DNA of 62,009 nucleotides. Source: Candidatus Acidiferrales bacterium. Its GTDB lineage: Bacteria > Bacteroidota > Ignavibacteria > Kryptoniales > JAKASW01. Positions 1 through 62,009 of this stretch are shown here, in pieces. Every line of letters starts with the position of its first letter. The stretch's first letter is position 1. A program made the translations under genes and the position numbers. The notes under the pieces are model-generated. The model was not told where the DNA came from, searched no databases, and was given only the letters and a program-made list of their open reading frames with translations. The stretch spans positions 1 to 62,009 of the forward strand of contig DATJAY010000034.1 in assembly GCA_035515795.1 (NCBI GenBank), written 5' to 3'.

Positions 1-663
1 ACCGGTGAATGCACCTTTCTCGTGTCCAAAGAGTTCAGCTTCGAGAAGTTGTTCGGGTATGGCTGCGACGCTGATCGGGATAAACGGTTTGCCGGCTCGA
101 GGGCTGTTCAAATGTATAGATCGTGCGACAACTTCCTTTCCAGTTCCGCTTTCTCCTTCGATCAGGATGCTCGAGTTGGTCGGGGCCGCACGCCCGATTA
201 CTTTAAATACCCGGAGCATTTTTTCGCTCTTCCCAACGACATTCGAAACGTTTACCTCTTTTACATGCTCGCCTTCAATTTTTGATGTTACCGCCGCTGC
301 TTTGAAATGCGAAACAGCGTTTGATACGACGAGCCTTATCTCATTGAGATTCAGCGGCTTGCTCAGGTAATCGAATGCTCCGGATTTGATCGTGTTTGCG
401 GCCTCGTCAAGAGTGCCGAACGCGGTGATTAAGATTACAGGCAGGTTAGGCGAGATTTCAATTATTTTCTTCATTAATTCGACGCCGTTCAACTTTGGCA
501 TCATCACATCGGTAACGACGCTGGAAAACGATCCGGTTTTTATTTTGTTCAAGGCTTCTACCGGATCAGAGAATGTTTCCACCTCATAAGTCGGCGATAA
601 GGCTTCACGAAGAATCTCGAGCGAGTCCGCATGATCGTCTATTACAGCAATTTTTTCTTTCAC
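1..663 (-). CDS. NtrC-family sigma-54 response regulator, cut by window edge
   Basis: The N-terminal 221 residues are present; the rest lies beyond base 1. Residues 1-120 form a receiver domain with the acidic pair VIDDH, phospho-acceptor Asp52 in VVTDVMMP, and the conserved Lys in LSKPLN. A sigma-54 AAA+ domain starts near residue 145, with Walker A GESGTGKE. The sequence stops inside the GAFTGA loop that contacts sigma-54. The start is GTG at 663, the only plausible start after the upstream kinase stop, 17 bases away. In the family such regulators activate sigma-54 promoters through an AAA+ ATPase and a C-terminal HTH domain, which is not visible here. It is almost certainly the partner of the histidine kinase just upstream. 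The regulon cannot be told from this sequence. Confidence 0.93.
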
Positions 664-680
664 ATCAAGCCCGGTTTATG

Positions 681-2273
681 CTATGCTGTCACATTTTTTA
701 TCTTCACGGTTGGCAATATCACCGAGAATGCAGAACCAGTCTTTGAATTTCGCGATAAAAATATCTTTCCGCCGTGTTTATCCACGATCTCCTTACAGAT
801 GACAAGACCGATCCCGTTTCCGTTAGGTTTCTTGCTGTCAATGAAGTCGTTGAAAAGCTGAGGAACAATTTCCTGTGGAACGCCACAGCCATTGTCTGAG
901 ACATCGAAGCGAATATTCGGGTACCCTGAATCAGACATTCTGAAATCTAAATCCTCGTGTACATCAAGCTCTATCCGGCCTGGTGAGGCCGATTTGTTTT
1001 TTGTCTCTATTGATTCGATTGAGTTATTCAGGAGGTTTATCAGCACCTGCTGCACCTGCACATGATCGGCATTAATCATTGTGTGCCGGTTCTCAATCTT
1101 GATATTTAATTCGATCGGTTTTCCCTTTAATCGCGGCTCCATGACAATCCTCGTTTCCTCGACGAGGTCACTTACGACGACATCCTGCTTCGCGGGCATC
1201 GCTATCTTACGCGCCTGCAGAAGACTGTTAATGATACCAATCATGGATTCGACCTGCCGCTCGATGACGGTCAATTTCTTCTTCTCATCTTGGGGAAGCT
1301 CGTTTTCCATGAGTAATTGAACAGAAGTGTATATCGCATTCAGCGGGCTCCCTAGTTCGTGTGCCAATTTGGAAGCGATTTTTCCAAGCGCGGCCTGCGA
1401 TTCAAATGTCCGAAGTTTTTCCTGTAAAGAGATGATCTCGCTGCTTTTTTCATGCAAGGCGTCGATCGCAATCGAGATCTCGTTTTGAAGACGCAAATTG
1501 TAATCCTCGCGTTGTTTGACTTCTGATCTTATGATCTCGTGAGCCTTCTGCAATTCGTTCATCATCCGGTTGAAAATCGAGGAGAGGTCTCTAAACTCGG
1601 TGCCGGAAGTTATAGATAATCGAGTATCCATCTTGCCTGCGGCAGCCTCGCGCATAGCGTTTGCAAGATCACCAAAGGGACGCAAGAAAGTCAATCGAAT
1701 TGCAAAAAGAAGAAGTATAGACGATACAAAGCTGACGACCGATGTAATCCCGACTCCGGTTATCCAGTTTCGCAGAACAATTTGGCGCACATCTTCCAAT
1801 GATATTTTGATGAGGGCATATCCCCAAACCTTGTTGTCACTTTGAAAGAGTTTCGAATAGTAGTAAAGTGAATAATCCAAAATCACAAAGGACGAGGACA
1901 TATCCTTTTTTAGACCTGACTTTGCATAGTCGACCTCGCCGTCAGACAAGTCTCTCCCGACCAAAGCGACCAAAGAGACCGAATCGGGGCCTACTTTTCT
2001 GTAGAACCCTACAGATTGCACATCGTGATTTAGTCTGAGAGCTAAATTTGCATTTGTCATGAGAGTCTGGATATCCGCCTCTTGAGAGGAGCTCGAAGTT
2101 AAGTTGAATTCCGCGGCCATCAGCTCCGCATCGGTCTGGGAGTCGCGAAGTTCCATTCTCTGAGCAGTGACAGAGTTAAAGTAGGTGATCAGGATTCCTG
2201 CAGCAAACAAAATAAGCCCGACCACCGCGGCACTCCGTGTTCGCAGTGACAGGACAGGCGATCTAAATTTCAC
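681..2273 (-). CDS. Membrane sensor histidine kinase (HAMP, HisKA, HATPase)
   Basis: 530 residues. A transmembrane helix at about 16-34 and another at about 170-192 bracket a roughly 135-residue extracytoplasmic sensor with no recognised fold. HAMP (about 193-245), a coiled coil and the dimerisation domain follow, with phospho-acceptor His305 in HELGSPLN. The ATPase domain shows the N box NLLNNSIE, G1 DNGCGVP and G2 GNGIGLVIC. It should autophosphorylate and pass the phosphate to the NtrC-type regulator encoded 17 bases downstream. The GTG start has no Shine-Dalgarno sequence and lies only five bases after a promoter -10 candidate, so a leaderless message is possible. The stimulus is unknown. 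Confidence 0.95.
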   Translation of the reverse strand: MKFRSPVLSLRTRSAAVVGLILFAAGILITYFNSVTAQRMELRDSQTDAELMAAEFNLTSSSSQEADIQTLMTNANLALRLNHDVQSVGFYRKVGPDSVSLVALVGRDLSDGEVDYAKSGLKKDMSSSFVILDYSLYYYSKLFQSDNKVWGYALIKISLEDVRQIVLRNWITGVGITSVVSFVSSILLLFAIRLTFLRPFGDLANAMREAAAGKMDTRLSITSGTEFRDLSSIFNRMMNELQKAHEIIRSEVKQREDYNLRLQNEISIAIDALHEKSSEIISLQEKLRTFESQAALGKIASKLAHELGSPLNAIYTSVQLLMENELPQDEKKKLTVIERQVESMIGIINSLLQARKIAMPAKQDVVVSDLVEETRIVMEPRLKGKPIELNIKIENRHTMINADHVQVQQVLINLLNNSIESIETKNKSASPGRIELDVHEDLDFRMSDSGYPNIRFDVSDNGCGVPQEIVPQLFNDFIDSKKPNGNGIGLVICKEIVDKHGGKIFLSRNSKTGSAFSVILPTVKIKNVTA

Positions 2274-2278
2274 GATGA

Positions 2279-2307
2279 AATATAATTTTTGACGGCCTGG
2301 CTTTCAA
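2279..2307 (-). promoter_or_regulatory. Candidate promoter of the histidine kinase operon
   Basis: On the minus strand, -35 TTGAAA (2307-2302), a 17-base spacer and -10 TATATT (2284-2279). The -10 ends five bases before the GTG start, so the expected transcription start falls on or beside the start codon. The same hexamers and spacing precede parA at 50671. Predicted by eye. Confidence 0.5.
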
Positions 2308-2582
2308 GGCAAGATGGTTCCCACTCTGTTGAATTTACTCCAGCAGTCATAAGGTGGTTACTGTTCACAGACCTTGAGTGGAAATGCAGTTCGACTTGTT
2401 CAGATATGGGCACTTGCCGGGAAGTCAGGAGAAGTCAGCTGTTGAAACAATTTTGAGTCGGTTCCACGAGCTGACGGCCGGATGCTCGCACGCTTAGAGT
2501 CCAAAAGTGTGCGAAGAAAGATTGCCGTACGTTTATTAAATTATGTTGTCTTAAATAATTCTCGGATGGAACCGTATAGATC
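2308..2582. other. Divergent intergenic region, kinase/uvrA
   Basis: Part of the 309-base gap between the divergent kinase and uvrA genes. It should hold the uvrA promoter, but I see no convincing -35/-10 pair and no LexA-like box. A weak inverted repeat (TCGCAC near 2485, GTGCGA near 2511) is the only structure noticed. Confidence 0.4.
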
Positions 2583-5453
2583 ATGGCGCAGAGTGAAATA
2601 AGAGAAACCTTGTCGGAAAATGAAATCGTACTAGAAGGGGTGCGCACGCATAACCTAAAGAACCTTGTGGTGCGAATCCCCAAAGGAAAAATTACTGTCG
2701 TGACAGGGCCGTCAGGGAGCGGTAAATCAAGTTTGGCATTTGATACCATTTACGCTGAAGGGCAAAGAAGATATATCGAAAGCCTTTCGGCTTACGTGAG
2801 ACAGTTTCTCGAGCGAATGGAAAGACCCGATGTCGACAGCATACGCGGGATTTCCCCGACGGTCGCCATCGAACAAAGACGCTTAAGCAGAAATCCTCGC
2901 TCTACAATAGCCACCATGACTGAGATCTATGATTATCTGCGTCTGCTTTACGGAAGGGCCGGAACAGTAGTCTGTCTCAATTGCAGAATTCCTGTTATTA
3001 AGTTCACCCCTCAGTCGATCTTGAATTTCATAAATAATCGCCTGAAAAATAGGAGGTTATATATTTTTTTTGATTTCAAAAATAATGATTACAGGAGAAA
3101 CGTTCAGGAGCTGAAGAGGCGCGGCTTCTACAGATTTGCTGAACTAGAAAAACCAGGCGAAGTTATCGACGCGAACACGGCTTCGTTCGCGCCTCTTGGT
3201 GATTTTCTTGTCCTCGCGGATAGAGTTGTTGCCCATGATAGCGACGAAAGGATCACGGAAGCGTGTGAACAGGGATTCTTAAATGGTGCGGGAAGCATTT
3301 ACGTCTACGATGTCGATGCACGGGAGGTTCATAAGTTCTCCAGCAGGCTCGAGTGCTCAAACTGCGGCAGATCATACCTTGAACCGGAGCCTCGATTGTT
3401 TTCCTTTAATAATCCCTATGGGGCATGTCCGGAATGTCAGGGTTTTGGCACCGTCATAGGTTACGACTGGAACAAGGCTGTGGCAAACCCTTTCTTGAGT
3501 GTCCTTGAGGGAGGCATAAGTTTGGTGTCGGCACCTGCCTTTGATATCTACAGACGGTCGCTTTTGAAAGCAGCAAGCAAAGGGAAGATTAGACTGGACA
3601 TTCCTATTAACAAACTCACTGAAGATGAATTTAACTTTTTGATCAAGGGAGACAAAGAATTCATCGGTTTATACGGCTTCGTGAAAAACCTGGAGAAGAA
3701 ATCTCGTTCGTTCTCGGTCAGATACTTTCTCGATAAATATCGTGGATACGTGGTTTGCCATTCGTGCAATGGCGGACGGCTTCGACCGGAGGCAGCTGCC
3801 GTTCAAATCGACGGGAAAAATCTTCCCGGAGTTGTCGCAATGACAGTGGATCGTGCACGTAAGTTTTTTGAATTGGTTCAACTCGAAGGGGAGCATGCCG
3901 TGATTGCCGCGCAAGTGCTTGACGAGATTCGAAAGAGGATTGGTTATTTATATGAAATCGGTCTGGGATATTTGACGCTCGACAGGTTATCGTCCACTTT
4001 ATCGGGCGGCGAAGCGCAGCGCGTAAATTTATCGACGAGTCTTGCATCCACTTTGGTGGCAACGACATATATTCTCGACGAACCGAGCATAGGCTTGCAC
4101 CCCCGCGATATGGATCGGCTGGTTTCCATTTTGAAGAATCTCAGGTCTTATCAAAATACCGTGATTGTTGTGGAACATGATGCCGAGATGATGAGAAACG
4201 CGGACCATGTCATCGATCTTGGACCGGGCTCGGGGGCGCTTGGAGGGGAGATTATGTACGAAGGGCCTTTTGCCGGGCTTCTCAAATCCAAAACCTCGAT
4301 AACCGGAAAATACCTGCGCGGCGAAAAGGAAATTCCTTTGCCAAAGAGAAGAAAACCTGTCGACAAGTTCATTCATGTTCGTGGTGCAAACCTTCATAAT
4401 CTCGTTAATGTTGATGTCGATATTCCGCTGTATTCCTTTGTTTGTATAACCGGCGTCAGCGGATCTGGGAAGAGCACACTCGTTTACGACATCCTTTATG
4501 ATGCGCTGAAGGAAGAATTCTCAACAGACCACTTTCGCAATTCTTCCGAAAACGTCAAGCTATCTTCTAATAGTGCTAAGGAGATTGTGTTCGATTATTT
4601 CCCTCAGTCCGTCGAGCTTGTCGATCAGAGTGCGGTCGGGAGAATATCGAGATCGAATGTGGCAACTTATAGCGGTGCGTTCGATCCGGTTCGCGAAATT
4701 TTTGCGAGGACGCCGCTAGCGAGGGAAAGAGGATTAAATGCGAGCTACTTTTCTTTCAATGTTGATTGGGGCGGAAGGTGCGAGGCCTGCAACGGCGAAG
4801 GCGTGCAGGTGGTTGAGATGCAGTTCCTCGCGGACGTTTCCCTCGAATGCGAAGTATGCCGGGGCAAAAGGTATGGTTCGGAAGCATTGGAAATAAAATA
4901 TAAAGGGAAGAGTATTGCCGACATTCTTGATCTCACCGTGGCTGAGGCTAAAGAATTCTTTTCTGAGTCGACCTCTCCGGGAAAAGATAACAAGGATGTC
5001 CTCAAACGTCTAACGCTGCTTGACCGCGTCGGATTAAGCTATCTGAAATTAGGTCAGAGATTGTCAACGTTATCCGGCGGGGAGGCACAGCGTCTGAAGA
5101 TTTCAAGTTATCTTTCTCCCTACGCTGTGAACAAAGACTCCTTGGGGAAATACATAGCCGGGAGCAGCGGGAGTGAGGTGCTCTTTATCCTCGATGAACC
5201 GACAACTGGATTGCACTTCGAGGAGATTGCAAAGCTGCTCGAAGTCTTGTTTGATCTGCGCAATCATGGGAACAGTATCATCGTTGTCGAACACAACTTA
5301 GATGTCATCAAGTGTGCCGATTACGTTATCGACTTAGGACCGGAAGCAGGCGAAGCTGGAGGAAAAGTAGTTGCTGCAGGAACACCTGAAGAAATAATTG
5401 GGGTCAAAGAATCAAGGACGGGACCTGTGTTAAGAAAGGTGATAGGAAAATGA
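2583..5453 (+). CDS. uvrA: Excinuclease ABC subunit A
   Basis: 956 residues, full length for UvrA, the damage-recognition ATPase of nucleotide excision repair that loads UvrB. Two ABC-type ATPase halves are visible: Walker A GPSGSGKS (Lys48) and GVSGSGKS (Lys630), and two LSGGEAQR signatures, each followed by a Walker B ending in DEP. Zinc-module cysteines occur in CSNCGRS with CPECQG, and in CEACNGEG with CEVCRG. The ATG at 2583 gives the usual short N-terminus before the first DNA-independent ATPase strand (LEGVRTHNLKNL). It is divergent from the two-component pair; tmk follows after about 150 bases. All residues needed for activity appear intact. Confidence 0.98.
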   Translation: MAQSEIRETLSENEIVLEGVRTHNLKNLVVRIPKGKITVVTGPSGSGKSSLAFDTIYAEGQRRYIESLSAYVRQFLERMERPDVDSIRGISPTVAIEQRRLSRNPRSTIATMTEIYDYLRLLYGRAGTVVCLNCRIPVIKFTPQSILNFINNRLKNRRLYIFFDFKNNDYRRNVQELKRRGFYRFAELEKPGEVIDANTASFAPLGDFLVLADRVVAHDSDERITEACEQGFLNGAGSIYVYDVDAREVHKFSSRLECSNCGRSYLEPEPRLFSFNNPYGACPECQGFGTVIGYDWNKAVANPFLSVLEGGISLVSAPAFDIYRRSLLKAASKGKIRLDIPINKLTEDEFNFLIKGDKEFIGLYGFVKNLEKKSRSFSVRYFLDKYRGYVVCHSCNGGRLRPEAAAVQIDGKNLPGVVAMTVDRARKFFELVQLEGEHAVIAAQVLDEIRKRIGYLYEIGLGYLTLDRLSSTLSGGEAQRVNLSTSLASTLVATTYILDEPSIGLHPRDMDRLVSILKNLRSYQNTVIVVEHDAEMMRNADHVIDLGPGSGALGGEIMYEGPFAGLLKSKTSITGKYLRGEKEIPLPKRRKPVDKFIHVRGANLHNLVNVDVDIPLYSFVCITGVSGSGKSTLVYDILYDALKEEFSTDHFRNSSENVKLSSNSAKEIVFDYFPQSVELVDQSAVGRISRSNVATYSGAFDPVREIFARTPLARERGLNASYFSFNVDWGGRCEACNGEGVQVVEMQFLADVSLECEVCRGKRYGSEALEIKYKGKSIADILDLTVAEAKEFFSESTSPGKDNKDVLKRLTLLDRVGLSYLKLGQRLSTLSGGEAQRLKISSYLSPYAVNKDSLGKYIAGSSGSEVLFILDEPTTGLHFEEIAKLLEVLFDLRNHGNSIIVVEHNLDVIKCADYVIDLGPEAGEAGGKVVAAGTPEEIIGVKESRTGPVLRKVIGK

Positions 5454-5570
5454 CGGTAGATGTGTTGGCCGTCTTTGCGGTCATAACAGGTGCTGGTCGT
5501 TCTTGTTATGGTCCGGAAGTTTACTCAACGAAATCCCCTCATTTCCTCGCGAAAGCATTTCAAGTTACGA

Positions 5571-5599
5571 TTGGAAAAACATCCCGCTGAAGTTATTTT
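5571..5599 (+). promoter_or_regulatory. Candidate tmk promoter
   Basis: TTGGAA (5571-5576), 17-base spacer, TATTTT (5594-5599). The -10 ends five bases before the tmk ATG, the same geometry as at the histidine kinase, and no Shine-Dalgarno sequence sits between them. tmk could also be read from uvrA. Confidence 0.35.
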
Positions 5600-5604
5600 A
5601 TAGG

Positions 5605-6240
5605 ATGCTGATTGCATTTGAAGGGATCGACGGCAGCGGCAAGACGACACAGGCAGAACTTCTTTCGAAACGGCTTAATGGCGAAGGAATATCGAACGTA
5701 ATTTTGCGCGAGCCCGGCGGGACTCCTCTTGGCGAAGGAGTTCGAGAATTACTCCTGCACCGGTCAGACTTAAAGGTAAGCCCGATTGCCGAGTTTCTGC
5801 TCTTCAGTGCAAGCAGGTCCCAGCTGACGCATGAAAAAATATTGCCGGCGCTTAGAGGCGGAAAGGCAGTGATCATAGATCGGTACTTTTATTCTTCGAT
5901 CGCCTATCAAGGGTTCGGCAGAGGAATTCCGGTGTCTGAAATAAAGACCGTGAACCACTTTGCGACGCAAAACGTTATCCCAGATGTGGTTTTCCTTTTC
6001 ACGCTGGACTTGAAAACTGCCTTCGAACGCATGGCTTCATCCGGCAGAGCTGCGGACAGAATGGAAAAAGGAGAAAGCGAGTTTTTTCACAGGGTCATTG
6101 ACGGATTTGCTTATTGCGCAAAGGAAGAACCGGATAAGTTTGTCACCGTCGACGGAAGAGAATCGATTGACAATCTTTCTGAAAAGATATTTCAAAATGT
6201 AATGAACAGAATTAAAAGGGTTAAAACAAATGCGCCGTAA
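5605..6240 (+). CDS. tmk: Thymidylate kinase
   Basis: 211 residues. Phosphorylates dTMP to dTDP for DNA synthesis. The P-loop GIDGSGKTTQ (Lys13) sits at the very N-terminus, followed by the substrate motif DRYFYSSIAYQG and a LID region containing RAADRM. The reading frame is open upstream to about 5503, but that extension is not tmk-like, so the ATG at 5605 directly before MLIAFEGID is chosen. The gene overlaps the following protease gene by 11 bases, which suggests translational coupling. Confidence 0.96.
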   Translation: MLIAFEGIDGSGKTTQAELLSKRLNGEGISNVILREPGGTPLGEGVRELLLHRSDLKVSPIAEFLLFSASRSQLTHEKILPALRGGKAVIIDRYFYSSIAYQGFGRGIPVSEIKTVNHFATQNVIPDVVFLFTLDLKTAFERMASSGRAADRMEKGESEFFHRVIDGFAYCAKEEPDKFVTVDGRESIDNLSEKIFQNVMNRIKRVKTNAP

Positions 6241-7879
6241 AGTTTTCTTTGTTACGCTAGTTTTGTTTCTTGGAACAAGCATAGGGTTTGTTGCTGTCAA
6301 GAACAGTGATACCTTCTACGAGGTCAAACAGAGTATCGATCTGTTCGGAAATGTGTATAAGGACGTCATCGAAAATTACGTCGACCCTGTTTCGCCGGGT
6401 CAGTTCATGCGGAAAGGAATCGACGCGATGCTCTCGTCGCTTGATCCCTATACTGTTTACATGGATAAGCAAAACAGCGGCGAGATTGATTTGCTCACGA
6501 CAGGCAAATACGGCGGGATCGGGGTGACGATCGGAACCGCCAACGGCAAAGTGATAATAACCGGCGTCTTTGATGGCTACAGCGCACAGAGACAGGGATT
6601 AAGGATCGGCGACCAGATACTCATGATAGATACGTCCGATGTGAACAAAATCAAAATCGATGAAGTCAGCGACATGGTACGAGGGGAACCCGGTTCCCAG
6701 CTCAAGCTGAGAATAAAAAGGGAAGGTGAGGAGAAGCCTTTTGATGTGGTTCTCGTGAGATCGGAAATCAGGTTGAAATCTGTGTCGTACTACGGTGTAG
6801 TCGATTCCAATATCGGATTCATAAAGCTGGATCAATTTTCACGGGGATCCGATGAAGAAGTAAAAAATGCTTTGACGGATTTGATGGCACGGGCTAGCCT
6901 TAAGGGTTTGATTCTGGATTTGAGAAACAACCCGGGAGGACTGTTGGAATCTGCAGTAAATATCGTCGAGCTTTTTGTCCCTAAAGGAAGTTTGATCGTA
7001 ATGACCAAGGGGAGGGATCCTTCTTCCGACAAGAAATATACGTCAGATCAGGATCCGATAGCTCCGGATATTCCGATGGTAGTCTTGGTGAACGGAAACA
7101 GTGCGAGTGCCAGCGAAATAGTAACCGGGGCTCTGCAGGATTTGGACAGGGCGGTAATTATCGGGACGAATACATTCGGAAAGGGATTGGTACAGACAAT
7201 TCTTCCGCTGGGATACGATGCGCAGCTAAAGATGACGACCGCAAGATATTATACGCCGAGCGGCAGATGCATTCAAAAAATAGATTACGAACGGCGCCGC
7301 GACGGGGAAGATGCCGTCACCCCGGACAGCCTTAGGAAAGAATTTAAAACGCTGGATGGTCGTCCGGTGTACGAATTAGGCGGGATTTCTCCCGACAGCA
7401 CGGTGACCGGACTGGAGAATTCCGACTACGTTCAACAGCTCATGCGCGGCGGTTACTTTTTTAACTTCGCGACACAATTTCGCGCGGAGCATGATTCGAT
7501 TTCACAGGATTTCACCGCCCGGCCCGAAGTGTTGAACAGTTTCAAACGCTTTATCGAGAAGAATAAATTCACGTATGCCTCCTCTCTTGATCAGGCTGTG
7601 GGGGATGCGCGCAAATTGGCGTCTACTTCCAACTACGATGAGTCGATATACAAGGACTTGTCTTCAATTGCAGATAGAGTAAAGAGCGATGAAGAGGGAT
7701 TATTCAACAAGAGTTCCAAGGAGATTTCAGAATATTTGACCGCCGAAATTATCGGCAGATTCAGGGGGGACGCGGCGCAAACTGAAGCTGCTCTTCATTA
7801 CGACCATCAGACTAGAGTTGCCGAGTCGATCATAGAAAATACTTCAACTTACAGAAGAATTCTTTCCCTGGATTATTGA
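6230..7879 (+). CDS. C-terminal processing peptidase (S41, CtpA/Prc type)
   Basis: 549 residues. An N-terminal hydrophobic segment (residues 4-22) acts as signal or anchor, so it works in the periplasm. A PDZ domain at about 95-175 (GGIGVTIG to IGDQILMID) is followed by the S41 protease core. The catalytic serine lies in NGNSASASE (residues 288-296) and the general-base Lys318 in TFGKG, the Ser/Lys dyad of the family. The C-terminal 150 residues are helical and outside the core, as in tail-specific proteases. Such enzymes trim C-termini of envelope proteins. It overlaps tmk by 11 bases. The substrate is unknown. Confidence 0.94.
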   Translation: MRRKVFFVTLVLFLGTSIGFVAVKNSDTFYEVKQSIDLFGNVYKDVIENYVDPVSPGQFMRKGIDAMLSSLDPYTVYMDKQNSGEIDLLTTGKYGGIGVTIGTANGKVIITGVFDGYSAQRQGLRIGDQILMIDTSDVNKIKIDEVSDMVRGEPGSQLKLRIKREGEEKPFDVVLVRSEIRLKSVSYYGVVDSNIGFIKLDQFSRGSDEEVKNALTDLMARASLKGLILDLRNNPGGLLESAVNIVELFVPKGSLIVMTKGRDPSSDKKYTSDQDPIAPDIPMVVLVNGNSASASEIVTGALQDLDRAVIIGTNTFGKGLVQTILPLGYDAQLKMTTARYYTPSGRCIQKIDYERRRDGEDAVTPDSLRKEFKTLDGRPVYELGGISPDSTVTGLENSDYVQQLMRGGYFFNFATQFRAEHDSISQDFTARPEVLNSFKRFIEKNKFTYASSLDQAVGDARKLASTSNYDESIYKDLSSIADRVKSDEEGLFNKSSKEISEYLTAEIIGRFRGDAAQTEAALHYDHQTRVAESIIENTSTYRRILSLDY

Positions 7880-7904
7880 TTATACGTTTGAATTCCGCTA
7901 AATT
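7876..7904 (+). promoter_or_regulatory. Candidate gltA promoter
   Basis: TTGATT (7876-7881) overlaps the stop codon of the protease gene; then a 17-base spacer and TAAATT (7899-7904). The expected start leaves a leader of about 25 bases with a good ribosome site (AGGAAGGA) before the gltA ATG. Identical hexamers and spacing precede hrcA and the TPP riboswitch. Confidence 0.55.
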
Positions 7905-7936
7905 TTTTTCACAACAGAGGAAGGAATCTCACCATA

Positions 7937-9088
7937 ATGTCTGAAACCATCAGCGCAACCAAACCGTCGGCTGCATTCTCAAAAGGTCTGGATGGAATCG
8001 TGGCCGGCCAATCCAAGATTTGCTTCATCGATGGACTGAAGGGCGAACTTGTTTATAGCGGGATAAACATAGACGAGCTTGCGACGAACGCAACTTTCGA
8101 AGAGGTAGTTTACCTTTTATGGTACGGTCGGCTTCCCAGAAAGGATGAACTAAGTAAACTCCAAAAGGAACTTGCGGCGAACAGGAGCCTGCCGAGCCAG
8201 GTCATTGAGTTCTTGAGAGGTGTCCCGAAAACTGCCGATCCGATGGATGTGCTTCGAACGGCGGTTTCGTATTTGGGTATTTTTGACGAAGAGGCAAAGG
8301 ATAATTCACCCGAGGCTAACCTGCGAAAGTCGATCAGGCTTGTTGCGAAGATGCCCACCATTGTGGCTAACTTCCACACGTTTCGGAAAACAGGTGACTA
8401 TTCGAAGCCGGATGGTTCGCTTGGGCATTCCGCGAATTTTCTTTATATGTTGAACGGTGTACCACCCGGCGACACCTCGACAAAAACTATGGATTGCGCC
8501 CTGGTCCTTCAAGCCGATCACGAGTTTAATGCCTCTACGTTTTCCGCAAGAGTGACGGTGGCTACTCTGTCCGATATTTATTCTGGTGTTACTTCTGCAA
8601 TCGGAACTCTAAAAGGACCTCTCCATGGCGGCGCAAACGAAGAAGTCATGAAGATGCTTCTTGAAATCAAGACAATGGACAACGTAGAAAAATATTTGCA
8701 GAGTCTGCTGGCGGGCAAAAAGAAAGTGCCGGGTTTTGGGCACCGGGTTTACAGGGTCGAAGATCCCCGTGCAAAACATTTGAAGAAATTTTCAAAGCAG
8801 CTGGCCGAGACGATTGATAATCTAAAATGGTTCGAAATGTCGGAGAAGATCGAAGCAATAATGAAAAAGGAGAAGAGTTTGGTGCCGAACGTGGATTTCT
8901 ATTCAGCATCAACCTATTATTATCTCGGTATCCCTATCGATCTTTACACTCCCATCTTTGCGATAAGCCGAGTCTCAGGTTGGACTGCTCATATTATGGA
9001 ACAATATTCGGATAATCGCCTTATAAGGCCGTTGTCAGACTATGTTGGAAAACGTGATCAACACTTTGTGCCGATCAGCCAGAGATGA
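7937..9088 (+). CDS. gltA: Citrate synthase
   Basis: 383 residues. Condenses acetyl-CoA and oxaloacetate to citrate, the first TCA step. The catalytic triad reads as His230 (PLHGGANEE), His269 (GFGHRVY) and Asp320 (NVDFYSA). The length fits the short, dimeric Gram-positive/archaeal-type citrate synthases rather than the hexameric E. coli type; 2-methylcitrate synthase is a related alternative. Its place next to isocitrate dehydrogenase, with aconitase nearby, supports the TCA assignment. Well-formed ribosome site upstream. Confidence 0.95.
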   Translation: MSETISATKPSAAFSKGLDGIVAGQSKICFIDGLKGELVYSGINIDELATNATFEEVVYLLWYGRLPRKDELSKLQKELAANRSLPSQVIEFLRGVPKTADPMDVLRTAVSYLGIFDEEAKDNSPEANLRKSIRLVAKMPTIVANFHTFRKTGDYSKPDGSLGHSANFLYMLNGVPPGDTSTKTMDCALVLQADHEFNASTFSARVTVATLSDIYSGVTSAIGTLKGPLHGGANEEVMKMLLEIKTMDNVEKYLQSLLAGKKKVPGFGHRVYRVEDPRAKHLKKFSKQLAETIDNLKWFEMSEKIEAIMKKEKSLVPNVDFYSASTYYYLGIPIDLYTPIFAISRVSGWTAHIMEQYSDNRLIRPLSDYVGKRDQHFVPISQR

Positions 9089-9304
9089 ACGGTTTCTGAA
9101 CTTGGCTTGACATAGGAATGAAGACACAACTTCCTCGTACAGAATTCAAAGTTGGTGCTCGTTTTCCCGAGGGTGTTTTTCGAGATACAGATTAAGTCCA
9201 ATTAGGATTGGCGCTTGCTGGAAATCCTCTATGGGAGTACACGGGACGTTCGGGATAATTCGTGACATTTTTAGTTGCGGCTGAGCCGCGTTGGGAGGAT
9301 AAAC

Positions 9305-10636
9305 ATGACTTCTTATGAAAAACTTTCGCTGCCGCAAAGAGGCGAAAAAATTGTCTACGCGAGCGGCAGGCTGCAAGTGCCGGATAATCCAATCATTCCT
9401 TTTATTGAAGGGGATGGTACAGGTCCGGATATATGGCGGGCAAGTAAGATAGTATTTGATGAAGCAGTGAAGAGAGCTTACGGTGGGAAAAAAGAAATCG
9501 AATGGTTGGAAATCTTCGCCGGCGAAAAGGCAAACAGGATTTATGGCAGGCAGGTTTGGTTGCCGGAAGACACACTCAGGGCAGTCAACGAATACATTGT
9601 CGCGATAAAAGGCCCACTTACTACGCCGGTCGGAGGTGGAATTCGTTCTTTGAATGTTGCACTCCGTCAAGTGCTCGATCTTTATGTCTGCTTGCGGCCT
9701 GTTAGATACTTCGCCGGTGTACCATCACCGGTAAAGCATCCTGAAAAAGTTGATGTGGTGATCTTCCGCGAAAACACTGAGGATATCTACGCGGGCATAG
9801 AATATGCGGCGGGAACGTACGAAGCACAAAAAGTCTTGGATCTTCTTCAGAGAGAATTTCCGAAGGATTTCGAAAAAATCCGGTTCAACACGAAAGAAAA
9901 GGCTGATCAATTCTGGCGAACCGTCGGCGCGAACGATTTTCCCAGCGATGTAAGAGTCGGCATCGGCATTAAGCCGGTAAGTTACAGCGGGAGCGTGCGA
10001 CTGATTCACAGCGCGATTTCCTACGCGATCAGGAACAAGCGCGAATCAGTCACCATGGTGCATAAGGGGAACATCATGAAATTCACCGAAGGTGCATTTC
10101 GGGATTGGGGATATAAAGCGGCAAAAGAATATTTCGGTGCTGTCGAGATCGACGGCGGCCCATCATGTAAGATTCCTGAAGGAAAACCGGGTGCAGGGAT
10201 CATCATTAAGGACAGTATTGCCGACATCACTCTGCAGCAGGTTCTTACGAGGCCAGAGGATTTTGACGTCGTAGCCACCTTGAATTTGAATGGAGATTAT
10301 CTGAGTGACGCTCTCGCGGCACAGGTCGGCGGAATCGGCATCGCGCCGGGAGCAAACATAAACTACATAACAGGATACGCGATCTTTGAGGCGACCCATG
10401 GCACGGCACCCAAGTATGCAAACCTGAACAAGGTGAACCCGGGCTCCATGATATTGAGTGGTGTAATGATGCTCGAGTATCTGGGATGGAACGATGCTGC
10501 GAATTTGATAGTGAAGGGGATGGAGAAAGCGATACAATCGAAAGTGGTCACTTATGATTTCGCTCGACTGATGGATGGCGCGAAGGAAACTGGCACACTC
10601 GAGTTCGGAGAAGCGATAGTGCAAAATATGAGATAG
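9305..10636 (+). CDS. icd: Isocitrate dehydrogenase, probably NADP-dependent
   Basis: 443 residues. Oxidative decarboxylation of isocitrate to 2-oxoglutarate. The substrate-binding region [10 protein letters not shown], the signature [12 protein letters not shown] and the cofactor loop HGTAPKYA are present. The Lys-Tyr pair and the following Val (PKYANLNKV) match the E. coli NADP-preferring pattern, not the Asp-Ile pattern of NAD enzymes, so NADP use is inferred. The frame stays open to a TTG at 9275, but the ATG at 9305 has a strong GGGAGG site six bases upstream. The 216-base gap after gltA holds a small inverted repeat (9198-9211) and no clear promoter. Confidence 0.96.
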
Positions 10637-10790
10637 AGGATTTCACAAAGCCTGGACAGAATTCCAGTTAAGACTGTAAGTCCGGCTGGATCGAGCAGCA
10701 CCACGTGTTTGAAAGGTGAGAGAATCGGACAGAAACGGATTGGAAGACAGTTCTCATTTTCCATTATATGATTTTTATTTTATATTTTAC

Positions 10791-10819
10791 TTGACAAAAA
10801 GATTTTATTTATTTAACTT
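10791..10819 (+). promoter_or_regulatory. Candidate promoter of the lrp-glnA operon
   Basis: A perfect -35 hexamer TTGACA (10791-10796), a 17-base AT-rich spacer and TAACTT (10814-10819), placed 42 bases before the regulator start. The surrounding 60 bases are the most AT-rich in the neighbourhood. Confidence 0.5.
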
Positions 10820-10861
10820 ATTCTTGTAAAAGACCTTAATTACTAAGACAATTACCTTGAG

Positions 10862-11338
10862 ATGATAGCACTAGCCGACAAGAAGCTTGATCCCATCGAT
10901 CACAGGATCTTGGAAATCTTACAGAAGAATGCTCGCACCAGGCTCAACGAAATGGCTCAGCAGCTTGGTCTTACTATTCCAACTATCTCCGAGCGTATCC
11001 AAAAGCTGGAAGATCGCGGGTTCATAAAAGGATACACTGCCATATTGGACGCCAAGCGATTGGGTAAGGACATCACGGCGTTCATAACTGTCTCGATCGA
11101 CTCCAGCAAACATTACCAGATGTTCATGGAGCGCGCGCGCGAAACTGAAGAGATACTCGAGTGCCATTCGGTGACAGGCGAGGGGTCACATCTTTTGAAA
11201 GTTCGAGCTGAAAATACTAATTCACTCGAGAAACTCTTATCAAGAATCCAGTCATGGCCGGGAGTGTTGAGCACCAAGACGAGCGTCGTGTTATCCACTA
11301 TCAAAGAATCAACTATTTTAAAAACACAAAACAACTAA
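10862..11338 (+). CDS. Lrp/AsnC-family transcriptional regulator
   Basis: 158 residues. An N-terminal winged helix-turn-helix (about 8-60, starting LDPIDHRILEILQKNAR) and a C-terminal RAM/ligand-binding domain (about 70-150) with the usual VTGEGSHLLKV stretch. Family members sense amino acids and form octamers that wrap DNA. The gene ends 15 bases before glnA and shares its transcript, so control of glutamine synthetase in response to an amino acid is the simplest hypothesis. No operator could be defined by eye beyond the AT-rich upstream tract. The exact ligand is unknown. Confidence 0.93.
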   Translation: MIALADKKLDPIDHRILEILQKNARTRLNEMAQQLGLTIPTISERIQKLEDRGFIKGYTAILDAKRLGKDITAFITVSIDSSKHYQMFMERARETEEILECHSVTGEGSHLLKVRAENTNSLEKLLSRIQSWPGVLSTKTSVVLSTIKESTILKTQNN

Positions 11339-11353
11339 TCTAGGAGGGACAAA

Positions 11354-12790
11354 ATGGCAAAAGCAGTAAAATCTGCTAACGAGGTAGACAAATTCTTAAA
11401 GTTTATCAAAGACAACGGTGTCGAAATTATCGATCTGAGATTCATTGACATTCCGGGACAATGGCAGCATTTTTCTATGCTTCCATCAGAATTGAACGAG
11501 GATTCATTCGAAGAAGGAATAGGATTTGACGGGTCAAGCATCCGCGGATTTCAAGCCATCAACGAAAGCGACATGGTTCTGATTCCCGACGCGACGAAAT
11601 ATTTCATAGATCCGTTTACATCTTATAAGACACTTAACGTAATCTGTGATGTATACGATCCTATTACCGGCGAACCGTACCACAGAGACCCGCGATTCAT
11701 TGCACATAAGGCAGAATCTTACCTCAAGTCGACCGGCATTGGAGATAGCGCCTACTTCGGACCGGAATATGAATTCTTCATTTTTGATAACGTGAGATTT
11801 GCGCAGACTGTGAACTCAGGATTTTATGAGATCGATTCCGAAGAAGGTATTTGGAACAGCGGAGAAAATAATAAACAAAATTTAGGATATCGTCCCAAAA
11901 CAAAAGAAGGATACTTCCCGGTCCCGCCTATAGACAGCTTACAAGATGTAAGGTCGGAAATGTTCCTCACAATGAGGCAGGTCGGGATCAATGTTGAAGT
12001 GCACCACCATGAGGTTGCCACGGCAGGCCAAACTGAAATCGACATGCGGTTTGCTCCACTCTTGGCGATGGCTGACAACATGTTGACCTTCAAGTACATC
12101 ACGAAGAACGTAGCAAAAAAATACAACAAGACCGTCACTTTCATGCCGAAGCCGCTCTTTGGAGATAATGGTACGGGCATGCACGTTCACCAGAGTATCT
12201 GGAAAAACGGGAAGCCGTTGTTTTACGGTAACGGCTATGCAAACTTGAGCGAGATGGCGCTCCACTACATCGGTGGATTGTTGAAGCATGCTCCCGCTCT
12301 GTGCGCGATTACAAACCCGACAACCAACTCCTATCACAGGCTCGTTCCCGGTTTCGAGGCGCCTGTCAATTTGGCGTACAGCCAGCGCAACAGATCTGCT
12401 TCCGTTAGAATTCCGATGTACTCAAAGAATCCGAAAGCGAAACGATTGGAGTTTCGTGTTCCCGATCCCTCGGCAAATCCTTACCTTGCTCTGCCGGCGA
12501 TGCTTATGGCGGGACTGGACGGAATAATTAACAAGCTCGACCCAGGTGAGCCACTTGATAAAGATATCTACGACCTGTCGCCGGAAGAGCTTCGAAATGT
12601 TCCTTCAACCCCCGGTTCGCTGGAAGAGTCCCTCAAGAATCTTGAACGCGACCATGAATTCCTGCTGCGCGGCGATGTATTCACTGAAGACCTCATCAGC
12701 ACGTGGATAAATTACAAAATGACGAACGAAGTGAAGCAAGTCGCCTTGCGGCCGCATCCCTATGAGTTCATGCTCTATTATGATGTTTGA
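11354..12790 (+). CDS. glnA: Glutamine synthetase type I
   Basis: 478 residues. ATP-dependent amidation of glutamate to glutamine, the main ammonium-assimilation step; dodecameric in the cytoplasm. Family motifs are the N-terminal [10 protein letters not shown], the metal/glutamate segment FGPEYEFF, the ATP-binding region [10 protein letters not shown] and the R-rich NRSASVRIP. The sequence DIYDLSPEE keeps the tyrosine (Tyr406) that is adenylylated in GSI-beta enzymes, so post-translational control is possible; no adenylyltransferase gene is in the window. The ribosome site is GGAGGG. A strong terminator follows. Confidence 0.97.
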
Positions 12791-12826
12791 GAAGCGGTAA
12801 GTAAATTAGACCAATTATATTTCAGG

Positions 12827-12855
12827 AGGGGCTGCCAGGTGGCAGCCCCTTTTTT
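12827..12855 (+). terminator. Rho-independent terminator after glnA
   Basis: A perfect 10-base stem (AGGGGCTGCC at 12827-12836, GGCAGCCCCT at 12841-12850) with tetraloop AGGT, followed by a run of Ts to 12855. The clearest terminator in the window. Confidence 0.95.
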
Positions 12856-12915
12856 ATGCGGTGTTGACGAAAAAACTGTAAGAGATACAGAAAAAACCGA
12901 GTACGGAGTGAACCA

Positions 12916-13479
12916 ATGATCGCTTACGTTTTTTGGCATTGGAAGAAACCAGAGGTGGAAACCGCCGAGTATGAGAAGCATCTTCGCAAGTTTCATGCGA
13001 AGCTCAGGGAAGAACCACCTAAGGGTTTTCTTGACTCATTTAGCGTGGGATTTGCCCGCGCTCCTTGGATAACGAGCACGGACGAAGCATTCGAGGACTG
13101 GTATCTAGTCGAGAACTTCGGTGCGCTTGGCACGCTGAACGAAGGAGTGATAACTGGAACCCGCATGACATTGCATGATGCCGCCGCCGCGATCGCAGAT
13201 GGTGGAACTGGCGGGGTTTATGCGCTACACCATGGGACAGTGATGAGTAGGCCGAGATTCGCACACTGGTTCGGAAAACCTCCGGGCATGTCATACAAAG
13301 AATGCTTCGAAGAACTTATGCCATTGGTAGATAATTCGGGGGGAGCACTATGGATGAGGCGGATGACTCTCGGACCGGCCAAGGAGTTTTGCCTTCATGG
13401 AGACACCGTTGCGGCATTTCCTCCTAGATTCAATGTTCTCGTGATACCTCTCAGGGAAATTTGGGCCGGGAATAAGTGA
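12916..13479 (+). CDS. Conserved-looking protein of unknown function
   Basis: 187 residues, no family recognised. The opening (YVFWHWKKPEVETAEYEKHL) has the look of a dimeric alpha-beta barrel, the fold of YCII and antibiotic-monooxygenase-like proteins, and the pattern may repeat near residue 95 (YALHHGTVMSRPRFAHWF). It is rich in Trp, Phe and His. There is no signal peptide or membrane helix, so it is cytoplasmic. A ribosome site (CGGAG) precedes the ATG, and a weak promoter candidate (TTGACG 12864-12869, TACAGA 12886-12891) lies just after the glnA terminator, suggesting a single-gene unit. No function is proposed. Confidence 0.75.
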   Translation: MIAYVFWHWKKPEVETAEYEKHLRKFHAKLREEPPKGFLDSFSVGFARAPWITSTDEAFEDWYLVENFGALGTLNEGVITGTRMTLHDAAAAIADGGTGGVYALHHGTVMSRPRFAHWFGKPPGMSYKECFEELMPLVDNSGGALWMRRMTLGPAKEFCLHGDTVAAFPPRFNVLVIPLREIWAGNK

Positions 13480-13725
13480 CGATTTGACGGCCCTACCACA
13501 AGTAAGTCGCCGATATTCTTTATTCGAGACCGACGTAGATACACGCTAAGGGTGCTGTTCGATTCTCGTATTTAACTTCGTCTTTTACTTTGCCAGGCGG
13601 ATGGTAAGCCAAAAAATTTTGAGGAAATTCCGATAAAAGGAGAGCGGGTTGGAGCTGACCATGTAGAACCACCGTGTCGCCGAAACAAAATAGCTGAATC
13701 AAACGACTATGCTACGGAGAAATAC

Positions 13726-14085
13726 ATGGCATTAATGAAATGGAGGGAAAGATTCGCTGTCAATATCAAAGAGATCGATGAACAACACAGGAAATGGAGA
13801 GATATGCTCGAGAATATTCTCGGTGGACTGGTGGAGTATACCCGAGTTCATTTTGCGACTGAAGAGAGACTGATACAGCAGAGCTGGTATCCTTTTTTTG
13901 AAGGGCACAAGAAAATACATGATGACATGATAGGGGAGGTGGAATTGCTCGAGTTGAGGCATAAGTCGGGCGAGACCTCATTGAGCATATATGTCATGAA
14001 TTTCTTGAAGAACTGGCTGGCTGATCACATTATGGGAACCGACAAGAATTACGGGCCCTACCTCAATTCAAAAGGAATCGTATAA
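13726..14085 (+). CDS. Bacteriohemerythrin with a shortened helix A/B region
   Basis: 119 residues. All seven di-iron ligands are present in the right order and local spacing: His21 (IDEQH), His42 and Glu46 (HFATE), His61 and His65 (GHKKIH), His101 and Asp106 (HIMGTD). Family members bind O2 reversibly in the cytoplasm or act as O2 sensors. The distance from the first to the second His ligand is 21 residues instead of about 36 in Methylococcus McHr, so about 15 residues of the helix A end, connecting loop and helix B start are missing. The reading frame is intact and has a good ribosome site (ACGGAG). It may be a working shortened form or a recently damaged gene. Confidence 0.88.
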   Translation: MALMKWRERFAVNIKEIDEQHRKWRDMLENILGGLVEYTRVHFATEERLIQQSWYPFFEGHKKIHDDMIGEVELLELRHKSGETSLSIYVMNFLKNWLADHIMGTDKNYGPYLNSKGIV

Positions 14086-14228
14086 TTTGAGATTCTTGAT
14101 ATCGCAATCATTATTAAAGAAATAATGAATGTGGTAAATCTCCATTTTCGGTAGTTGATTTCCAGCGGGAAAAATATTACTGAGAATATTCTTGACTCCG
14201 TCAATGGCTTAAACTTCAAACCATCTCA

Positions 14229-14257
14229 TTGAAACAAAATGAAAGGTTGTTTAAAAT
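14229..14257 (+). promoter_or_regulatory. Candidate acnA promoter
   Basis: TTGAAA (14229-14234), 17-base spacer, TAAAAT (14252-14257), 30 bases before the acnA ATG, with a GCGGAG ribosome site between. No operator-like palindrome seen beyond two AATATT blocks near 14175. Confidence 0.5.
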
Positions 14258-14287
14258 TAAGCAGGAATAAGAGATGCGGAGTTTAAG

Positions 14288-17014
14288 ATGAACCATTTGA
14301 GCAATTCCTTTTCGACCAAGAGGAATTTCAAGGTAAAGAACGGCCCGGTATTGATATTTCATCTGCCGTCGCTGACAAGCCTCGGCTTCAAGGTAGAGCA
14401 ACTTCCATATTCAATGCGAGTTCTCTTGGAGAATTTGCTGAGGCTTGAAGATGGCAGGGTGGTTACCTCGTCCGATATTGAGTCCCTTCTAAGATGGAAC
14501 GGGAAACCGAGTGGGGAGAGGGAGATAGCATTCATGCCCGCTCGTGTTCTACTTCAGGATTTCACGGGCGTCCCGGCCGTCGTAGATCTGGCTGCAATGA
14601 GAAGCGCGGTCGAACGAATGAAGGGGGACCCTGAGAAAATAAATCCGTTGATCCCTTCGGAGTTGGTTATCGATCATTCCGTTCAAGTTGATAAGTTCGG
14701 AACAGATGATGCCTTTCTGTTCAATGCAGACTTGGAGTTTAAGAGAAACGTAGAACGATATGCATTACTTCGCTGGGGGCAAAAGGCATTCAAAAATTTT
14801 AAGGTTGTTCCACCCGATACCGGAATAGTCCATCAAGTGAATCTCGAGTATCTCGCGCGCGTCGTTGAAACAAGGGAGCAACATGGGGAGACTGTGGCAT
14901 TCCCGGATTCGCTTGTCGGTACGGACTCTCACACGACCATGGTGAACGGGCTTGGAGTGTTTGGGTGGGGAGTCGGCGGAATTGAAGCCGAGGCCGTGAT
15001 GCTCGGGCAGCCATACTTTATGCTGACACCGGAGGTTATCGGTGTGCGATTGACGGGAGAATTGCCCGAAGGTGCAACAGCCACGGATTTAGTTTTGACT
15101 TTGACGCAAATGCTCCGCAAGAAAGGCGTCGTAGGAAAGATAGTGGAGTACTTCGGCGAAGGAATTTCCAAATTAAGTTTGCCCGACCGTGCCACAATAG
15201 CGAACATGGCACCTGAGTACGGTGCAACCATGGGTTTCTTCCCGGTCGACAATGAGACTATAAAATACCTCAGACTAACGGGGCGCAGCCCGGAGCACAC
15301 TTCTTTTGTCGAGAGCTATTGCAAGGAGCAGGGGCTCTTCTGGAACGAACAAGCACCCGAACCGATTTACAGCGATGTAGTCGATTTGGATATGAACAAG
15401 GTTGAATCGTGTCTCGCGGGCCCGAAGAGACCACAGGACAGGGTACTCCTGAAGGACGTAAAAAATTCATTCCTGGAATACCTCACGTTGTCTCCGGCCG
15501 AGCGTGGTTTCGGATTGAAGCCGGAAGATGTCTCGAAAAGTGTCCAAGTTCGCCCGAATGGATTTGCACGTGCTAAAGACGGAAGCTCATTTGAATTACA
15601 TAATGGCTCGGTGGCGATTGCGGCGATTACAAGCTGCACAAACACTTCAAATCCAAGTGTAATGATTGCCGCAGGCCTCGTTGCAAAAAAAGCCGTTGAG
15701 CATGGATTGAAGTCAAAGCCATGGGTGAAGACGAGCCTTGCGCCCGGCTCACAGGTTGTTATGGATTATTTTAAAGAAGGGGGACTGATCCAAGCGCTTG
15801 AAGAGCTCCACTTTAATCTTGTCGGCTTTGGATGCACTACTTGTATTGGAAACAGTGGGCCGCTTGACGAGGAAATTTCATCAGTCATCGAAAAGGAGAA
15901 CCTCGTTGTTGCGGCAGTGTTGAGCGGAAACAGGAACTTTGAGGGACGAATCAATCCTCATGTGAAAGCCAATTATCTGTCATCGCCTCCTCTTGTTGTT
16001 GCGTATGCACTAGCGGGCAGAATCGACTTTGATCCACTTACACAACCTATTGATAACGATAAAGATGGCAAACCTATTTTCTTAAAGGATATATGGCCTT
16101 CACGAGACGAGATTCAAGCAGTACTGAAGAAGTCTATAAAGCCTGAAATGTACCAGGCACGCTACTCGCATGCTTTCGGTGGAGGTGAGAGATGGAAAGG
16201 GTTAAGGGTTCCAGATGGAACTAGTTATCATTGGGATAGTAGCTCTACTTATATTCAAGAGCCGCCATTTTTCAAGGAGATCTCTCTGATTCCCGAGAGA
16301 GCCGACGATATTTTCGGTGCAAGAGTGTTGGCTTTGCTTGGTGATTCGATAACGACTGATCACATTTCTCCTGCAGGCTCGATTCCGGTAAATAGTCCTG
16401 CTGGAAAGTACCTAATAGAACATCATGTATTGCCCAAGGACTTTAACTCTTACGGGGCCCGCCGTGGAAATCACGAAGTGATGATCCGTGGTACATTCGC
16501 AAACATTCGACTCAAAAATTTGTTGACTCCGGGCACCGAGGGAGGCTGGAGCATTCACCTGCCAGATGGGGAAAAGACGTGGCTCTATGATGCAGCAGCG
16601 AAATACCAATCTGAGAAAGTTCCGCTGCTGGTAATTGCAGGCAAAGAATATGGCAGCGGCAGCTCGCGAGATTGGGCGGCAAAAGGAACCCTTCTTCTCG
16701 GCATCAAAGCTGTGATTGCAGAGAGCTACGAGAGAATTCATAGAAGCAACCTTGTTGGACTTGGGGTGCTTCCACTTCGATTCAAGGAAGGAGAGAGCGC
16801 TTCGAGCCTCGGACTCACCGGAAGGGAAGTGTATTCGATAAGCGGTATAAAGGATGGGCTGACACCGCGAAAAGAACTCGAAGTGGCTGCAATCGGAGAA
16901 AATGCTAAATCGATTAAGTTCAAAGTCATAGCTTGTCTTGACAGCCATGTCGATGTCGAGTATTACCTAAATGGAGGAATCCTGAACACCGTATTGAGGC
17001 AGATGCTGACATGA
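14288..17014 (+). CDS. acnA: Aconitate hydratase
   Basis: 908 residues, AcnA/IRP type. Isomerises citrate to isocitrate using a [4Fe-4S] cluster. Cluster cysteines are seen in SCTNTSNP and GCTTCIGNSG. The N-terminal FTGVPAVVDLAAMR, the GTDSHTTMVNGLGV segment and the C-terminal swivel-domain motif KEYGSGSSRDWAAKG are canonical. It completes the gltA/icd group within 7 kb and has its own promoter candidate. Downstream is a 225-base gap with an 8-base inverted repeat but no T-tailed terminator. Confidence 0.97.
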   Translation: MNHLSNSFSTKRNFKVKNGPVLIFHLPSLTSLGFKVEQLPYSMRVLLENLLRLEDGRVVTSSDIESLLRWNGKPSGEREIAFMPARVLLQDFTGVPAVVDLAAMRSAVERMKGDPEKINPLIPSELVIDHSVQVDKFGTDDAFLFNADLEFKRNVERYALLRWGQKAFKNFKVVPPDTGIVHQVNLEYLARVVETREQHGETVAFPDSLVGTDSHTTMVNGLGVFGWGVGGIEAEAVMLGQPYFMLTPEVIGVRLTGELPEGATATDLVLTLTQMLRKKGVVGKIVEYFGEGISKLSLPDRATIANMAPEYGATMGFFPVDNETIKYLRLTGRSPEHTSFVESYCKEQGLFWNEQAPEPIYSDVVDLDMNKVESCLAGPKRPQDRVLLKDVKNSFLEYLTLSPAERGFGLKPEDVSKSVQVRPNGFARAKDGSSFELHNGSVAIAAITSCTNTSNPSVMIAAGLVAKKAVEHGLKSKPWVKTSLAPGSQVVMDYFKEGGLIQALEELHFNLVGFGCTTCIGNSGPLDEEISSVIEKENLVVAAVLSGNRNFEGRINPHVKANYLSSPPLVVAYALAGRIDFDPLTQPIDNDKDGKPIFLKDIWPSRDEIQAVLKKSIKPEMYQARYSHAFGGGERWKGLRVPDGTSYHWDSSSTYIQEPPFFKEISLIPERADDIFGARVLALLGDSITTDHISPAGSIPVNSPAGKYLIEHHVLPKDFNSYGARRGNHEVMIRGTFANIRLKNLLTPGTEGGWSIHLPDGEKTWLYDAAAKYQSEKVPLLVIAGKEYGSGSSRDWAAKGTLLLGIKAVIAESYERIHRSNLVGLGVLPLRFKEGESASSLGLTGREVYSISGIKDGLTPRKELEVAAIGENAKSIKFKVIACLDSHVDVEYYLNGGILNTVLRQMLT

Positions 17015-17150
17015 GGCTAGGAATGATTTGCAAGTTCACGATTTGGCAAGTAAATTAAAAAGCTGGGTGTCAGGCCTCTGTTGTTTTAGCGGTTCATTTT
17101 ATGAAAAACGAGGCACTACAAACCGAATGTAAAGCATCGCTGAGTCCGGG

Positions 17151-17186
17151 GGTATGCAGCACTCATGTTCATGCGACATGCATACC
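17151..17186. repeat. Inverted repeat before the pseudokinase gene
   Basis: GGTATGCA (17151-17158) and TGCATACC (17179-17186) are perfect 8-base arms around a 20-base centre that itself contains two CATG blocks. It lies 54 bases before the next gene start, so it may be an operator or a leader hairpin. There is no T-run, so it is not a standard terminator. Confidence 0.5.
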
Positions 17187-17239
17187 GATAAACAAAAGTC
17201 AATGTGCAAGGACGCCTAAGATTTGCTCACTGAGTATGA

Positions 17240-19453
17240 ATGACGTTGACTGACTCTAATACACATGATGGTACAGCAGAAAACGGACAAGTCCCTGGGG
17301 ACAAACCTGCTGCTATAATTGACCATACGGCAAATGTAAAAGCCGCGCTTTCATCAAAGTACGAGATAGTTGAAAATCTCGGTAAGGGAGAAATGTGCAC
17401 GGTCTACCGGGCGGTCGATCTTGCGCAGAACAAGGAAGTTGCTCTCGAAATACTCCCGCCTCACCTGGACGAGAATCCAGAATATGTCGACCGCTTTCAC
17501 AGTGAAGCATGGGCTGCTGCCGATCTAAGCCACCCTAACATTAGCAGGATATTCGACATAGGGTTCGAAGAGGGGATTAATTATGTGGCTGTTGAATACT
17601 TAGAGGGGACAGATCTCCATACATTAATTCTATGGAAGGGAAGACTTGAAACAGAAGAAGCAGTTAAGATCATAGCGCCGGTCACGGCTGCCTTGGCATA
17701 TGCTCATGATAAGGGAGTAATTCACAGAGATATCAGAAGCTCTAATATTATTGTGACGGACGCGGGGAGACCGGTTTTGACCGACTTCTGGATCGATCAT
17801 GCTTTCAGAGGAACACGGGTGACCAAAGCCGAAAGAGTAATAGGGACGCTCGAGTACTTGAGTCCCGAGCAGGCGGAAGGCAAGGAGCTGGACCGAAGCA
17901 GCAATATTTATTGTCTGGGCATCGTCTTATACGAAGCGCTGACGGGTCGAGTCCCGTTCAGCGGCGGCAATCCTTTCACAACAGTCAGCAAGATAATTAA
18001 CAGCCCGCCCATTCCGCCCAGGCAAATCACCTCGTCGATACCGGAGTGGATGGAGGAAATCGTCCTCAAGTGTCTCCAAAAAGATCCGAAGGACAGATTT
18101 TCGACTGCTGGAGAGTTAACGGATGCGTTATTTAGGATCAGGCGTCGTAAGACCGCCGTCGGCCCATGGTCGCATTCCCGCGGTCGCAGTATTTCTTCGC
18201 ACCCCCATTTGACTCACAAGAGAGTGCAGGAGCCGTCCTTAAAGAAATCCTACGTCTCGGAATCCCATCCTGAGGCACCAACAAAGCGACGGAAGGAAGC
18301 TAAAGTTCCGCCGCCGGAAAAACAAATTGAAAAACTGGATAAAGTTAGAAGTATACGGTTACATAAGCACATTCCAACAAAAACAATTCTCAAGACCGCT
18401 GCACCGTTTCTTATTATTGCCGCAGCAATTTTTATCGTAATAAATTACTCCGGTACCTGGCTCGGGGGAATTAAGACAGAACACGCAAGTTCAGGTACAA
18501 CGCAATCGACGGAGATCGGACAGGCGCACGCATCCAGCTCTCTCCCGCCGCAAGACCATCGATATGATGGTACAACGAGTAAAGAGATCGAGTCGGGCAG
18601 CCGAAAGGCCGAGACCCGGCAAGAACCACCCCCGAGCATTATCGTTAATCCTTCGAATAAATCGGCGGAGGTTGTAACGAATACGCCGAAGACTATCGCT
18701 ACTGAAAATGTGGAGCCATCCATTAGGCCGTCAACACCTGATAGGGTCGATCGTGAGAGACAGGTTGTCCATATTCCGTGGATTTTGGTTGATGGTGGTG
18801 CATTTCAGATGGGCAGCAACAATTATTCTTATACAAAACCGATGCACGCAGTTAATCTGCACAATTTCTATATGAGTGCAACTGAGATAACTTTTGACGA
18901 GTATGATAAATTTTGTGAGGCAACTCATGCCAAGAAGCCGAGTGACAATGGCTGGGGAAGAGGAAAGATGCCGGTAATAAATGTGAGCTGGAACGACGCG
19001 GTTGCTTTTTGTCGCTGGCTGTCGGACCAGATGGGGAAAACTGTACGTCTTCCAACAGAGGCAGAGTATGAATATGCGGCACGTGGCGGGAGCAAGAGCA
19101 GGGGATTTCAATATAGTGGAACAAATGACATTGACCTCGTCGCTTGGTACTCGGGAAACTCGGGCGGAAAACCGCATGAAGTAGGCACGCTGGGCCCTAA
19201 CGAAATTGGGCTATATGATATGAGTGGAAACGTTTGGGAATGGTGCGAAGATTGGTACCACCAGTCGTATGATAAGGCCCCGGCCAACGGAGGAGCTTGG
19301 GCAATCCAAGACCGTTACAATCCTTACAGGGTACTTCGAGGCGGCTCGGCAAATGGTGCAAACTATTGCAGCCAAGTCTCGTTTCGCTTTTATCTTTTCC
19401 CGTACAGCAAGGATAACACCATAGGATTTCGCTGCGTCCAGGAGGCGAAATGA
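17240..19453 (+). CDS. Degenerate Ser/Thr kinase fused to FGE/SUMF1-like domain, single-pass membrane protein
   Basis: 737 residues. A kinase-fold domain at about 40-300 resembles bacterial Hanks-type kinases (YEIVENLGKGEMCTVYRA, HRDIRSSN, APE-region SPEQ). The ATP-anchoring VAIK lysine is Glu70 (VALEIL), the metal-binding DFG is DFW (Asp182-Trp184), and the HRD Asp164 and Asn169 remain. The usual Asp of DIYSLG is Asn222. A basic linker, a membrane helix (about 385-407), a low-complexity region and an FGE-sulfatase domain (about 510-737: DGGAFQMGS, RLPTEAEYEYAARGG, SGNVWEWCEDWY, RGGS, GFRC) follow. The topology would put the kinase fold in the cytoplasm and the FGE-like domain outside. It is probably a pseudokinase signalling or scaffold protein; weak residual kinase activity is not excluded. 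ATG start with a poor ribosome site. Confidence 0.9.
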   Translation: MTLTDSNTHDGTAENGQVPGDKPAAIIDHTANVKAALSSKYEIVENLGKGEMCTVYRAVDLAQNKEVALEILPPHLDENPEYVDRFHSEAWAAADLSHPNISRIFDIGFEEGINYVAVEYLEGTDLHTLILWKGRLETEEAVKIIAPVTAALAYAHDKGVIHRDIRSSNIIVTDAGRPVLTDFWIDHAFRGTRVTKAERVIGTLEYLSPEQAEGKELDRSSNIYCLGIVLYEALTGRVPFSGGNPFTTVSKIINSPPIPPRQITSSIPEWMEEIVLKCLQKDPKDRFSTAGELTDALFRIRRRKTAVGPWSHSRGRSISSHPHLTHKRVQEPSLKKSYVSESHPEAPTKRRKEAKVPPPEKQIEKLDKVRSIRLHKHIPTKTILKTAAPFLIIAAAIFIVINYSGTWLGGIKTEHASSGTTQSTEIGQAHASSSLPPQDHRYDGTTSKEIESGSRKAETRQEPPPSIIVNPSNKSAEVVTNTPKTIATENVEPSIRPSTPDRVDRERQVVHIPWILVDGGAFQMGSNNYSYTKPMHAVNLHNFYMSATEITFDEYDKFCEATHAKKPSDNGWGRGKMPVINVSWNDAVAFCRWLSDQMGKTVRLPTEAEYEYAARGGSKSRGFQYSGTNDIDLVAWYSGNSGGKPHEVGTLGPNEIGLYDMSGNVWEWCEDWYHQSYDKAPANGGAWAIQDRYNPYRVLRGGSANGANYCSQVSFRFYLFPYSKDNTIGFRCVQEAK

Positions 19454-19489
19454 GCCGCGGTCGGCGCGCAGATATCGTTTAGTGATTTA

Positions 19490-20185
19490 CTAATACTGCG
19501 CTCCTATGTTGAGCGTTATGAAGAAGGAATTGAAGTTAGCCATGGGTTCATCCTGCAAGCTTTCGATTCCATGCGACATCGGAAGTATATAATATCGTAT
19601 ACTTACTCCTAAGAGGCTTCCCGGATCAAGTCCAAAGTACGCTCCTAGTCCAACGTAACCGCCTGCTCCGAAGTATCCCCTGCCATGTGAGATACTCCAT
19701 CCGAATGGTTGATCGTAAGGAGTTGCGAAAATAATATTCGGACCGACACCTCCGGAAATGTAGGGCCTGAAACTTCCTGTGAGGCTCTCTTTGAAAAGTC
19801 TGTACTGCAGGCCGGCCATAGCAGGAAAAACTAGCAGTGTATTGATTTTCCCGGGAACGATTTTTACCAGGTTACCGTATATGTCATATCCCTCAAGCTC
19901 TACCTCGTTTGGTGCTTTTGCTTCGGAGCCGCTGAGCGTGAACGTCCAAGAAAGGGTGCCGTTGATCGCCTGGTTGTAGAAGAAGCCCATGCCGAATCCG
20001 TTATTGCCTAGCATGATGTCGAGTCCCAGAGCATTTGTCTTTTCAGCAGTGTCGGGTGCGACGTCCTTTATCGGCATGAAGGCATATTCGGAATCAGGGT
20101 TTGCAGAGGTTTTAGTCACCTGCGCGAAAGAGATTCCTACTGTAAGAACAAAAAATCCGATCATGCATTTAAACATGTTCTTCAC
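19490..20185 (-). CDS. Predicted outer-membrane beta-barrel protein
   Basis: 231 residues. A signal peptide (residues 1-21, ending SFAQ) is followed by alternating aromatic/glycine strands typical of small outer-membrane barrels (GYVGLGAYFGLDP, SIRYYILPM), ending in an aromatic residue (GAQY). No specific family recognised. Function unknown: surface or structural porin-like. It is convergent with the pseudokinase gene across a 36-base gap. Confidence 0.8.
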   Translation of the reverse strand: MKNMFKCMIGFFVLTVGISFAQVTKTSANPDSEYAFMPIKDVAPDTAEKTNALGLDIMLGNNGFGMGFFYNQAINGTLSWTFTLSGSEAKAPNEVELEGYDIYGNLVKIVPGKINTLLVFPAMAGLQYRLFKESLTGSFRPYISGGVGPNIIFATPYDQPFGWSISHGRGYFGAGGYVGLGAYFGLDPGSLLGVSIRYYILPMSHGIESLQDEPMANFNSFFITLNIGAQY

Positions 20186-20237
20186 TCCGCAACAATATAA
20201 TCCTTTTGAATTTCCTTTTCATCTTAAGATTAGACGT

Positions 20238-20265
20238 ATCATAGTCCGCATAAATTTAATGTCAG
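20238..20265 (-). promoter_or_regulatory. Candidate promoter of the beta-barrel gene
   Basis: On the minus strand CTGACA (20265-20260), 16-base spacer, TATGAT (20243-20238), about 53 bases before the start codon. Only a moderate match. Confidence 0.35.
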
Positions 20266-20381
20266 ATATGATGCGAATAGTTCCCTGGAATCGTGATGCG
20301 TAACTTCGTCCTTCTCCTTGTTAATAACTCGTTTGTTGAGTCTAGAATTGCCAATCCGAGGTGTTATAATGCTCTGTTTCT

Positions 20382-21545
20382 CTACAAAACTCTGTACGCG
20401 TTGAATTTCAGATATTCTGTCTCGGGCATTGATGGAAGGATCGGGTGATCAGGAGATGCCCCTGCGCGACAAAGGAGCTGAAGTGTCCGGCCGGATTTGA
20501 GAGCCGCCTCTGCAACTATTTCTTCGAATGTCTCCCTGAAAATATGATGCGAGCATGATGCGGTAAGAAGAATTCCTCCGCGCCTTAACGTGTTGAATAT
20601 GCTCTCGTGCAATTGCCTGTAACCGCGCTTCGCGGATGGGATACTCTTTCTATTTTTTGTGAAGTTTGGCGGATCGCAAATCACAACATCGAATCTCTCA
20701 TCTTTCACTCGTGTTAGATATTCATTCACATCTGCAGCTACTACTTTTACCTGATCTAATTTGTTCAAGCGCGCGTTCACCGACAGATTATTTATCGCGG
20801 GTTCGGATGAGTCAACGGCAATTACCTCGCTTGCGCAGGCATGTGCCATGTTGAGTGCGAATCCGCCCTCATTTGAGAAAAGGTCCAGGACCCTTGAATG
20901 GTTCGCGAATCTTCTCGAGAAGATTCTGTTAGCTCCTTGATCGAAGTAGAATCCGGTCTTTTGACCTCGCAATGGATTTACTCTGAAGATCACACCCTCT
21001 TCGTCATAATCGGCAGTCATCTCTTCACCGAGTATGATGGATTTCGACTGCGTGAGACCTTCGAGCTCTCGCGTCTGGCTTTCATTTCTTTCATAAATCG
21101 CAGCAGGTGAAAATAATTCTTTGATGGCTTCGTAAATGAAATGCTTTCGTTTTTCCATCCCGATGGAAAAAATCTGAACGCTGAAAAGGTTGTTAAATCT
21201 GTCTATGATCAGGCCGGGGAGGAAATCACTTTCGCCGTAGGTCAATCTGTAGAACGGAGAGTCGAAATATCTTTCCCTCAGAGACAATGCGGATTTAAGT
21301 CTGTCCATGAAGAAATCCTTTTCGGGTTCGACGAACTCTTTTGAGACCATTCGAACTGCGATCAGAGTCTTCGGATTATAGTAGCCGAAACCGATTGAGG
21401 AATTCTTTGAATTCCTCACTTCCACCATATCACCGCCGCCGGGGTTTCCCTCGATTTTTGAAATCTCGTTGCTGAAAACCCAGAGGTGTCCCGAAAGAAT
21501 GCGGATATCTTCCTTAGGCTTAAGCCGTATGATCGGATGGCTCAT
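20382..21545 (-). CDS. rlmI: Class I SAM-dependent rRNA (cytosine) methyltransferase, RlmI type
   Basis: 387 residues. An N-terminal PUA domain (about 1-80, LKPKEDIRILSGHLWVFSNEI), a central EEHEE-like insert (FLPGLIIDRF) and a C-terminal Rossmann methyltransferase with motif I VLDLFSNEGGFAL and catalytic-loop CDPPNF. RlmI methylates a cytosine at C5 in 23S rRNA; the exact target here is by homology only. It is the last gene of the minus-strand cluster and overlaps the aminotransferase gene by 4 bases. Confidence 0.9.
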   Translation of the reverse strand: MSHPIIRLKPKEDIRILSGHLWVFSNEISKIEGNPGGGDMVEVRNSKNSSIGFGYYNPKTLIAVRMVSKEFVEPEKDFFMDRLKSALSLRERYFDSPFYRLTYGESDFLPGLIIDRFNNLFSVQIFSIGMEKRKHFIYEAIKELFSPAAIYERNESQTRELEGLTQSKSIILGEEMTADYDEEGVIFRVNPLRGQKTGFYFDQGANRIFSRRFANHSRVLDLFSNEGGFALNMAHACASEVIAVDSSEPAINNLSVNARLNKLDQVKVVAADVNEYLTRVKDERFDVVICDPPNFTKNRKSIPSAKRGYRQLHESIFNTLRRGGILLTASCSHHIFRETFEEIVAEAALKSGRTLQLLCRAGASPDHPILPSMPETEYLKFNAYRVL

Positions 21546-22735
21546 TTCAGTTTGGCGAGCGAAGAAGCAATCCTGTCCATGGCTTCGATGAGTTCGCGGT
21601 CTGAATAAGCATAGGAGATTCTGATGTGATCGTCTGAGCCGAACGCGCCGCCCGGTACGAGTGCTACCTGTGCTTCTGCGAGAAAGTAATGAGCAGCGTC
21701 CATCGAGTTCTTCAAGACATTGCCATTATGTTTTTTCCCGAACAAGTTTCTTATCGAGGGAAAGAAATAAAACGCGCCTGCCGGTTTCGTGGTAGTAAGC
21801 TCTTCAATCTTTGATAATTTCTCTAACATCAGGTCGCGCCGTTTCTGAAAAGAGAGCCGCATCTTTTCGATATCGTCCTTTGTGCCGCGAAGCGCCTCCA
21901 GCGCGGCGGCCTGCGATATTGATGAAGGATTTGAAGTCATCTGGCTTTGAATTTTTGCCGCCCTCTTTATGATCTCTTCATTTGCAGCCATGAAGCCTAT
22001 TCGCCAGCCCGTCATGGAGTATGCCTTCGAGACTCCGCTCGCAGTTATTACCTTGTCCCGGATCTCCGGTATCGAGCCTATTGAAAAATGTTTATGATTG
22101 TCGAAAACGATTTTTTCGTAAATCTCGTCAGAAATAATGAAGAAACCGTATTGGTCGGCGAGTGCAGCTATTCCGCGAAGTACATCTTCATTCAAAATAC
22201 TTCCGGTGGGATTCGACGGCGAGTTTATTATTATTGCTTTCGTCTTTTTTGTCACGAGCGGTCTGATATCCTCTGCCGTAAAGGTAAAACCGCGTTCTTG
22301 TTTGGTTTGAAGGATGACCGGCTCGGCGTCGACTAATTTTACCATCTCGGGAAAACTTACCCAGTATGGCGCCGGAACGATCACTTCATCTCCAGGATTA
22401 CAGATCGACTGGAGGGCATTGTAGATAGAATGTTTTCCTCCGTTTGAAACAAGGATGTTTGCAGCCGTCACGTCGAGTCCGTTCTCTGACCGGAATTTTT
22501 CCGCAACAGCCTCGCGAAGCTCTGGCGTCCCTTCGTTCTGCGTGTATTTGGTAAAATTATTTTGGATTGCCTTGATCGCGGCTAATTTGACATTTTCAGG
22601 CGTAGGGAAATCAGGTTCGCCTGCACTTAAGCTGATAACGTTTTTTCCCTCGGACCTAAGTTTTCTCGCAAGGGAAGTCATTGCGATGGTTTGCGATTCT
22701 TCTATTCTATCTACTTTTTTTGACGTGGATATCAT
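21542..22735 (-). CDS. PLP-dependent aspartate aminotransferase (class I, AspB type)
   Basis: 397 residues. Transfers the amino group between aspartate and 2-oxoglutarate; some family members also act on prephenate or aromatic acids. The PLP lysine is Lys237 in SGVSKAYSMTGWR. SAGEPDFPTP, NGGKHSIYNALQ and NSPSNPTG are class I hallmarks. The length fits the 1b subgroup common in bacteria. The start overlaps the end of coaD by 29 bases; no later Met gives a complete N-terminus. It sits in a tightly packed operon with rlmI, coaD and rsmD. Confidence 0.93.
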   Translation of the reverse strand: MISTSKKVDRIEESQTIAMTSLARKLRSEGKNVISLSAGEPDFPTPENVKLAAIKAIQNNFTKYTQNEGTPELREAVAEKFRSENGLDVTAANILVSNGGKHSIYNALQSICNPGDEVIVPAPYWVSFPEMVKLVDAEPVILQTKQERGFTFTAEDIRPLVTKKTKAIIINSPSNPTGSILNEDVLRGIAALADQYGFFIISDEIYEKIVFDNHKHFSIGSIPEIRDKVITASGVSKAYSMTGWRIGFMAANEEIIKRAAKIQSQMTSNPSSISQAAALEALRGTKDDIEKMRLSFQKRRDLMLEKLSKIEELTTTKPAGAFYFFPSIRNLFGKKHNGNVLKNSMDAAHYFLAEAQVALVPGGAFGSDDHIRISYAYSDRELIEAMDRIASSLAKLK

Positions 22736-23243
22736 TAAAACTGTTTCCTCCTTGTGAAATATTCTGCATCCCTAATTTTTGCGCCAACTCCTTTCTTACA
22801 TGTGGTGGTACAAATTCACTCACGTCTCCTCCGAACTTGGCGATTTCTCTGACTATGGAACTGTTCAAGTAAGTGTATTTCTCATCGGGCATCAAGAAGA
22901 TTGTGTCGATATCGGCACAGAGCTTCCTGTTGGTCAGAGCAATTTGAAACTCATATTCAAAATCCGATACTGCCCGCAGACCGCGGACTATGGCACCGGC
23001 ATTTTTGGATTTGGCGTAGTCGACCAGAAGTCCGTCGAATTCTTCTACCTCTATGTTCTTTATCCCCTTGACGGCCTCCTTGACCAATTTGACTCGTTCA
23101 GGACCACTGAAGATCGGAGCCTTGGTTGAATTTACGGCAACGCAAATGATGACTTTGTCGAAAAGTCTTGCGGCACGGGCAGCGACATCAACGTGCCCGT
23201 TTGTCACCGGGTCGAAAGTCCCCGGATAAATTGCAATTTTCAT
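22707..23243 (-). CDS. coaD: Phosphopantetheine adenylyltransferase
   Basis: 178 residues. Fourth step of CoA synthesis: 4'-phosphopantetheine plus ATP gives dephospho-CoA. The nucleotidyltransferase signature YPGTFDPVTNGH (TxGH, residues 14-17) and the second motif NSSIVREIAKFGGD are clear; the C-terminal tail is about 15 residues longer than the usual 160. It overlaps rsmD by 4 bases and the aminotransferase by 29. Pairing with rsmD is a very common bacterial arrangement. Confidence 0.97.
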   Translation of the reverse strand: MKIAIYPGTFDPVTNGHVDVAARAARLFDKVIICVAVNSTKAPIFSGPERVKLVKEAVKGIKNIEVEEFDGLLVDYAKSKNAGAIVRGLRAVSDFEYEFQIALTNRKLCADIDTIFLMPDEKYTYLNSSIVREIAKFGGDVSEFVPPHVRKELAQKLGMQNISQGGNSFNDIHVKKSR

Positions 23244-23785
23244 CTTATCTCCGGCTTTATGAAAGAGAGAATCGTTGAGCCAAAAATCTTTTGACGGAAC
23301 AAATTCGAAGCTGGCGGTACATACTCCTTCGAATGTTCAACGCAGATGATTCCTGATTTTTTTATTATGCCTTTCGTGAGAATTTCGTCAACGATCTTAT
23401 GAGTCATGCTGTTGAACGCGTAAGGCGGGTCGATAAAAATAAAATCGAAATTTTCTTCGCACAGTTTGAGATATTTTTCCGTTTTCATTATGTGAATTCT
23501 GCATTTGTCCTCGATGCCGAGCGCCTTCACGTTTTTGCCTAGGACGTCCGCAACTTTTGGATTCGCTTCAACGAACAACACATGATGAGTGCCGCGACTT
23601 ATCGCTTCAAATCCGACGCTTCCCGTACCGGCATATAGATCCAATGCGGTTGTCTCTTGAAAATCGAAAAGGTTGACAAGAATATCAAACAGTGTCTCTC
23701 TGAGCCTGTCTGTAGCAGGCCTGAGTCCATCTGATTTGATCGTGAGCAGTTTCCTGCTACGCAGTGTCCCGCCGGTGATTCTCAT
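23240..23785 (-). CDS. rsmD: 16S rRNA (guanine-966-N2)-methyltransferase
   Basis: 181 residues. Starts with the family hallmark MRITGGTLRSRKL, SAM-binding ALDLYAGTGSVGFEA and catalytic DPPY (FIDPPYAF). Methylates 16S rRNA during 30S assembly. Overlaps coaD by 4 bases; separated by 49 bases from the PilM-like gene upstream. Confidence 0.96.
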   Translation of the reverse strand: MRITGGTLRSRKLLTIKSDGLRPATDRLRETLFDILVNLFDFQETTALDLYAGTGSVGFEAISRGTHHVLFVEANPKVADVLGKNVKALGIEDKCRIHIMKTEKYLKLCEENFDFIFIDPPYAFNSMTHKIVDEILTKGIIKKSGIICVEHSKEYVPPASNLFRQKIFGSTILSFIKPEIR

Positions 23786-23834
23786 TTAACCAATCTCGCC
23801 TCTTTTTCTCATGACGCGCAGTGCGGCACGTCTT

Positions 23835-24701
23835 TTATTTTAATGCCGCGCCGATTACGGCTGAAAAAACATGCGGGATTGAACCTAACTTGGGGTTCAT
23901 TGAGGCAAGAGGGGAAAGCATGAGGTTATGCGCCGGATTGAGCATCTCAAATCTCTCATCAACATTTTTTTGCAGCATGTCTATAAGGAATTCATCGGCC
24001 GTCTGGCCGGTGACATAAAATTTCTCGACGTATTCTTTCGAGATGGATTCCAACGTCTGTGTCAACTTAGTCACCGGATAAAACGGCTCGTTGGAATAGG
24101 GAAGATACTTGTAGGCGATCTTGCGTCCATCCTTAGAAAAGCTTCCTTCTATCTGGCGCTCCTTCACTGTAATCAAGATGAAGTTTTTTGAGCGAGGTGT
24201 CAGCTTGTTTATCGAAATCTCGCTGCAGGAATGATCCAGGTCGATAAACTGGAGATCGAGCCCGCACCTGGCCGAAAAATCCTTGAGATTGTTGAAAAGC
24301 TTGTTTTCAATTGCAGCGTAGAATATTTCTTTAAACCCGTCGGGCGAGGTATTCACAACTTCATACGCCGGCATATATTGTCCGCCGGCAAAATTGTCGT
24401 GGAACTCCAGCTCGGCTCTCAATAAGTCAACAATTTCAGTTCGCTCAAGATCGGAATCAACGTCGACTGTGTTTCTTCGGGTGAATGACGTATCTACAGC
24501 GATCGAGGCCGTGCGACTGAGAATTCCTTCTTCGTTAATTATGAGAGAGACTTTCTGCACGAGTTCATCCGCTTCTGTTGATGTGAGCGGCTGTTCTGCG
24601 ACTCGAGAGAGGAAGAAACTGTTCTCCCGCTGCTCAATTTCAGCCGCGCGGAGAATTTTGTTCCCCACCTCGATGCCCAGAACAATCCGGTAGTCTTTCA
24701 T
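23835..24701 (-). CDS. PilM-like actin-fold protein
   Basis: 288 residues, no signal peptide. The opening VLGIEVGNKILRAAEIE matches the phosphate-1 region of the PilM/FtsA/HSP70 actin-like ATPases, and a second-lobe pattern follows in the middle (LQFIDLDHSCSEISINK). The C-terminal phosphate-2/adenosine motifs are weak, so nucleotide binding is uncertain. PilM is the cytoplasmic scaffold of type IV pili and competence machines, but no pilN/O/P/Q lies next to it. The start follows directly on the stop of the comEA-like gene (no spacer), implying coupling and perhaps a shared role in DNA uptake. Moderate confidence in the family, low in the function. Confidence 0.7.
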   Translation of the reverse strand: MKDYRIVLGIEVGNKILRAAEIEQRENSFFLSRVAEQPLTSTEADELVQKVSLIINEEGILSRTASIAVDTSFTRRNTVDVDSDLERTEIVDLLRAELEFHDNFAGGQYMPAYEVVNTSPDGFKEIFYAAIENKLFNNLKDFSARCGLDLQFIDLDHSCSEISINKLTPRSKNFILITVKERQIEGSFSKDGRKIAYKYLPYSNEPFYPVTKLTQTLESISKEYVEKFYVTGQTADEFLIDMLQKNVDERFEMLNPAHNLMLSPLASMNPKLGSIPHVFSAVIGAALK

Positions 24702-25166
24702 TTAATTTATTCTCACGAATGATTTCATCTTCTCAAACTTTTTAGGCCCAATGCCCTTAACCTTCCGAAGTTCTTCGATGGAAGTGAACTTTGTAACTGA
24801 GTTGCGGTAATCAATGATTCTCTGAGCCAGAGATTTGCCGATTCCGGGCAGGGAAGCAAGACCGTTCAAGTCCGCCTTGTTCAAATCGAGTGAAGAGCTA
24901 ATTGATGTTTTCGCCTTTGAACCTGATTTGGCTGGATATTTTAGAGTATCCTCTTCCGCCGCAATGATTGAATCAATCTTAGATGACGCGGTTTCAAAAA
25001 ATTGATCCGATTGCCTGAAGTCGTAGTGTTCCGTAGCCTTATCTAATTTCAGAATTTTTGCCGTGCCACCGATAATGAGCCCGGCGGCCAGGAAAATAAT
25101 TACCCCCGCTTCACTCTTCGTGAGGCCTAGTTTGAACTGGATCTTTCTGGTTACTTTTGAAAGCAT
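24702..25166 (-). CDS. Membrane-anchored ComEA-like helix-hairpin-helix protein
   Basis: 154 residues. One transmembrane helix (about 20-40, VIIFLAAGLIIGG), a linker, then a double helix-hairpin-helix at about 92-152 (LNKADLNGLASLPGIGKSLAQ and VKGIGPKKFEKM). This is the ComEA architecture, which binds DNA non-specifically at the cell surface during transformation. A candidate internal promoter (TTGATT, TAAAAT with 15 bases between) lies in the 86-base gap after dnaJ. Its stop codon touches the next start. Confidence 0.85.
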   Translation of the reverse strand: MLSKVTRKIQFKLGLTKSEAGVIIFLAAGLIIGGTAKILKLDKATEHYDFRQSDQFFETASSKIDSIIAAEEDTLKYPAKSGSKAKTSISSSLDLNKADLNGLASLPGIGKSLAQRIIDYRNSVTKFTSIEELRKVKGIGPKKFEKMKSFVRIN

Positions 25167-25252
25167 CTTATTACGGCATTCCGGTAGTACATTTTAATAT
25201 TGGGAACGAGCAATCAAAATTCAACTTGAACGGTGCAATATACCGACAGGAA

Positions 25253-26395
25253 TCAGTTCGTGCCGTTCCGGGATGGAGGTTTTAGATTTACAGAATGCCC
25301 CAGCTCCTTGAGCAATTCCTTATCCTTTTGATTTAGTTTTGTCGGAGTGAAAACGTTAATGCTGACCAGCTGGTCGCCGCGGCCGTATCCGTTCAGGTGG
25401 GGGAGGCCTTTTTCTCGCATCCGTAAGATTTTTCCTGATTGGATACCCGGCTCTATCTTGAGTTTCGCCCTGCCAGTGAGCGTCGGCACTTCGATTTCGC
25501 TTCCGAGAGCTGCTTCAGGAAAACTCAAATCAAGTTCATATATGATGTCATCACCATCACGTTTGAAGTGCTGGTGAGGAGATTCCTCGATCATCACAAT
25601 CAAGTCGCCGTTTGGGCCTCCTCGCTTACCGGCGTTTCCTTCTCCTCGGAGCGTCAGGTAGTTTCCTTCACTGACTCCTGCGGGAATTTTGACTTTGATT
25701 GTGGACTCGCCGTTCATTCTGCCGGAACCGCCGCAGGTGTTGCATGGATCTTTGATGACTCTGCCGCTCCCGCCGCACGTCGAGCATTGAACAATGTTTA
25801 CGAACTGCCCGAACATTGTACGGGAAGCCCGCCGCAATTCACCGCTTCCTCCGCAAGTGGGACATGTCGTGGTTCCACTTCCCCCTTTTGCTCCGGTTCC
25901 ACCGCAGGTCTGGCATTTTTCAAGTCTTTTGAGCTTGATTTTCTTCTCAACACCGCCCGCGATTTCTTCCATAGTGAGTTTAACGGAGATTTTCAGATCC
26001 GTACCGCGTTCTCCGCCGGCATGTGAACCTCGCGAACGGCTGCGGGTTCCGGCTCCAAAAAGGTCGTCAAATATCGAGCCGCCAAACCCGCCTCCAAAGA
26101 GGTCGTTAAAAACGCTGAAGATGTCGTTCGGGTTGGTGTTTGTCCAGTCATGAAAATCAGTACCCATTCTAACTCCTTCATGACCGAATCTATCGTATCT
26201 CGAGCGCTTGTCCTGATCGCTCAGGACTTCATAAGCCTCGGTTGCTTCCTTAAATTTTTCCTCGGCTTCTTTATTTCCTGGATTCCTATCGGGATGATAT
26301 TGCATCGCGAGCTTGCGGTATGCCTTCTTCACATCATCAACAGAGGCGCTTTTCAGGACGCCTAAAATTTCGTAGTAATCTCTTTTCGTTGGCAT
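25253..26395 (-). CDS. dnaJ: Chaperone DnaJ (class A)
   Basis: 380 residues. J domain (1-70) with the HPD motif in [10 protein letters not shown], a Gly/Phe-rich linker, four CxxCxGxG zinc repeats ([32 protein letters not shown]) and the C-terminal substrate-binding barrels. Co-chaperone stimulating DnaK ATPase; dnaK itself is not in the window. Third gene of hrcA-grpE-dnaJ, 18 bases after grpE. Confidence 0.98.
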
Positions 26396-26413
26396 TATGT
26401 TCTCTCAGCGGAC

Positions 26414-27061
26414 TTAATTCTTTGGTTCCTGTTCTGTTCCATCCTGGCCCGGCGACGCAACAATAACTTTCGCATGCTTGATGATCTTTCCATTAAGGGC
26501 GTAACCGCGTTCTACTTCTTCGACAATCGTGCCCGGCTTTACATCCTCCCTCTGTACCTGCATGAGTACATCATGGTACGTTACGTCGAACTCTTTTCCG
26601 ACCGACTCAATCGGCTTAAGCCCTTTGTCCTCAAGGAGCTTATAAAGCTTTTGATAAATAAGCTCTATGCCTTTCTTGAAGGATTCATTTTCCGAATTCT
26701 TCTTTCCGTTTTCCAGTGCCCGTTGAAAATCGTCGAGAACCGGAATGAGATCCTTGATTATTTTTTCATTTGAAAATTTCACGAAGTCGGTCTTATCCGC
26801 CTCAACTCTTTTTCGGAAATTATCGAACTCGGCTGCAAGCCGCAGGAGCTGGTCCTTATACGTTCCGACCAACGCTTCTGTTTCGCCGAGTTGTTTCTGG
26901 AGTTTTTCAAAATCATTTTCAATTTGTTTCTCTGTCTCGACCGTGCTAGCGTTATCTTCACCTAAGTTCTCTTTGTTTGCCATATTCTCCTTATTTTCAG
27001 TTTCTCTCTCCCGGGAGTTCTTTCCGGAAGGGTTCTTCTCTCTGTCTTTTGTTTCTGACAT
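26414..27061 (-). CDS. grpE: GrpE nucleotide exchange factor
   Basis: 215 residues. An acidic, Lys/Glu/Asn-rich disordered N-terminus (1-60), a long coiled coil (about 65-130) and the C-terminal beta-wing domain ending in AKVIVA. Releases ADP from DnaK. The frame is open to 27112 inside hrcA, but the Met at 27061 (MSETKDRE) just after the hrcA stop is the natural start, seven bases downstream. Confidence 0.96.
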   Translation of the reverse strand: MSETKDREKNPSGKNSRERETENKENMANKENLGEDNASTVETEKQIENDFEKLQKQLGETEALVGTYKDQLLRLAAEFDNFRKRVEADKTDFVKFSNEKIIKDLIPVLDDFQRALENGKKNSENESFKKGIELIYQKLYKLLEDKGLKPIESVGKEFDVTYHDVLMQVQREDVKPGTIVEEVERGYALNGKIIKHAKVIVASPGQDGTEQEPKN

Positions 27062-27068
27062 ATTACAA

Positions 27069-28094
27069 TTATGAGCTGAGTTTGTTTGAAATAACTTTTG
27101 CAACGAAGTCAACGAGCGGGATGAGCCGGGAGTATTGCATCCTGCGAGGTCCTACCACTCCGACGGTACCTTTTATCGCTCCGACTTCATACCGTGCCGT
27201 TATCAGACTGTAATCTTTCAGTTTTGCCTCTTCATTTTCTGAACCGACCTTCACCGTGATGGATTCCGTCTTATCGGTTTTCTCAAGTATATGGAGGATT
27301 ACATTTTCGTCGCCGAGGATTTCTAATATCCCCTTCAGGTTCTCGGGCAGGTCAAATTCAGGCTGAGAAAGAATTCCTTGCGGCATTCCAATGTGGACTT
27401 TATCGGTCTCCGGTGTGGCTGAAAAGATCTTATCGCCCATGCTCGCAAGCCGGCTGATGACATTTTCACCAGCGTAATCCCCGACGCGCTCGATGATCGT
27501 GTCCCGTATTTCCGATAATTTCAATCCGCTGAGTTTTTCATTCAGGATAGAATTAATCTTTCTCAGTCTCTCATCGCTCACTTCGGTTTCAATCTCCAGT
27601 ACAATCGTCCTTATCAGGCCGCTTTCGAGAGAGATCACCACCAGAATCTTGCACGAGTTTAACGGAACGAGTTCCAGTTTTGTCAAAGTTGCTTCTCCGA
27701 AATACGGAGCGGAGACAAGACTCAGTTGTTTTGAGACTTTGCCGAGGAGTTTCGATGCCTCACTCAATAGTTCGCCTGAATCTGACGACGAATTTAGTCC
27801 ATCAGAAATTTTTGCGCGATCGTCATCGTCAAGCTCGTCCAGAGAAATCAGTGAGTCAAGATAGATCCTGTAACCTCTGTCTGTGGGAACTCTTCCCGCC
27901 GACGTGTGCGGATGGTTTAAGTAGCCGAGCTGCTCAAGTTGTGCCATGACGTGCCTTATCGTTGCGGGACTAAGATTTTCCGGCATCTTTTTCGCAATAA
28001 ATTTCGACGCCACGGGATTAGCCGTAAGAATAAAGTCGTGAATGACTTCTCTCAAAACTTCCTTTTCTCTGTGAGTTAATTCGTTCGTTGCCAT
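27069..28094 (-). CDS. hrcA: Heat-inducible transcription repressor HrcA
   Basis: 341 residues. An N-terminal winged helix (LTHREKEVLREVIHDFI, VASKFIAKKM, ATIRHVMAQLEQLGYL) and the GAF-like core ending VGVVGPRRMQYSRLIPLVDF are diagnostic. HrcA normally represses by binding CIRCE (TTAGCACTC-N9-GAGTGCTAA). No CIRCE is seen upstream; a different AT-rich palindrome overlaps the promoter. First gene of hrcA-grpE-dnaJ. Confidence 0.97.
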   Translation of the reverse strand: MATNELTHREKEVLREVIHDFILTANPVASKFIAKKMPENLSPATIRHVMAQLEQLGYLNHPHTSAGRVPTDRGYRIYLDSLISLDELDDDDRAKISDGLNSSSDSGELLSEASKLLGKVSKQLSLVSAPYFGEATLTKLELVPLNSCKILVVISLESGLIRTIVLEIETEVSDERLRKINSILNEKLSGLKLSEIRDTIIERVGDYAGENVISRLASMGDKIFSATPETDKVHIGMPQGILSQPEFDLPENLKGILEILGDENVILHILEKTDKTESITVKVGSENEEAKLKDYSLITARYEVGAIKGTVGVVGPRRMQYSRLIPLVDFVAKVISNKLSS

Positions 28095-28112
28095 CGAAAT
28101 TTACAAGAAACC

Positions 28113-28134
28113 ATTAAATTTTATAAAATTTAAT
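28113..28134. promoter_or_regulatory. Perfect 22-base AT-rich palindrome at the hrcA promoter
   Basis: ATTAAATTTT (28113-28122) and AAAATTTAAT (28125-28134) around a central AT: a complete palindrome, 19 bases upstream of the hrcA start codon. It covers the -10 hexamer and the likely transcription start, the ideal place for a repressor. It is not CIRCE-like. Confidence 0.7.
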
Positions 28135-28155
28135 ATTTTTGAGATAGCCAATCAA
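28127..28155 (-). promoter_or_regulatory. Candidate hrcA promoter
   Basis: On the minus strand TTGATT (28155-28150), 17-base spacer, TAAATT (28132-28127), giving a leader of about 25 bases. Identical hexamers and spacing to the gltA and TPP-riboswitch promoters. Confidence 0.6.
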
Positions 28156-28255
28156 GGAACTGACGACAGGGCAAACGTAAAAAGCACGGGAGAAAAGAGA
28201 TAGATGCGTGTTCGCTGTCTTGCATCTGCCGGGAGTTGGAATTAATATTTCATCA

Positions 28256-29473
28256 ATGCGATCTTCTAATCCATCTTCGATCACATTAAAAGCCGGGCTG
28301 CTCCTCGTTGCAGTTTTCATTGCGGCGGGTATTTTGATCTATACACAATCTTTGGTAAGACAATTGATCGAGCGGGAAGTGAGAATCGCCCATTTGTATG
28401 CAAGCTCCCTTCAGTATTTGGCAAGTGACCAATCGCCGTCTCAAGATTACAGCTTCATTTTCGACGATGTCCTGAGTTCGATAGACTTTCCGATGATTCT
28501 TACGGACAGCAGTGATGTTCCCTTCATGCCATACGAACGCAATATTAGAAACATCCGTCTTGACACAACTATCTCTTTTGCCGAACAGCGCGCTTACCTT
28601 GAAAGACTTATGAAGAGGATGGATGCGCAGTATCCGCCGATAAAGGTCACACTCGGGAAAATTGTCCTGAGCGAAGTCCATTACGGAGAGTCAAACCTCG
28701 TTACACAACTTCGATACGTACCTTATGTTGAGTTCACGGTCGCCGGGCTTTTCATTCTGCTGGGATACGTTGCGTTCAGCTATATCAAAAGGAGTGAGCA
28801 ATCAAATATCTGGGTAGGAATGGCGAGAGAGACAGCGCACCAGCTTGGCACGCCGCTTTCAAGCTTGATGGGATGGATAGAAATGATGAAGGATGATGTC
28901 GGTGGGAAGCGAAGAACCGAGATCATTTCCGATATTGAGCAGGATGTGAGCAGATTAAATAAAGTCGCCATGCGGTTTTCAAAAATCGGATCGGTGCCGG
29001 AATTGAAGGCCATCTGTGTGGGTGATGCGATCGAGAATGTTCTATCGTATTTCAGCAAGAGAATTCCTCAAACCGGGAAAAAAGTCTCATTGACTTTCAC
29101 AGGAGACCGCTCCTTGTGGGCCAAATTTAACTCGGAACTTTTCGAATGGGTTCTGGAAAATCTGATTAAGAATTCTCTGGATGCCATCGAAGATAATGAC
29201 GGAAAGATAAACATAAATCTCTCGAGAGAAAACGGTTTTGTCGCGATCGACGTCAATGATACGGGGAAAGGCATCGACATGAAATTCAGGCGAGACATTT
29301 TCAGACCCGGTTATTCGACTAAGAAACGAGGCTGGGGGCTTGGATTGAGTCTCGCAAAGAGGATTGTGGAGTCATACCATGATGGTGAAATTTTTTTAAA
29401 AGAGAGCAAGATCGGAAAAGGATCGACGTTCAGAATAAGATTAAGAGCGGAAGATCCAGATTACAACGCATAA
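28256..29473 (+). CDS. Orphan sensor histidine kinase
   Basis: 405 residues from the ATG at 28256; the frame stays open to a GTG at 28208 and the choice is not settled. Membrane helices at about 9-30 and 158-178 flank an extracytoplasmic domain of about 125 residues; there is no HAMP. The kinase core has His195 in HQLGTPLSS, N box NLIKNSLDAI, G1 DTGKGID and G2 GWGLGLSLA. No response regulator lies beside it, so it signals to a distant partner. Divergent from hrcA with 161 bases between. Confidence 0.93.
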   Translation: MRSSNPSSITLKAGLLLVAVFIAAGILIYTQSLVRQLIEREVRIAHLYASSLQYLASDQSPSQDYSFIFDDVLSSIDFPMILTDSSDVPFMPYERNIRNIRLDTTISFAEQRAYLERLMKRMDAQYPPIKVTLGKIVLSEVHYGESNLVTQLRYVPYVEFTVAGLFILLGYVAFSYIKRSEQSNIWVGMARETAHQLGTPLSSLMGWIEMMKDDVGGKRRTEIISDIEQDVSRLNKVAMRFSKIGSVPELKAICVGDAIENVLSYFSKRIPQTGKKVSLTFTGDRSLWAKFNSELFEWVLENLIKNSLDAIEDNDGKININLSRENGFVAIDVNDTGKGIDMKFRRDIFRPGYSTKKRGWGLGLSLAKRIVESYHDGEIFLKESKIGKGSTFRIRLRAEDPDYNA

Positions 29474-29566
29474 CTAATTCATTCGCACCGGCATCCTGAG
29501 GCGGCTTGTCGCTTGTTTGGCGTTTAAGCTCGCACTGTTGGTCATGCGAGGCTCTATCAGCATCGA

Positions 29567-31369
29567 TTATGTAGGAACTTCTCGTTTACTCCTCCAACTT
29601 GTTAAAGACCGATGCGCTTCCACCACTGATTCTTCTTCAATTTGTTTAAGTCTCGAAGAGATAACGTTCGCCCGTCCGAGATATCCGATTAACTTTTTCG
29701 GATTTTGTCTTTCAACTACGGGCAGCCTCCCGATATTGTTCTTAAGCATTTTCGACACCGCGTCATAAACACTCTCGTCAGCGTAGGTCACCACCAATTT
29801 GGTTGCCGCTATATTAAGAACGTTTTCATCGGATTTGTTTTTATCGATTGCCTTTAAGAGGTCTCCCTGGGTGACTATCCCGATCAGTCCTTCTTGTTCA
29901 TCGAGTACAGGATATGCCTTGTGGGAACTGTACTCCGGGTCATTACGTGCGATTTTGTCCGCCAGATTCCCGACAGTGTCTTTTGCGTAAACCACGGCAG
30001 GATTTCTGTCCATCACATCCCGGACCGGAGTAAGCCGCAGAACGTCGGTGTCGTATTCCTGAAACACATGCACGCCTCTTCGTGCGAGTTTCTCGGTCAT
30101 GATAGAATTTTTGAGGAAGGATATCGCGATTGCCGATGCGATTACACCGACGAGCATGAGAGGCAGAATTGCATCATAGTCCCGGGTAATCTCAAAGGAA
30201 AAGACTATAAATGCAAAAGTAGAGCGAGCTGCGGCTCCGAAAACCGCGCCCATGGCAACGAGTGCGAATGCGCCAGGCGATAGGTTCGCCGTTGGAATTA
30301 GATGATTCACGACAACTGCGAATGAGCCTCCCATTGCTGCGCTTGCCATAAACATCGGGGCCAGAAGTCCGCCTGATGTTCCGGAACCCAGCGACACGAG
30401 CAAAGCGATGGATTTGAAGATCATCAGTAGAAGAAGAATCTTCAGCGCAATGTTGTTGTTCAGTATATCGGAGATAGTATCGTAGCCTACGCCGAACACG
30501 CGTGGAATGAAGAAACCGATGACCCCGAGTCCCAGCGCGCCGATCGCAGGCCACCATAGAGAATCGATCGGCAATTTCTCAAACTGGTCCTCAGTCCAAT
30601 AAAGAGCTTTCGTGAAGACTATTGCTCCGATTCCACAGAGGACACCAAGCACGACAAAGTATACCGCGTTCCTGGCGATGTCAAAATCGAGTGAACCCGT
30701 GTGGAACATCGGGCCGGGTCCAAGAAGTTTAAATCTAGCGGCAGTTGCTACTGCAGTCGCTATGACAAGAGGAATGAACGACCGCGGCTTGAATTCAAAC
30801 AGAAGCAGTTCCACCGCGAGGATAACCCCGGCAATTGGTGTGCTGAAGGTTGCTGCCATTCCCGCGCCCGCGCCGCAGGCCAGAAGGATTTTTCGCTCGG
30901 ACGCGGTCGTTGGTATAAATTGGCCAAGGAGTGAACCAATGGCGCCGCCTGTCTGGATGATCGGGCCTTCGGCGCCGAACGGTCCGCCGGTGCCGATCGC
31001 GATTGCGGCTGAGAGCGGCTTCAGTATCGCCACCTTTCCGGAAATCTTGCTTTTATTAATTACAACCGCCTCGATAGCTTCTGGAATTCCGTGCCCCTTT
31101 ATTTTCGACGTCCCATATTTCGCCATTACGCCGACAATCAGCCCTCCAATCACCGGCACTAATATTACAAGTATCCCGATGTTGTTGTATTGCGGACTGA
31201 CGAATTGAAATGAATAACGGTGATAGAATGAAAGATTGGTGAACAATCCGATCAGATTGTACAGCACGAATGAGACGATGCCGGCAATCAACCCGATCAG
31301 GCCGCCAAGAAATGATAAGAAGAAGAGTCGAGATCGTGAACCGGTTGAGTTTGTATGATCTATTTCCAT
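29567..31369 (-). CDS. CLC-family chloride transporter with C-terminal CBS pair
   Basis: 600 residues. A CLC membrane core (about 1-440, ten or more hydrophobic helices) with the anion motifs GHGIPEA (Ser of GSGIP replaced by His), gating glutamate in FGAEGPIIQ, GSGTSGGLLAP, and the chloride-coordinating Tyr in RDYDAILP. A glutamate in LLFEFKP aligns with proton glutamate E203 of E. coli ClC, so H+/Cl- exchange rather than channel activity is inferred. Two CBS domains (about 450-580) suggest regulation by an adenine nucleotide. Convergent with the kinase gene. Confidence 0.93.
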   Translation of the reverse strand: MEIDHTNSTGSRSRLFFLSFLGGLIGLIAGIVSFVLYNLIGLFTNLSFYHRYSFQFVSPQYNNIGILVILVPVIGGLIVGVMAKYGTSKIKGHGIPEAIEAVVINKSKISGKVAILKPLSAAIAIGTGGPFGAEGPIIQTGGAIGSLLGQFIPTTASERKILLACGAGAGMAATFSTPIAGVILAVELLLFEFKPRSFIPLVIATAVATAARFKLLGPGPMFHTGSLDFDIARNAVYFVVLGVLCGIGAIVFTKALYWTEDQFEKLPIDSLWWPAIGALGLGVIGFFIPRVFGVGYDTISDILNNNIALKILLLLMIFKSIALLVSLGSGTSGGLLAPMFMASAAMGGSFAVVVNHLIPTANLSPGAFALVAMGAVFGAAARSTFAFIVFSFEITRDYDAILPLMLVGVIASAIAISFLKNSIMTEKLARRGVHVFQEYDTDVLRLTPVRDVMDRNPAVVYAKDTVGNLADKIARNDPEYSSHKAYPVLDEQEGLIGIVTQGDLLKAIDKNKSDENVLNIAATKLVVTYADESVYDAVSKMLKNNIGRLPVVERQNPKKLIGYLGRANVISSRLKQIEEESVVEAHRSLTSWRSKREVPT

Positions 31370-31602
31370 TTACTCCTCATAAAAAATTGATTCTGATGAT
31401 TGAACAAATGATTTTTGCTTTTAGTTCTGAAAGAAAAAGATGGAGATTAGATCGTACCAGATTTTTTGAGAGCAATACTTTTAGAAGTTAGCTTTCAATG
31501 CCCCATGGAAAGAAGTGCACAGAGGAGACAAGTGATAACAAGGAAACATTTTGCCACCGATTTGATGTTAAGAATTTGCATAAGTGCAAAGGAGAAGTGA
31601 CG

Positions 31603-33741
31603 ATGATAGGAATAAAGACAGTATTATTGCTGATGTCGATAACATTATGCCTGACTCAATCCGCTTCTTCTAAGACTGTTCCCCGCAGAGTGTCTTCGAC
31701 GACGCCGAAGGCGGGAATACAAATCGTCGGCGTGTCACCATACCAGCTTGTCCAGCTTTATGGTTCGGCAGGGAGCTCGATGTATCCAACCTCCGGTTTC
31801 AGCACTGTCGGCGAGAAGACCACCGTATTCCTGCGGGCGATGGATTCAACAGGCGGGACGATTCAATCGGTGAGCTGGTCGGTGGTTGATCCGAACGGCG
31901 GCCACGCGCTGATCGACAGCGCAAGCGCACCCTTTACGACTATCACTCCGGACACGACAGGAGAATATACAATCAATCTTCAATTAACGACTGCAGGAGG
32001 GAGTTCTCAATCTTCAGCTACGATCACTTCCGCAAACTATGTGGGAGTCGGCTCGGTCGGAATTTTCACGAACGACACAATGGCAACTGACAACCATTAC
32101 GCCAAGTTTCCTCAGTGCGCTTACTGCCACGAATTCCTCACGCCGGCCACCGATCCCACGGCAGGAGTTCAAAAGTGGGCGCTGACCGTGCACGCAAATA
32201 CGTTCAGGAACAGGATCAACGGTACTATGGGATATTTTGCCGGTCTGTGCGAGAAGTGCCATACAACCGGATACAATCCGCAGGCTGAGAATGGGAACTT
32301 CGCAAACGTTGCAAGCCAGGCAGGGTGGACTTTTCCAACTTCACTTGTTGACACGAACTTTGCACATCTTTATAACTCGTCGTCGCAACTTGCGCAACTG
32401 GCGAGCGTCGGATGTGAAAGCTGCCATGGCCCCGGCGACCAACATGCCGGTGATCCATCTAAGATTTCAGTTTCTCTTAGCGCATCGGTTTGTATGAGAT
32501 GCCATGATTCACCGCCATATTACAACATAGGACGCATGTGGGTATCGAGCCCGCATGACAGCGGGATGAGTGCAATTCAAGCGGAAGAAGCCACAGTAAA
32601 CAGCGGCTCCGCCACTTGTGCAAAGTGCCATAATGGATCAGGATTTTTTGACTTCGCGAGCAACAATGACCTGCAGTCTTCTTACGATCCCATGCCGCTC
32701 ACATGCGCGGGATGCCACAATCCACACGATGCTTCTAATCCGTACCAGCTTAGAAAGGTAACTGCCGATAGTCTAAAGAACGGCTTTGGTATAACAGAGG
32801 GTGGTGCAGGCGTGTTGTGCATGAATTGCCATCGCTCGAGGGCGAGCGCAAATATCGCGGTCTCGAGTGGCTGGGTCGCATTCTTTGGTCCGCACGAAGG
32901 GCCGCAAACCGACATATTCTTTGGCGAAAACGGCTATCAATTTGGCGACAGCTCAATAACAGGGCTCAACACTCACACCCAGCTTACGGATGCCTGCGTG
33001 ACATGCCACATGGCTTCGGATACGCTTGATCCCAAGGCTACAAATTTGTTGGGCGGCCACACCTGGAAGATGAGCGGGCCGGATAGCGTCGGGAACCAGG
33101 TCGACAATACAACAGCCTGCCAATCATGTCATGGTCCGATCACCGATTTTGATCAGATACCTGCTCCATATGACTATGCCGGCATAGCTGACGGAGGGCC
33201 GATACCTGGAGTGCAGACCGAAGTTCAGGCTCTCCTCAATAAGCTGGCATCGCTGCTGCCTGATTCGGTAATCTCAAATCCGAACAGTGCCACTGTCGGC
33301 AAAGGACTGACGCGGAGACAGCTTGGTGCGCTATACGATTACCTCTTGGTTTCAAAAGACGGAAGTTTAGGAATCCATAATGCCAAATACACATTCGCTT
33401 TGCTGACGGGTGCAATCGGCACGTTGACCGGCGTGAAACAAATTAACGAGCAGGTTCCGCACTCATATGTGCTTGAGCAGAACTACCCTAATCCTTTTAA
33501 CCCCACCACGATGATTGATTTCTCAGTCCCGAGAGCAGGGATGGTAAACATATCGATCTACAATTCTGTCGGCCAGCTTGTCAAAGTTTTAACTAACGAC
33601 AACTATTCTCCCGGCAAGTATCAAGTATTATGGGACGGCACAAATGGAGGAGGAAATCCAGTGGCAAGCGGCGTCTATTTCTACAGACTTGTTACTCGTG
33701 ACGGGAATATGCAAGTCAAAAAAATGATCTTGCTGAAATAG
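31603..33741 (+). CDS. Secreted nine-haem cytochrome c with T9SS sorting domain
   Basis: 712 residues. Signal peptide (1-22), an Ig/PKD-like domain (about 35-130), then nine CxxCH haem-binding motifs (CAYCH, CEKCH, CESCH, CMRCH, CAKCH, CAGCH, CMNCH, CVTCH, CQSCH) between about 165 and 515. The C-terminal about 90 residues form a type A type IX secretion domain (EQNYPNPFNPTT, then SGVYFYRL, ending KKMILLK). It should be exported across the outer membrane and take part in surface electron transfer. The frame opens at 31498, but the ATG at 31603 has an AAAGGAG site and begins the signal peptide. A weak promoter candidate (TTGAGA 31466, TAGCTT 31489) lies upstream. Confidence 0.94.
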   Translation: MIGIKTVLLLMSITLCLTQSASSKTVPRRVSSTTPKAGIQIVGVSPYQLVQLYGSAGSSMYPTSGFSTVGEKTTVFLRAMDSTGGTIQSVSWSVVDPNGGHALIDSASAPFTTITPDTTGEYTINLQLTTAGGSSQSSATITSANYVGVGSVGIFTNDTMATDNHYAKFPQCAYCHEFLTPATDPTAGVQKWALTVHANTFRNRINGTMGYFAGLCEKCHTTGYNPQAENGNFANVASQAGWTFPTSLVDTNFAHLYNSSSQLAQLASVGCESCHGPGDQHAGDPSKISVSLSASVCMRCHDSPPYYNIGRMWVSSPHDSGMSAIQAEEATVNSGSATCAKCHNGSGFFDFASNNDLQSSYDPMPLTCAGCHNPHDASNPYQLRKVTADSLKNGFGITEGGAGVLCMNCHRSRASANIAVSSGWVAFFGPHEGPQTDIFFGENGYQFGDSSITGLNTHTQLTDACVTCHMASDTLDPKATNLLGGHTWKMSGPDSVGNQVDNTTACQSCHGPITDFDQIPAPYDYAGIADGGPIPGVQTEVQALLNKLASLLPDSVISNPNSATVGKGLTRRQLGALYDYLLVSKDGSLGIHNAKYTFALLTGAIGTLTGVKQINEQVPHSYVLEQNYPNPFNPTTMIDFSVPRAGMVNISIYNSVGQLVKVLTNDNYSPGKYQVLWDGTNGGGNPVASGVYFYRLVTRDGNMQVKKMILLK

Positions 33742-33758
33742 TGAGACTACTGAGATCA

Positions 33759-33850
33759 GAGAGTCCGGTCGTGAGTAAGGACTCTCCGATTCCTAAATTC
33801 TGGGGACAACTCGGATCTCAATCCGCACAATTCAGATGCGGATTGATTTA
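33759..33850 (+). terminator. Two hairpins after the cytochrome gene, possible terminator
   Basis: First stem GAGAGTCC (33759-33766) with GGACTCTC (33779-33786); second stem AATCCGCA (33820-33827) with TGCGGATT (33837-33844), followed by GATTTAAAT. Both arms are perfect, but the T-run is poor, so termination is likely rather than certain. Confidence 0.5.
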
Positions 33851-34002
33851 AATGCCATTCATCAATTATATTTTTGTGCAGTCACAGTTGAACTCTATCA
33901 TTTGGGTCCCAGAGAGGACTTTTGATAAAAAGCACTATTTGGCGGAAAATTGTGGACAATCATTTCAAATTTCAAAGACTTCATTAATTCCTAGGAGAAA
34001 TA

Positions 34003-35409
34003 ATGGCTGAACTGAAGAAGTATGATCTTGTTGTGCTCGGCGGGGGGCCTGGCGGATACGTGGCGGCTATTCGCGCGGGTCAACTCGGGATGAAGGTCGG
34101 ATGCGTCGAGCGCGACAGGCTCGGTGGAATTTGTCTTAACTGGGGCTGTATACCATCAAAAGCACTTCTCAAGAGTGCGGAGGTGATGTCCTTGTTCAAA
34201 GAATCCAAGGAGTACGGAATCACCTACGAAAATCTCAAAGTCGATTTTAAGAAAGTCATAAAGAGGAGCCGCGATGCGGCGAATAGGTTGTCTCAGGGAG
34301 TAGAATATCTTTTCAAGAAGAACAAGATTGAGAAGATTAGTGGAACAGGAAAATTCTTGAATCCCAGAACTCTCGCTGTAGTCGATAATTATGGTAAGGA
34401 AGTGACGCAGGTCGAGGGAAAAAACATAATAATCTCAACCGGAGCAAGACCACGTGATCTGCCAGGTATTAAGATCGATAGGAAAAAAGTAGTTACAAGC
34501 ACCGAAGCAATGACACTAGAGTCGATACCCAAAGACATGGTAATTATTGGGGCAGGTGCTATCGGAGCGGAGTTCGCGTACTTCTGCAACGCATTCGGTA
34601 CAAAAGTCACTTTGATTGAAATGATGTCGAATATACTTCCTCTTGAAGATATGGAAGTTACTGCACAGCTTGAAAGGGAATTCAAGAAGCAAGGGATTGA
34701 AGTGTTGACGGAAACGAAAGTCGAATCCGCCGCCGCCTCTGGGAATGGTGTGTCAGTTAAGGTTGTCAATAAGAAAGGTTCACAGGAACTCAAGGCTGAA
34801 ATCGCCCTTGTTGCAGTCGGCATTCAAGGGAATTCGGACAACCTCGGGTTAGAAAGTATTGGGGTGCAGGTTGAGAAATCGTGGATAAAAGCTGACAAGA
34901 CGAACTACAAGACCGCAGTAAATGGTATCTATGCAATCGGTGATGTCATCGGGCCGCCGTGGCTTGCACACGTCGCCTCGGCGGAGGGAATCCGATGCGT
35001 GGAAGGAATTGCCGGAGTCGAGTCCGAGCCGTTGGATTACAACAGCATTCCCGGTTGCACGTATTGTCAGCCCCAGGTGGCAAGCATAGGAATTACGGAG
35101 GCGAAGGCAAAAGAGCTTAACTATGAAACTAAGATCGGCAGATTTCCGTTCACAGCTAATGGAAAGGCTATCGCAGCCAATGAAGCTGTCGGCTTTGTGA
35201 AATTGATTTTTGATGCGAAATACGGCGAGTTGCTTGGCGCGCATATTATCGGACATGGTGCGACCGAGCTGATTGCCGAGTTGGGTGTGGCGAAGAAACT
35301 TGAAACTACACCACTGGAGATTATCCGCACTGTCCATGCACATCCGACACTGAGCGAAGCCGTTAAGGGAGCCGCCGAAGAAGCGCTCGGACAATCAATA
35401 GATATTTGA
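34003..35409 (+). CDS. lpdA: Dihydrolipoyl dehydrogenase (E3)
   Basis: 468 residues. FAD-dependent reoxidation of dihydrolipoamide with NAD+, shared by 2-oxoacid dehydrogenase complexes. FAD motif LGGGPGGYVAA, redox disulfide Cys44/Cys49 in GGICLNWGCIPSK, NAD motif IGAGAIGAEFA, and the C-terminal His-Glu pair in VHAHPTLSEAV. ATG with ribosome site TAGGAG. First gene of a block encoding everything needed for lipoylated E2 complexes; the only E3 gene in it. Confidence 0.97.
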   Translation: MAELKKYDLVVLGGGPGGYVAAIRAGQLGMKVGCVERDRLGGICLNWGCIPSKALLKSAEVMSLFKESKEYGITYENLKVDFKKVIKRSRDAANRLSQGVEYLFKKNKIEKISGTGKFLNPRTLAVVDNYGKEVTQVEGKNIIISTGARPRDLPGIKIDRKKVVTSTEAMTLESIPKDMVIIGAGAIGAEFAYFCNAFGTKVTLIEMMSNILPLEDMEVTAQLEREFKKQGIEVLTETKVESAAASGNGVSVKVVNKKGSQELKAEIALVAVGIQGNSDNLGLESIGVQVEKSWIKADKTNYKTAVNGIYAIGDVIGPPWLAHVASAEGIRCVEGIAGVESEPLDYNSIPGCTYCQPQVASIGITEAKAKELNYETKIGRFPFTANGKAIAANEAVGFVKLIFDAKYGELLGAHIIGHGATELIAELGVAKKLETTPLEIIRTVHAHPTLSEAVKGAAEEALGQSIDI

Positions 35410-35415
35410 AGTGAA

Positions 35416-36126
35416 TTGAAAAAGACACTACTGATCAACATAGGCACCACAGAATACGCGTTCGCGTGGGATATGCAGAAGATTTTACATCGGGAAAGAA
35501 TTGCTGGGAAGATTCCTGACATAATTCTTTTCACGGAGCATTATCATACATACACGATCGGCAAATCCGGAGGTGAAGATCATCTTCTCGCGACCGATGA
35601 CGAATTAGTTCAAGGAAATGTCAGCGTTCTCAAGACAGACCGTGGTGGAGATATTACGTACCATGGCCCGGGTCAAATCGTATGTTATCCGATAATCGAT
35701 TTGAACAATTATTATCATGATGTCCATCGCTATCTCCGTGACCTTGAAGAAGTTGTGATAAGAACGTTGGCGGATTTTGGAATTGATGCGCACCGGGAGC
35801 CCGAATATACCGGAGTTTGGGTCGGGAGCGAAAAGGTCTGTGCCATCGGAGTTAAAGTCAGTCGGTGGGTTACGATGCATGGCTTTGCGTTTAATGTCAA
35901 CACTGATCTCTCTTATTTTGGCAGAATTATTCCATGCGGCATTTTCCACAAAGGCGTTTCCTCGCTTGGGCAATTCCTTGGAAGAACAGTCGACATCACC
36001 AAAGTAAGGGAAGTGATCGCCAAAATGTTTACAGATGTATTTCAAACAGAAATCGAATCCGTAAACTGCGATCAATTTTTTGAGAAGTACCACATAGAGA
36101 TGGAGAAAGAACATGCCTCCGCTTGA
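35416..36126 (+). CDS. lipB: Octanoyl-ACP:protein N-octanoyltransferase
   Basis: 236 residues. Transfers octanoate from ACP to lipoyl domains, the first step of endogenous lipoate assembly. The family motif RGGDITYHGPGQ and the catalytic pair Cys in IPCGI and Lys in AIGVKVSR are present. The start is TTG at 35416, the only initiator after the in-frame stop at 35407, six bases after lpdA. It overlaps the fused E1 gene by 14 bases. LipA lies three genes downstream. Confidence 0.95.
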   Translation: MKKTLLINIGTTEYAFAWDMQKILHRERIAGKIPDIILFTEHYHTYTIGKSGGEDHLLATDDELVQGNVSVLKTDRGGDITYHGPGQIVCYPIIDLNNYYHDVHRYLRDLEEVVIRTLADFGIDAHREPEYTGVWVGSEKVCAIGVKVSRWVTMHGFAFNVNTDLSYFGRIIPCGIFHKGVSSLGQFLGRTVDITKVREVIAKMFTDVFQTEIESVNCDQFFEKYHIEMEKEHASA

Positions 36127-38206
36127 AAGAAAGATGAAGTCACCGGTTGGACAGATTGAAAAGGCAAACGGGAATGAAATCCTCACCGCTGAGTTCGGAA
36201 GGGGAACGGTAACCATGGACCGGCTCATTGACGCCTACAGGCTGATGCTGTTGGCCCGCCGTCTCGACGAGAAAGAGCTGGCACTTTTGAAACAGGGCAA
36301 GGCATTCTTTCACATAAGCAGTTCGGGCCACGAAGCAATACAAATTGCCTGTGCCATGTCGTTGAAGTCGGGATATGATTGGGCGTATCCATATTACCGG
36401 GGACTGGCATTCGCGCTTGGGATCGGCCACACTCCGGAAGAAATCATGCTTATGCAGCTCCACAGAGCGGAAGATGTTATGACCGGCGGCCGCCAGATGC
36501 CGGGACATTACGGCAAACCGTCGTTAAACATTCCCACTCAATCGAGTCCGACGGGCACTCAGTTCTTGCAGGCTGTCGGCACCGCGCTAGGATGCGTGAG
36601 AAGAGGTAAAGATCAGGTTGTATATGTTTCTTCCGGAGAAGGTGCTACGAGCGAAGGAGAATTTGCGGAAGCGCTCAACTGGTCGGCGAGAGAAAAACTT
36701 CCGGTACTTTTTTGTATTGAAGACAACCATTATGCGATCAGTGTGCCGGAATGGCAGCAGACTGTCGGAGGCTCGGTTTATGAGGTCGTAAGAGGTTATG
36801 CGAATCTCGAGCGCATGAAAATAGACGGTACTGACTTCGTCGAGAGTTATGAGGCTGCCCAAAGAGCTATTGCCCGCGCGCGTCGGGGCGAAGGGCCAAC
36901 CGTTATCGTGGCGGATGTTGTCAGACTCCGCTCTCACTCTTCTTCCGACGACGACAGAAAATACAGGCCGAAGGAAGAAATAGAGAAAGACCATGCAAGA
37001 GACCCTGTGCTGATTATGGAAGCACATCTGGTCGAGAACAAGATCCTTACCCAGTCAGAGGTCGAATCGATTCACAACGAGATTAAGAAGCGTGTAGATG
37101 ATGCGGCCGACTGGGCAGAATCGCGTCCGGTTCCTGATGCATCTTCCGCAGTCCTGAACGTATATGCTCCCGCGGAAACGTATTCTTCATTTGAATACGA
37201 GAAAACCACTCCATCAGGTAAACCTATTGTCATGGTGGATGCTATTAACCATGGCCTTCATGAAGAAATGGCAAAGGATCCAAAAATGCTGATCTGGGGC
37301 GAGGATGTGGAAGACGGAAAGGGAGGGGTATTCACCGCAACGAAAGGACTCTCGACAAAATTTGGAAGGGAGAGAGTCTTCAATTCGCAGCTGGCGGAAG
37401 CGAGCATAATTGGCGCTGCATTCGGTGCTTCCGTGCGGGGGTTCAAACCGGTAGTTGAGATTCAATTCGCGGATTATATTTTTCCCGCGATGATGCAGAT
37501 CAAGAACGAAGTTGCCATGATGCGGTACCGTTCCAATAATACCTGGGGATGTCCGATGGTGATACGGGTGCCGGTCGGAGGTTATATACGCGGTGGACAT
37601 TATCACAGTCAAAACATAGAAAGCATATTTGCACACTGCCCTGGAATTTACATTGCTTTCCCATCGACTGCGGCGGATGCTAAAGGTTTGTTGAAGTCCG
37701 CGATCAGGATGGAAGATCCGGTTTTGTTTCTCGAACACAAGGCTCTCTATCGTCAAAGTTATGCCATGTCGCCGGAACCGGATGAGGAGTACCTTCTCCC
37801 GTTCGGCAAAGCGTCCGTTCGGCGTGAAGGAAAAGACGCAACCATCATTACTTACGGTGCCACCGTCTACTTTGCCTTAAATGCTGCAAAAAAAATGTCG
37901 GATAGTGGAATCGAGATCGAAGTCGTAGATCTTCGCACCATAGTGCCGCTCGACAAGCAGGCAATTATACAGAGCGTCAAGAAGACGAACAGAGTCTTGG
38001 TGTTGAGCGAAGATACCCGCACCAATGGATTTGCCGCCGAACTCTGCAGCATTATTGCGGAGGAAGCGTTTGAGTTCCTGGATGCTCCGGTAAGGAGAAT
38101 CACCGGTCAAGATGTTCCTGTTCCTTATAGCCCTGCTCTCGAGGCAGCTGTACTTCCGAGCGAGGCTCAGGTGCTGAAAACTCTTGAAGAATTAATTGCC
38201 TATTAG
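36113..38206 (+). CDS. Fused alpha-beta E1 of a 2-oxoacid (branched-chain type) dehydrogenase
   Basis: 697 residues. Residues 30-345 are E1-alpha (thiamine diphosphate motif starting SSGEGATSEGEF with EDN downstream; phosphorylation-loop-like RSHSSSDD), and residues 365-697 are E1-beta (WGEDVEDGKGGVF, FNSQLAEASIIG, VPVGGYIRGG). Such single-chain E1 proteins are typical of branched-chain 2-oxoacid complexes in the FCB group. It decarboxylates the 2-oxoacid and acylates the E2 encoded 15 bases downstream. Substrate range is inferred from E2 type and context; pyruvate or 2-oxoglutarate use cannot be excluded. Overlaps lipB by 14 bases. Confidence 0.92.
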   Translation: MPPLERKMKSPVGQIEKANGNEILTAEFGRGTVTMDRLIDAYRLMLLARRLDEKELALLKQGKAFFHISSSGHEAIQIACAMSLKSGYDWAYPYYRGLAFALGIGHTPEEIMLMQLHRAEDVMTGGRQMPGHYGKPSLNIPTQSSPTGTQFLQAVGTALGCVRRGKDQVVYVSSGEGATSEGEFAEALNWSAREKLPVLFCIEDNHYAISVPEWQQTVGGSVYEVVRGYANLERMKIDGTDFVESYEAAQRAIARARRGEGPTVIVADVVRLRSHSSSDDDRKYRPKEEIEKDHARDPVLIMEAHLVENKILTQSEVESIHNEIKKRVDDAADWAESRPVPDASSAVLNVYAPAETYSSFEYEKTTPSGKPIVMVDAINHGLHEEMAKDPKMLIWGEDVEDGKGGVFTATKGLSTKFGRERVFNSQLAEASIIGAAFGASVRGFKPVVEIQFADYIFPAMMQIKNEVAMMRYRSNNTWGCPMVIRVPVGGYIRGGHYHSQNIESIFAHCPGIYIAFPSTAADAKGLLKSAIRMEDPVLFLEHKALYRQSYAMSPEPDEEYLLPFGKASVRREGKDATIITYGATVYFALNAAKKMSDSGIEIEVVDLRTIVPLDKQAIIQSVKKTNRVLVLSEDTRTNGFAAELCSIIAEEAFEFLDAPVRRITGQDVPVPYSPALEAAVLPSEAQVLKTLEELIAY

Positions 38207-38221
38207 ACAGGAGGACTAAAC

Positions 38222-39490
38222 ATGCAAGTTGAAGTCTTGATGCCGAAGATGGGTGAGAGCATCACCGAGGGGAAAATTGTGAAATGGCATAAGAATGCCG
38301 GCGAGAAAATCGAGAGGGATGAAATTTTGCTGGAGATAAGTACAGATAAGGTCGACACCGAAATTCCCGCTGTTGCCTCGGGTATGATTTCGAAAATTGT
38401 GGTGCGCGAGCAAGAAATTGCACAGGTCGGTACGGTTATAGCATATATAGAAACGGAAATTGAAAGGATGGCCGCCGGGGAAGATGACGGCCATTTGCTT
38501 CACGATGCAGTGACGGGAGGGGCTGAATACTCGACCGAGCCAGCAGGCTCAAAGTCTGAGGTCTCGGGACTTAAACACAACGGACGTAATGGAGATAGAT
38601 TCTATTCGCCGCTGGTGAAAAATATTGCGAAGACTGAGGGAATTTCGACAGATGAGTTGATGAAAATTGGCGGAAGCGGCGCGGGAGGACGCGTCACGAA
38701 AGAAGATTTGAGAATCTACATTGAAAATAAGAGCAGGAAGTCGGACGGCGGGACTCGGAGATCAGAAATCGCAAACATGAGTTTCGATGCAAAGCGGGAG
38801 ACAACATTTCCGATAGACAACATGCGTCAGCTCATCATGGAACACATGATCAAGAGCCGTGACGCTTCGGTTCATGTTGCCGCAATCACGGAAGTCGATA
38901 TGACGATCATATCTAATTTCATTTCGAAACGAGGAGAGGAGTTCGAGAAACAGGAGGGATTCAAACTGACTTTCATGCCATTTATTGCCCACGCTTGTGT
39001 GAGAGCCTTGAAGGATTTCCCGTTGGTGAACAGCAGCATAGAGGGATCGAATGTTGTTCAACATAATTATGTGAATCTCGGCGTTGCAGTTGCCATTGAA
39101 ACAAAGGGGCTACTCGTCCCGGTCATAAAAGCCGCTGATGAAAAAAGTGTGCTCGGGCTGGCGAGGGCGATTCGTGATCTCGCCTCTCGCGCCAGGAACA
39201 AAAGACTCACAGGCGAGGACACCATAGGTTCAACATTCTCAATCACTAACTATGGCGTATTTGGGAACCTGATGGGCACCCCGATCATTAATCAACCGAA
39301 CATCGCTATACTCGGCGTCGGCGCCGTTAAGAAGAGACCAGTTGTCATAAACGATGCGATCGCAATTCGCCAGATGGGATTCCTGACTCTTTCATTCGAT
39401 CACAGGTTGGTCGATGGAGCGCTGGGCGGGCAGTTTCTGGAGAAGATTGTACAATATTTGGAGAATTTTGACACGAAACAAGTATTTTGA
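38222..39490 (+). CDS. E2 acyltransferase of the branched-chain/2-oxoacid complex
   Basis: 422 residues. One lipoyl domain (1-78) with Lys43 in TDKVDTE, a motif of branched-chain and 2-oxoglutarate E2s; a peripheral-subunit-binding domain (about 122-160, SPLVKNIAKTEGI, GGRVTKEDL); and the catalytic core with His394 in FDHRLVDG. A flexible linker joins the domains. Ribosome site AGGAGG. Works with the fused E1 upstream and the lpdA E3. Confidence 0.94.
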   Translation: MQVEVLMPKMGESITEGKIVKWHKNAGEKIERDEILLEISTDKVDTEIPAVASGMISKIVVREQEIAQVGTVIAYIETEIERMAAGEDDGHLLHDAVTGGAEYSTEPAGSKSEVSGLKHNGRNGDRFYSPLVKNIAKTEGISTDELMKIGGSGAGGRVTKEDLRIYIENKSRKSDGGTRRSEIANMSFDAKRETTFPIDNMRQLIMEHMIKSRDASVHVAAITEVDMTIISNFISKRGEEFEKQEGFKLTFMPFIAHACVRALKDFPLVNSSIEGSNVVQHNYVNLGVAVAIETKGLLVPVIKAADEKSVLGLARAIRDLASRARNKRLTGEDTIGSTFSITNYGVFGNLMGTPIINQPNIAILGVGAVKKRPVVINDAIAIRQMGFLTLSFDHRLVDGALGGQFLEKIVQYLENFDTKQVF

Positions 39491-39523
39491 AATTTGTGAA
39501 TCATGAAATTTAGATGTTGAATC

Positions 39524-40408
39524 ATGGTCGATATTGACGAGAAGATTTTGATCGAAGATAAGCCGAAGCCACGAAGGCCTGAATGGATTCGGGCAAAACT
39601 CCCTTACGGCGAGAACTACGCGAAGTTATTGCACTTGATGAGGGGGAAGGGTCTTCATACGGTTTGTGAAGAAGCACGCTGTCCGAATCTCGGAGAGTGC
39701 TGGGGGCGCGGTACAGCTACTTTCATGATACTCGGCGATATCTGCACTCGAAGCTGCGGCTTCTGTGCAGTCAAGACCGGTAGACCGACAGAACTTGACA
39801 CCGATGAGCCGCACCGCGTCGCTGAAGCGGTCGTATCTATGAAGTTACGGCATGTCGTGATTACATCTGTAAACCGAGATGAGCTTCGTGACGGCGGGGC
39901 ATCCGTGTTTGCGGAGACAATAAGACAAATCAGAATTAAAGAGCCGAGATGCAGAATCGAAATTCTAATTCCGGATTTTAAGGGAGAGAAGCTCGCACTT
40001 GACATCGTGGTCGACGCGGCACCCGATGTCTTGAACCACAATGTGGAAACCGTGCCGCGGCTTTACAGCACCGTCAGGCCGCAAGCGAAGTATGAGCGAT
40101 CATTGGAAGTTTTGAAATATTTTAAGGAGCATAGACTGACGACGAAAAGCGGAATGATGGTCGGGATAGGTGAAAAACCGCCTGAGGTCATCAATCTGAT
40201 GAGAGATTTGAGGCAGTCTGAGGTCGATATACTTACCATCGGACAATACTTGCAGCCAACCAAAGAGCATCTTCCGATCGACCGTTATGTTACTCCGGAC
40301 GAATTCGAAATGTATAAACAGACCGGTCTTGAAATGGGATTCAAGTACGTCGAATCGGGGCCGTTGGTCCGCAGTTCGTATCACGCGGATGAGCAGATTA
40401 TTTTTTAA
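39524..40408 (+). CDS. lipA: Lipoyl synthase
   Basis: 294 residues. Radical-SAM enzyme that inserts two sulfurs into octanoyl groups. Auxiliary cluster C-x4-C-x5-C in [12 protein letters not shown], radical-SAM cluster in CTRSCGFC, and the C-terminal RSSYHA serine that ligates the auxiliary cluster. Placed between the two E2 sets and downstream of lipB, completing endogenous lipoylation in one locus. Confidence 0.98.
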
Positions 40409-40429
40409 TTGTTACATGGAGAAAGATAG

Positions 40430-41458
40430 ATGAGCGATTACGCTGTAGAGACAAATAAATTGAGAGGATCGAAACAAATTTCAAAAGAGGAATATCTAAG
40501 CTTAGGAAGAAATAAATTGATTGAAATGTTCCAAACCATGGTTTTGATAAGACGCTTTGAAGAAGCGGCGGCCAAAATGTACAGCATGCAGAAGATCGGA
40601 GGCTTTCTTCATCTTTACATAGGGCAGGAAGCCGTTGCGGTGGGGACGCTTGCTGCTATCAGAGAAGATGATTACATCATAACGGCGTATCGCGACCACG
40701 GTCACGCGCTTGCCCGCGGCACCGACCCAAAATTGTTGATGGCAGAATTGTTCGGTAAATACACCGGTACCAGCAAAGGCAAAGGTGGTTCGATGCATTT
40801 TTTTGATGCGTCGAGAAACATGCTTGGTGGACACGCAATTGTTGCAGGACAAGTTCCGCTTGGAACGGGAATTGGTTTCAAAATCAAGTACAGGAAGGAA
40901 GATCGTGTTTGTTTGACATACATGGGAGATGCCGCGATGAATCAAGGGGCGTTCCACGAATCGCTTAATCTTGCCTCACTCTGGAAACTCCCCGTGGTCT
41001 ACATCGTGGAAAATAATATGTATGGAATGGGCACTGCAGTCGAGCGCGCCTCGGCAGTGACGGAATTATATAAACGCGGGTGTTCCTACGGCATAGAGGG
41101 AATGGTCGCCGATGGAATGAATGTGTTCGCAGTTTATGATGCCGCCAAGGAAGCCGTGAAGAAGGCACGTGAACTTAGCCTCCCGACTCTCCTGGAGGTG
41201 AGGACATATCGTTATCGCGGGCATTCGATGTCGGACCCGGATTCTATTTACCGGACAAAACAAGAAGTCGAAGAGGAGAAGCAGCGAGATCCGATTGAAC
41301 AGATGAAAAAGTTTTTGCTCGATGAGAGAGTTGCTACGCAGAAAGAGATTGACGATGCAGATGCCAATGCGAAAAAGGTCGTCTCTGGAGCCGTTGAGTT
41401 TGCGGAAAAGAGTCCAGACCCACCGCTTGAATCGATGTACGATGACATCTACTCCTGA
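40430..41458 (+). CDS. pdhA: Pyruvate dehydrogenase E1 alpha
   Basis: 342 residues. Thiamine diphosphate motif GDAAMNQGAFHESLN to ENNMYGMGT, the active-site loop YRYRGHSMSDPDS, and HLYIGQEAV at the start. Subunit of the E1 heterotetramer. Separated from pdhB by 67 bases that contain a weak internal promoter-like pair (TTGACT, TAACTG, 16 bases apart). Confidence 0.95.
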   Translation: MSDYAVETNKLRGSKQISKEEYLSLGRNKLIEMFQTMVLIRRFEEAAAKMYSMQKIGGFLHLYIGQEAVAVGTLAAIREDDYIITAYRDHGHALARGTDPKLLMAELFGKYTGTSKGKGGSMHFFDASRNMLGGHAIVAGQVPLGTGIGFKIKYRKEDRVCLTYMGDAAMNQGAFHESLNLASLWKLPVVYIVENNMYGMGTAVERASAVTELYKRGCSYGIEGMVADGMNVFAVYDAAKEAVKKARELSLPTLLEVRTYRYRGHSMSDPDSIYRTKQEVEEEKQRDPIEQMKKFLLDERVATQKEIDDADANAKKVVSGAVEFAEKSPDPPLESMYDDIYS

Positions 41459-41525
41459 AAGTTAGAAATCAAACGAAAAATATTGTTGACTGAATATTAA
41501 AAACTGATAACTGGAAACTTACGAA

Positions 41526-42506
41526 ATGCCGGAAATAACATTTAGAGAGGCAATAAATCAAGCAATATCTGAAGAGATGGAACGTGATGATTCCGTCTTC
41601 GTTGTGGGCGAGGAGGTAGCGCAATATCAGGGTGCTTATAAAGTCACCCAAGGATTGCTGCAAAGATTCGGCCCCCAACGAGTACTCGATGCGCCTATAT
41701 CGGAATCAGGTTTTACGGGGCTCGGTGTCGGCGCAGCTATGGTTGGATTGAGACCGATCGTTGAGGTCATGACATTCAATTTCTCTCTGGTCGCATTCGA
41801 CCAGATCATAAACAATGCCGCGAAGATGCGACATATGTCGGGTGGGCAGTTGAAAGTGCCGTTGGTTATTCGTGGGCCTAATGGACCAGCGCACCAGCTT
41901 GCTGCGACACACTCGCAGGCACTCGAGAGTATGTATGCGCATGTCCCAGGGTTGAAAGTGGTTCTACCCGGAACGCCGAAAGATGCAAAGGGACTTCTCA
42001 AGTCGGCGATCAGAGATGATAATCCAGTCATCTTCATGGAAAGCGAAGTGATGTACGGCATGAAGGGCGAGGTACCTGAAGGCGAATACACTGTTCCGCT
42101 CGGCAAGACTGATCTGAAACGAGAGGGCAAAGATATTACAATCGTAGCTTACGGCAAGATGCTCGGAGCTGCTTTGAATGCGGCAGAGAGTCTTTCGAAG
42201 GACGGCATCGAAGCCGAGATTTTGGATCCGATGACAGTACGTCCGCTTGATGACCAGCCGCTCATAGACAGCGTAAAAAAGACGAATCGTTGTGTTGTGG
42301 TCACGGAATCGTGGCCGTTCGCAAGTGTCGGGAGCGAGATTTCGTTCAGGATTTCGTCGAAGGCTTTTGATTATCTTGATGCACCGGTTGAGCTGGTTTC
42401 TTCTGAAGATGTGCCGATGCCGTATTCAAAAGTTCTGGAGCATGAAGTTCTGCCGACTCCTCAAAAAGTTATTGATGCCGCTATGCGGGCACTTTACAAA
42501 AAGTGA
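41526..42506 (+). CDS. pdhB: Pyruvate dehydrogenase E1 beta
   Basis: 326 residues. Transketolase pyrimidine-binding half (GEEVAQYQGAYKVTQGL, DAPISESGFTGLG, EVMTFNF) and C-terminal domain (DPMTVRPLDDQPL, SSEDVPMPYS). Forms E1 with the pdhA product; ten bases before pdhC. Confidence 0.96.
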   Translation: MPEITFREAINQAISEEMERDDSVFVVGEEVAQYQGAYKVTQGLLQRFGPQRVLDAPISESGFTGLGVGAAMVGLRPIVEVMTFNFSLVAFDQIINNAAKMRHMSGGQLKVPLVIRGPNGPAHQLAATHSQALESMYAHVPGLKVVLPGTPKDAKGLLKSAIRDDNPVIFMESEVMYGMKGEVPEGEYTVPLGKTDLKREGKDITIVAYGKMLGAALNAAESLSKDGIEAEILDPMTVRPLDDQPLIDSVKKTNRCVVVTESWPFASVGSEISFRISSKAFDYLDAPVELVSSEDVPMPYSKVLEHEVLPTPQKVIDAAMRALYKK

Positions 42507-42516
42507 GGTTTAACTA

Positions 42517-43746
42517 ATGGCCGTTAGAATTCAGATGCCCAAACTCAGCGATACGATGGACACGGGCAGAATCGTAAGGTGGTTGAAGAAGGAAGGTGAA
42601 AAGGTCGTGCCTGGTGATGTCATCGCCGAGGTCGAAACCGATAAAGCAAATATGGATATGGAAGCTTACGACGAAGGGACTCTCCTGAAAATCGTGGCAA
42701 AGGAAGGGGACCGGGTACCAATAGGAGGATTGATTGCCATTCTTGGAAATGCGGGAGAGGACATTTCTGCCTCGGTTCGTGAAACCGGAAGCGTTCCTGA
42801 CGCCCAGGAATCAGAAAGGCATGAAGCTCAGTCATCTCCTGAAAAGATAACTCCTCTCGCGCAAGTTACCGCACCTTCGCTCTCCAAGACGGAATCTTCA
42901 AAAGGCAACGGCCGGTTGAAAGCTTCGCCGCTCGCAAAGAGACTTGCACGTGAGCGCGGGATTGATATCGGAGACGTGAAGGGAAGTGGTACGGGCGGAA
43001 GGATTGTCAAGCGTGACGTGGAAGCATCGATGACGTCCAAGCGTCGTGCGGTTGTTTCTTCGGGAGAATTCAAGGATGAGTCGCTATCCATGATGCGCGA
43101 GGCCATTGCCAGACGATTGAGCCAGAGCAATATCGAGGCGCCACACTTTTTCCTGACAGTTGAAGTTAAAATGGAGAACGCGATAGCCTTTCGAGAATCT
43201 CTGAATAGCTTCAATGAAGAGAGCAAAATCAGCTTCAATGACATTATCGTTAAAGCATGTGCCGCCGCACTTCAGGAACATCCTGAAGTCAATGCGACTT
43301 TCATGAAAGACAAAATTAGAATGTTCGGAGACGTCCATATCGGCGTAGCCGTTGCTATTGACGATGGGCTTATTACACCTGTCATACGCGACGTCGATAA
43401 GAAAGGGCTCCGGGATATTTCAATTGAGACAAAAGGTCTTGCCGCGAAAGCCAGAGAAAGAAAACTGAAACCGGAAGAATATTCCGGCAGCACTTTCACG
43501 GTCAGCAACCTCGGTATGTTCGGAGTCGACGAATTTACCGCGATCATAAACCCTCCGGAGGCTGCAATACTCGCGGTCGGTGCCATCGTCGAAAAACCCG
43601 TCGTTGAAGATGGACAGATAAGGATCGGAAAGCGGATGAGGATGACGCTGTCATCCGACCACCGCGTTGTCGACGGCGCACTTGCTGCCCAGTTCATGCA
43701 GACGCTGAAGAAAATTTTGGAGAGCCCTGCGGCGCTCGCTTTGTAG
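42517..43746 (+). CDS. pdhC: Pyruvate dehydrogenase E2 (dihydrolipoyl acetyltransferase)
   Basis: 409 residues. Lipoyl domain with Lys43 in TDKANMDME and the PDH-type opening MPKLSDTMDTGRI; a Ser/Pro/Glu-rich linker; a subunit-binding domain (about 132-168, SPLAKRLARERGI); and the catalytic core with His382 in SDHRVVDG. One lipoyl domain only. Ends the lipoate/oxoacid block; no clear terminator before the tRNA. Confidence 0.96.
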   Translation: MAVRIQMPKLSDTMDTGRIVRWLKKEGEKVVPGDVIAEVETDKANMDMEAYDEGTLLKIVAKEGDRVPIGGLIAILGNAGEDISASVRETGSVPDAQESERHEAQSSPEKITPLAQVTAPSLSKTESSKGNGRLKASPLAKRLARERGIDIGDVKGSGTGGRIVKRDVEASMTSKRRAVVSSGEFKDESLSMMREAIARRLSQSNIEAPHFFLTVEVKMENAIAFRESLNSFNEESKISFNDIIVKACAAALQEHPEVNATFMKDKIRMFGDVHIGVAVAIDDGLITPVIRDVDKKGLRDISIETKGLAAKARERKLKPEEYSGSTFTVSNLGMFGVDEFTAIINPPEAAILAVGAIVEKPVVEDGQIRIGKRMRMTLSSDHRVVDGALAAQFMQTLKKILESPAALAL

Positions 43747-43826
43747 AAATAGTTTTTGAAGCTGAATCCAGCCCGGCATTCTGCAAGTATTGGAGGGGAT
43801 ATTTACTGTTGTGAATTGTCAGGGCT

Positions 43827-43854
43827 TTGTTCTTTTGCAGTCCTTAGTTAAATT
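43827..43854 (+). promoter_or_regulatory. Candidate tRNA promoter
   Basis: TTGTTC (43827-43832), 16-base spacer, TAAATT (43849-43854); predicted start about 15 bases before the tRNA 5' end. Confidence 0.4.
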
Positions 43855-43876
43855 TTTTCTACTCACATCGCTTCAT

Positions 43877-43950
43877 GGGCCCTTAGCTCAGTTGGTTAGA
43901 GCAGCTGACTCATAATCAGCGGGTCGGGGGTTCAAATCCCTCAGGGCCCA
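43877..43950 (+). tRNA. tRNA with CAU anticodon, Ile2-like or elongator Met
   Basis: 74 bases. A perfect 7-base acceptor stem (GGGCCCT/AGGGCCC), D arm with TTGGTTA loop, 5-base anticodon stem (GCTGA/TCAGC) with loop CTCATAA and anticodon CAT at 43911-43913, and T arm with TTCAAAT loop and one G-T pair. Discriminator A; the CCA end is not encoded. The GC-rich acceptor end resembles the lysidine-modified tRNA-Ile2 more than elongator Met, but the two cannot be separated by eye with certainty. Confidence 0.93.
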
Positions 43951-44301
43951 CAAAAATAAATCAGTTTCAACTCCTTCAAATAGCTCTGTCCGTTTCCGTT
44001 CAAGTTCAAACTGAACGCTTTAATGTACGATCAAGATTACTGAACCGTACCACTGCGTCTGGAGATTGCCGAAAGAATACCTTCCGTGGAAGGTTCAGCT
44101 TCACCATCTCCACGACCTACAACATAATACCGCCGCCGCCTTTTGACGTTTGCAATTTTCAGGTCACTCAACTAAAATAACCATGGAGAAAACCTTGCGA
44201 AGTATGCTGAGCAATTTTCTAACCCCTACCATTCCACAATTAAGTGGAGACCGACAGCACGGCTCGCAAACGGCAGAGGTTGTTTGTTTCAGGGAGGAAT
44301 C
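43951..44301. other. Gap between tRNA and protease gene
   Basis: 351 bases without a supportable gene. A hairpin at 43997-44017 (CGTTCAAG / CTGAACG) with a weak T-rich tail may end the tRNA transcript. A short inverted repeat CCTTCC-GT-GGAAGG sits near 44088. No clear promoter for the protease gene was found. Confidence 0.4.
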
Positions 44302-45441
44302 ATGCGAAGAATTCTGAAAGATTTAGTAGCCGTGTTGCTTCTCACGACTATGGCAGTAGCGGCAATCACTTGGTGGACTTCAGCGACAGGAACAAATCGG
44401 GTTGACCGAAATTTGAAGGCGGTTGTGACCCTGATCGTGTATGGTGCTGATGGAGGTATCAAATGTCAGGGGAGTGGGTTCTTTGTCAACTCAAAGGGAT
44501 TACTGGCAACAAACGCTCATGTTGTAAATGACGCCGCGAAAGTAGTCGCTAAACTTCCTTCAGGAGCGTTCTATAACATGAAAGAAATCATGCACGTTGA
44601 TCGAACCAATGACTTGGCCTTACTTCAATTTGAAGCAAAAGAAACACCTTTTGTGACCGGATTCGGCAACTCAGATGAGATCAAGATAGGAGAAAAGGTT
44701 TATGCGATAGGAACACCTGACGGACAGGAAGCTACGCTTTCCGAAGGGAATGTAAGTAATCCGACCAGAGACTTCAACGGGATAAGACGCATTCAATTCA
44801 CAGCTCCAATTTCTCCTGGTAGCAGCGGAGGCGGGCTTTTCAACGAGAAGGGTTATATCATAGGAATCACTTCCAGCACGTTGAACATTCAGTCAGGCGA
44901 GCAAGCAGGTTTGGATCAAAATCTGAACTATGCTGTGCCAGTAAATGATCTGAAAGCGATGATTGCTGACACAAGCAAACACTTAGGGGGTAATGCTACT
45001 TATTACTACACGCAAGGTGTCTCTGCAGATTATCTGAGAGACTGGAATAGGGCCACGGAATATTACTCAAAAGCCATAATGTTGGATAGTACATATGCGG
45101 CCGCATACATCAATTTGGGCAGTGATTGCTTTTCGACTGGCAACTACGAGCTTGAAGTCAAGAGTTATCTCAAAGCTACCAAAGTCGATCCATCAAACCC
45201 TAATGCTTACTTTTTGCTTGCCACCGCCTATGAGGATGTTGCGCAATATGACAAGGCTATCAAGGCGTTCAGGACGGCGCTGAAACTGGACCCTAACGAC
45301 AAAGACTTTATTTACGAACTTGCGCTCCTCTATTTAGCCAGAGGAGATAAGGAAAAAGCGCAGGAACTAATCAACAACCTCTGTCGTTTAGACCAAGGTT
45401 TTGGAACAGTTTTTATGTCCATATTGAACCGTGAAAAATAA
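44302..45441 (+). CDS. Secreted trypsin-like serine protease with TPR repeats
   Basis: 379 residues. N-terminal signal anchor (about 5-27), a HtrA/trypsin-type domain (about 35-225) with catalytic His73 (ATNAHVV), Asp104 (TNDLALL) and Ser175 (PGSSGGGLF), and at least three TPR motifs (about 238-360; AYINLGSDCF, YFLLATAYEDV, YELALLYLARG). No PDZ domain, unlike DegP/DegS: TPRs take its place, probably as the binding module. The start is the ATG at 44302 with GGGAGGA six bases before, not the upstream TTG. It stands alone, with a hairpin after it. Confidence 0.92.
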   Translation: MRRILKDLVAVLLLTTMAVAAITWWTSATGTNRVDRNLKAVVTLIVYGADGGIKCQGSGFFVNSKGLLATNAHVVNDAAKVVAKLPSGAFYNMKEIMHVDRTNDLALLQFEAKETPFVTGFGNSDEIKIGEKVYAIGTPDGQEATLSEGNVSNPTRDFNGIRRIQFTAPISPGSSGGGLFNEKGYIIGITSSTLNIQSGEQAGLDQNLNYAVPVNDLKAMIADTSKHLGGNATYYYTQGVSADYLRDWNRATEYYSKAIMLDSTYAAAYINLGSDCFSTGNYELEVKSYLKATKVDPSNPNAYFLLATAYEDVAQYDKAIKAFRTALKLDPNDKDFIYELALLYLARGDKEKAQELINNLCRLDQGFGTVFMSILNREK

Positions 45442-45444
45442 CCT

Positions 45445-45466
45445 GTGTACATCATGGTACACTTTT
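45445..45466 (+). terminator. Small hairpin with T-run after the protease gene
   Basis: GTGTAC (45445-45450), loop ATCATG, GTACAC (45457-45462), then TTTT. The stem is only six bases, so a weak terminator. The loop sequence recurs in a similar inverted repeat near 46635. Confidence 0.5.
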
Positions 45467-46024
45467 CTGACATTGCCTTGAATGCATACGTCACTTTTTG
45501 ATCTAAGTCTGTTCCGCCAATGGTACCGAAGTTCCACGCGGGCTTCCGAAAATACCATGCTACCAAAATCGGCACGCGGTTCGACCTATCGTACGTTTCG
45601 TACACATCCGTGTGTAAAATCCTCCACGTGCATGCAAGGGATCACTTCATACCTTCCTGCATCCAGTCTACATGCTTCATAAGTCCTAGGGATACAATGG
45701 GTTGGCAATGCAGCTGGGATGCGCGAGTTTTCCTTAGGAGGTATGATTTTTGATAGTATGTACTTGCTCTAATCGTGTAGAGTTTGTTACATTCAGCTGG
45801 TTGAAATGTATGCTAGAAGCGATATAAAGCTGACGGGTGATAAGCCCGGCCAGGTTGTGAGATACAGAACGGAGTTAAAGAAACGGCCCCCGTGTGCGTG
45901 GAGTGTGTCAACGAAGGGAAGTGTGGGCATATTGATGGTGAACAAAGACATCAGCAGTACTCAGGCTGATAACAGCATTGCTGAACGCCTCAGCAAGTGC
46001 GGATGCATACTTTAGGAGGCAAGC
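45467..46024. other. Gene-poor stretch before the pilin-like gene
   Basis: 558 bases. ORFs of 60-90 codons exist on both strands (45806-46015 plus; 45330-45605 minus, overlapping the protease gene) but have no ribosome site or recognisable family. A nearly perfect ribosome site at 45738-45743 leads only to a nine-codon ORF. This may be decayed sequence. Confidence 0.4.
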
Positions 46025-46462
46025 GTGGGAACACAACAACTTCTGCTTACTGTCTTGGGAGTCATTGTCGTAGGGATTGCCGTTGCGATCGCTATTGTTC
46101 TGTTTAGCGGCAATGCACAAAGTTCGAACCGAGATGCTGTCACCCAAGATCTGGTGAGTATCGCAGCCGTCGCCCAGGAGTACTACAGGAAGCCGGCGAT
46201 CTTCGCCGGAGGGGGAAACAGCTTCAACGGCTTCAATCTCTCGCCGACCGATACGGGGAATGAAAATGGAAGTTATTCAGTTGACGTGGCCCCGTCTTCG
46301 AGTCCTGTCTACAAACCCGGTAGCACGACTCCGATTCCGAATCCCACGCAGACGATCTATCTAATCGGATGTGGGAAAGAGATCGGAGATGACGAGATGG
46401 ATCCGGTAAAAGTGTGTCTAAAAGTAACACTAGACTCGCTGGTGTCATTTCCTATCAATTGA
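46025..46462 (+). CDS. Small pilin-like protein with N-terminal hydrophobic helix
   Basis: 145 residues. GTG start with an excellent TTAGGAGG site. A hydrophobic helix (residues 6-28, LLLTVLGVIVVGIAVAIAIV) begins almost at once and leads into an amphipathic stretch (RDAVTQDLVSIAAVAQEYYRKP), the layout of a type IV pilin or pseudopilin, then a Ser/Pro/Gly/Asn-rich soluble domain with two cysteines. There is no leader peptide or G-F-x4-E prepilin cleavage site, so it is not a standard pilin; it may be an uncleaved membrane protein with a pilin-like stalk. No pilus assembly genes lie nearby. Confidence 0.75.
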   Translation: MGTQQLLLTVLGVIVVGIAVAIAIVLFSGNAQSSNRDAVTQDLVSIAAVAQEYYRKPAIFAGGGNSFNGFNLSPTDTGNENGSYSVDVAPSSSPVYKPGSTTPIPNPTQTIYLIGCGKEIGDDEMDPVKVCLKVTLDSLVSFPIN

Positions 46463-46762
46463 GACTTAACATACATTCGTGAAGCTGGCGAGGCTCATTC
46501 GTTGGCCTGCCCTCAGTTGATTCATCAATGACAACTTACTAATCCGGTCGATCCATGGTATACAATCAGCCATGCGGAAACATAATCTGTACCATCTTGC
46601 TCAAATTTGTTTCTGATGATCATTTTTTGTAAATACATCATGGTGTAAATCAGCAAATGATGTGCAAAGAGTCTTACACATTCCGTGCTTTGTTCCAGAC
46701 ACTTGGGAGCCTGTGCACAAGGCTTGCTGACGAGGTAGGGAATTCTGTTTGCGGGTGAAAAG
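46463..46762. other. Gap before the broken secreted-protein gene
   Basis: 300 bases with no supportable gene. It contains a TACA-TCATGG-TGTA inverted repeat (about 46635-46648) similar to the hairpin at 45445, and a promoter-like TTGATT/TAATCC pair with 17-base spacer about 240 bases upstream of the next start. Confidence 0.35.
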
Positions 46763-47134
46763 ATGAAAATAGCATTTGCATTTTTCCTTTTGAACGTTTG
46801 GCTAGGTTCATGTCTTGCACAGGTAGAGCCTAATCCTTCTAATATTCAACGCTACGTAATTTATGCCGTCGACAAATTGCCTGAGCAAAAGGGCAATCCC
46901 CCAAAAATCTGGGCATAGAACGAAGGCGCCGTCGGCGATCCACATAATTATCTGCTTCTGGATACGCAGACCGGAAGGACATGGCTTCTTGTCCGAACTT
47001 CAGACTTTGCGGAACGTGCTGATAGCTCTATGAATGAGTGGAACAGCTATTCATGGAGGCCCCTTTTCTTTCAAACGGGCGTGCAATCTATACGCGCCCC
47101 ACAGGGTAGTTTATCCAGAGAACCGGAAAAGTAA
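46763..47134 (+). pseudogene. Secreted small protein gene interrupted by one in-frame TAG
   Basis: 123 sense-or-stop codons in one frame from ATG 46763 to TAA 47132-47134, broken only at codon 52 (TAG, 46916-46918). Codons 1-20 encode a signal peptide or lipobox (LNVWLGSCLAQ). After the stop the same frame continues as protein-like sequence with LLLDTQTGRTWLLV and a Trp-rich end (NEWNSYSWRPLFF), a pattern I recognise from small bacterial secreted proteins. A single base change explains the break. It could be a fresh pseudogene, a sequencing error or, less likely, read-through. A weak GGGTGAAAAG precedes the ATG. Confidence 0.75.
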
Positions 47135-47301
47135 CTTTCAGGTAAAGGGAAAACAAACCAGATGGAAGTCATGAAAGTATTCTTTTCCAGCAGGCGTTTT
47201 TTCGGGATGATTGCCTACCGCGTGAATGTCATGTCTCTAAAATCAACGGAATCGCGTCAAACAAGCCCGTAGTAAGGCAATCCTTTGTTGGGTCAACTTC
47301 T

Positions 47302-47481
47302 TTACTGGCTAAATGTAAGATGCCTTAGAAATTCCTCGTATATTTCGAGAATCTTCTCCTTGCTAAGTTCTGCTTCCGCAGTTGAGGTTGCAGCCGTTCC
47401 GGGGCCTGACTTACGGTTAATCGTTAGACAATAAGCGACGGTCAAGTTGCTTGCGACTATCTTTGTCGTATCGCTTTCCAT
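47302..47481 (-). CDS. Small protein of 59 residues, unknown function
   Basis: ATG at 47481 preceded by TAAGGAG seven bases away, stop TAA at 47304-47302. The sequence opens MESDTTKIVASNLTVAYCL, has a Gly/Ser/Thr-rich middle, and ends in an amphipathic helix (LSKEKILEIYEEFLRHL). No signal peptide, so cytoplasmic. The good ribosome site, helical periodicity and balanced composition support a real gene. Its start codon lies inside one of three CCATGATA repeats. Confidence 0.7.
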   Translation of the reverse strand: MESDTTKIVASNLTVAYCLTINRKSGPGTAATSTAEAELSKEKILEIYEEFLRHLTFSQ

Positions 47482-47500
47482 GATACTTAACTCCTTATTT

Positions 47501-47573
47501 GTGCCATGATACCTGACAACATACGAATGCGCGATTAATTTACGCCTTTGTGAAACTCGAAGGTGCCATGATA
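47501..47573. repeat. Paired 11-base repeat GTGCCATGATA
   Basis: GTGCCATGATA occurs at 47501-47511 and 47563-47573, 62 bases apart, with a third partial copy (CCATGATA) at 47478-47485 over the small-gene start codon. Could be binding sites for a regulator of the small gene. No structure otherwise. Confidence 0.5.
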
Positions 47574-47695
47574 GAAGAGAACTTTTCCGGAAGAGTCGCA
47601 GTAGAATTCAGGTCGGCAGAATCTGAGTTTCGCTTCGGCGGCATTTCTGTCTCATTCCTCAGCGTCCACAAGACAGTTCGGATGGGTTCCAATAC

Positions 47696-48511
47696 TTACT
47701 TTGCGGAGATCAGATCGTAGTTTGTCTTCTGACTCATGGGAATGGTCATTGCATTTTCTCCTGCAGTTGCCATGACTAGTTCTTGATCCGATGTTCCGCT
47801 GATTTTCATAGCCTTTCCGGCCGAATAATCGAACAGGGCAGTCCCGTTGATGGTTCCGCTTCCGTCAATCGCCAAATTCATTCCGTTGATCGTCGCAGAT
47901 CCCTTCAACTTAACCTTCCCGGCGAATGCTATCTTGACACATGAAATCCCGTCAAGATTTTCTTTTCCAACTAATTTGTAATCCGTATTTGTGGTTACTG
48001 CAATTTTCCCCTGGGAGCCTGGAGTGCCGGCCGTGTCCGTCCTTGTCTGGTTCCACGTTGCGCCCTCGCCAACACTCGTGGAAGGCAATTTCAAAAAGAA
48101 ACTCCCGAAATCTTTTGCCTGTCCTGCAGGTGAATTTGCAAAGGCAGTATCGATCCATCTCGTCGAGATTTCTTCGCCGTTGGGTTTGATCCTTGTCTCC
48201 TTAATTTTCCCCAGAGCCGGAGATGGAACATGATTAGTATCTCCGTTCGGCATTATCGCAATGTTCTCGCCCGAGTCGATGACAGTGGAAAATATCAGCT
48301 CGTCGCCCGATATTACGCTGCTGATTGTAAGAGATTGATCCGAAACTACATTGACATGCTGCTCTTGACCCATCATCGTTTCGACGGTCTCCAGAGTAGT
48401 ATGAGCTTTATAATGAATTGCAGAAGAAGCTTTATACTCCAACTTATATTGTGCCATTCCGACACCTGCCATTGCAAGGGCACAGACAAGAGTAACTCCG
48501 AACGATTTCAT
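47696..48511 (-). CDS. Secreted DUF6263-like protein
   Basis: 271 residues. Signal peptide 1-20 (ending GMAQ), then a beta-rich protein with alternating Ser/Thr and charged residues, reminiscent of DUF6263-type periplasmic proteins (KETRIKPNGEEIS, GEGATWNQTRTD, KISGTSDQELVM). Function unknown. It follows the Fe-S oxidoreductase gene by 13 bases and probably shares its transcript. Confidence 0.8.
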   Translation of the reverse strand: MKSFGVTLVCALAMAGVGMAQYKLEYKASSAIHYKAHTTLETVETMMGQEQHVNVVSDQSLTISSVISGDELIFSTVIDSGENIAIMPNGDTNHVPSPALGKIKETRIKPNGEEISTRWIDTAFANSPAGQAKDFGSFFLKLPSTSVGEGATWNQTRTDTAGTPGSQGKIAVTTNTDYKLVGKENLDGISCVKIAFAGKVKLKGSATINGMNLAIDGSGTINGTALFDYSAGKAMKISGTSDQELVMATAGENAMTIPMSQKTNYDLISAK

Positions 48512-48524
48512 TTTTTCTCCAATA

Positions 48525-50666
48525 TTAATTATTGTTTTCCGAATTTCCTGGTTCTGGATCTTTCCGTGTCGCCTCGAGAATCAATTCGGCGACATCCTTT
48601 ACGGCAACGTCCGCGGCTTCTTTAGCTTTAACGCCGTCGGTCATCATCGTCATACAGAACGGACAGGCAGATGCAATCACATCAGGATTGGTTGACAGAG
48701 CTTCTTCAGTTCTCTCAATGTTCACGCGTTTGCCCGCTTTCTCTTCCATCCACATTCTGGCGCCGCCTGCTCCGCAGCAAAAACCTTTGTCCTTCGAACG
48801 TTTCATCTCAACCATCTCAACGCCGTTTATCGCAGCAATGGCTTTCCGCGGCGAGTCGTAGATCCCATTATATCTGCCAATATAGCACGAATCATGATAA
48901 GTAACTCGCTTTTTCTGTTGTTCGTTTTGAACCGAAAGTTTTCCGGAGCTTATCAGCTCCTCAATCAACTGCGTGTGATGAATGACCTCATAATTCCCGC
49001 CGAAGTTCTTGTATTCGTTCTTGAGCGTGTTGAAACAGTGCGGGCAGGCAGTGACGATTTTTTTTACGTGGTATTTTTCAAACGTGCTGATGTTTTCTCT
49101 GATGAGCATTTGAGCTAAATATTCGTTTCCACTTCGTCTCGCAGGATCGCCCGAACATTTTTCTTCGTTTCCAAGTATCGCGAATCTTATTCCAGCCATT
49201 TTCATCAACTGGGAAAAAGCGCGCGCGACTTTCTGATACCGGGCATCGTAACTTCCTGCGCAACCGACCCAATACAGAATGTCGAAGTTGCCGTCCGTAT
49301 CGGCAGCGATCGGAATATCGTGTCCTTCGGTCCATTTTGCCCGGTCTCTCCAGTTAAATGCCCACACGGTGAAGTTGTTTTCCAGATTTTTATATGCGGT
49401 GGCAAGCTCTGTAGGAAATCTTGACTCATTGAGGACGAGATACCGGCGCATATCAACGATAGAGCCGACATGTTCAATCATAACGGGGCACTCTTCCATG
49501 CATGCCTGACAGGTCGTGCATGCCCACAGCTCGTCCTCGGTGATATAAGTGTCCACGAGGTGTTTTTTGTCGGCATCTTTGTGTGCCACGATATCCGGTG
49601 CCTTTTCCATCGTGCGTCGGCGAATATCGGTAATTATTTTTCGCGGAGAAAGAGGTTTGCCGGTGATATTCGCCGGACAAACCGAGTCGCATCTGCCGCA
49701 CTCGGTGCACGTGAATCCATCAAGGAGTTGTTTCCATGAAAGGTCTTCGATATCTCCGGCGCCGAACCGCGTAATGTTCTCATCTTCCAGATTTATTGGT
49801 GTCAGAGCACCTCGCGGTTTTTGAGTCGCAAAATAAACGTTGAAGAACGATGAGCCGATATGGAGGTGCTTCGAATATGGGAGATAATTCAGGAATCCGA
49901 GTACTATTAATATGTGTATCCACCAGAAAACCTGAAAGAGATTTGAAAGGGACGGGGGCGATGACGAGACAAATAGAGATGCCAATGCGGACGAGAAAAA
50001 TCTCGCTCCGGAGTTTAAAGTGTCGACTCCTGCTGATTTTTCAAGCGCGATGTGCAGACTGTTCTGCAGAAACATCGAGACCATGATGAGCAAGATCAGA
50101 CTTAGGATGAGATTCGCGTCCAGCTTTGAATGAGTTTTGAACTCAAGGCGTTTTACGTTCGCGATGTTTCGACGATAGAAAGCAAAGAGTACAGATATAA
50201 TCACCAGGAGTCCAAAGCAATCCTGAAGAAAAACAAGCGGAGAATAGAGCGGACCAAGAAACGTCAGCGATAAACCCTCTGCGAAGCCCTGCAGAATACC
50301 TTCCAGTATGGCGGTGAGAAGAATCATGAATCCCCAGAATATGAAGAAGTGCATCAATCCCGCGACCGGTTCTCTCAAAAGTTTTTTCTGACCGAATGCA
50401 ATCGACAGGACATTTATGAGTCGTGTCCCGACCTTGCCTGAACGATCTTCCTTTTTTCCGACTTTCAGATAAGAAATCAGTCGTTGGACATTCCTCGCAA
50501 AGAACAAAATGGCCAAAATGAAAACTATTGTGAAAACGGTTGTTTTTATCATGTATTCTTTGCCTTCTAAATTTTTTTGAAGCAGAAACTCGTCTTGTAG
50601 TCGACCTGACTTTTCAAATATATCCTGGCCGCTGCTAATAATCAATTGCTTCGTCGCCTCAATCAT
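48525..50666 (-). CDS. Membrane Fe-S oxidoreductase with two CCG domains
   Basis: 713 residues. About five to six membrane helices in the first 300 residues (nitrate-reductase gamma-like fold), then two [4Fe-4S] ferredoxin motifs (CTECGRCDSVCP, CTTCQACMEECP) and two CCG cysteine-rich domains (WVGCAGS with CSGDPARR and CPHCF; HDSCYIGR with GFCCGAGG and CPFCM). This is the architecture of HdrD/FadF-like proteins thought to pass electrons between soluble donors such as electron-transfer flavoprotein and membrane quinone. The electron donor is not encoded nearby. First gene of a two-gene unit; its start is 58 bases from that of parA, divergent. Confidence 0.92.
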   Translation of the reverse strand: MIEATKQLIISSGQDIFEKSGRLQDEFLLQKNLEGKEYMIKTTVFTIVFILAILFFARNVQRLISYLKVGKKEDRSGKVGTRLINVLSIAFGQKKLLREPVAGLMHFFIFWGFMILLTAILEGILQGFAEGLSLTFLGPLYSPLVFLQDCFGLLVIISVLFAFYRRNIANVKRLEFKTHSKLDANLILSLILLIMVSMFLQNSLHIALEKSAGVDTLNSGARFFSSALASLFVSSSPPSLSNLFQVFWWIHILIVLGFLNYLPYSKHLHIGSSFFNVYFATQKPRGALTPINLEDENITRFGAGDIEDLSWKQLLDGFTCTECGRCDSVCPANITGKPLSPRKIITDIRRRTMEKAPDIVAHKDADKKHLVDTYITEDELWACTTCQACMEECPVMIEHVGSIVDMRRYLVLNESRFPTELATAYKNLENNFTVWAFNWRDRAKWTEGHDIPIAADTDGNFDILYWVGCAGSYDARYQKVARAFSQLMKMAGIRFAILGNEEKCSGDPARRSGNEYLAQMLIRENISTFEKYHVKKIVTACPHCFNTLKNEYKNFGGNYEVIHHTQLIEELISSGKLSVQNEQQKKRVTYHDSCYIGRYNGIYDSPRKAIAAINGVEMVEMKRSKDKGFCCGAGGARMWMEEKAGKRVNIERTEEALSTNPDVIASACPFCMTMMTDGVKAKEAADVAVKDVAELILEATRKDPEPGNSENNN

Positions 50667-50670
50667 TTAA

Positions 50671-50699
50671 TTGAAATTTTATACACCTCAAGTTATATT
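50671..50699 (+). promoter_or_regulatory. Candidate parA promoter
   Basis: TTGAAA (50671-50676), 17-base spacer, TATATT (50694-50699). It lies inside the longest open parA frame, which rules out a start at 50671 for this transcript and supports ATG 50725. Same hexamers and spacing as at 2279. Confidence 0.55.
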
Positions 50700-50724
50700 T
50701 TGTTCTAATGAAACCTGTACCGGC

Positions 50725-51606
50725 ATGGGAAAAATAATCACGATTGCGAATCAGAAGGGCGGAGTTGGGAAGACTACCACAACCGTCAATGTCGCGGCCT
50801 GTCTTGCTGCCCTGGAGCACAAAACTCTTCTGATCGATATCGATCCGCAATCGAATGCAACAAGCGCGCTTGGGTTTGACAAAAGTCAGCCTCATGTGAG
50901 CACTTATGACGTTATCCTGGGATCATCCCCGGCAGATGCATCCATCCGGGATACCACGCTCTCCTTCCTAAAACTGATGCCGTCCGACATAAATCTTGTC
51001 GGAGCCGAGGTGGAATTGGTGGAGATGGAAATGAGAGAGTCTCTTCTAAAAAATGCGATCATACCGATTAAGGATAACTTCGAATATGTTTTGATTGACT
51101 GCCCGCCTTCGCTGGGTTTGTTGACGGTAAATGCTCTCGTGGCAGCTGACAGCGTTCTGGTCCCCGTTCAGACCGAGTACTTTGCCCTGGAAGGACTTGG
51201 ACAGCTTCTTAACACGATCTCGATGGTGAAACGTAATTTAAATTCCGGTTTGGAGCTTGAGGGAGTTCTCCTGACGATGTTTGATTCGAGGCTGAAACTC
51301 TCTAATCAGGTGGTCGATGAGGTCAGACGATATTTTGATCAGCGAGTTTTCAGAACCGTGATCGGAAGGAATGTTCGTCTCAGCGAAGCACAGAGTTTTG
51401 GCAAGCCTATCATACTTTACGATGCGGCTTCTCTTGGAGCGAAACATTACATGGAATTAGCAAAGGAATTCTTGGATCGGAACAAGGCGAAAGTAAGACA
51501 GGGGATTCCGGATTCTTCAAACGAGTTTGGTGGGAGACCCGGAGATATTAGCTTGGAAAAGGATTCCGCAAACCACGATGTAAGTAGGGAAGGCGCAAAG
51601 CCATGA
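50725..51606 (+). CDS. parA: Chromosome-partitioning ATPase ParA/Soj
   Basis: 293 residues. Deviant Walker A in NQKGGVGKTTT at the N-terminus, Walker A-prime DIDPQSNATS, Walker B DCPPSLGLLT. DNA-bound ATPase that segregates ParB-parS complexes. The ATG at 50725 gives the canonical MGKIITIANQKGG opening; no strong ribosome site is visible. The C-terminus (after 265) is Ser/Asp-rich and probably disordered. Overlaps parB by 4 bases. Confidence 0.95.
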   Translation: MGKIITIANQKGGVGKTTTTVNVAACLAALEHKTLLIDIDPQSNATSALGFDKSQPHVSTYDVILGSSPADASIRDTTLSFLKLMPSDINLVGAEVELVEMEMRESLLKNAIIPIKDNFEYVLIDCPPSLGLLTVNALVAADSVLVPVQTEYFALEGLGQLLNTISMVKRNLNSGLELEGVLLTMFDSRLKLSNQVVDEVRRYFDQRVFRTVIGRNVRLSEAQSFGKPIILYDAASLGAKHYMELAKEFLDRNKAKVRQGIPDSSNEFGGRPGDISLEKDSANHDVSREGAKP

Positions 51607-52535
51607 AATCTAACATTCGTCTTGGTAGAGGATTAGATGCCTTGATCAAGAAAGAATCTATTCCCTTCGATAAGATCCCGCCTGAACTCTCTGATCAGTT
51701 AGCAGTCAACCCATTCGCGAAGATCTCAGTGAACAAGGTCACCGCAAACAGATTCCAGCCGAGAAGAGACTTCGATCAGAGGACTCTCGAAGAGTTGAAG
51801 AAATCTATAAGGGAGAATGGGCTTATTCAACCGATAACGGTGCGCCAGACTAAGGATGGCGGATTCGAGTTGGTGTCCGGGGAAAGACGTCTTCGCGCCA
51901 TGAAAGAGCTTGGTATTCGAGAGATACCTGCATACGTTCTTCAAGTCGACTCCGACGAGAAGATGCTGGAAATGGCGTTGACCGAGAATCTTCAGCGAGA
52001 AGATTTAAATCCAATAGAAATCGCGCTTGGATATGAGAGGCTAATTGACGAATGTAACCTCACGCAGGAGAAAGTCGCAGACAAGGTCGGGAAAGATCGT
52101 GCCACGGTAGCTAATTTTCTGCGACTTCTTAAGCTGCCTGCTCCGATCCAGAAGGGTCTTGTCTCAGGTGATATTACAGCGGGTCACGCCAGAGCACTTC
52201 TTTCGATCGAAAACTCCAACGAGCAATTTCATCTTTTTAATAAAATTGCCCGCGATAATCTCAGCGTTCGTCAGGTGGAGAGAGAGGTACAACGGCTGAC
52301 GGGAGCGGGCAAGAACAAGAAGCTTCAATCGAAGGGCAGCTCAACCAACAAGCGCGCGAACGCCAGCGAAAGCGTGTTGAGTGATCTTGTCGATAAACTC
52401 AGGAAGCATCTGGGAACTCAGGTGAAAATAAATTACGGTGAAAATCACGCCGGTGATATAAGAGTTGAGTTCTATAGCGATGAAGATTTGGAAAGGTTGA
52501 TCGAAATAATATTGGGCGATAGAAAAGGCAAATGA
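51603..52535 (+). CDS. parB: Chromosome-partitioning protein ParB/Spo0J
   Basis: 310 residues. RGLDALIKKE opening, CTPase/ParB nuclease-like domain (about 40-125) with GERRLRA and TENLQREDLNPIE, helix-turn-helix (about 145-190, KVADKVGKDRATVANFLRLLKLP), and a C-terminal dimerisation helix. Spreads from parS as a CTP clamp. No parS (TGTTTCACGTGAAACA-like) was found in the window by eye. ATGA overlaps on both sides couple it to parA and ridA. Confidence 0.96.
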   Translation: MKSNIRLGRGLDALIKKESIPFDKIPPELSDQLAVNPFAKISVNKVTANRFQPRRDFDQRTLEELKKSIRENGLIQPITVRQTKDGGFELVSGERRLRAMKELGIREIPAYVLQVDSDEKMLEMALTENLQREDLNPIEIALGYERLIDECNLTQEKVADKVGKDRATVANFLRLLKLPAPIQKGLVSGDITAGHARALLSIENSNEQFHLFNKIARDNLSVRQVEREVQRLTGAGKNKKLQSKGSSTNKRANASESVLSDLVDKLRKHLGTQVKINYGENHAGDIRVEFYSDEDLERLIEIILGDRKGK

Positions 52536-52906
52536 CGAAGATTCTGTTTGCAAAAAATGCACCTCGACCGATCGGACCGTACTCTCAGGGAATGGAAATC
52601 GATGGATTCATTTTTCTTTCTGGGCAAATCGGCATACAGCCGGAAACGGCTGAAGTAGCCGACGGTCTGGCGCAGCAGACACTGCAGGTGATGAAGAATA
52701 TTTCAGAGGTGCTTCAATCCGCCGGTTGTTCATTTTCTCAAGTAGTGAAGACAACAGTCTATTTGAAAAACATGAACGATTTCACCGAGTTCAACAAGAT
52801 TTACTCCGAATATTTCAAAGATAATCCTCCTGTCCGCACGACTGTTGAGGTTTCATCGCTGCCTCGTAATGCATTAATTGAGATCGACATTATTGCACAT
52901 AAGTAA
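52532..52906 (+). CDS. ridA: RidA-family enamine/imine deaminase
   Basis: 124 residues. Hydrolyses reactive 2-aminoacrylate-type enamines from PLP enzymes. The signature opens RPIGPYSQG and ends NPPVRTTVEVSSLPR with the substrate-anchoring arginine, then IEIDIIA. Overlaps parB by 4 bases; no functional link with partitioning is known, so this may be simple operon packing. Confidence 0.95.
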   Translation: MTKILFAKNAPRPIGPYSQGMEIDGFIFLSGQIGIQPETAEVADGLAQQTLQVMKNISEVLQSAGCSFSQVVKTTVYLKNMNDFTEFNKIYSEYFKDNPPVRTTVEVSSLPRNALIEIDIIAHK

Positions 52907-53678
52907 TAGAACCAGGATTTCAAAAACTCATCCAGAGCGAGGTCGAGGGATCAGGGATCGAATTCACGTCGCAGAAATTATCCGTGCTGCCTTAGTATTG
53001 TTGTTGATCGGTTCGTGCACAACCTTCGCGCAAGGACAAGGAGTGACGAATGGGCGAACTTCGATCGTTGAATTTCAGTTTCGACCCGGCCGATTGGAAT
53101 TGGCCACCGATCTCGGAGTCACAAACCTTCGAGACCCTTTTTTTCAAAAGACCCGATATTCACATCCTGACACCATGGTTGCGGATACCAATGCTCGCAA
53201 ATCATCTGTCTCACCACCGGTCCTTTCATTCGATACCACCGTCGTCGATACCAGCACCGTCATAATTAAACAGAGATCAGCACTTATTGCTGTACTCCTG
53301 TCGGCAGCGATACCGGGCGGCGGACAGATATACAACAGAAGTTACTGGAAGGTGCCGATCATTTACGGATTACAGGCATTCTTTGTCTCGCAATGGTTAT
53401 CGAACAACAAGCTTTACCGATCCTTCAGGGCACAGTTTGAAGACTCTCTCAAGACCCCCGGGTCCTCTTCACAGTATTTGGCCGAGCTGCAGGGAGGGAG
53501 AGATTTCTATCATGATCAGCGCGATTCTTACGCGTGGTACACCGCAGGAATTTATGTTTTGTCGGTGCTTGACGCGTACATAGATGCGGAACTGTCCGGC
53601 TTCGACGTCTCACCGAGTCTCGGTTTTGCTCCAGATGGATCACCTGTCGCGGCGGTCTCGGTGAGAGTGAAATTCTAA
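52878..53678 (+). CDS. DUF5683-family envelope protein
   Basis: 266 residues from a TTG at 52878 that overlaps ridA by 29 bases; the true start is uncertain because there is no ATG before the signal segment. A hydrophobic signal or lipobox (LVLLLIGSC, near residue 45), a low-complexity middle, then the DUF5683 core (AAIPGGGQIYNRSYWKVPIIYG), with two short hydrophobic stretches. Family function unknown; envelope location. Tail-to-tail overlap of 4 bases with the symporter gene. Confidence 0.82.
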   Translation: MRSTLLHISNRTRISKTHPERGRGIRDRIHVAEIIRAALVLLLIGSCTTFAQGQGVTNGRTSIVEFQFRPGRLELATDLGVTNLRDPFFQKTRYSHPDTMVADTNARKSSVSPPVLSFDTTVVDTSTVIIKQRSALIAVLLSAAIPGGGQIYNRSYWKVPIIYGLQAFFVSQWLSNNKLYRSFRAQFEDSLKTPGSSSQYLAELQGGRDFYHDQRDSYAWYTAGIYVLSVLDAYIDAELSGFDVSPSLGFAPDGSPVAAVSVRVKF

Positions 53679-55132
53679 CTCTGATAATCCCCCGAAGATT
53701 TTAACTCCTCGACAGATTTGATTTCCTTTTCAAAGAAACCCGACAAATAGAATATCGCGGAAAGAATAAGACCAGGGTACATCGGTTGAATGTTAAGTAA
53801 GTATTTCGGATTCATTGGTGTATTCATGATGAATCCCGACACGAGCCAGAGAAGGGAAGTCAACCAGCCGAAGGTCATTGACAGGAATATATATTTTCGG
53901 TGCACGTGAAACCTTGGAAAATAACTCGATACGAGCGGAATCAACAGTCCCGGGATAAATACCGTACCGAGATCGTACCAGATTTGTATAACCGAAGGAA
54001 CGAGGAGTGAGATCGCGATCGAGATAATTGCGGTGACGAAGATTCCTATCTGTGAGTTGGCCAATATTCTCTTGCTTGCTCCGCTAATCTCATCATGTTT
54101 TCCAAAGAGTCTGAACAAAATATCCTTCCCGATAGTGACGGCGGAGATAAAAGTTAGGCTCTCCAAACTTGACATGATGGTTGCAAGTAATCCTACATAA
54201 AATAATCCCTTGATAAAACTCGGCAGGACGATTTCAGCGAGTGCGGGATATGACATGGCGGGTTGCTCCAGGGTTGGGACGATCGCCCTTGCATATAGTC
54301 CGGTCGTTGAAGTCATAAAATCAAAGAACAGCCAGAATATTACCGAGACCAGGATTCCGTAACGAGCCACCGATCCGCTTTTTGCCGCATAACATCTCTG
54401 GTGAAACGCAGGATCTATCAGTGTCCAGCTTGCTATGAAGAACCAGGCGATTATGTACTGCCAGGAGTTTCCACCCGTGAGCGTCAAATGTCCTCCCGGA
54501 ACGTGCGACTTGATGAACGACAATCCGCCGTAATGGAGGTAACAGTAAGGAAGTATCACACCGAAACCGATGTACATCAAGACAAACTCTAGACTATTAG
54601 TCCTGACGTCCGAGTGAAGCCCGCCGGAATAAAGATAAGCGATCGAAGCGACTGTAGTGAAGAGCACCGAGACGAGCAAGGACCAGCCGGAGATCATCTC
54701 GACAATGATTCCGACCATCAGAACATAAGGAGCGGGGGTCACTATGAAAAGAGTGAGGAAGGAACCCATCGTGGCAGTCGCGTTGCCATAGGTCTCGCGA
54801 AGTTTGTCGGGGATCGTGTGTAATCTTGCTCCGTGAACTCGCGGTGCAAGGAAGATTGCAAAGAGGATCGCAAAGAAATAGTACGGCACACCGAAAATAA
54901 ACCAGTTTGAAATGCCATATCGATATGAGAATTCCCCGACACCAAGTATGCCCCCGTACCATGTTGACACGAGAGTCGCGACGAAAACCGGCAGCGTGAG
55001 ACTTCTTCCCGCAACTAGATATTCATCGATGTGAGTCCGCGCCTTTCTAGCTGCGCGAAACCCGACAAAGACCACGGCAGAGAAATACAATACAATGACT
55101 GCCCAATCGGCCAAAGATAATCTTACAATCAT
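53675..55132 (-). CDS. Sodium/solute symporter, probable thiamine transporter
   Basis: 485 residues, 12-13 membrane helices, SSS family (starting LADWAVIVLYFSAVVFVGF, ADDED-like EYLVAGRSLTLPVFVATLVS, GGLHSDVRTN). SSS proteins use the Na+ gradient. The gene overlaps thiN by 4 bases in an operon headed by a TPP riboswitch, so thiamine or a precursor is the likely substrate. A SSS-type predicted thiamine transporter (ThiV) has been proposed in other lineages; orthology here is not shown. The pnuT gene usual in this slot in Bacteroidetes is not present. Confidence 0.85.
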   Translation of the reverse strand: MIVRLSLADWAVIVLYFSAVVFVGFRAARKARTHIDEYLVAGRSLTLPVFVATLVSTWYGGILGVGEFSYRYGISNWFIFGVPYYFFAILFAIFLAPRVHGARLHTIPDKLRETYGNATATMGSFLTLFIVTPAPYVLMVGIIVEMISGWSLLVSVLFTTVASIAYLYSGGLHSDVRTNSLEFVLMYIGFGVILPYCYLHYGGLSFIKSHVPGGHLTLTGGNSWQYIIAWFFIASWTLIDPAFHQRCYAAKSGSVARYGILVSVIFWLFFDFMTSTTGLYARAIVPTLEQPAMSYPALAEIVLPSFIKGLFYVGLLATIMSSLESLTFISAVTIGKDILFRLFGKHDEISGASKRILANSQIGIFVTAIISIAISLLVPSVIQIWYDLGTVFIPGLLIPLVSSYFPRFHVHRKYIFLSMTFGWLTSLLWLVSGFIMNTPMNPKYLLNIQPMYPGLILSAIFYLSGFFEKEIKSVEELKSSGDYQS

Positions 55133-55755
55133 GCGTCCTTTACAAACACCAGCACGCCGCCTTTGTGAACAGTTATTTCTATTTTGTCGCCAGTCGCACG
55201 ATTGCTTATTCCTTGTCCTCCTTTTTTCAGGACAGCCCCGTGAAGCCCATAAGCCAGGCCCTTCGTACTCACGGTTGTACCATCTTCCATCGGAATGATA
55301 GAGACCTCGACATCCCCGAATATGTCCAGTGAAAGATCCTTAGAAGCAGGGAAGACCAGATATTGATTATCTGCAAGGACTATTCGGCATTTTTTTGAGT
55401 ACTCGTATGCTATTTGCAGGTTTGCCAGCGTTTGATCGATTCTTCCACCTGAGAAGGAGAAGACCAGGAATTCACGGAAGTCTCGACCAAGAAGGAGATT
55501 CAATGTCTTTTCAAAATCTGTATTGTCTTGGGAATCGATCCTGACGATCTCCGCGTCTTCGAATTCTCTTCCGGTGTTTGTGAAGGAGTCGAGGTCACCG
55601 ACAACTAGATTAGGTTTATATCCGAGTGATGCAGATTTGTTAGCACCGCCGTCGGCGCAGGCGATGAATGTCGGACGCGGAATCAGATTTCGAACCCGGT
55701 CGCGCGACGGAGGATCTCCATTGCAAAACATGAGGACGAAATTTTCAAAATCCAT
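55129..55755 (-). CDS. thiN: Thiamine pyrophosphokinase
   Basis: 208 residues. Converts thiamine plus ATP to thiamine diphosphate. Family motifs ACADGGANKS, VVGDLDSF, QDNTDFEKTLN and SGGRIDQTLAN, with a C-terminal beta-sandwich (SIIPMEDGTTVSTKGLAY). It lies six bases after the receptor gene and overlaps the symporter gene, so uptake and phosphorylation are co-expressed: metabolic trapping of imported thiamine. Confidence 0.94.
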   Translation of the reverse strand: MDFENFVLMFCNGDPPSRDRVRNLIPRPTFIACADGGANKSASLGYKPNLVVGDLDSFTNTGREFEDAEIVRIDSQDNTDFEKTLNLLLGRDFREFLVFSFSGGRIDQTLANLQIAYEYSKKCRIVLADNQYLVFPASKDLSLDIFGDVEVSIIPMEDGTTVSTKGLAYGLHGAVLKKGGQGISNRATGDKIEITVHKGGVLVFVKDA

Positions 55756-55761
55756 TGATCG

Positions 55762-58284
55762 TCAGAGATTGATGGAACAGTTCAAGAAGAGGTTTCTCGT
55801 GGCGGCGGGGTAGAAGTATTGCCCTTCACCATGTGCGATATACAGTTTATTCAGGAGGTTGTTGCAGTACAGTTTGAACTCAACTGAAGACAGGGAGAGA
55901 AAATTATTCACCTTATAGGATATCCAGCCGTTCACGATGAAATACGGATCGATCTTATCCGACAGCAGTTCGAAATTGTCGGTATATTGTGAACCAACAT
56001 ATTGTCCGAGCAAAGCAACGGCAAAGCCGCCTAACGCGTATGTTGCTCTGATATTTCCCAACAATTCGGGGAATCCACCGATTCTGTTTCCATCCAACTT
56101 ATCGGGAACGACAATTGAATTATTCAGACTGTCGGCTTCTGTCTCGTAGTAGATATAATGGATTATCCTGTTGCGACTAAGCGAGAGATTCCCGTAAATC
56201 GAGAATTCATTTGTGAGGTTGGCAGCCGTTTCGAATTCGAGACCGATGTGGCGAGTGCGTTGAGCGTTGCCGTCTATTGGCTGTCCGTATTGGTCCAGTT
56301 CTCCGTTTGAAACGAGCTCATTATAAAATTCCATCCAATAGGCTGTAAGCCCGAGGCTGAAGCGGTTGTTGGCTGAATGATACCCGAGTTCAAAATCGTT
56401 AAGGGTCTCGGGTTTTATAAGTGGCTCGCCGAAATTCAATGTGCTGTCTGGATTCAAAGCGAAGTGCGGTACCTCGCCTCCGCTTGATTCGTCAGCGTTG
56501 TAGATGCTGGCAAGCTGCGGTTCGTGGGAAGTCTGACTCAAGCTGAAGTAGATATTGGATTCGGGTGTGATGTTATAATTCAATCCTATTCTTGGGTTGA
56601 CAAAATGATATGGAACGTCGAATGTATTTCCGACAAATGTTTCACCGTAGAATTTATATTGCTTGAATTCGTATTCGAGGTCGAGCATAAGAGTGAGCTG
56701 CGGACTGACGTCAAAAAGCTCATGGCCATATGCCGTTGCCACGTCGGTGCGAGCGTGCCACTCGTTGTAATGATAGTCGACAGATAAATTTGCCGGCAAA
56801 TTATTTGCCCACCTTATGCTCGCCCAGTGATCGGAATAGTTTTGATCTAGCTCGGCTCCGAGTACAAGTGTCCCATCATAATGCCGGATTGTCAGGCAGG
56901 GAAGCCATCCATATTGTTTAAGATCTTCGTATGCGTGAATCAAAGCGTCACTCGGATTACTTGATGGACGAAATCCGTATTGGGGAGTTATCCGGAAATA
57001 ACTTGTGTCTGCCCAAGATCCGTCATAGTCGTAAAATCCTGAGCCAAGTATCATAAAAAGGGAGTTCTTGAAAGCCAGCGTCGGGGAGATTCTCCATTCG
57101 TTCAGAAGTTCAAAATGGGGTTGAGAGAAATTTTCCGTTTCGGCGCCCCGCCTCGGAACTGCATATACCGTATCTCCGTTTGCGATGAATCGGGTCATGT
57201 GAGGCGAATAGTTGACCTGGTTGCTGTCGCTGTTCCAGTCATCCCAATTCTGCGTGCGGAGATTTTTGTCAAGTGCCGCAAACTTCGGCAGGCCTAGATA
57301 TGAAAGGCCGTCTGAGATTGGCCCGCCGTAAAAGTTCAGCTCCGTTGTCACATTGTCGTCATACCTTGCAGCATTGAGAAAATAGCTGTCAAGGTTCACC
57401 CAGGAATCTTGCCGGTATCCGTCCGTCATGTTTTTTGCAAGGTGAGCGTAAACGGAGTATCGGTCTCCGATCAATCCCGAGCTGAGAGTTGTCGAGTATC
57501 GTCTGACGTAACCGTTCGAACCGGTCGATCCCATGCCGTAAGTGAAATTCATCTCTCTCTCGTTTGCAGGATTTGTTGTCTCAAGATCTATAGACCCGCC
57601 GATTGCAGGAGCACCGTAGAACTCATTGCCTGCGCCGCGCTGAACTTGAATGGACTCTGTGCTCGCCTGCAAGTCCGGCATGTCGATCCAGTAGACATTA
57701 TGATCTTCTGGATCGTTCTGTGGTATTCCATTGACCATGATGGAGATTCTTCGCTGGTCAAAGCCACGCATCGTGATATAGGAGTAGCCGATGCCTTCGC
57801 CGTTTTCGGAATATTCAGTGATTGATGGAAGCTGCGACAACAGAACCGGGATGTCCTGGAAAGCAAATTGACTGTTAATGGTTGTATCAGGCATTTCACT
57901 GAACGTTACCGGGCTTTGCCGCCCTCTCGCAAGTTGAGCCGTGACCAAGACGGGCAGAAGATTATAAGTCTTTCGCGCTAGATAAATGATGAGTGGTATA
58001 CTGGGAACAGCAACAGAAATCCTCTCTGCATTATAACCGCCAGCAGAAACTTCCATGAGATACGGTCCCTGAGGAATATCTGTGAATTCAAATTCCCCCT
58101 CTGTATTGCTCAATACCATCCTTGTCTGAGTTTCTCCTGAGCTCAGCAAGGCTATTCTCGCGATAGCGATTCGCGAATTGTCCGTTGAATCGAAGATGAT
58201 GCCGGTCAAACTGAATTTATTTTGGCCGTTTGCCGCCACATAAAATAGCATTACTGCAAAGAACACAACTTCATGTTTCTTCAT
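55762..58284 (-). CDS. TonB-dependent outer-membrane receptor, probable thiamine receptor
   Basis: 840 residues. Signal peptide (1-20), a CarboxypepD_reg-like domain (about 22-100), a plug domain (about 120-235, SYITMRGFDQRRISIMVNG, VQRGAGNEFYGAPAIGG), then the 22-strand barrel to the end. It should bind and import a scarce ligand using TonB energy. The TPP riboswitch upstream and thiN downstream point to thiamine, as for the OMR1 receptors described in Bacteroidetes. The Met at 58284 with TGGAGAAG upstream is chosen over the GTG at 58332, since the signal peptide starts there. Confidence 0.9.
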   Translation of the reverse strand: MKKHEVVFFAVMLFYVAANGQNKFSLTGIIFDSTDNSRIAIARIALLSSGETQTRMVLSNTEGEFEFTDIPQGPYLMEVSAGGYNAERISVAVPSIPLIIYLARKTYNLLPVLVTAQLARGRQSPVTFSEMPDTTINSQFAFQDIPVLLSQLPSITEYSENGEGIGYSYITMRGFDQRRISIMVNGIPQNDPEDHNVYWIDMPDLQASTESIQVQRGAGNEFYGAPAIGGSIDLETTNPANEREMNFTYGMGSTGSNGYVRRYSTTLSSGLIGDRYSVYAHLAKNMTDGYRQDSWVNLDSYFLNAARYDDNVTTELNFYGGPISDGLSYLGLPKFAALDKNLRTQNWDDWNSDSNQVNYSPHMTRFIANGDTVYAVPRRGAETENFSQPHFELLNEWRISPTLAFKNSLFMILGSGFYDYDGSWADTSYFRITPQYGFRPSSNPSDALIHAYEDLKQYGWLPCLTIRHYDGTLVLGAELDQNYSDHWASIRWANNLPANLSVDYHYNEWHARTDVATAYGHELFDVSPQLTLMLDLEYEFKQYKFYGETFVGNTFDVPYHFVNPRIGLNYNITPESNIYFSLSQTSHEPQLASIYNADESSGGEVPHFALNPDSTLNFGEPLIKPETLNDFELGYHSANNRFSLGLTAYWMEFYNELVSNGELDQYGQPIDGNAQRTRHIGLEFETAANLTNEFSIYGNLSLSRNRIIHYIYYETEADSLNNSIVVPDKLDGNRIGGFPELLGNIRATYALGGFAVALLGQYVGSQYTDNFELLSDKIDPYFIVNGWISYKVNNFLSLSSVEFKLYCNNLLNKLYIAHGEGQYFYPAATRNLFLNCSINL

Positions 58285-58375
58285 GACTTCTCCATAAACA
58301 ATTAAACCGTTTCCACTTCCGACCCGAGACACGGCGGTCGAAAATAAAAACGGCGAACAAATATAGAAGTCCGGT

Positions 58376-58476
58376 CCATTTTCCTCCGCTGGTATTGTCC
58401 AGATCAGGTTCGTAGGGTTTTTCTCAGCCGTCCCGACGTGAGCAATTCATGTCGGGACAGCACCCCTAACGGACGA
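58376..58476 (-). promoter_or_regulatory. TPP riboswitch (THI element)
   Basis: Read on the minus strand it has all conserved aptamer segments in order: AGGGGTGC, a GC-rich extended P3 stem (GTCCCGAC with GTCGGGAC), GGCTGAGA, ACCCT, GAACCTGATCTGG and AATACCAGCG, then GGAGGAA. Thiamine diphosphate binding would lower expression of the receptor-thiN-symporter operon. About 90 bases separate it from the start codon; no clear terminator is seen there, so control of translation is likelier. The 5' boundary fits the promoter just upstream. Confidence 0.96.
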
Positions 58477-58479
58477 ATG

Positions 58480-58508
58480 AATTTATGAAAGCAACGCGGC
58501 TAAATCAA
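58480..58508 (-). promoter_or_regulatory. Candidate promoter of the TPP-riboswitch operon
   Basis: TTGATT (58508-58503), 17-base spacer, TAAATT (58485-58480). The predicted transcription start is at the 5' edge of the aptamer, as a riboswitch requires. Confidence 0.6.
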
Positions 58509-58771
58509 GCATCATGATGCGGATACGGGGTTCAGTCGAACGTGAAAACGTAAGACGCTAAGGATGGTTCGATGGCGGGAATTAGTGAAAAGGGAATGAG
58601 TATTCTTTGGGAGGTGAATCATAAACTTCGTTTGGGGTGTCGAGTGGGGCATTATCAGAGTAACATAATATAGATTCTGTAACTCTTTAATCTATGTTAA
58701 TCCTTCGTTTTAAGCACGCTTGCAGGCCGCGGCTCCTTCTTTTCTTTTATCCGACTTCCTATTTCTTTAGG
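58509..58771. other. Intergenic region after the BNR-propeller gene
   Basis: About 260 bases without a gene. An inverted repeat ATAGATT (58670-58676) / AATCTAT (58689-58695) may mark the 3' end of the propeller-gene transcript, though it lacks a T-run. Nothing else noted. Confidence 0.4.
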
Positions 58772-61700
58772 TTACTTCTCGATTTCGATTCTAGGTCCGG
58801 CAAAGATTGTCGGAACAAGATTTTCCAAAGCGACCTTGTTGTATGATGATACGCCTGATCCCAACAACCCATTGAACAGGTCTAGATACTCAGAGAGTTT
58901 GTCCTTCAAACGCACTGCATGTCCCATCATTGATTCACCGGGGACACCGCTGTATGGTGAGGCAAATACGTACGTCATGGTCTCGAGCTGGGAATGAAAA
59001 TCGGAAAAGTCATGAATGTCATCCTCGCCCACTTCGTGCTGAATGGACTTTGAATAAACCGTGTCCTTCAAAGAAGCAAATTTTTTGTCGAGCGAATCAA
59101 GCTGAGCGAGAATTGTCTCGTACTTTCCAGACTTCATTCCGTCTTCGTCTGTGCCGATTGACTTTTTGATAGTGGCTATCTGATCCCGGATATTTTGAAT
59201 CCGATTCAACATGTCATTCAACGCCGACATCTCATTCCTTACATTCAAACCGTTGTTTGTATTCGAGGCAAAGAAATCCATGGGCGTCTCAAGGCGCGGG
59301 TCAGGTTTCACTTCAACGTGATTCGTCGAGGTTTTTCCATTAACGGTGACTGCTATTTTGTAAATCCCGGGAACGACCAACGGGCCGTTTGTCGTGAACG
59401 GATCTGCTTTTTCTGGCTCCTTATTGTCCAATTTTAAAAGCGATGCGCTCTGGTAACGCAGATTCCATACAAGGCGATTAAAGCCTTTCTTGTCGGTACC
59501 GTAAAGCGTTGCCACATGTTTTCCGTCTTGGGAAGTGATCTCTATTGTGACCGGTGTTTTATGCTCTTCAGTCTCGCTCGGAGTCGTGCTGATCGTATCC
59601 TTCAGATAGTAGTCGATCACCGCACCCTCAGGAGGATTCGGTGCTGAATAAGTGCTCAAGTCACTAAAGCCGTCCCTGTGCCACGTATGGAACATGCATG
59701 CTGGAAGCGTCGTGAAAAGATGAAATTGTTCCTGTGCCACCTTGTCGTTGTATTCTTCTATGGTCGTTATGTTATCGAAGATAAAAATTCCTCTGCCATG
59801 AGTCGCTACAACGAGATCATGGGTCTGTTTCACAAACTTAAGGTCGAACACGGACGCAGCGGGACAATTACTCTTGATATCTCTCCATTGTTCTCCATCG
59901 TCGGTTGAATAGTAGAGACCATGGTCGGTTCCGAGTACTAGGAAGGCCTGTTTGTTGGGGTCCTCGCGGACTACATGTGCAGGATAACCTTCCGGCAGTC
60001 CTTTTGAAATAGATTTCCATGACTTCCCGAAATCATCGGTCTTGAAAACGTAGGGTTTGTTGTTGTCAAGTTCATGAAAATCTATGGTAACATAACACGT
60101 GCCCTTGTCGAATGATGACGGTTCGACCTGATAAACTCTGCCCCACTCAGGAAGATGTGGAATATTCTCACTGACATTTTCCCAATTGTTTCCGCCGTCA
60201 AGAGTCACCTGGACCAGACCATCATCAGTTCCGATCCAAATAATGTTTGAATCGAAGGGGGAAATCCCGATCGAAAGGATCGTATCAAAGTTTTCGGCGC
60301 CGCTCATATCGAGTTCAATCTTTCCGCCGCTTGCTATCTGTTTTGACTTGTCGTTGCGCGTAAGATCCGGGCTAACTGCTTCCCAGTGTGTTCCACCATC
60401 CATGCTTTTAAGCAAAACATTAGCTCCAAGATATACTTCATTCTCGTCATTGGCAGCAACTGCAATCGGAGTCGTCCAGTTAAATCTGTACTTCAGTTGT
60501 GAAGGAGGCATGTCGGGTGCATCGAACAGATAGGGCCTCAACAGTTTTTGAATACCCGTTTTTAGATCTATTCTTGAGAGCCACCCGTTTTGCGATTCGG
60601 AGTATACGATGTCCGGGTCGCTCGGAGACGGCACGACGTACTCGCCGTCGCCTCCCGTCAAGATAAACCAATTCTGGCCTGTAATGGTAGGGCCATAAAG
60701 ATTGTGTGAAGTCCCATACCATGCGTTGTTGTCCTGTAAACCTCCGCCAAGGTTGTATGGTGTGTTGTTGTCGACGGCCACCTGATAAAACTGTCCGATG
60801 GGTAGGTTGTTCAGAAATCTCCAGGTATCGCCTCCATCTAATGACAGGTAGACTCCGCCGTCGTTTCCGAGAATAATCCTGTCAGGATTTTGCGGATCGA
60901 TCCAGATGTCGTGGTGGTCGACATGCACTTCCCCGTTAATGCTCTTTGCAGTTTTCCCGCCATCGGTAGATTTAGAAATGAGAAAGGAAAGAAAATATAA
61001 TTTATCTTCATCACTGGGCGATACGGCGAATCTTGAGAAATAAAAAGGCCGCACGTCAAGAGCATGGTTGTTGCTAACCATCTTCCAGTGATCCCCAAGA
61101 TCATTGGAATCCCAGAGGAGACCATCTTTTGCCTCGATCAAAGCATAAACATGATTGGGGTTGCTCATAGCGGCCGAAAGCGCTATTCGTCCGACCGGTC
61201 CTTTAGGCAATCCATCGGCTAACTTTTTCCAAGTCGTACCACCATCTATTGAACGGTAGAGCCCGCTGCCGTTCCCTCCGTTATCGAGAGACCAAGGATG
61301 TCTCTGAACTTGCCACATCGCCGCGAAAAGTATCATTGGATTGCCGGGATCGATTATCAGATCCGAGGCGCCTGTTGTATCGTTCACAAACAGAACCTTC
61401 TGCCACGTTTTGCCGCAATCCGAAGTTCGAAATACGCCTCTGTCCGGGTTTGTTCCCCACGCATGTCCTATTGCTGCAACAAAAACGATATTGGGATTAG
61501 AGGGATCGACCGCAATTCGGGAAATTTGTCCAGCGTCGTTCAGACCCATTTCCTGCCAAGATTTCCCCGCGTCGGGCGAGAAGTAAACTCCCTTCCCTGT
61601 TATTATGTCGTTCCTTAAGTTTCCTTCTCCCGTTCCAACCCACAAGAAATTCGGATTTGACGGAGCAGTTGCTATTGCTCCGACGGAAAGAGACGGTTCT

Positions 61701-61978
61701 TTTTCAAATACAGCTTTCCACGATATTCCTCCGTCAATTGTTTTAAACACCCCGCCTCCTGCCGCACCGACATAGTAAATATTTGGGTTGCCCGGGATTC
61801 CAACAACGGCTGTGACTCTTCCTCCGGCAGCGGCGGGTCCTATATTCCTGAAAGACAAGTTTTGAAGCAAGTCCGTGGTGTCTTTTTCGGAGTTCTGCCC
61901 TTGAGCAGCATTTATCGCAATCGCTGTGGAGACCACAATGCTCAGGGCGGGAAAGAAAATTCCCCAAAGCCTTCCCAT
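58772..61978 (-). CDS. Secreted sortilin/BNR-propeller protein (VPS10-like, COG4447 type)
   Basis: 1068 residues. Signal peptide (1-28, ending AAQGQ), then two consecutive propellers (about 35-750) built of BNR/Asp-box blades (FKTIDGGISWK, YFSPDAGKSWQ, FRTSDCGKTWQ, YRSIDGGTTWK, YLSLDGGDTWR, LKSMDGGTHWE, YYSTDDGEQWR). A C-terminal beta domain (about 790-900) and a long helical tail (about 925-1068) follow. Proteins of this type are often labelled glycosyl hydrolase, but no catalytic residues are evident; a binding or envelope role is as likely. The ATG at 61978 begins the signal peptide; a TTG at 61999 is less likely. The upstream region lies outside the window. Confidence 0.88.
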   Translation of the reverse strand: MGRLWGIFFPALSIVVSTAIAINAAQGQNSEKDTTDLLQNLSFRNIGPAAAGGRVTAVVGIPGNPNIYYVGAAGGGVFKTIDGGISWKAVFEKEPSLSVGAIATAPSNPNFLWVGTGEGNLRNDIITGKGVYFSPDAGKSWQEMGLNDAGQISRIAVDPSNPNIVFVAAIGHAWGTNPDRGVFRTSDCGKTWQKVLFVNDTTGASDLIIDPGNPMILFAAMWQVQRHPWSLDNGGNGSGLYRSIDGGTTWKKLADGLPKGPVGRIALSAAMSNPNHVYALIEAKDGLLWDSNDLGDHWKMVSNNHALDVRPFYFSRFAVSPSDEDKLYFLSFLISKSTDGGKTAKSINGEVHVDHHDIWIDPQNPDRIILGNDGGVYLSLDGGDTWRFLNNLPIGQFYQVAVDNNTPYNLGGGLQDNNAWYGTSHNLYGPTITGQNWFILTGGDGEYVVPSPSDPDIVYSESQNGWLSRIDLKTGIQKLLRPYLFDAPDMPPSQLKYRFNWTTPIAVAANDENEVYLGANVLLKSMDGGTHWEAVSPDLTRNDKSKQIASGGKIELDMSGAENFDTILSIGISPFDSNIIWIGTDDGLVQVTLDGGNNWENVSENIPHLPEWGRVYQVEPSSFDKGTCYVTIDFHELDNNKPYVFKTDDFGKSWKSISKGLPEGYPAHVVREDPNKQAFLVLGTDHGLYYSTDDGEQWRDIKSNCPAASVFDLKFVKQTHDLVVATHGRGIFIFDNITTIEEYNDKVAQEQFHLFTTLPACMFHTWHRDGFSDLSTYSAPNPPEGAVIDYYLKDTISTTPSETEEHKTPVTIEITSQDGKHVATLYGTDKKGFNRLVWNLRYQSASLLKLDNKEPEKADPFTTNGPLVVPGIYKIAVTVNGKTSTNHVEVKPDPRLETPMDFFASNTNNGLNVRNEMSALNDMLNRIQNIRDQIATIKKSIGTDEDGMKSGKYETILAQLDSLDKKFASLKDTVYSKSIQHEVGEDDIHDFSDFHSQLETMTYVFASPYSGVPGESMMGHAVRLKDKLSEYLDLFNGLLGSGVSSYNKVALENLVPTIFAGPRIEIEK

Positions 61979-62009
61979 GGTTGTTGTATGGTGGTACAAG
62001 CCGCCTTTC

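Follow-up and report, generated by a model that had tools for sequence, protein, structure and literature searches.

A degenerate PknB-like kinase joined through a predicted membrane helix to an FGE-fold domain

Gene and domain layout

The gene at positions 17240-19453 (+) of the window, the 62,009-nucleotide stretch of DNA analysed here, is an uninterrupted open frame of 737 codons encoding a 737-aa fusion of a degenerate kinase domain, a membrane helix and a domain resembling the formylglycine-generating enzyme (FGE). A hemerythrin gene and an aconitase gene lie 5' of it, the next genes on its 3' side are on the opposite strand, and none of its neighbours in the window is a gene for a kinase, phosphatase or FGE partner. 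Convergent with it, at 19490-20185 (-), is a gene whose 231-residue product begins with a sequence like an export signal and matches no Pfam family. A full-length match to the fusion was found in its own genome only, and no orthologue was detected in the 12 other genomes of the genus or in the class sample.

The fusion comprises a Hanks-type (PknB/StkP-like) kinase domain at residues 41-290 (17360-18109 (+); Pfam PF00069 (Pkinase), E = 4.7e-43), a single transmembrane helix at residues 383-401 (18386-18442 (+)) and an FGE-fold, C-type-lectin-like ectodomain at residues 514-733 (18779-19438 (+); PF03781 (FGE-sulfatase), E = 2.9e-52). The helix, with a hydropathy of 2.48 over 19 residues, is the sole region above 1.6. 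Its N side carries a Lys/Arg-rich stretch (KVRSIRLHKHIPTK), so that under the positive-inside rule the kinase is predicted to be cytoplasmic and the FGE domain to lie outside; the signal-peptide-like starts of the FGE proteins at four related loci (L027, L028, L053 and L056) likewise place this domain outside. The single helix and its charged flank support the layout of kinase inside, one helix and FGE domain outside that was proposed in a first-pass annotation of this DNA.

Loss of catalytic residues in the kinase half

AlphaFold2 modelled the kinase domain from 33 aligned sequences as a PknB-like fold (pLDDT 91.4, pTM 0.89), with pLDDT below 50 only in the activation segment (residues 188-200), and the best Foldseek match of the model was PknB 5u94 (E = 6e-26). 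For comparison we used 33 canonical kinases of this genus and its class, together with PknB and StkP. The window kinase keeps 30 of the 36 columns that are conserved in ≥90% of the canonical kinases, and five of the six lost columns belong to the catalytic site and are invariant in all 33. At these positions Glu70 replaces the VAxK ATP-binding lysine (K70E, codon GAA; 17447-17449 (+)), Arg166 the catalytic-loop lysine (K166R, HRDIR; 17735-17737 (+)), Trp184 the DFG glycine (G184W, giving DFW, codon TGG; 17789-17791 (+)), Asp186 the Ala two residues past DFG (A186D; 17795-17797 (+)) and Asn222 the alphaF Asp of DxxSxG (D222N, codon AAT; 17903-17905 (+)). The third glycine of the glycine loop is Cys53. 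The lysine, the DFG motif and the alphaF Asp are present in every one of the 33 canonical kinases.

Because most conserved columns are kept, five of the six lost ones fall in the catalytic site and no canonical kinase lacks the lysine, DFG or alphaF Asp, the losses are not a matter of chance; as read from the alignment, the kinase half is a case of selective loss within an otherwise well-kept domain. The alphaC Glu89, HRD Asp164, Asn169 and DFG Asp182 are retained, so residual nucleotide binding is possible. The first-pass annotation had called Glu70, DFW, Asn222 and the retained HRD Asp164 and Asn169 exactly; the three losses that it counted all stand, and K166R and A186D, at positions equally invariant in the 33 canonical kinases, had escaped it.

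The FGE-fold ectodomain

Structure prediction, which had been proposed for both halves, also gave a confident model of the FGE-fold domain (pLDDT 96.4), as it had of the kinase. Foldseek neighbours of this domain include PvdO, Treponema TvpA and true FGE, with E = 2e-20 against FGE of S. coelicolor. The catalytic cysteines, singled out earlier for checking, are not in place: alignment with the S. coelicolor enzyme shows Gly where the first copper cysteine would be, and the second lies one residue out of register. The copper-cysteine pair is present in 0 of the 48 sequences of the FGE-fold alignment, and no type I sulfatase (PF00884) is encoded in the genome, which is 100% complete. Since the cysteine pair and PF00884 are both absent, the ectodomain is classified from its sequence as an FGE fold that is not a formylglycine-generating enzyme; the earlier label of 'FGE-like domain' thus holds for the fold and fails if an enzyme was meant. 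FGE domains have been classed under the C-type-lectin fold as one of its subtypes, with a proposed role in sensing (PMC10907252).

A conserved gene set and a probable second pseudokinase lineage

Kinase and FGE genes are neighbours in several related lineages. Loci L053 and L056 (family f26) and L160 (f10) encode, in order, an FHA-type protein, a PP2C phosphatase, a zinc-ribbon kinase-TM-PASTA protein and an exported TolB-like/FGE protein, and L161 (f13) encodes a PP2C, another gene, a kinase with two PASTA-like repeats, a TolB-like protein and an FGE protein. These labels were assigned by Pfam in L053, and FHA, PP2C and PASTA by resemblance of the translations in L056, L160 and L161; 'TolB-like' is a descriptive label for an N-domain with no Pfam match. 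The operon kinases are intact in all three families (f10, f13 and f26), and the VAxK lysine, HRD and DFG are kept in 10/10 clade or near-clade kinases outside the genus. At L056 (5242-8184), an intact kinase-PASTA gene and an FGE gene share one frame, with a single stop and little further sequence between them, an arrangement that represents a possible route to fusion.

The window's own genome also encodes a pseudokinase-PASTA protein with a zinc ribbon (L027, G000:C26; 8499-10334 (-)) together with an exported TolB-like/FGE protein (7297-8502 (-)), and a second species of the genus carries the same pair (L028). In both, a 4-base GTGA overlap joins the two genes and kdp-like genes lie nearby. 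The two kinases have lost the glycine loop, the alphaC Glu, the HRD Arg and the DFG Asp and have kept the lysine and the alphaF Asp. PASTA was found in the kinases of L027, L028 and L053, and the window protein has no Pfam match to it.

In the kinase tree, the operon kinases group with the window kinase and both paired pseudokinases in a single clade (100/99). The closest relatives of the FGE half are the FGE proteins encoded in the L027 and L028 pairs (52-54% identity; 85/83 support). By sequence comparison both halves of the window protein are traced to the conserved gene set, the FGE half with moderate support, and the spread of intact kinases suggests that the change ran from active to dead. 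Within the kinase clade the window protein branches separately from the pseudokinases of L027 and L028, and a tree forcing the three together, computed with the catalytic columns removed, was rejected at a modest p-AU of 0.039. A single origin for all three was rejected on this test and on the different residues lost, which together are moderate evidence. The kinase most likely degenerated twice in the genus, in two lineages with different losses, a view that follows mainly from the different residue sets and to which the tree test lends moderate support.

Alternative readings

The first-pass annotation had interpreted the kinase half as a pseudokinase, and the restriction of its losses to the catalytic site, in a fold that is otherwise well kept, bears this out, as does the degeneration, through different losses, of the related kinase that neighbours an FGE gene in this genome and in a second species. 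It had also reasoned that relatives with intact VAIK and DFG residues would indicate an active or recently damaged kinase; such relatives do exist, as operon kinases in other families, but the pattern is one of selective loss rather than general decay. A recently damaged kinase, in a gene losing its function and heading to a pseudogene, is unlikely, even though the fusion lacks an orthologue in the other genus genomes and, judging from the codons, one base change would suffice for each of K70E, K166R, G184W and D222N. Against decay, the frame is fully open, fold residues are kept, both domains model confidently, the losses are concentrated in the catalytic site and a related pseudokinase and FGE pair is maintained in two species. 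Quite improbable, too, is a kinase that is still active or has altered chemistry and in which, as in WNK or POMK, another residue takes the place of the lysine; POMK uses a glycine-loop lysine (PMC12599244). The retained HRD Asp, Asn169, DFG Asp and alphaC Glu would suit such a kinase, as would Lys49 in the glycine loop, a weaker candidate than a WNK-type lysine. However, ordinary kinases often have Lys at the x of GxG, which counts against Lys49 as a replacement, and a WNK-type compensating lysine is ruled out by Cys53, which occupies the site of the replacement lysine in WNK kinases. Glu70 would moreover set an acid beside Glu89 and Asp182, and Trp184 and Asn222 are further losses.

Two other readings concern the ectodomain. 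That it is a working formylglycine-generating enzyme under control of the kinase half has practically no probability left: the strong PF03781 match and the FGE structures among the Foldseek matches favour it, but it is already contradicted by the absent first cysteine, the shifted second, the lack of the pair in every aligned relative and the lack of a PF00884 sulfatase in the complete genome. Diversification of the FGE domain as a variable receptor by a diversity-generating retroelement is very improbable, although TvpA, a known target of such an element, is among the nearest solved folds and the C-terminal loop is divergent; no reverse transcriptase was found in the genome and no template repeat in the window or genome, so this reading is already contradicted in this genome.

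A proposed non-catalytic receptor

We consider that the window gene probably encodes a single-pass membrane protein that derives from the gene set described above, its PknB-like kinase being catalytically dead and on the cytoplasmic side and its FGE-fold domain non-enzymatic and on the periplasmic side, and that the protein is most likely a non-catalytic transmembrane receptor or scaffold. Under this proposal, the kinase of a set consisting of PP2C, kinase-PASTA and exported TolB-like/FGE protein, with FHA in several lineages, would have lost phosphotransfer, the zinc ribbon and PASTA domain of the ancestral kinase would have disappeared, and the FGE domain would have become an ectodomain by fusion. 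In the periplasm the FGE domain may bind a ligand or partner and thereby alter the dead kinase domain in its conformation or pairing; the kinase domain could serve as a scaffold, decoy or allosteric partner. More tentatively, in two lineages of the genus the phosphatase-kinase-FGE set may have abandoned phosphotransfer and become a non-catalytic receptor system, with the dead kinase itself relaying a signal from the FGE ectodomain.

Bacterial pseudokinases have received little experimental study (PMC12599244). The protein proposed here suggests that a kinase can become a non-enzymatic signalling part, and it offers the FGE-fold domain as a receptor part instead of an enzyme. Within one gene set, the kinases left intact in other families can be compared directly with the two versions that degenerated differently in this genus, which makes it testable what a kinase domain does after phosphorylation stops.

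Relation to known systems

The window protein has its kinase fold and its layout of cytoplasmic kinase, one helix and ectodomain in common with PknB of M. tuberculosis and StkP of S. pneumoniae (34-36% identity between the kinase domain and PknB). It differs from both in lacking the ATP lysine, the DFG Gly and the alphaF Asp, and an FGE-fold domain replaces their PASTA repeats. Chlamydial kinases carry an FGE-family domain (PMC1262709), and among them Pkn1, a kinase-FGE (NirV/DUF323) fusion, has a Hanks kinase followed by an FGE-family domain, as in the window protein. Whereas Pkn1 is described as cytoplasmic and autophosphorylates (PMC5177608), the kinase of the window protein is degenerate and is followed by a membrane helix. 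The paired genes of L027 and L028 similarly tie a degenerate kinase of the same clade to an FGE protein, but through separate, overlapping genes and not a fused one.

Among bacterial pseudokinases, the ActPs2, ActPs3, GLW, DYD and EssB/YukC families resemble the window protein in their degenerate fold and, often, a C-terminal membrane helix, but differ in their motif losses and their hosts, which are mostly actinobacteria and firmicutes (PMC12599244). In DYD pseudokinases the ATP lysine is Arg and the alphaC Glu is absent (PMC12599244); the window kinase, with Glu70 in place of the lysine and alphaC Glu89 present, was not assigned to this family. FGE domains go unmentioned in a 2025 review of bacterial pseudokinase families (PMC12599244), and we found no description of a pseudokinase-FGE fusion in the open-access literature. 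A profile search of genome contigs with the FGE alignment recovered at least seven other kinase-FGE fusions, all with the lysine, catalytic Asp and DFG kept; the matches listed fell on generic FGE motifs, and no operon relative was among them. Kinase-FGE fusions are already known in bacteria, as the first-pass annotation had stated; the window protein, with the degenerate kinase half that it had supposed to be less described, is a variant of the known fusions.

Other kinase genes were observed at two loci. At L058 (G000:C30), a canonical-looking kinase at 6271-7272 (-) lies between open reading frames at 4922-6274 and 7597-9036, the starts of which, read by eye, resemble glutamine synthetase, and an open reading frame at 9207-10121 is PP2C-like on the same reading. 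At L060 (G000:C3), 4844-5671 (-) encodes a 275-residue kinase-like protein whose PF00069 match runs from model position 44 onward, suggesting a short or divergent N-lobe.
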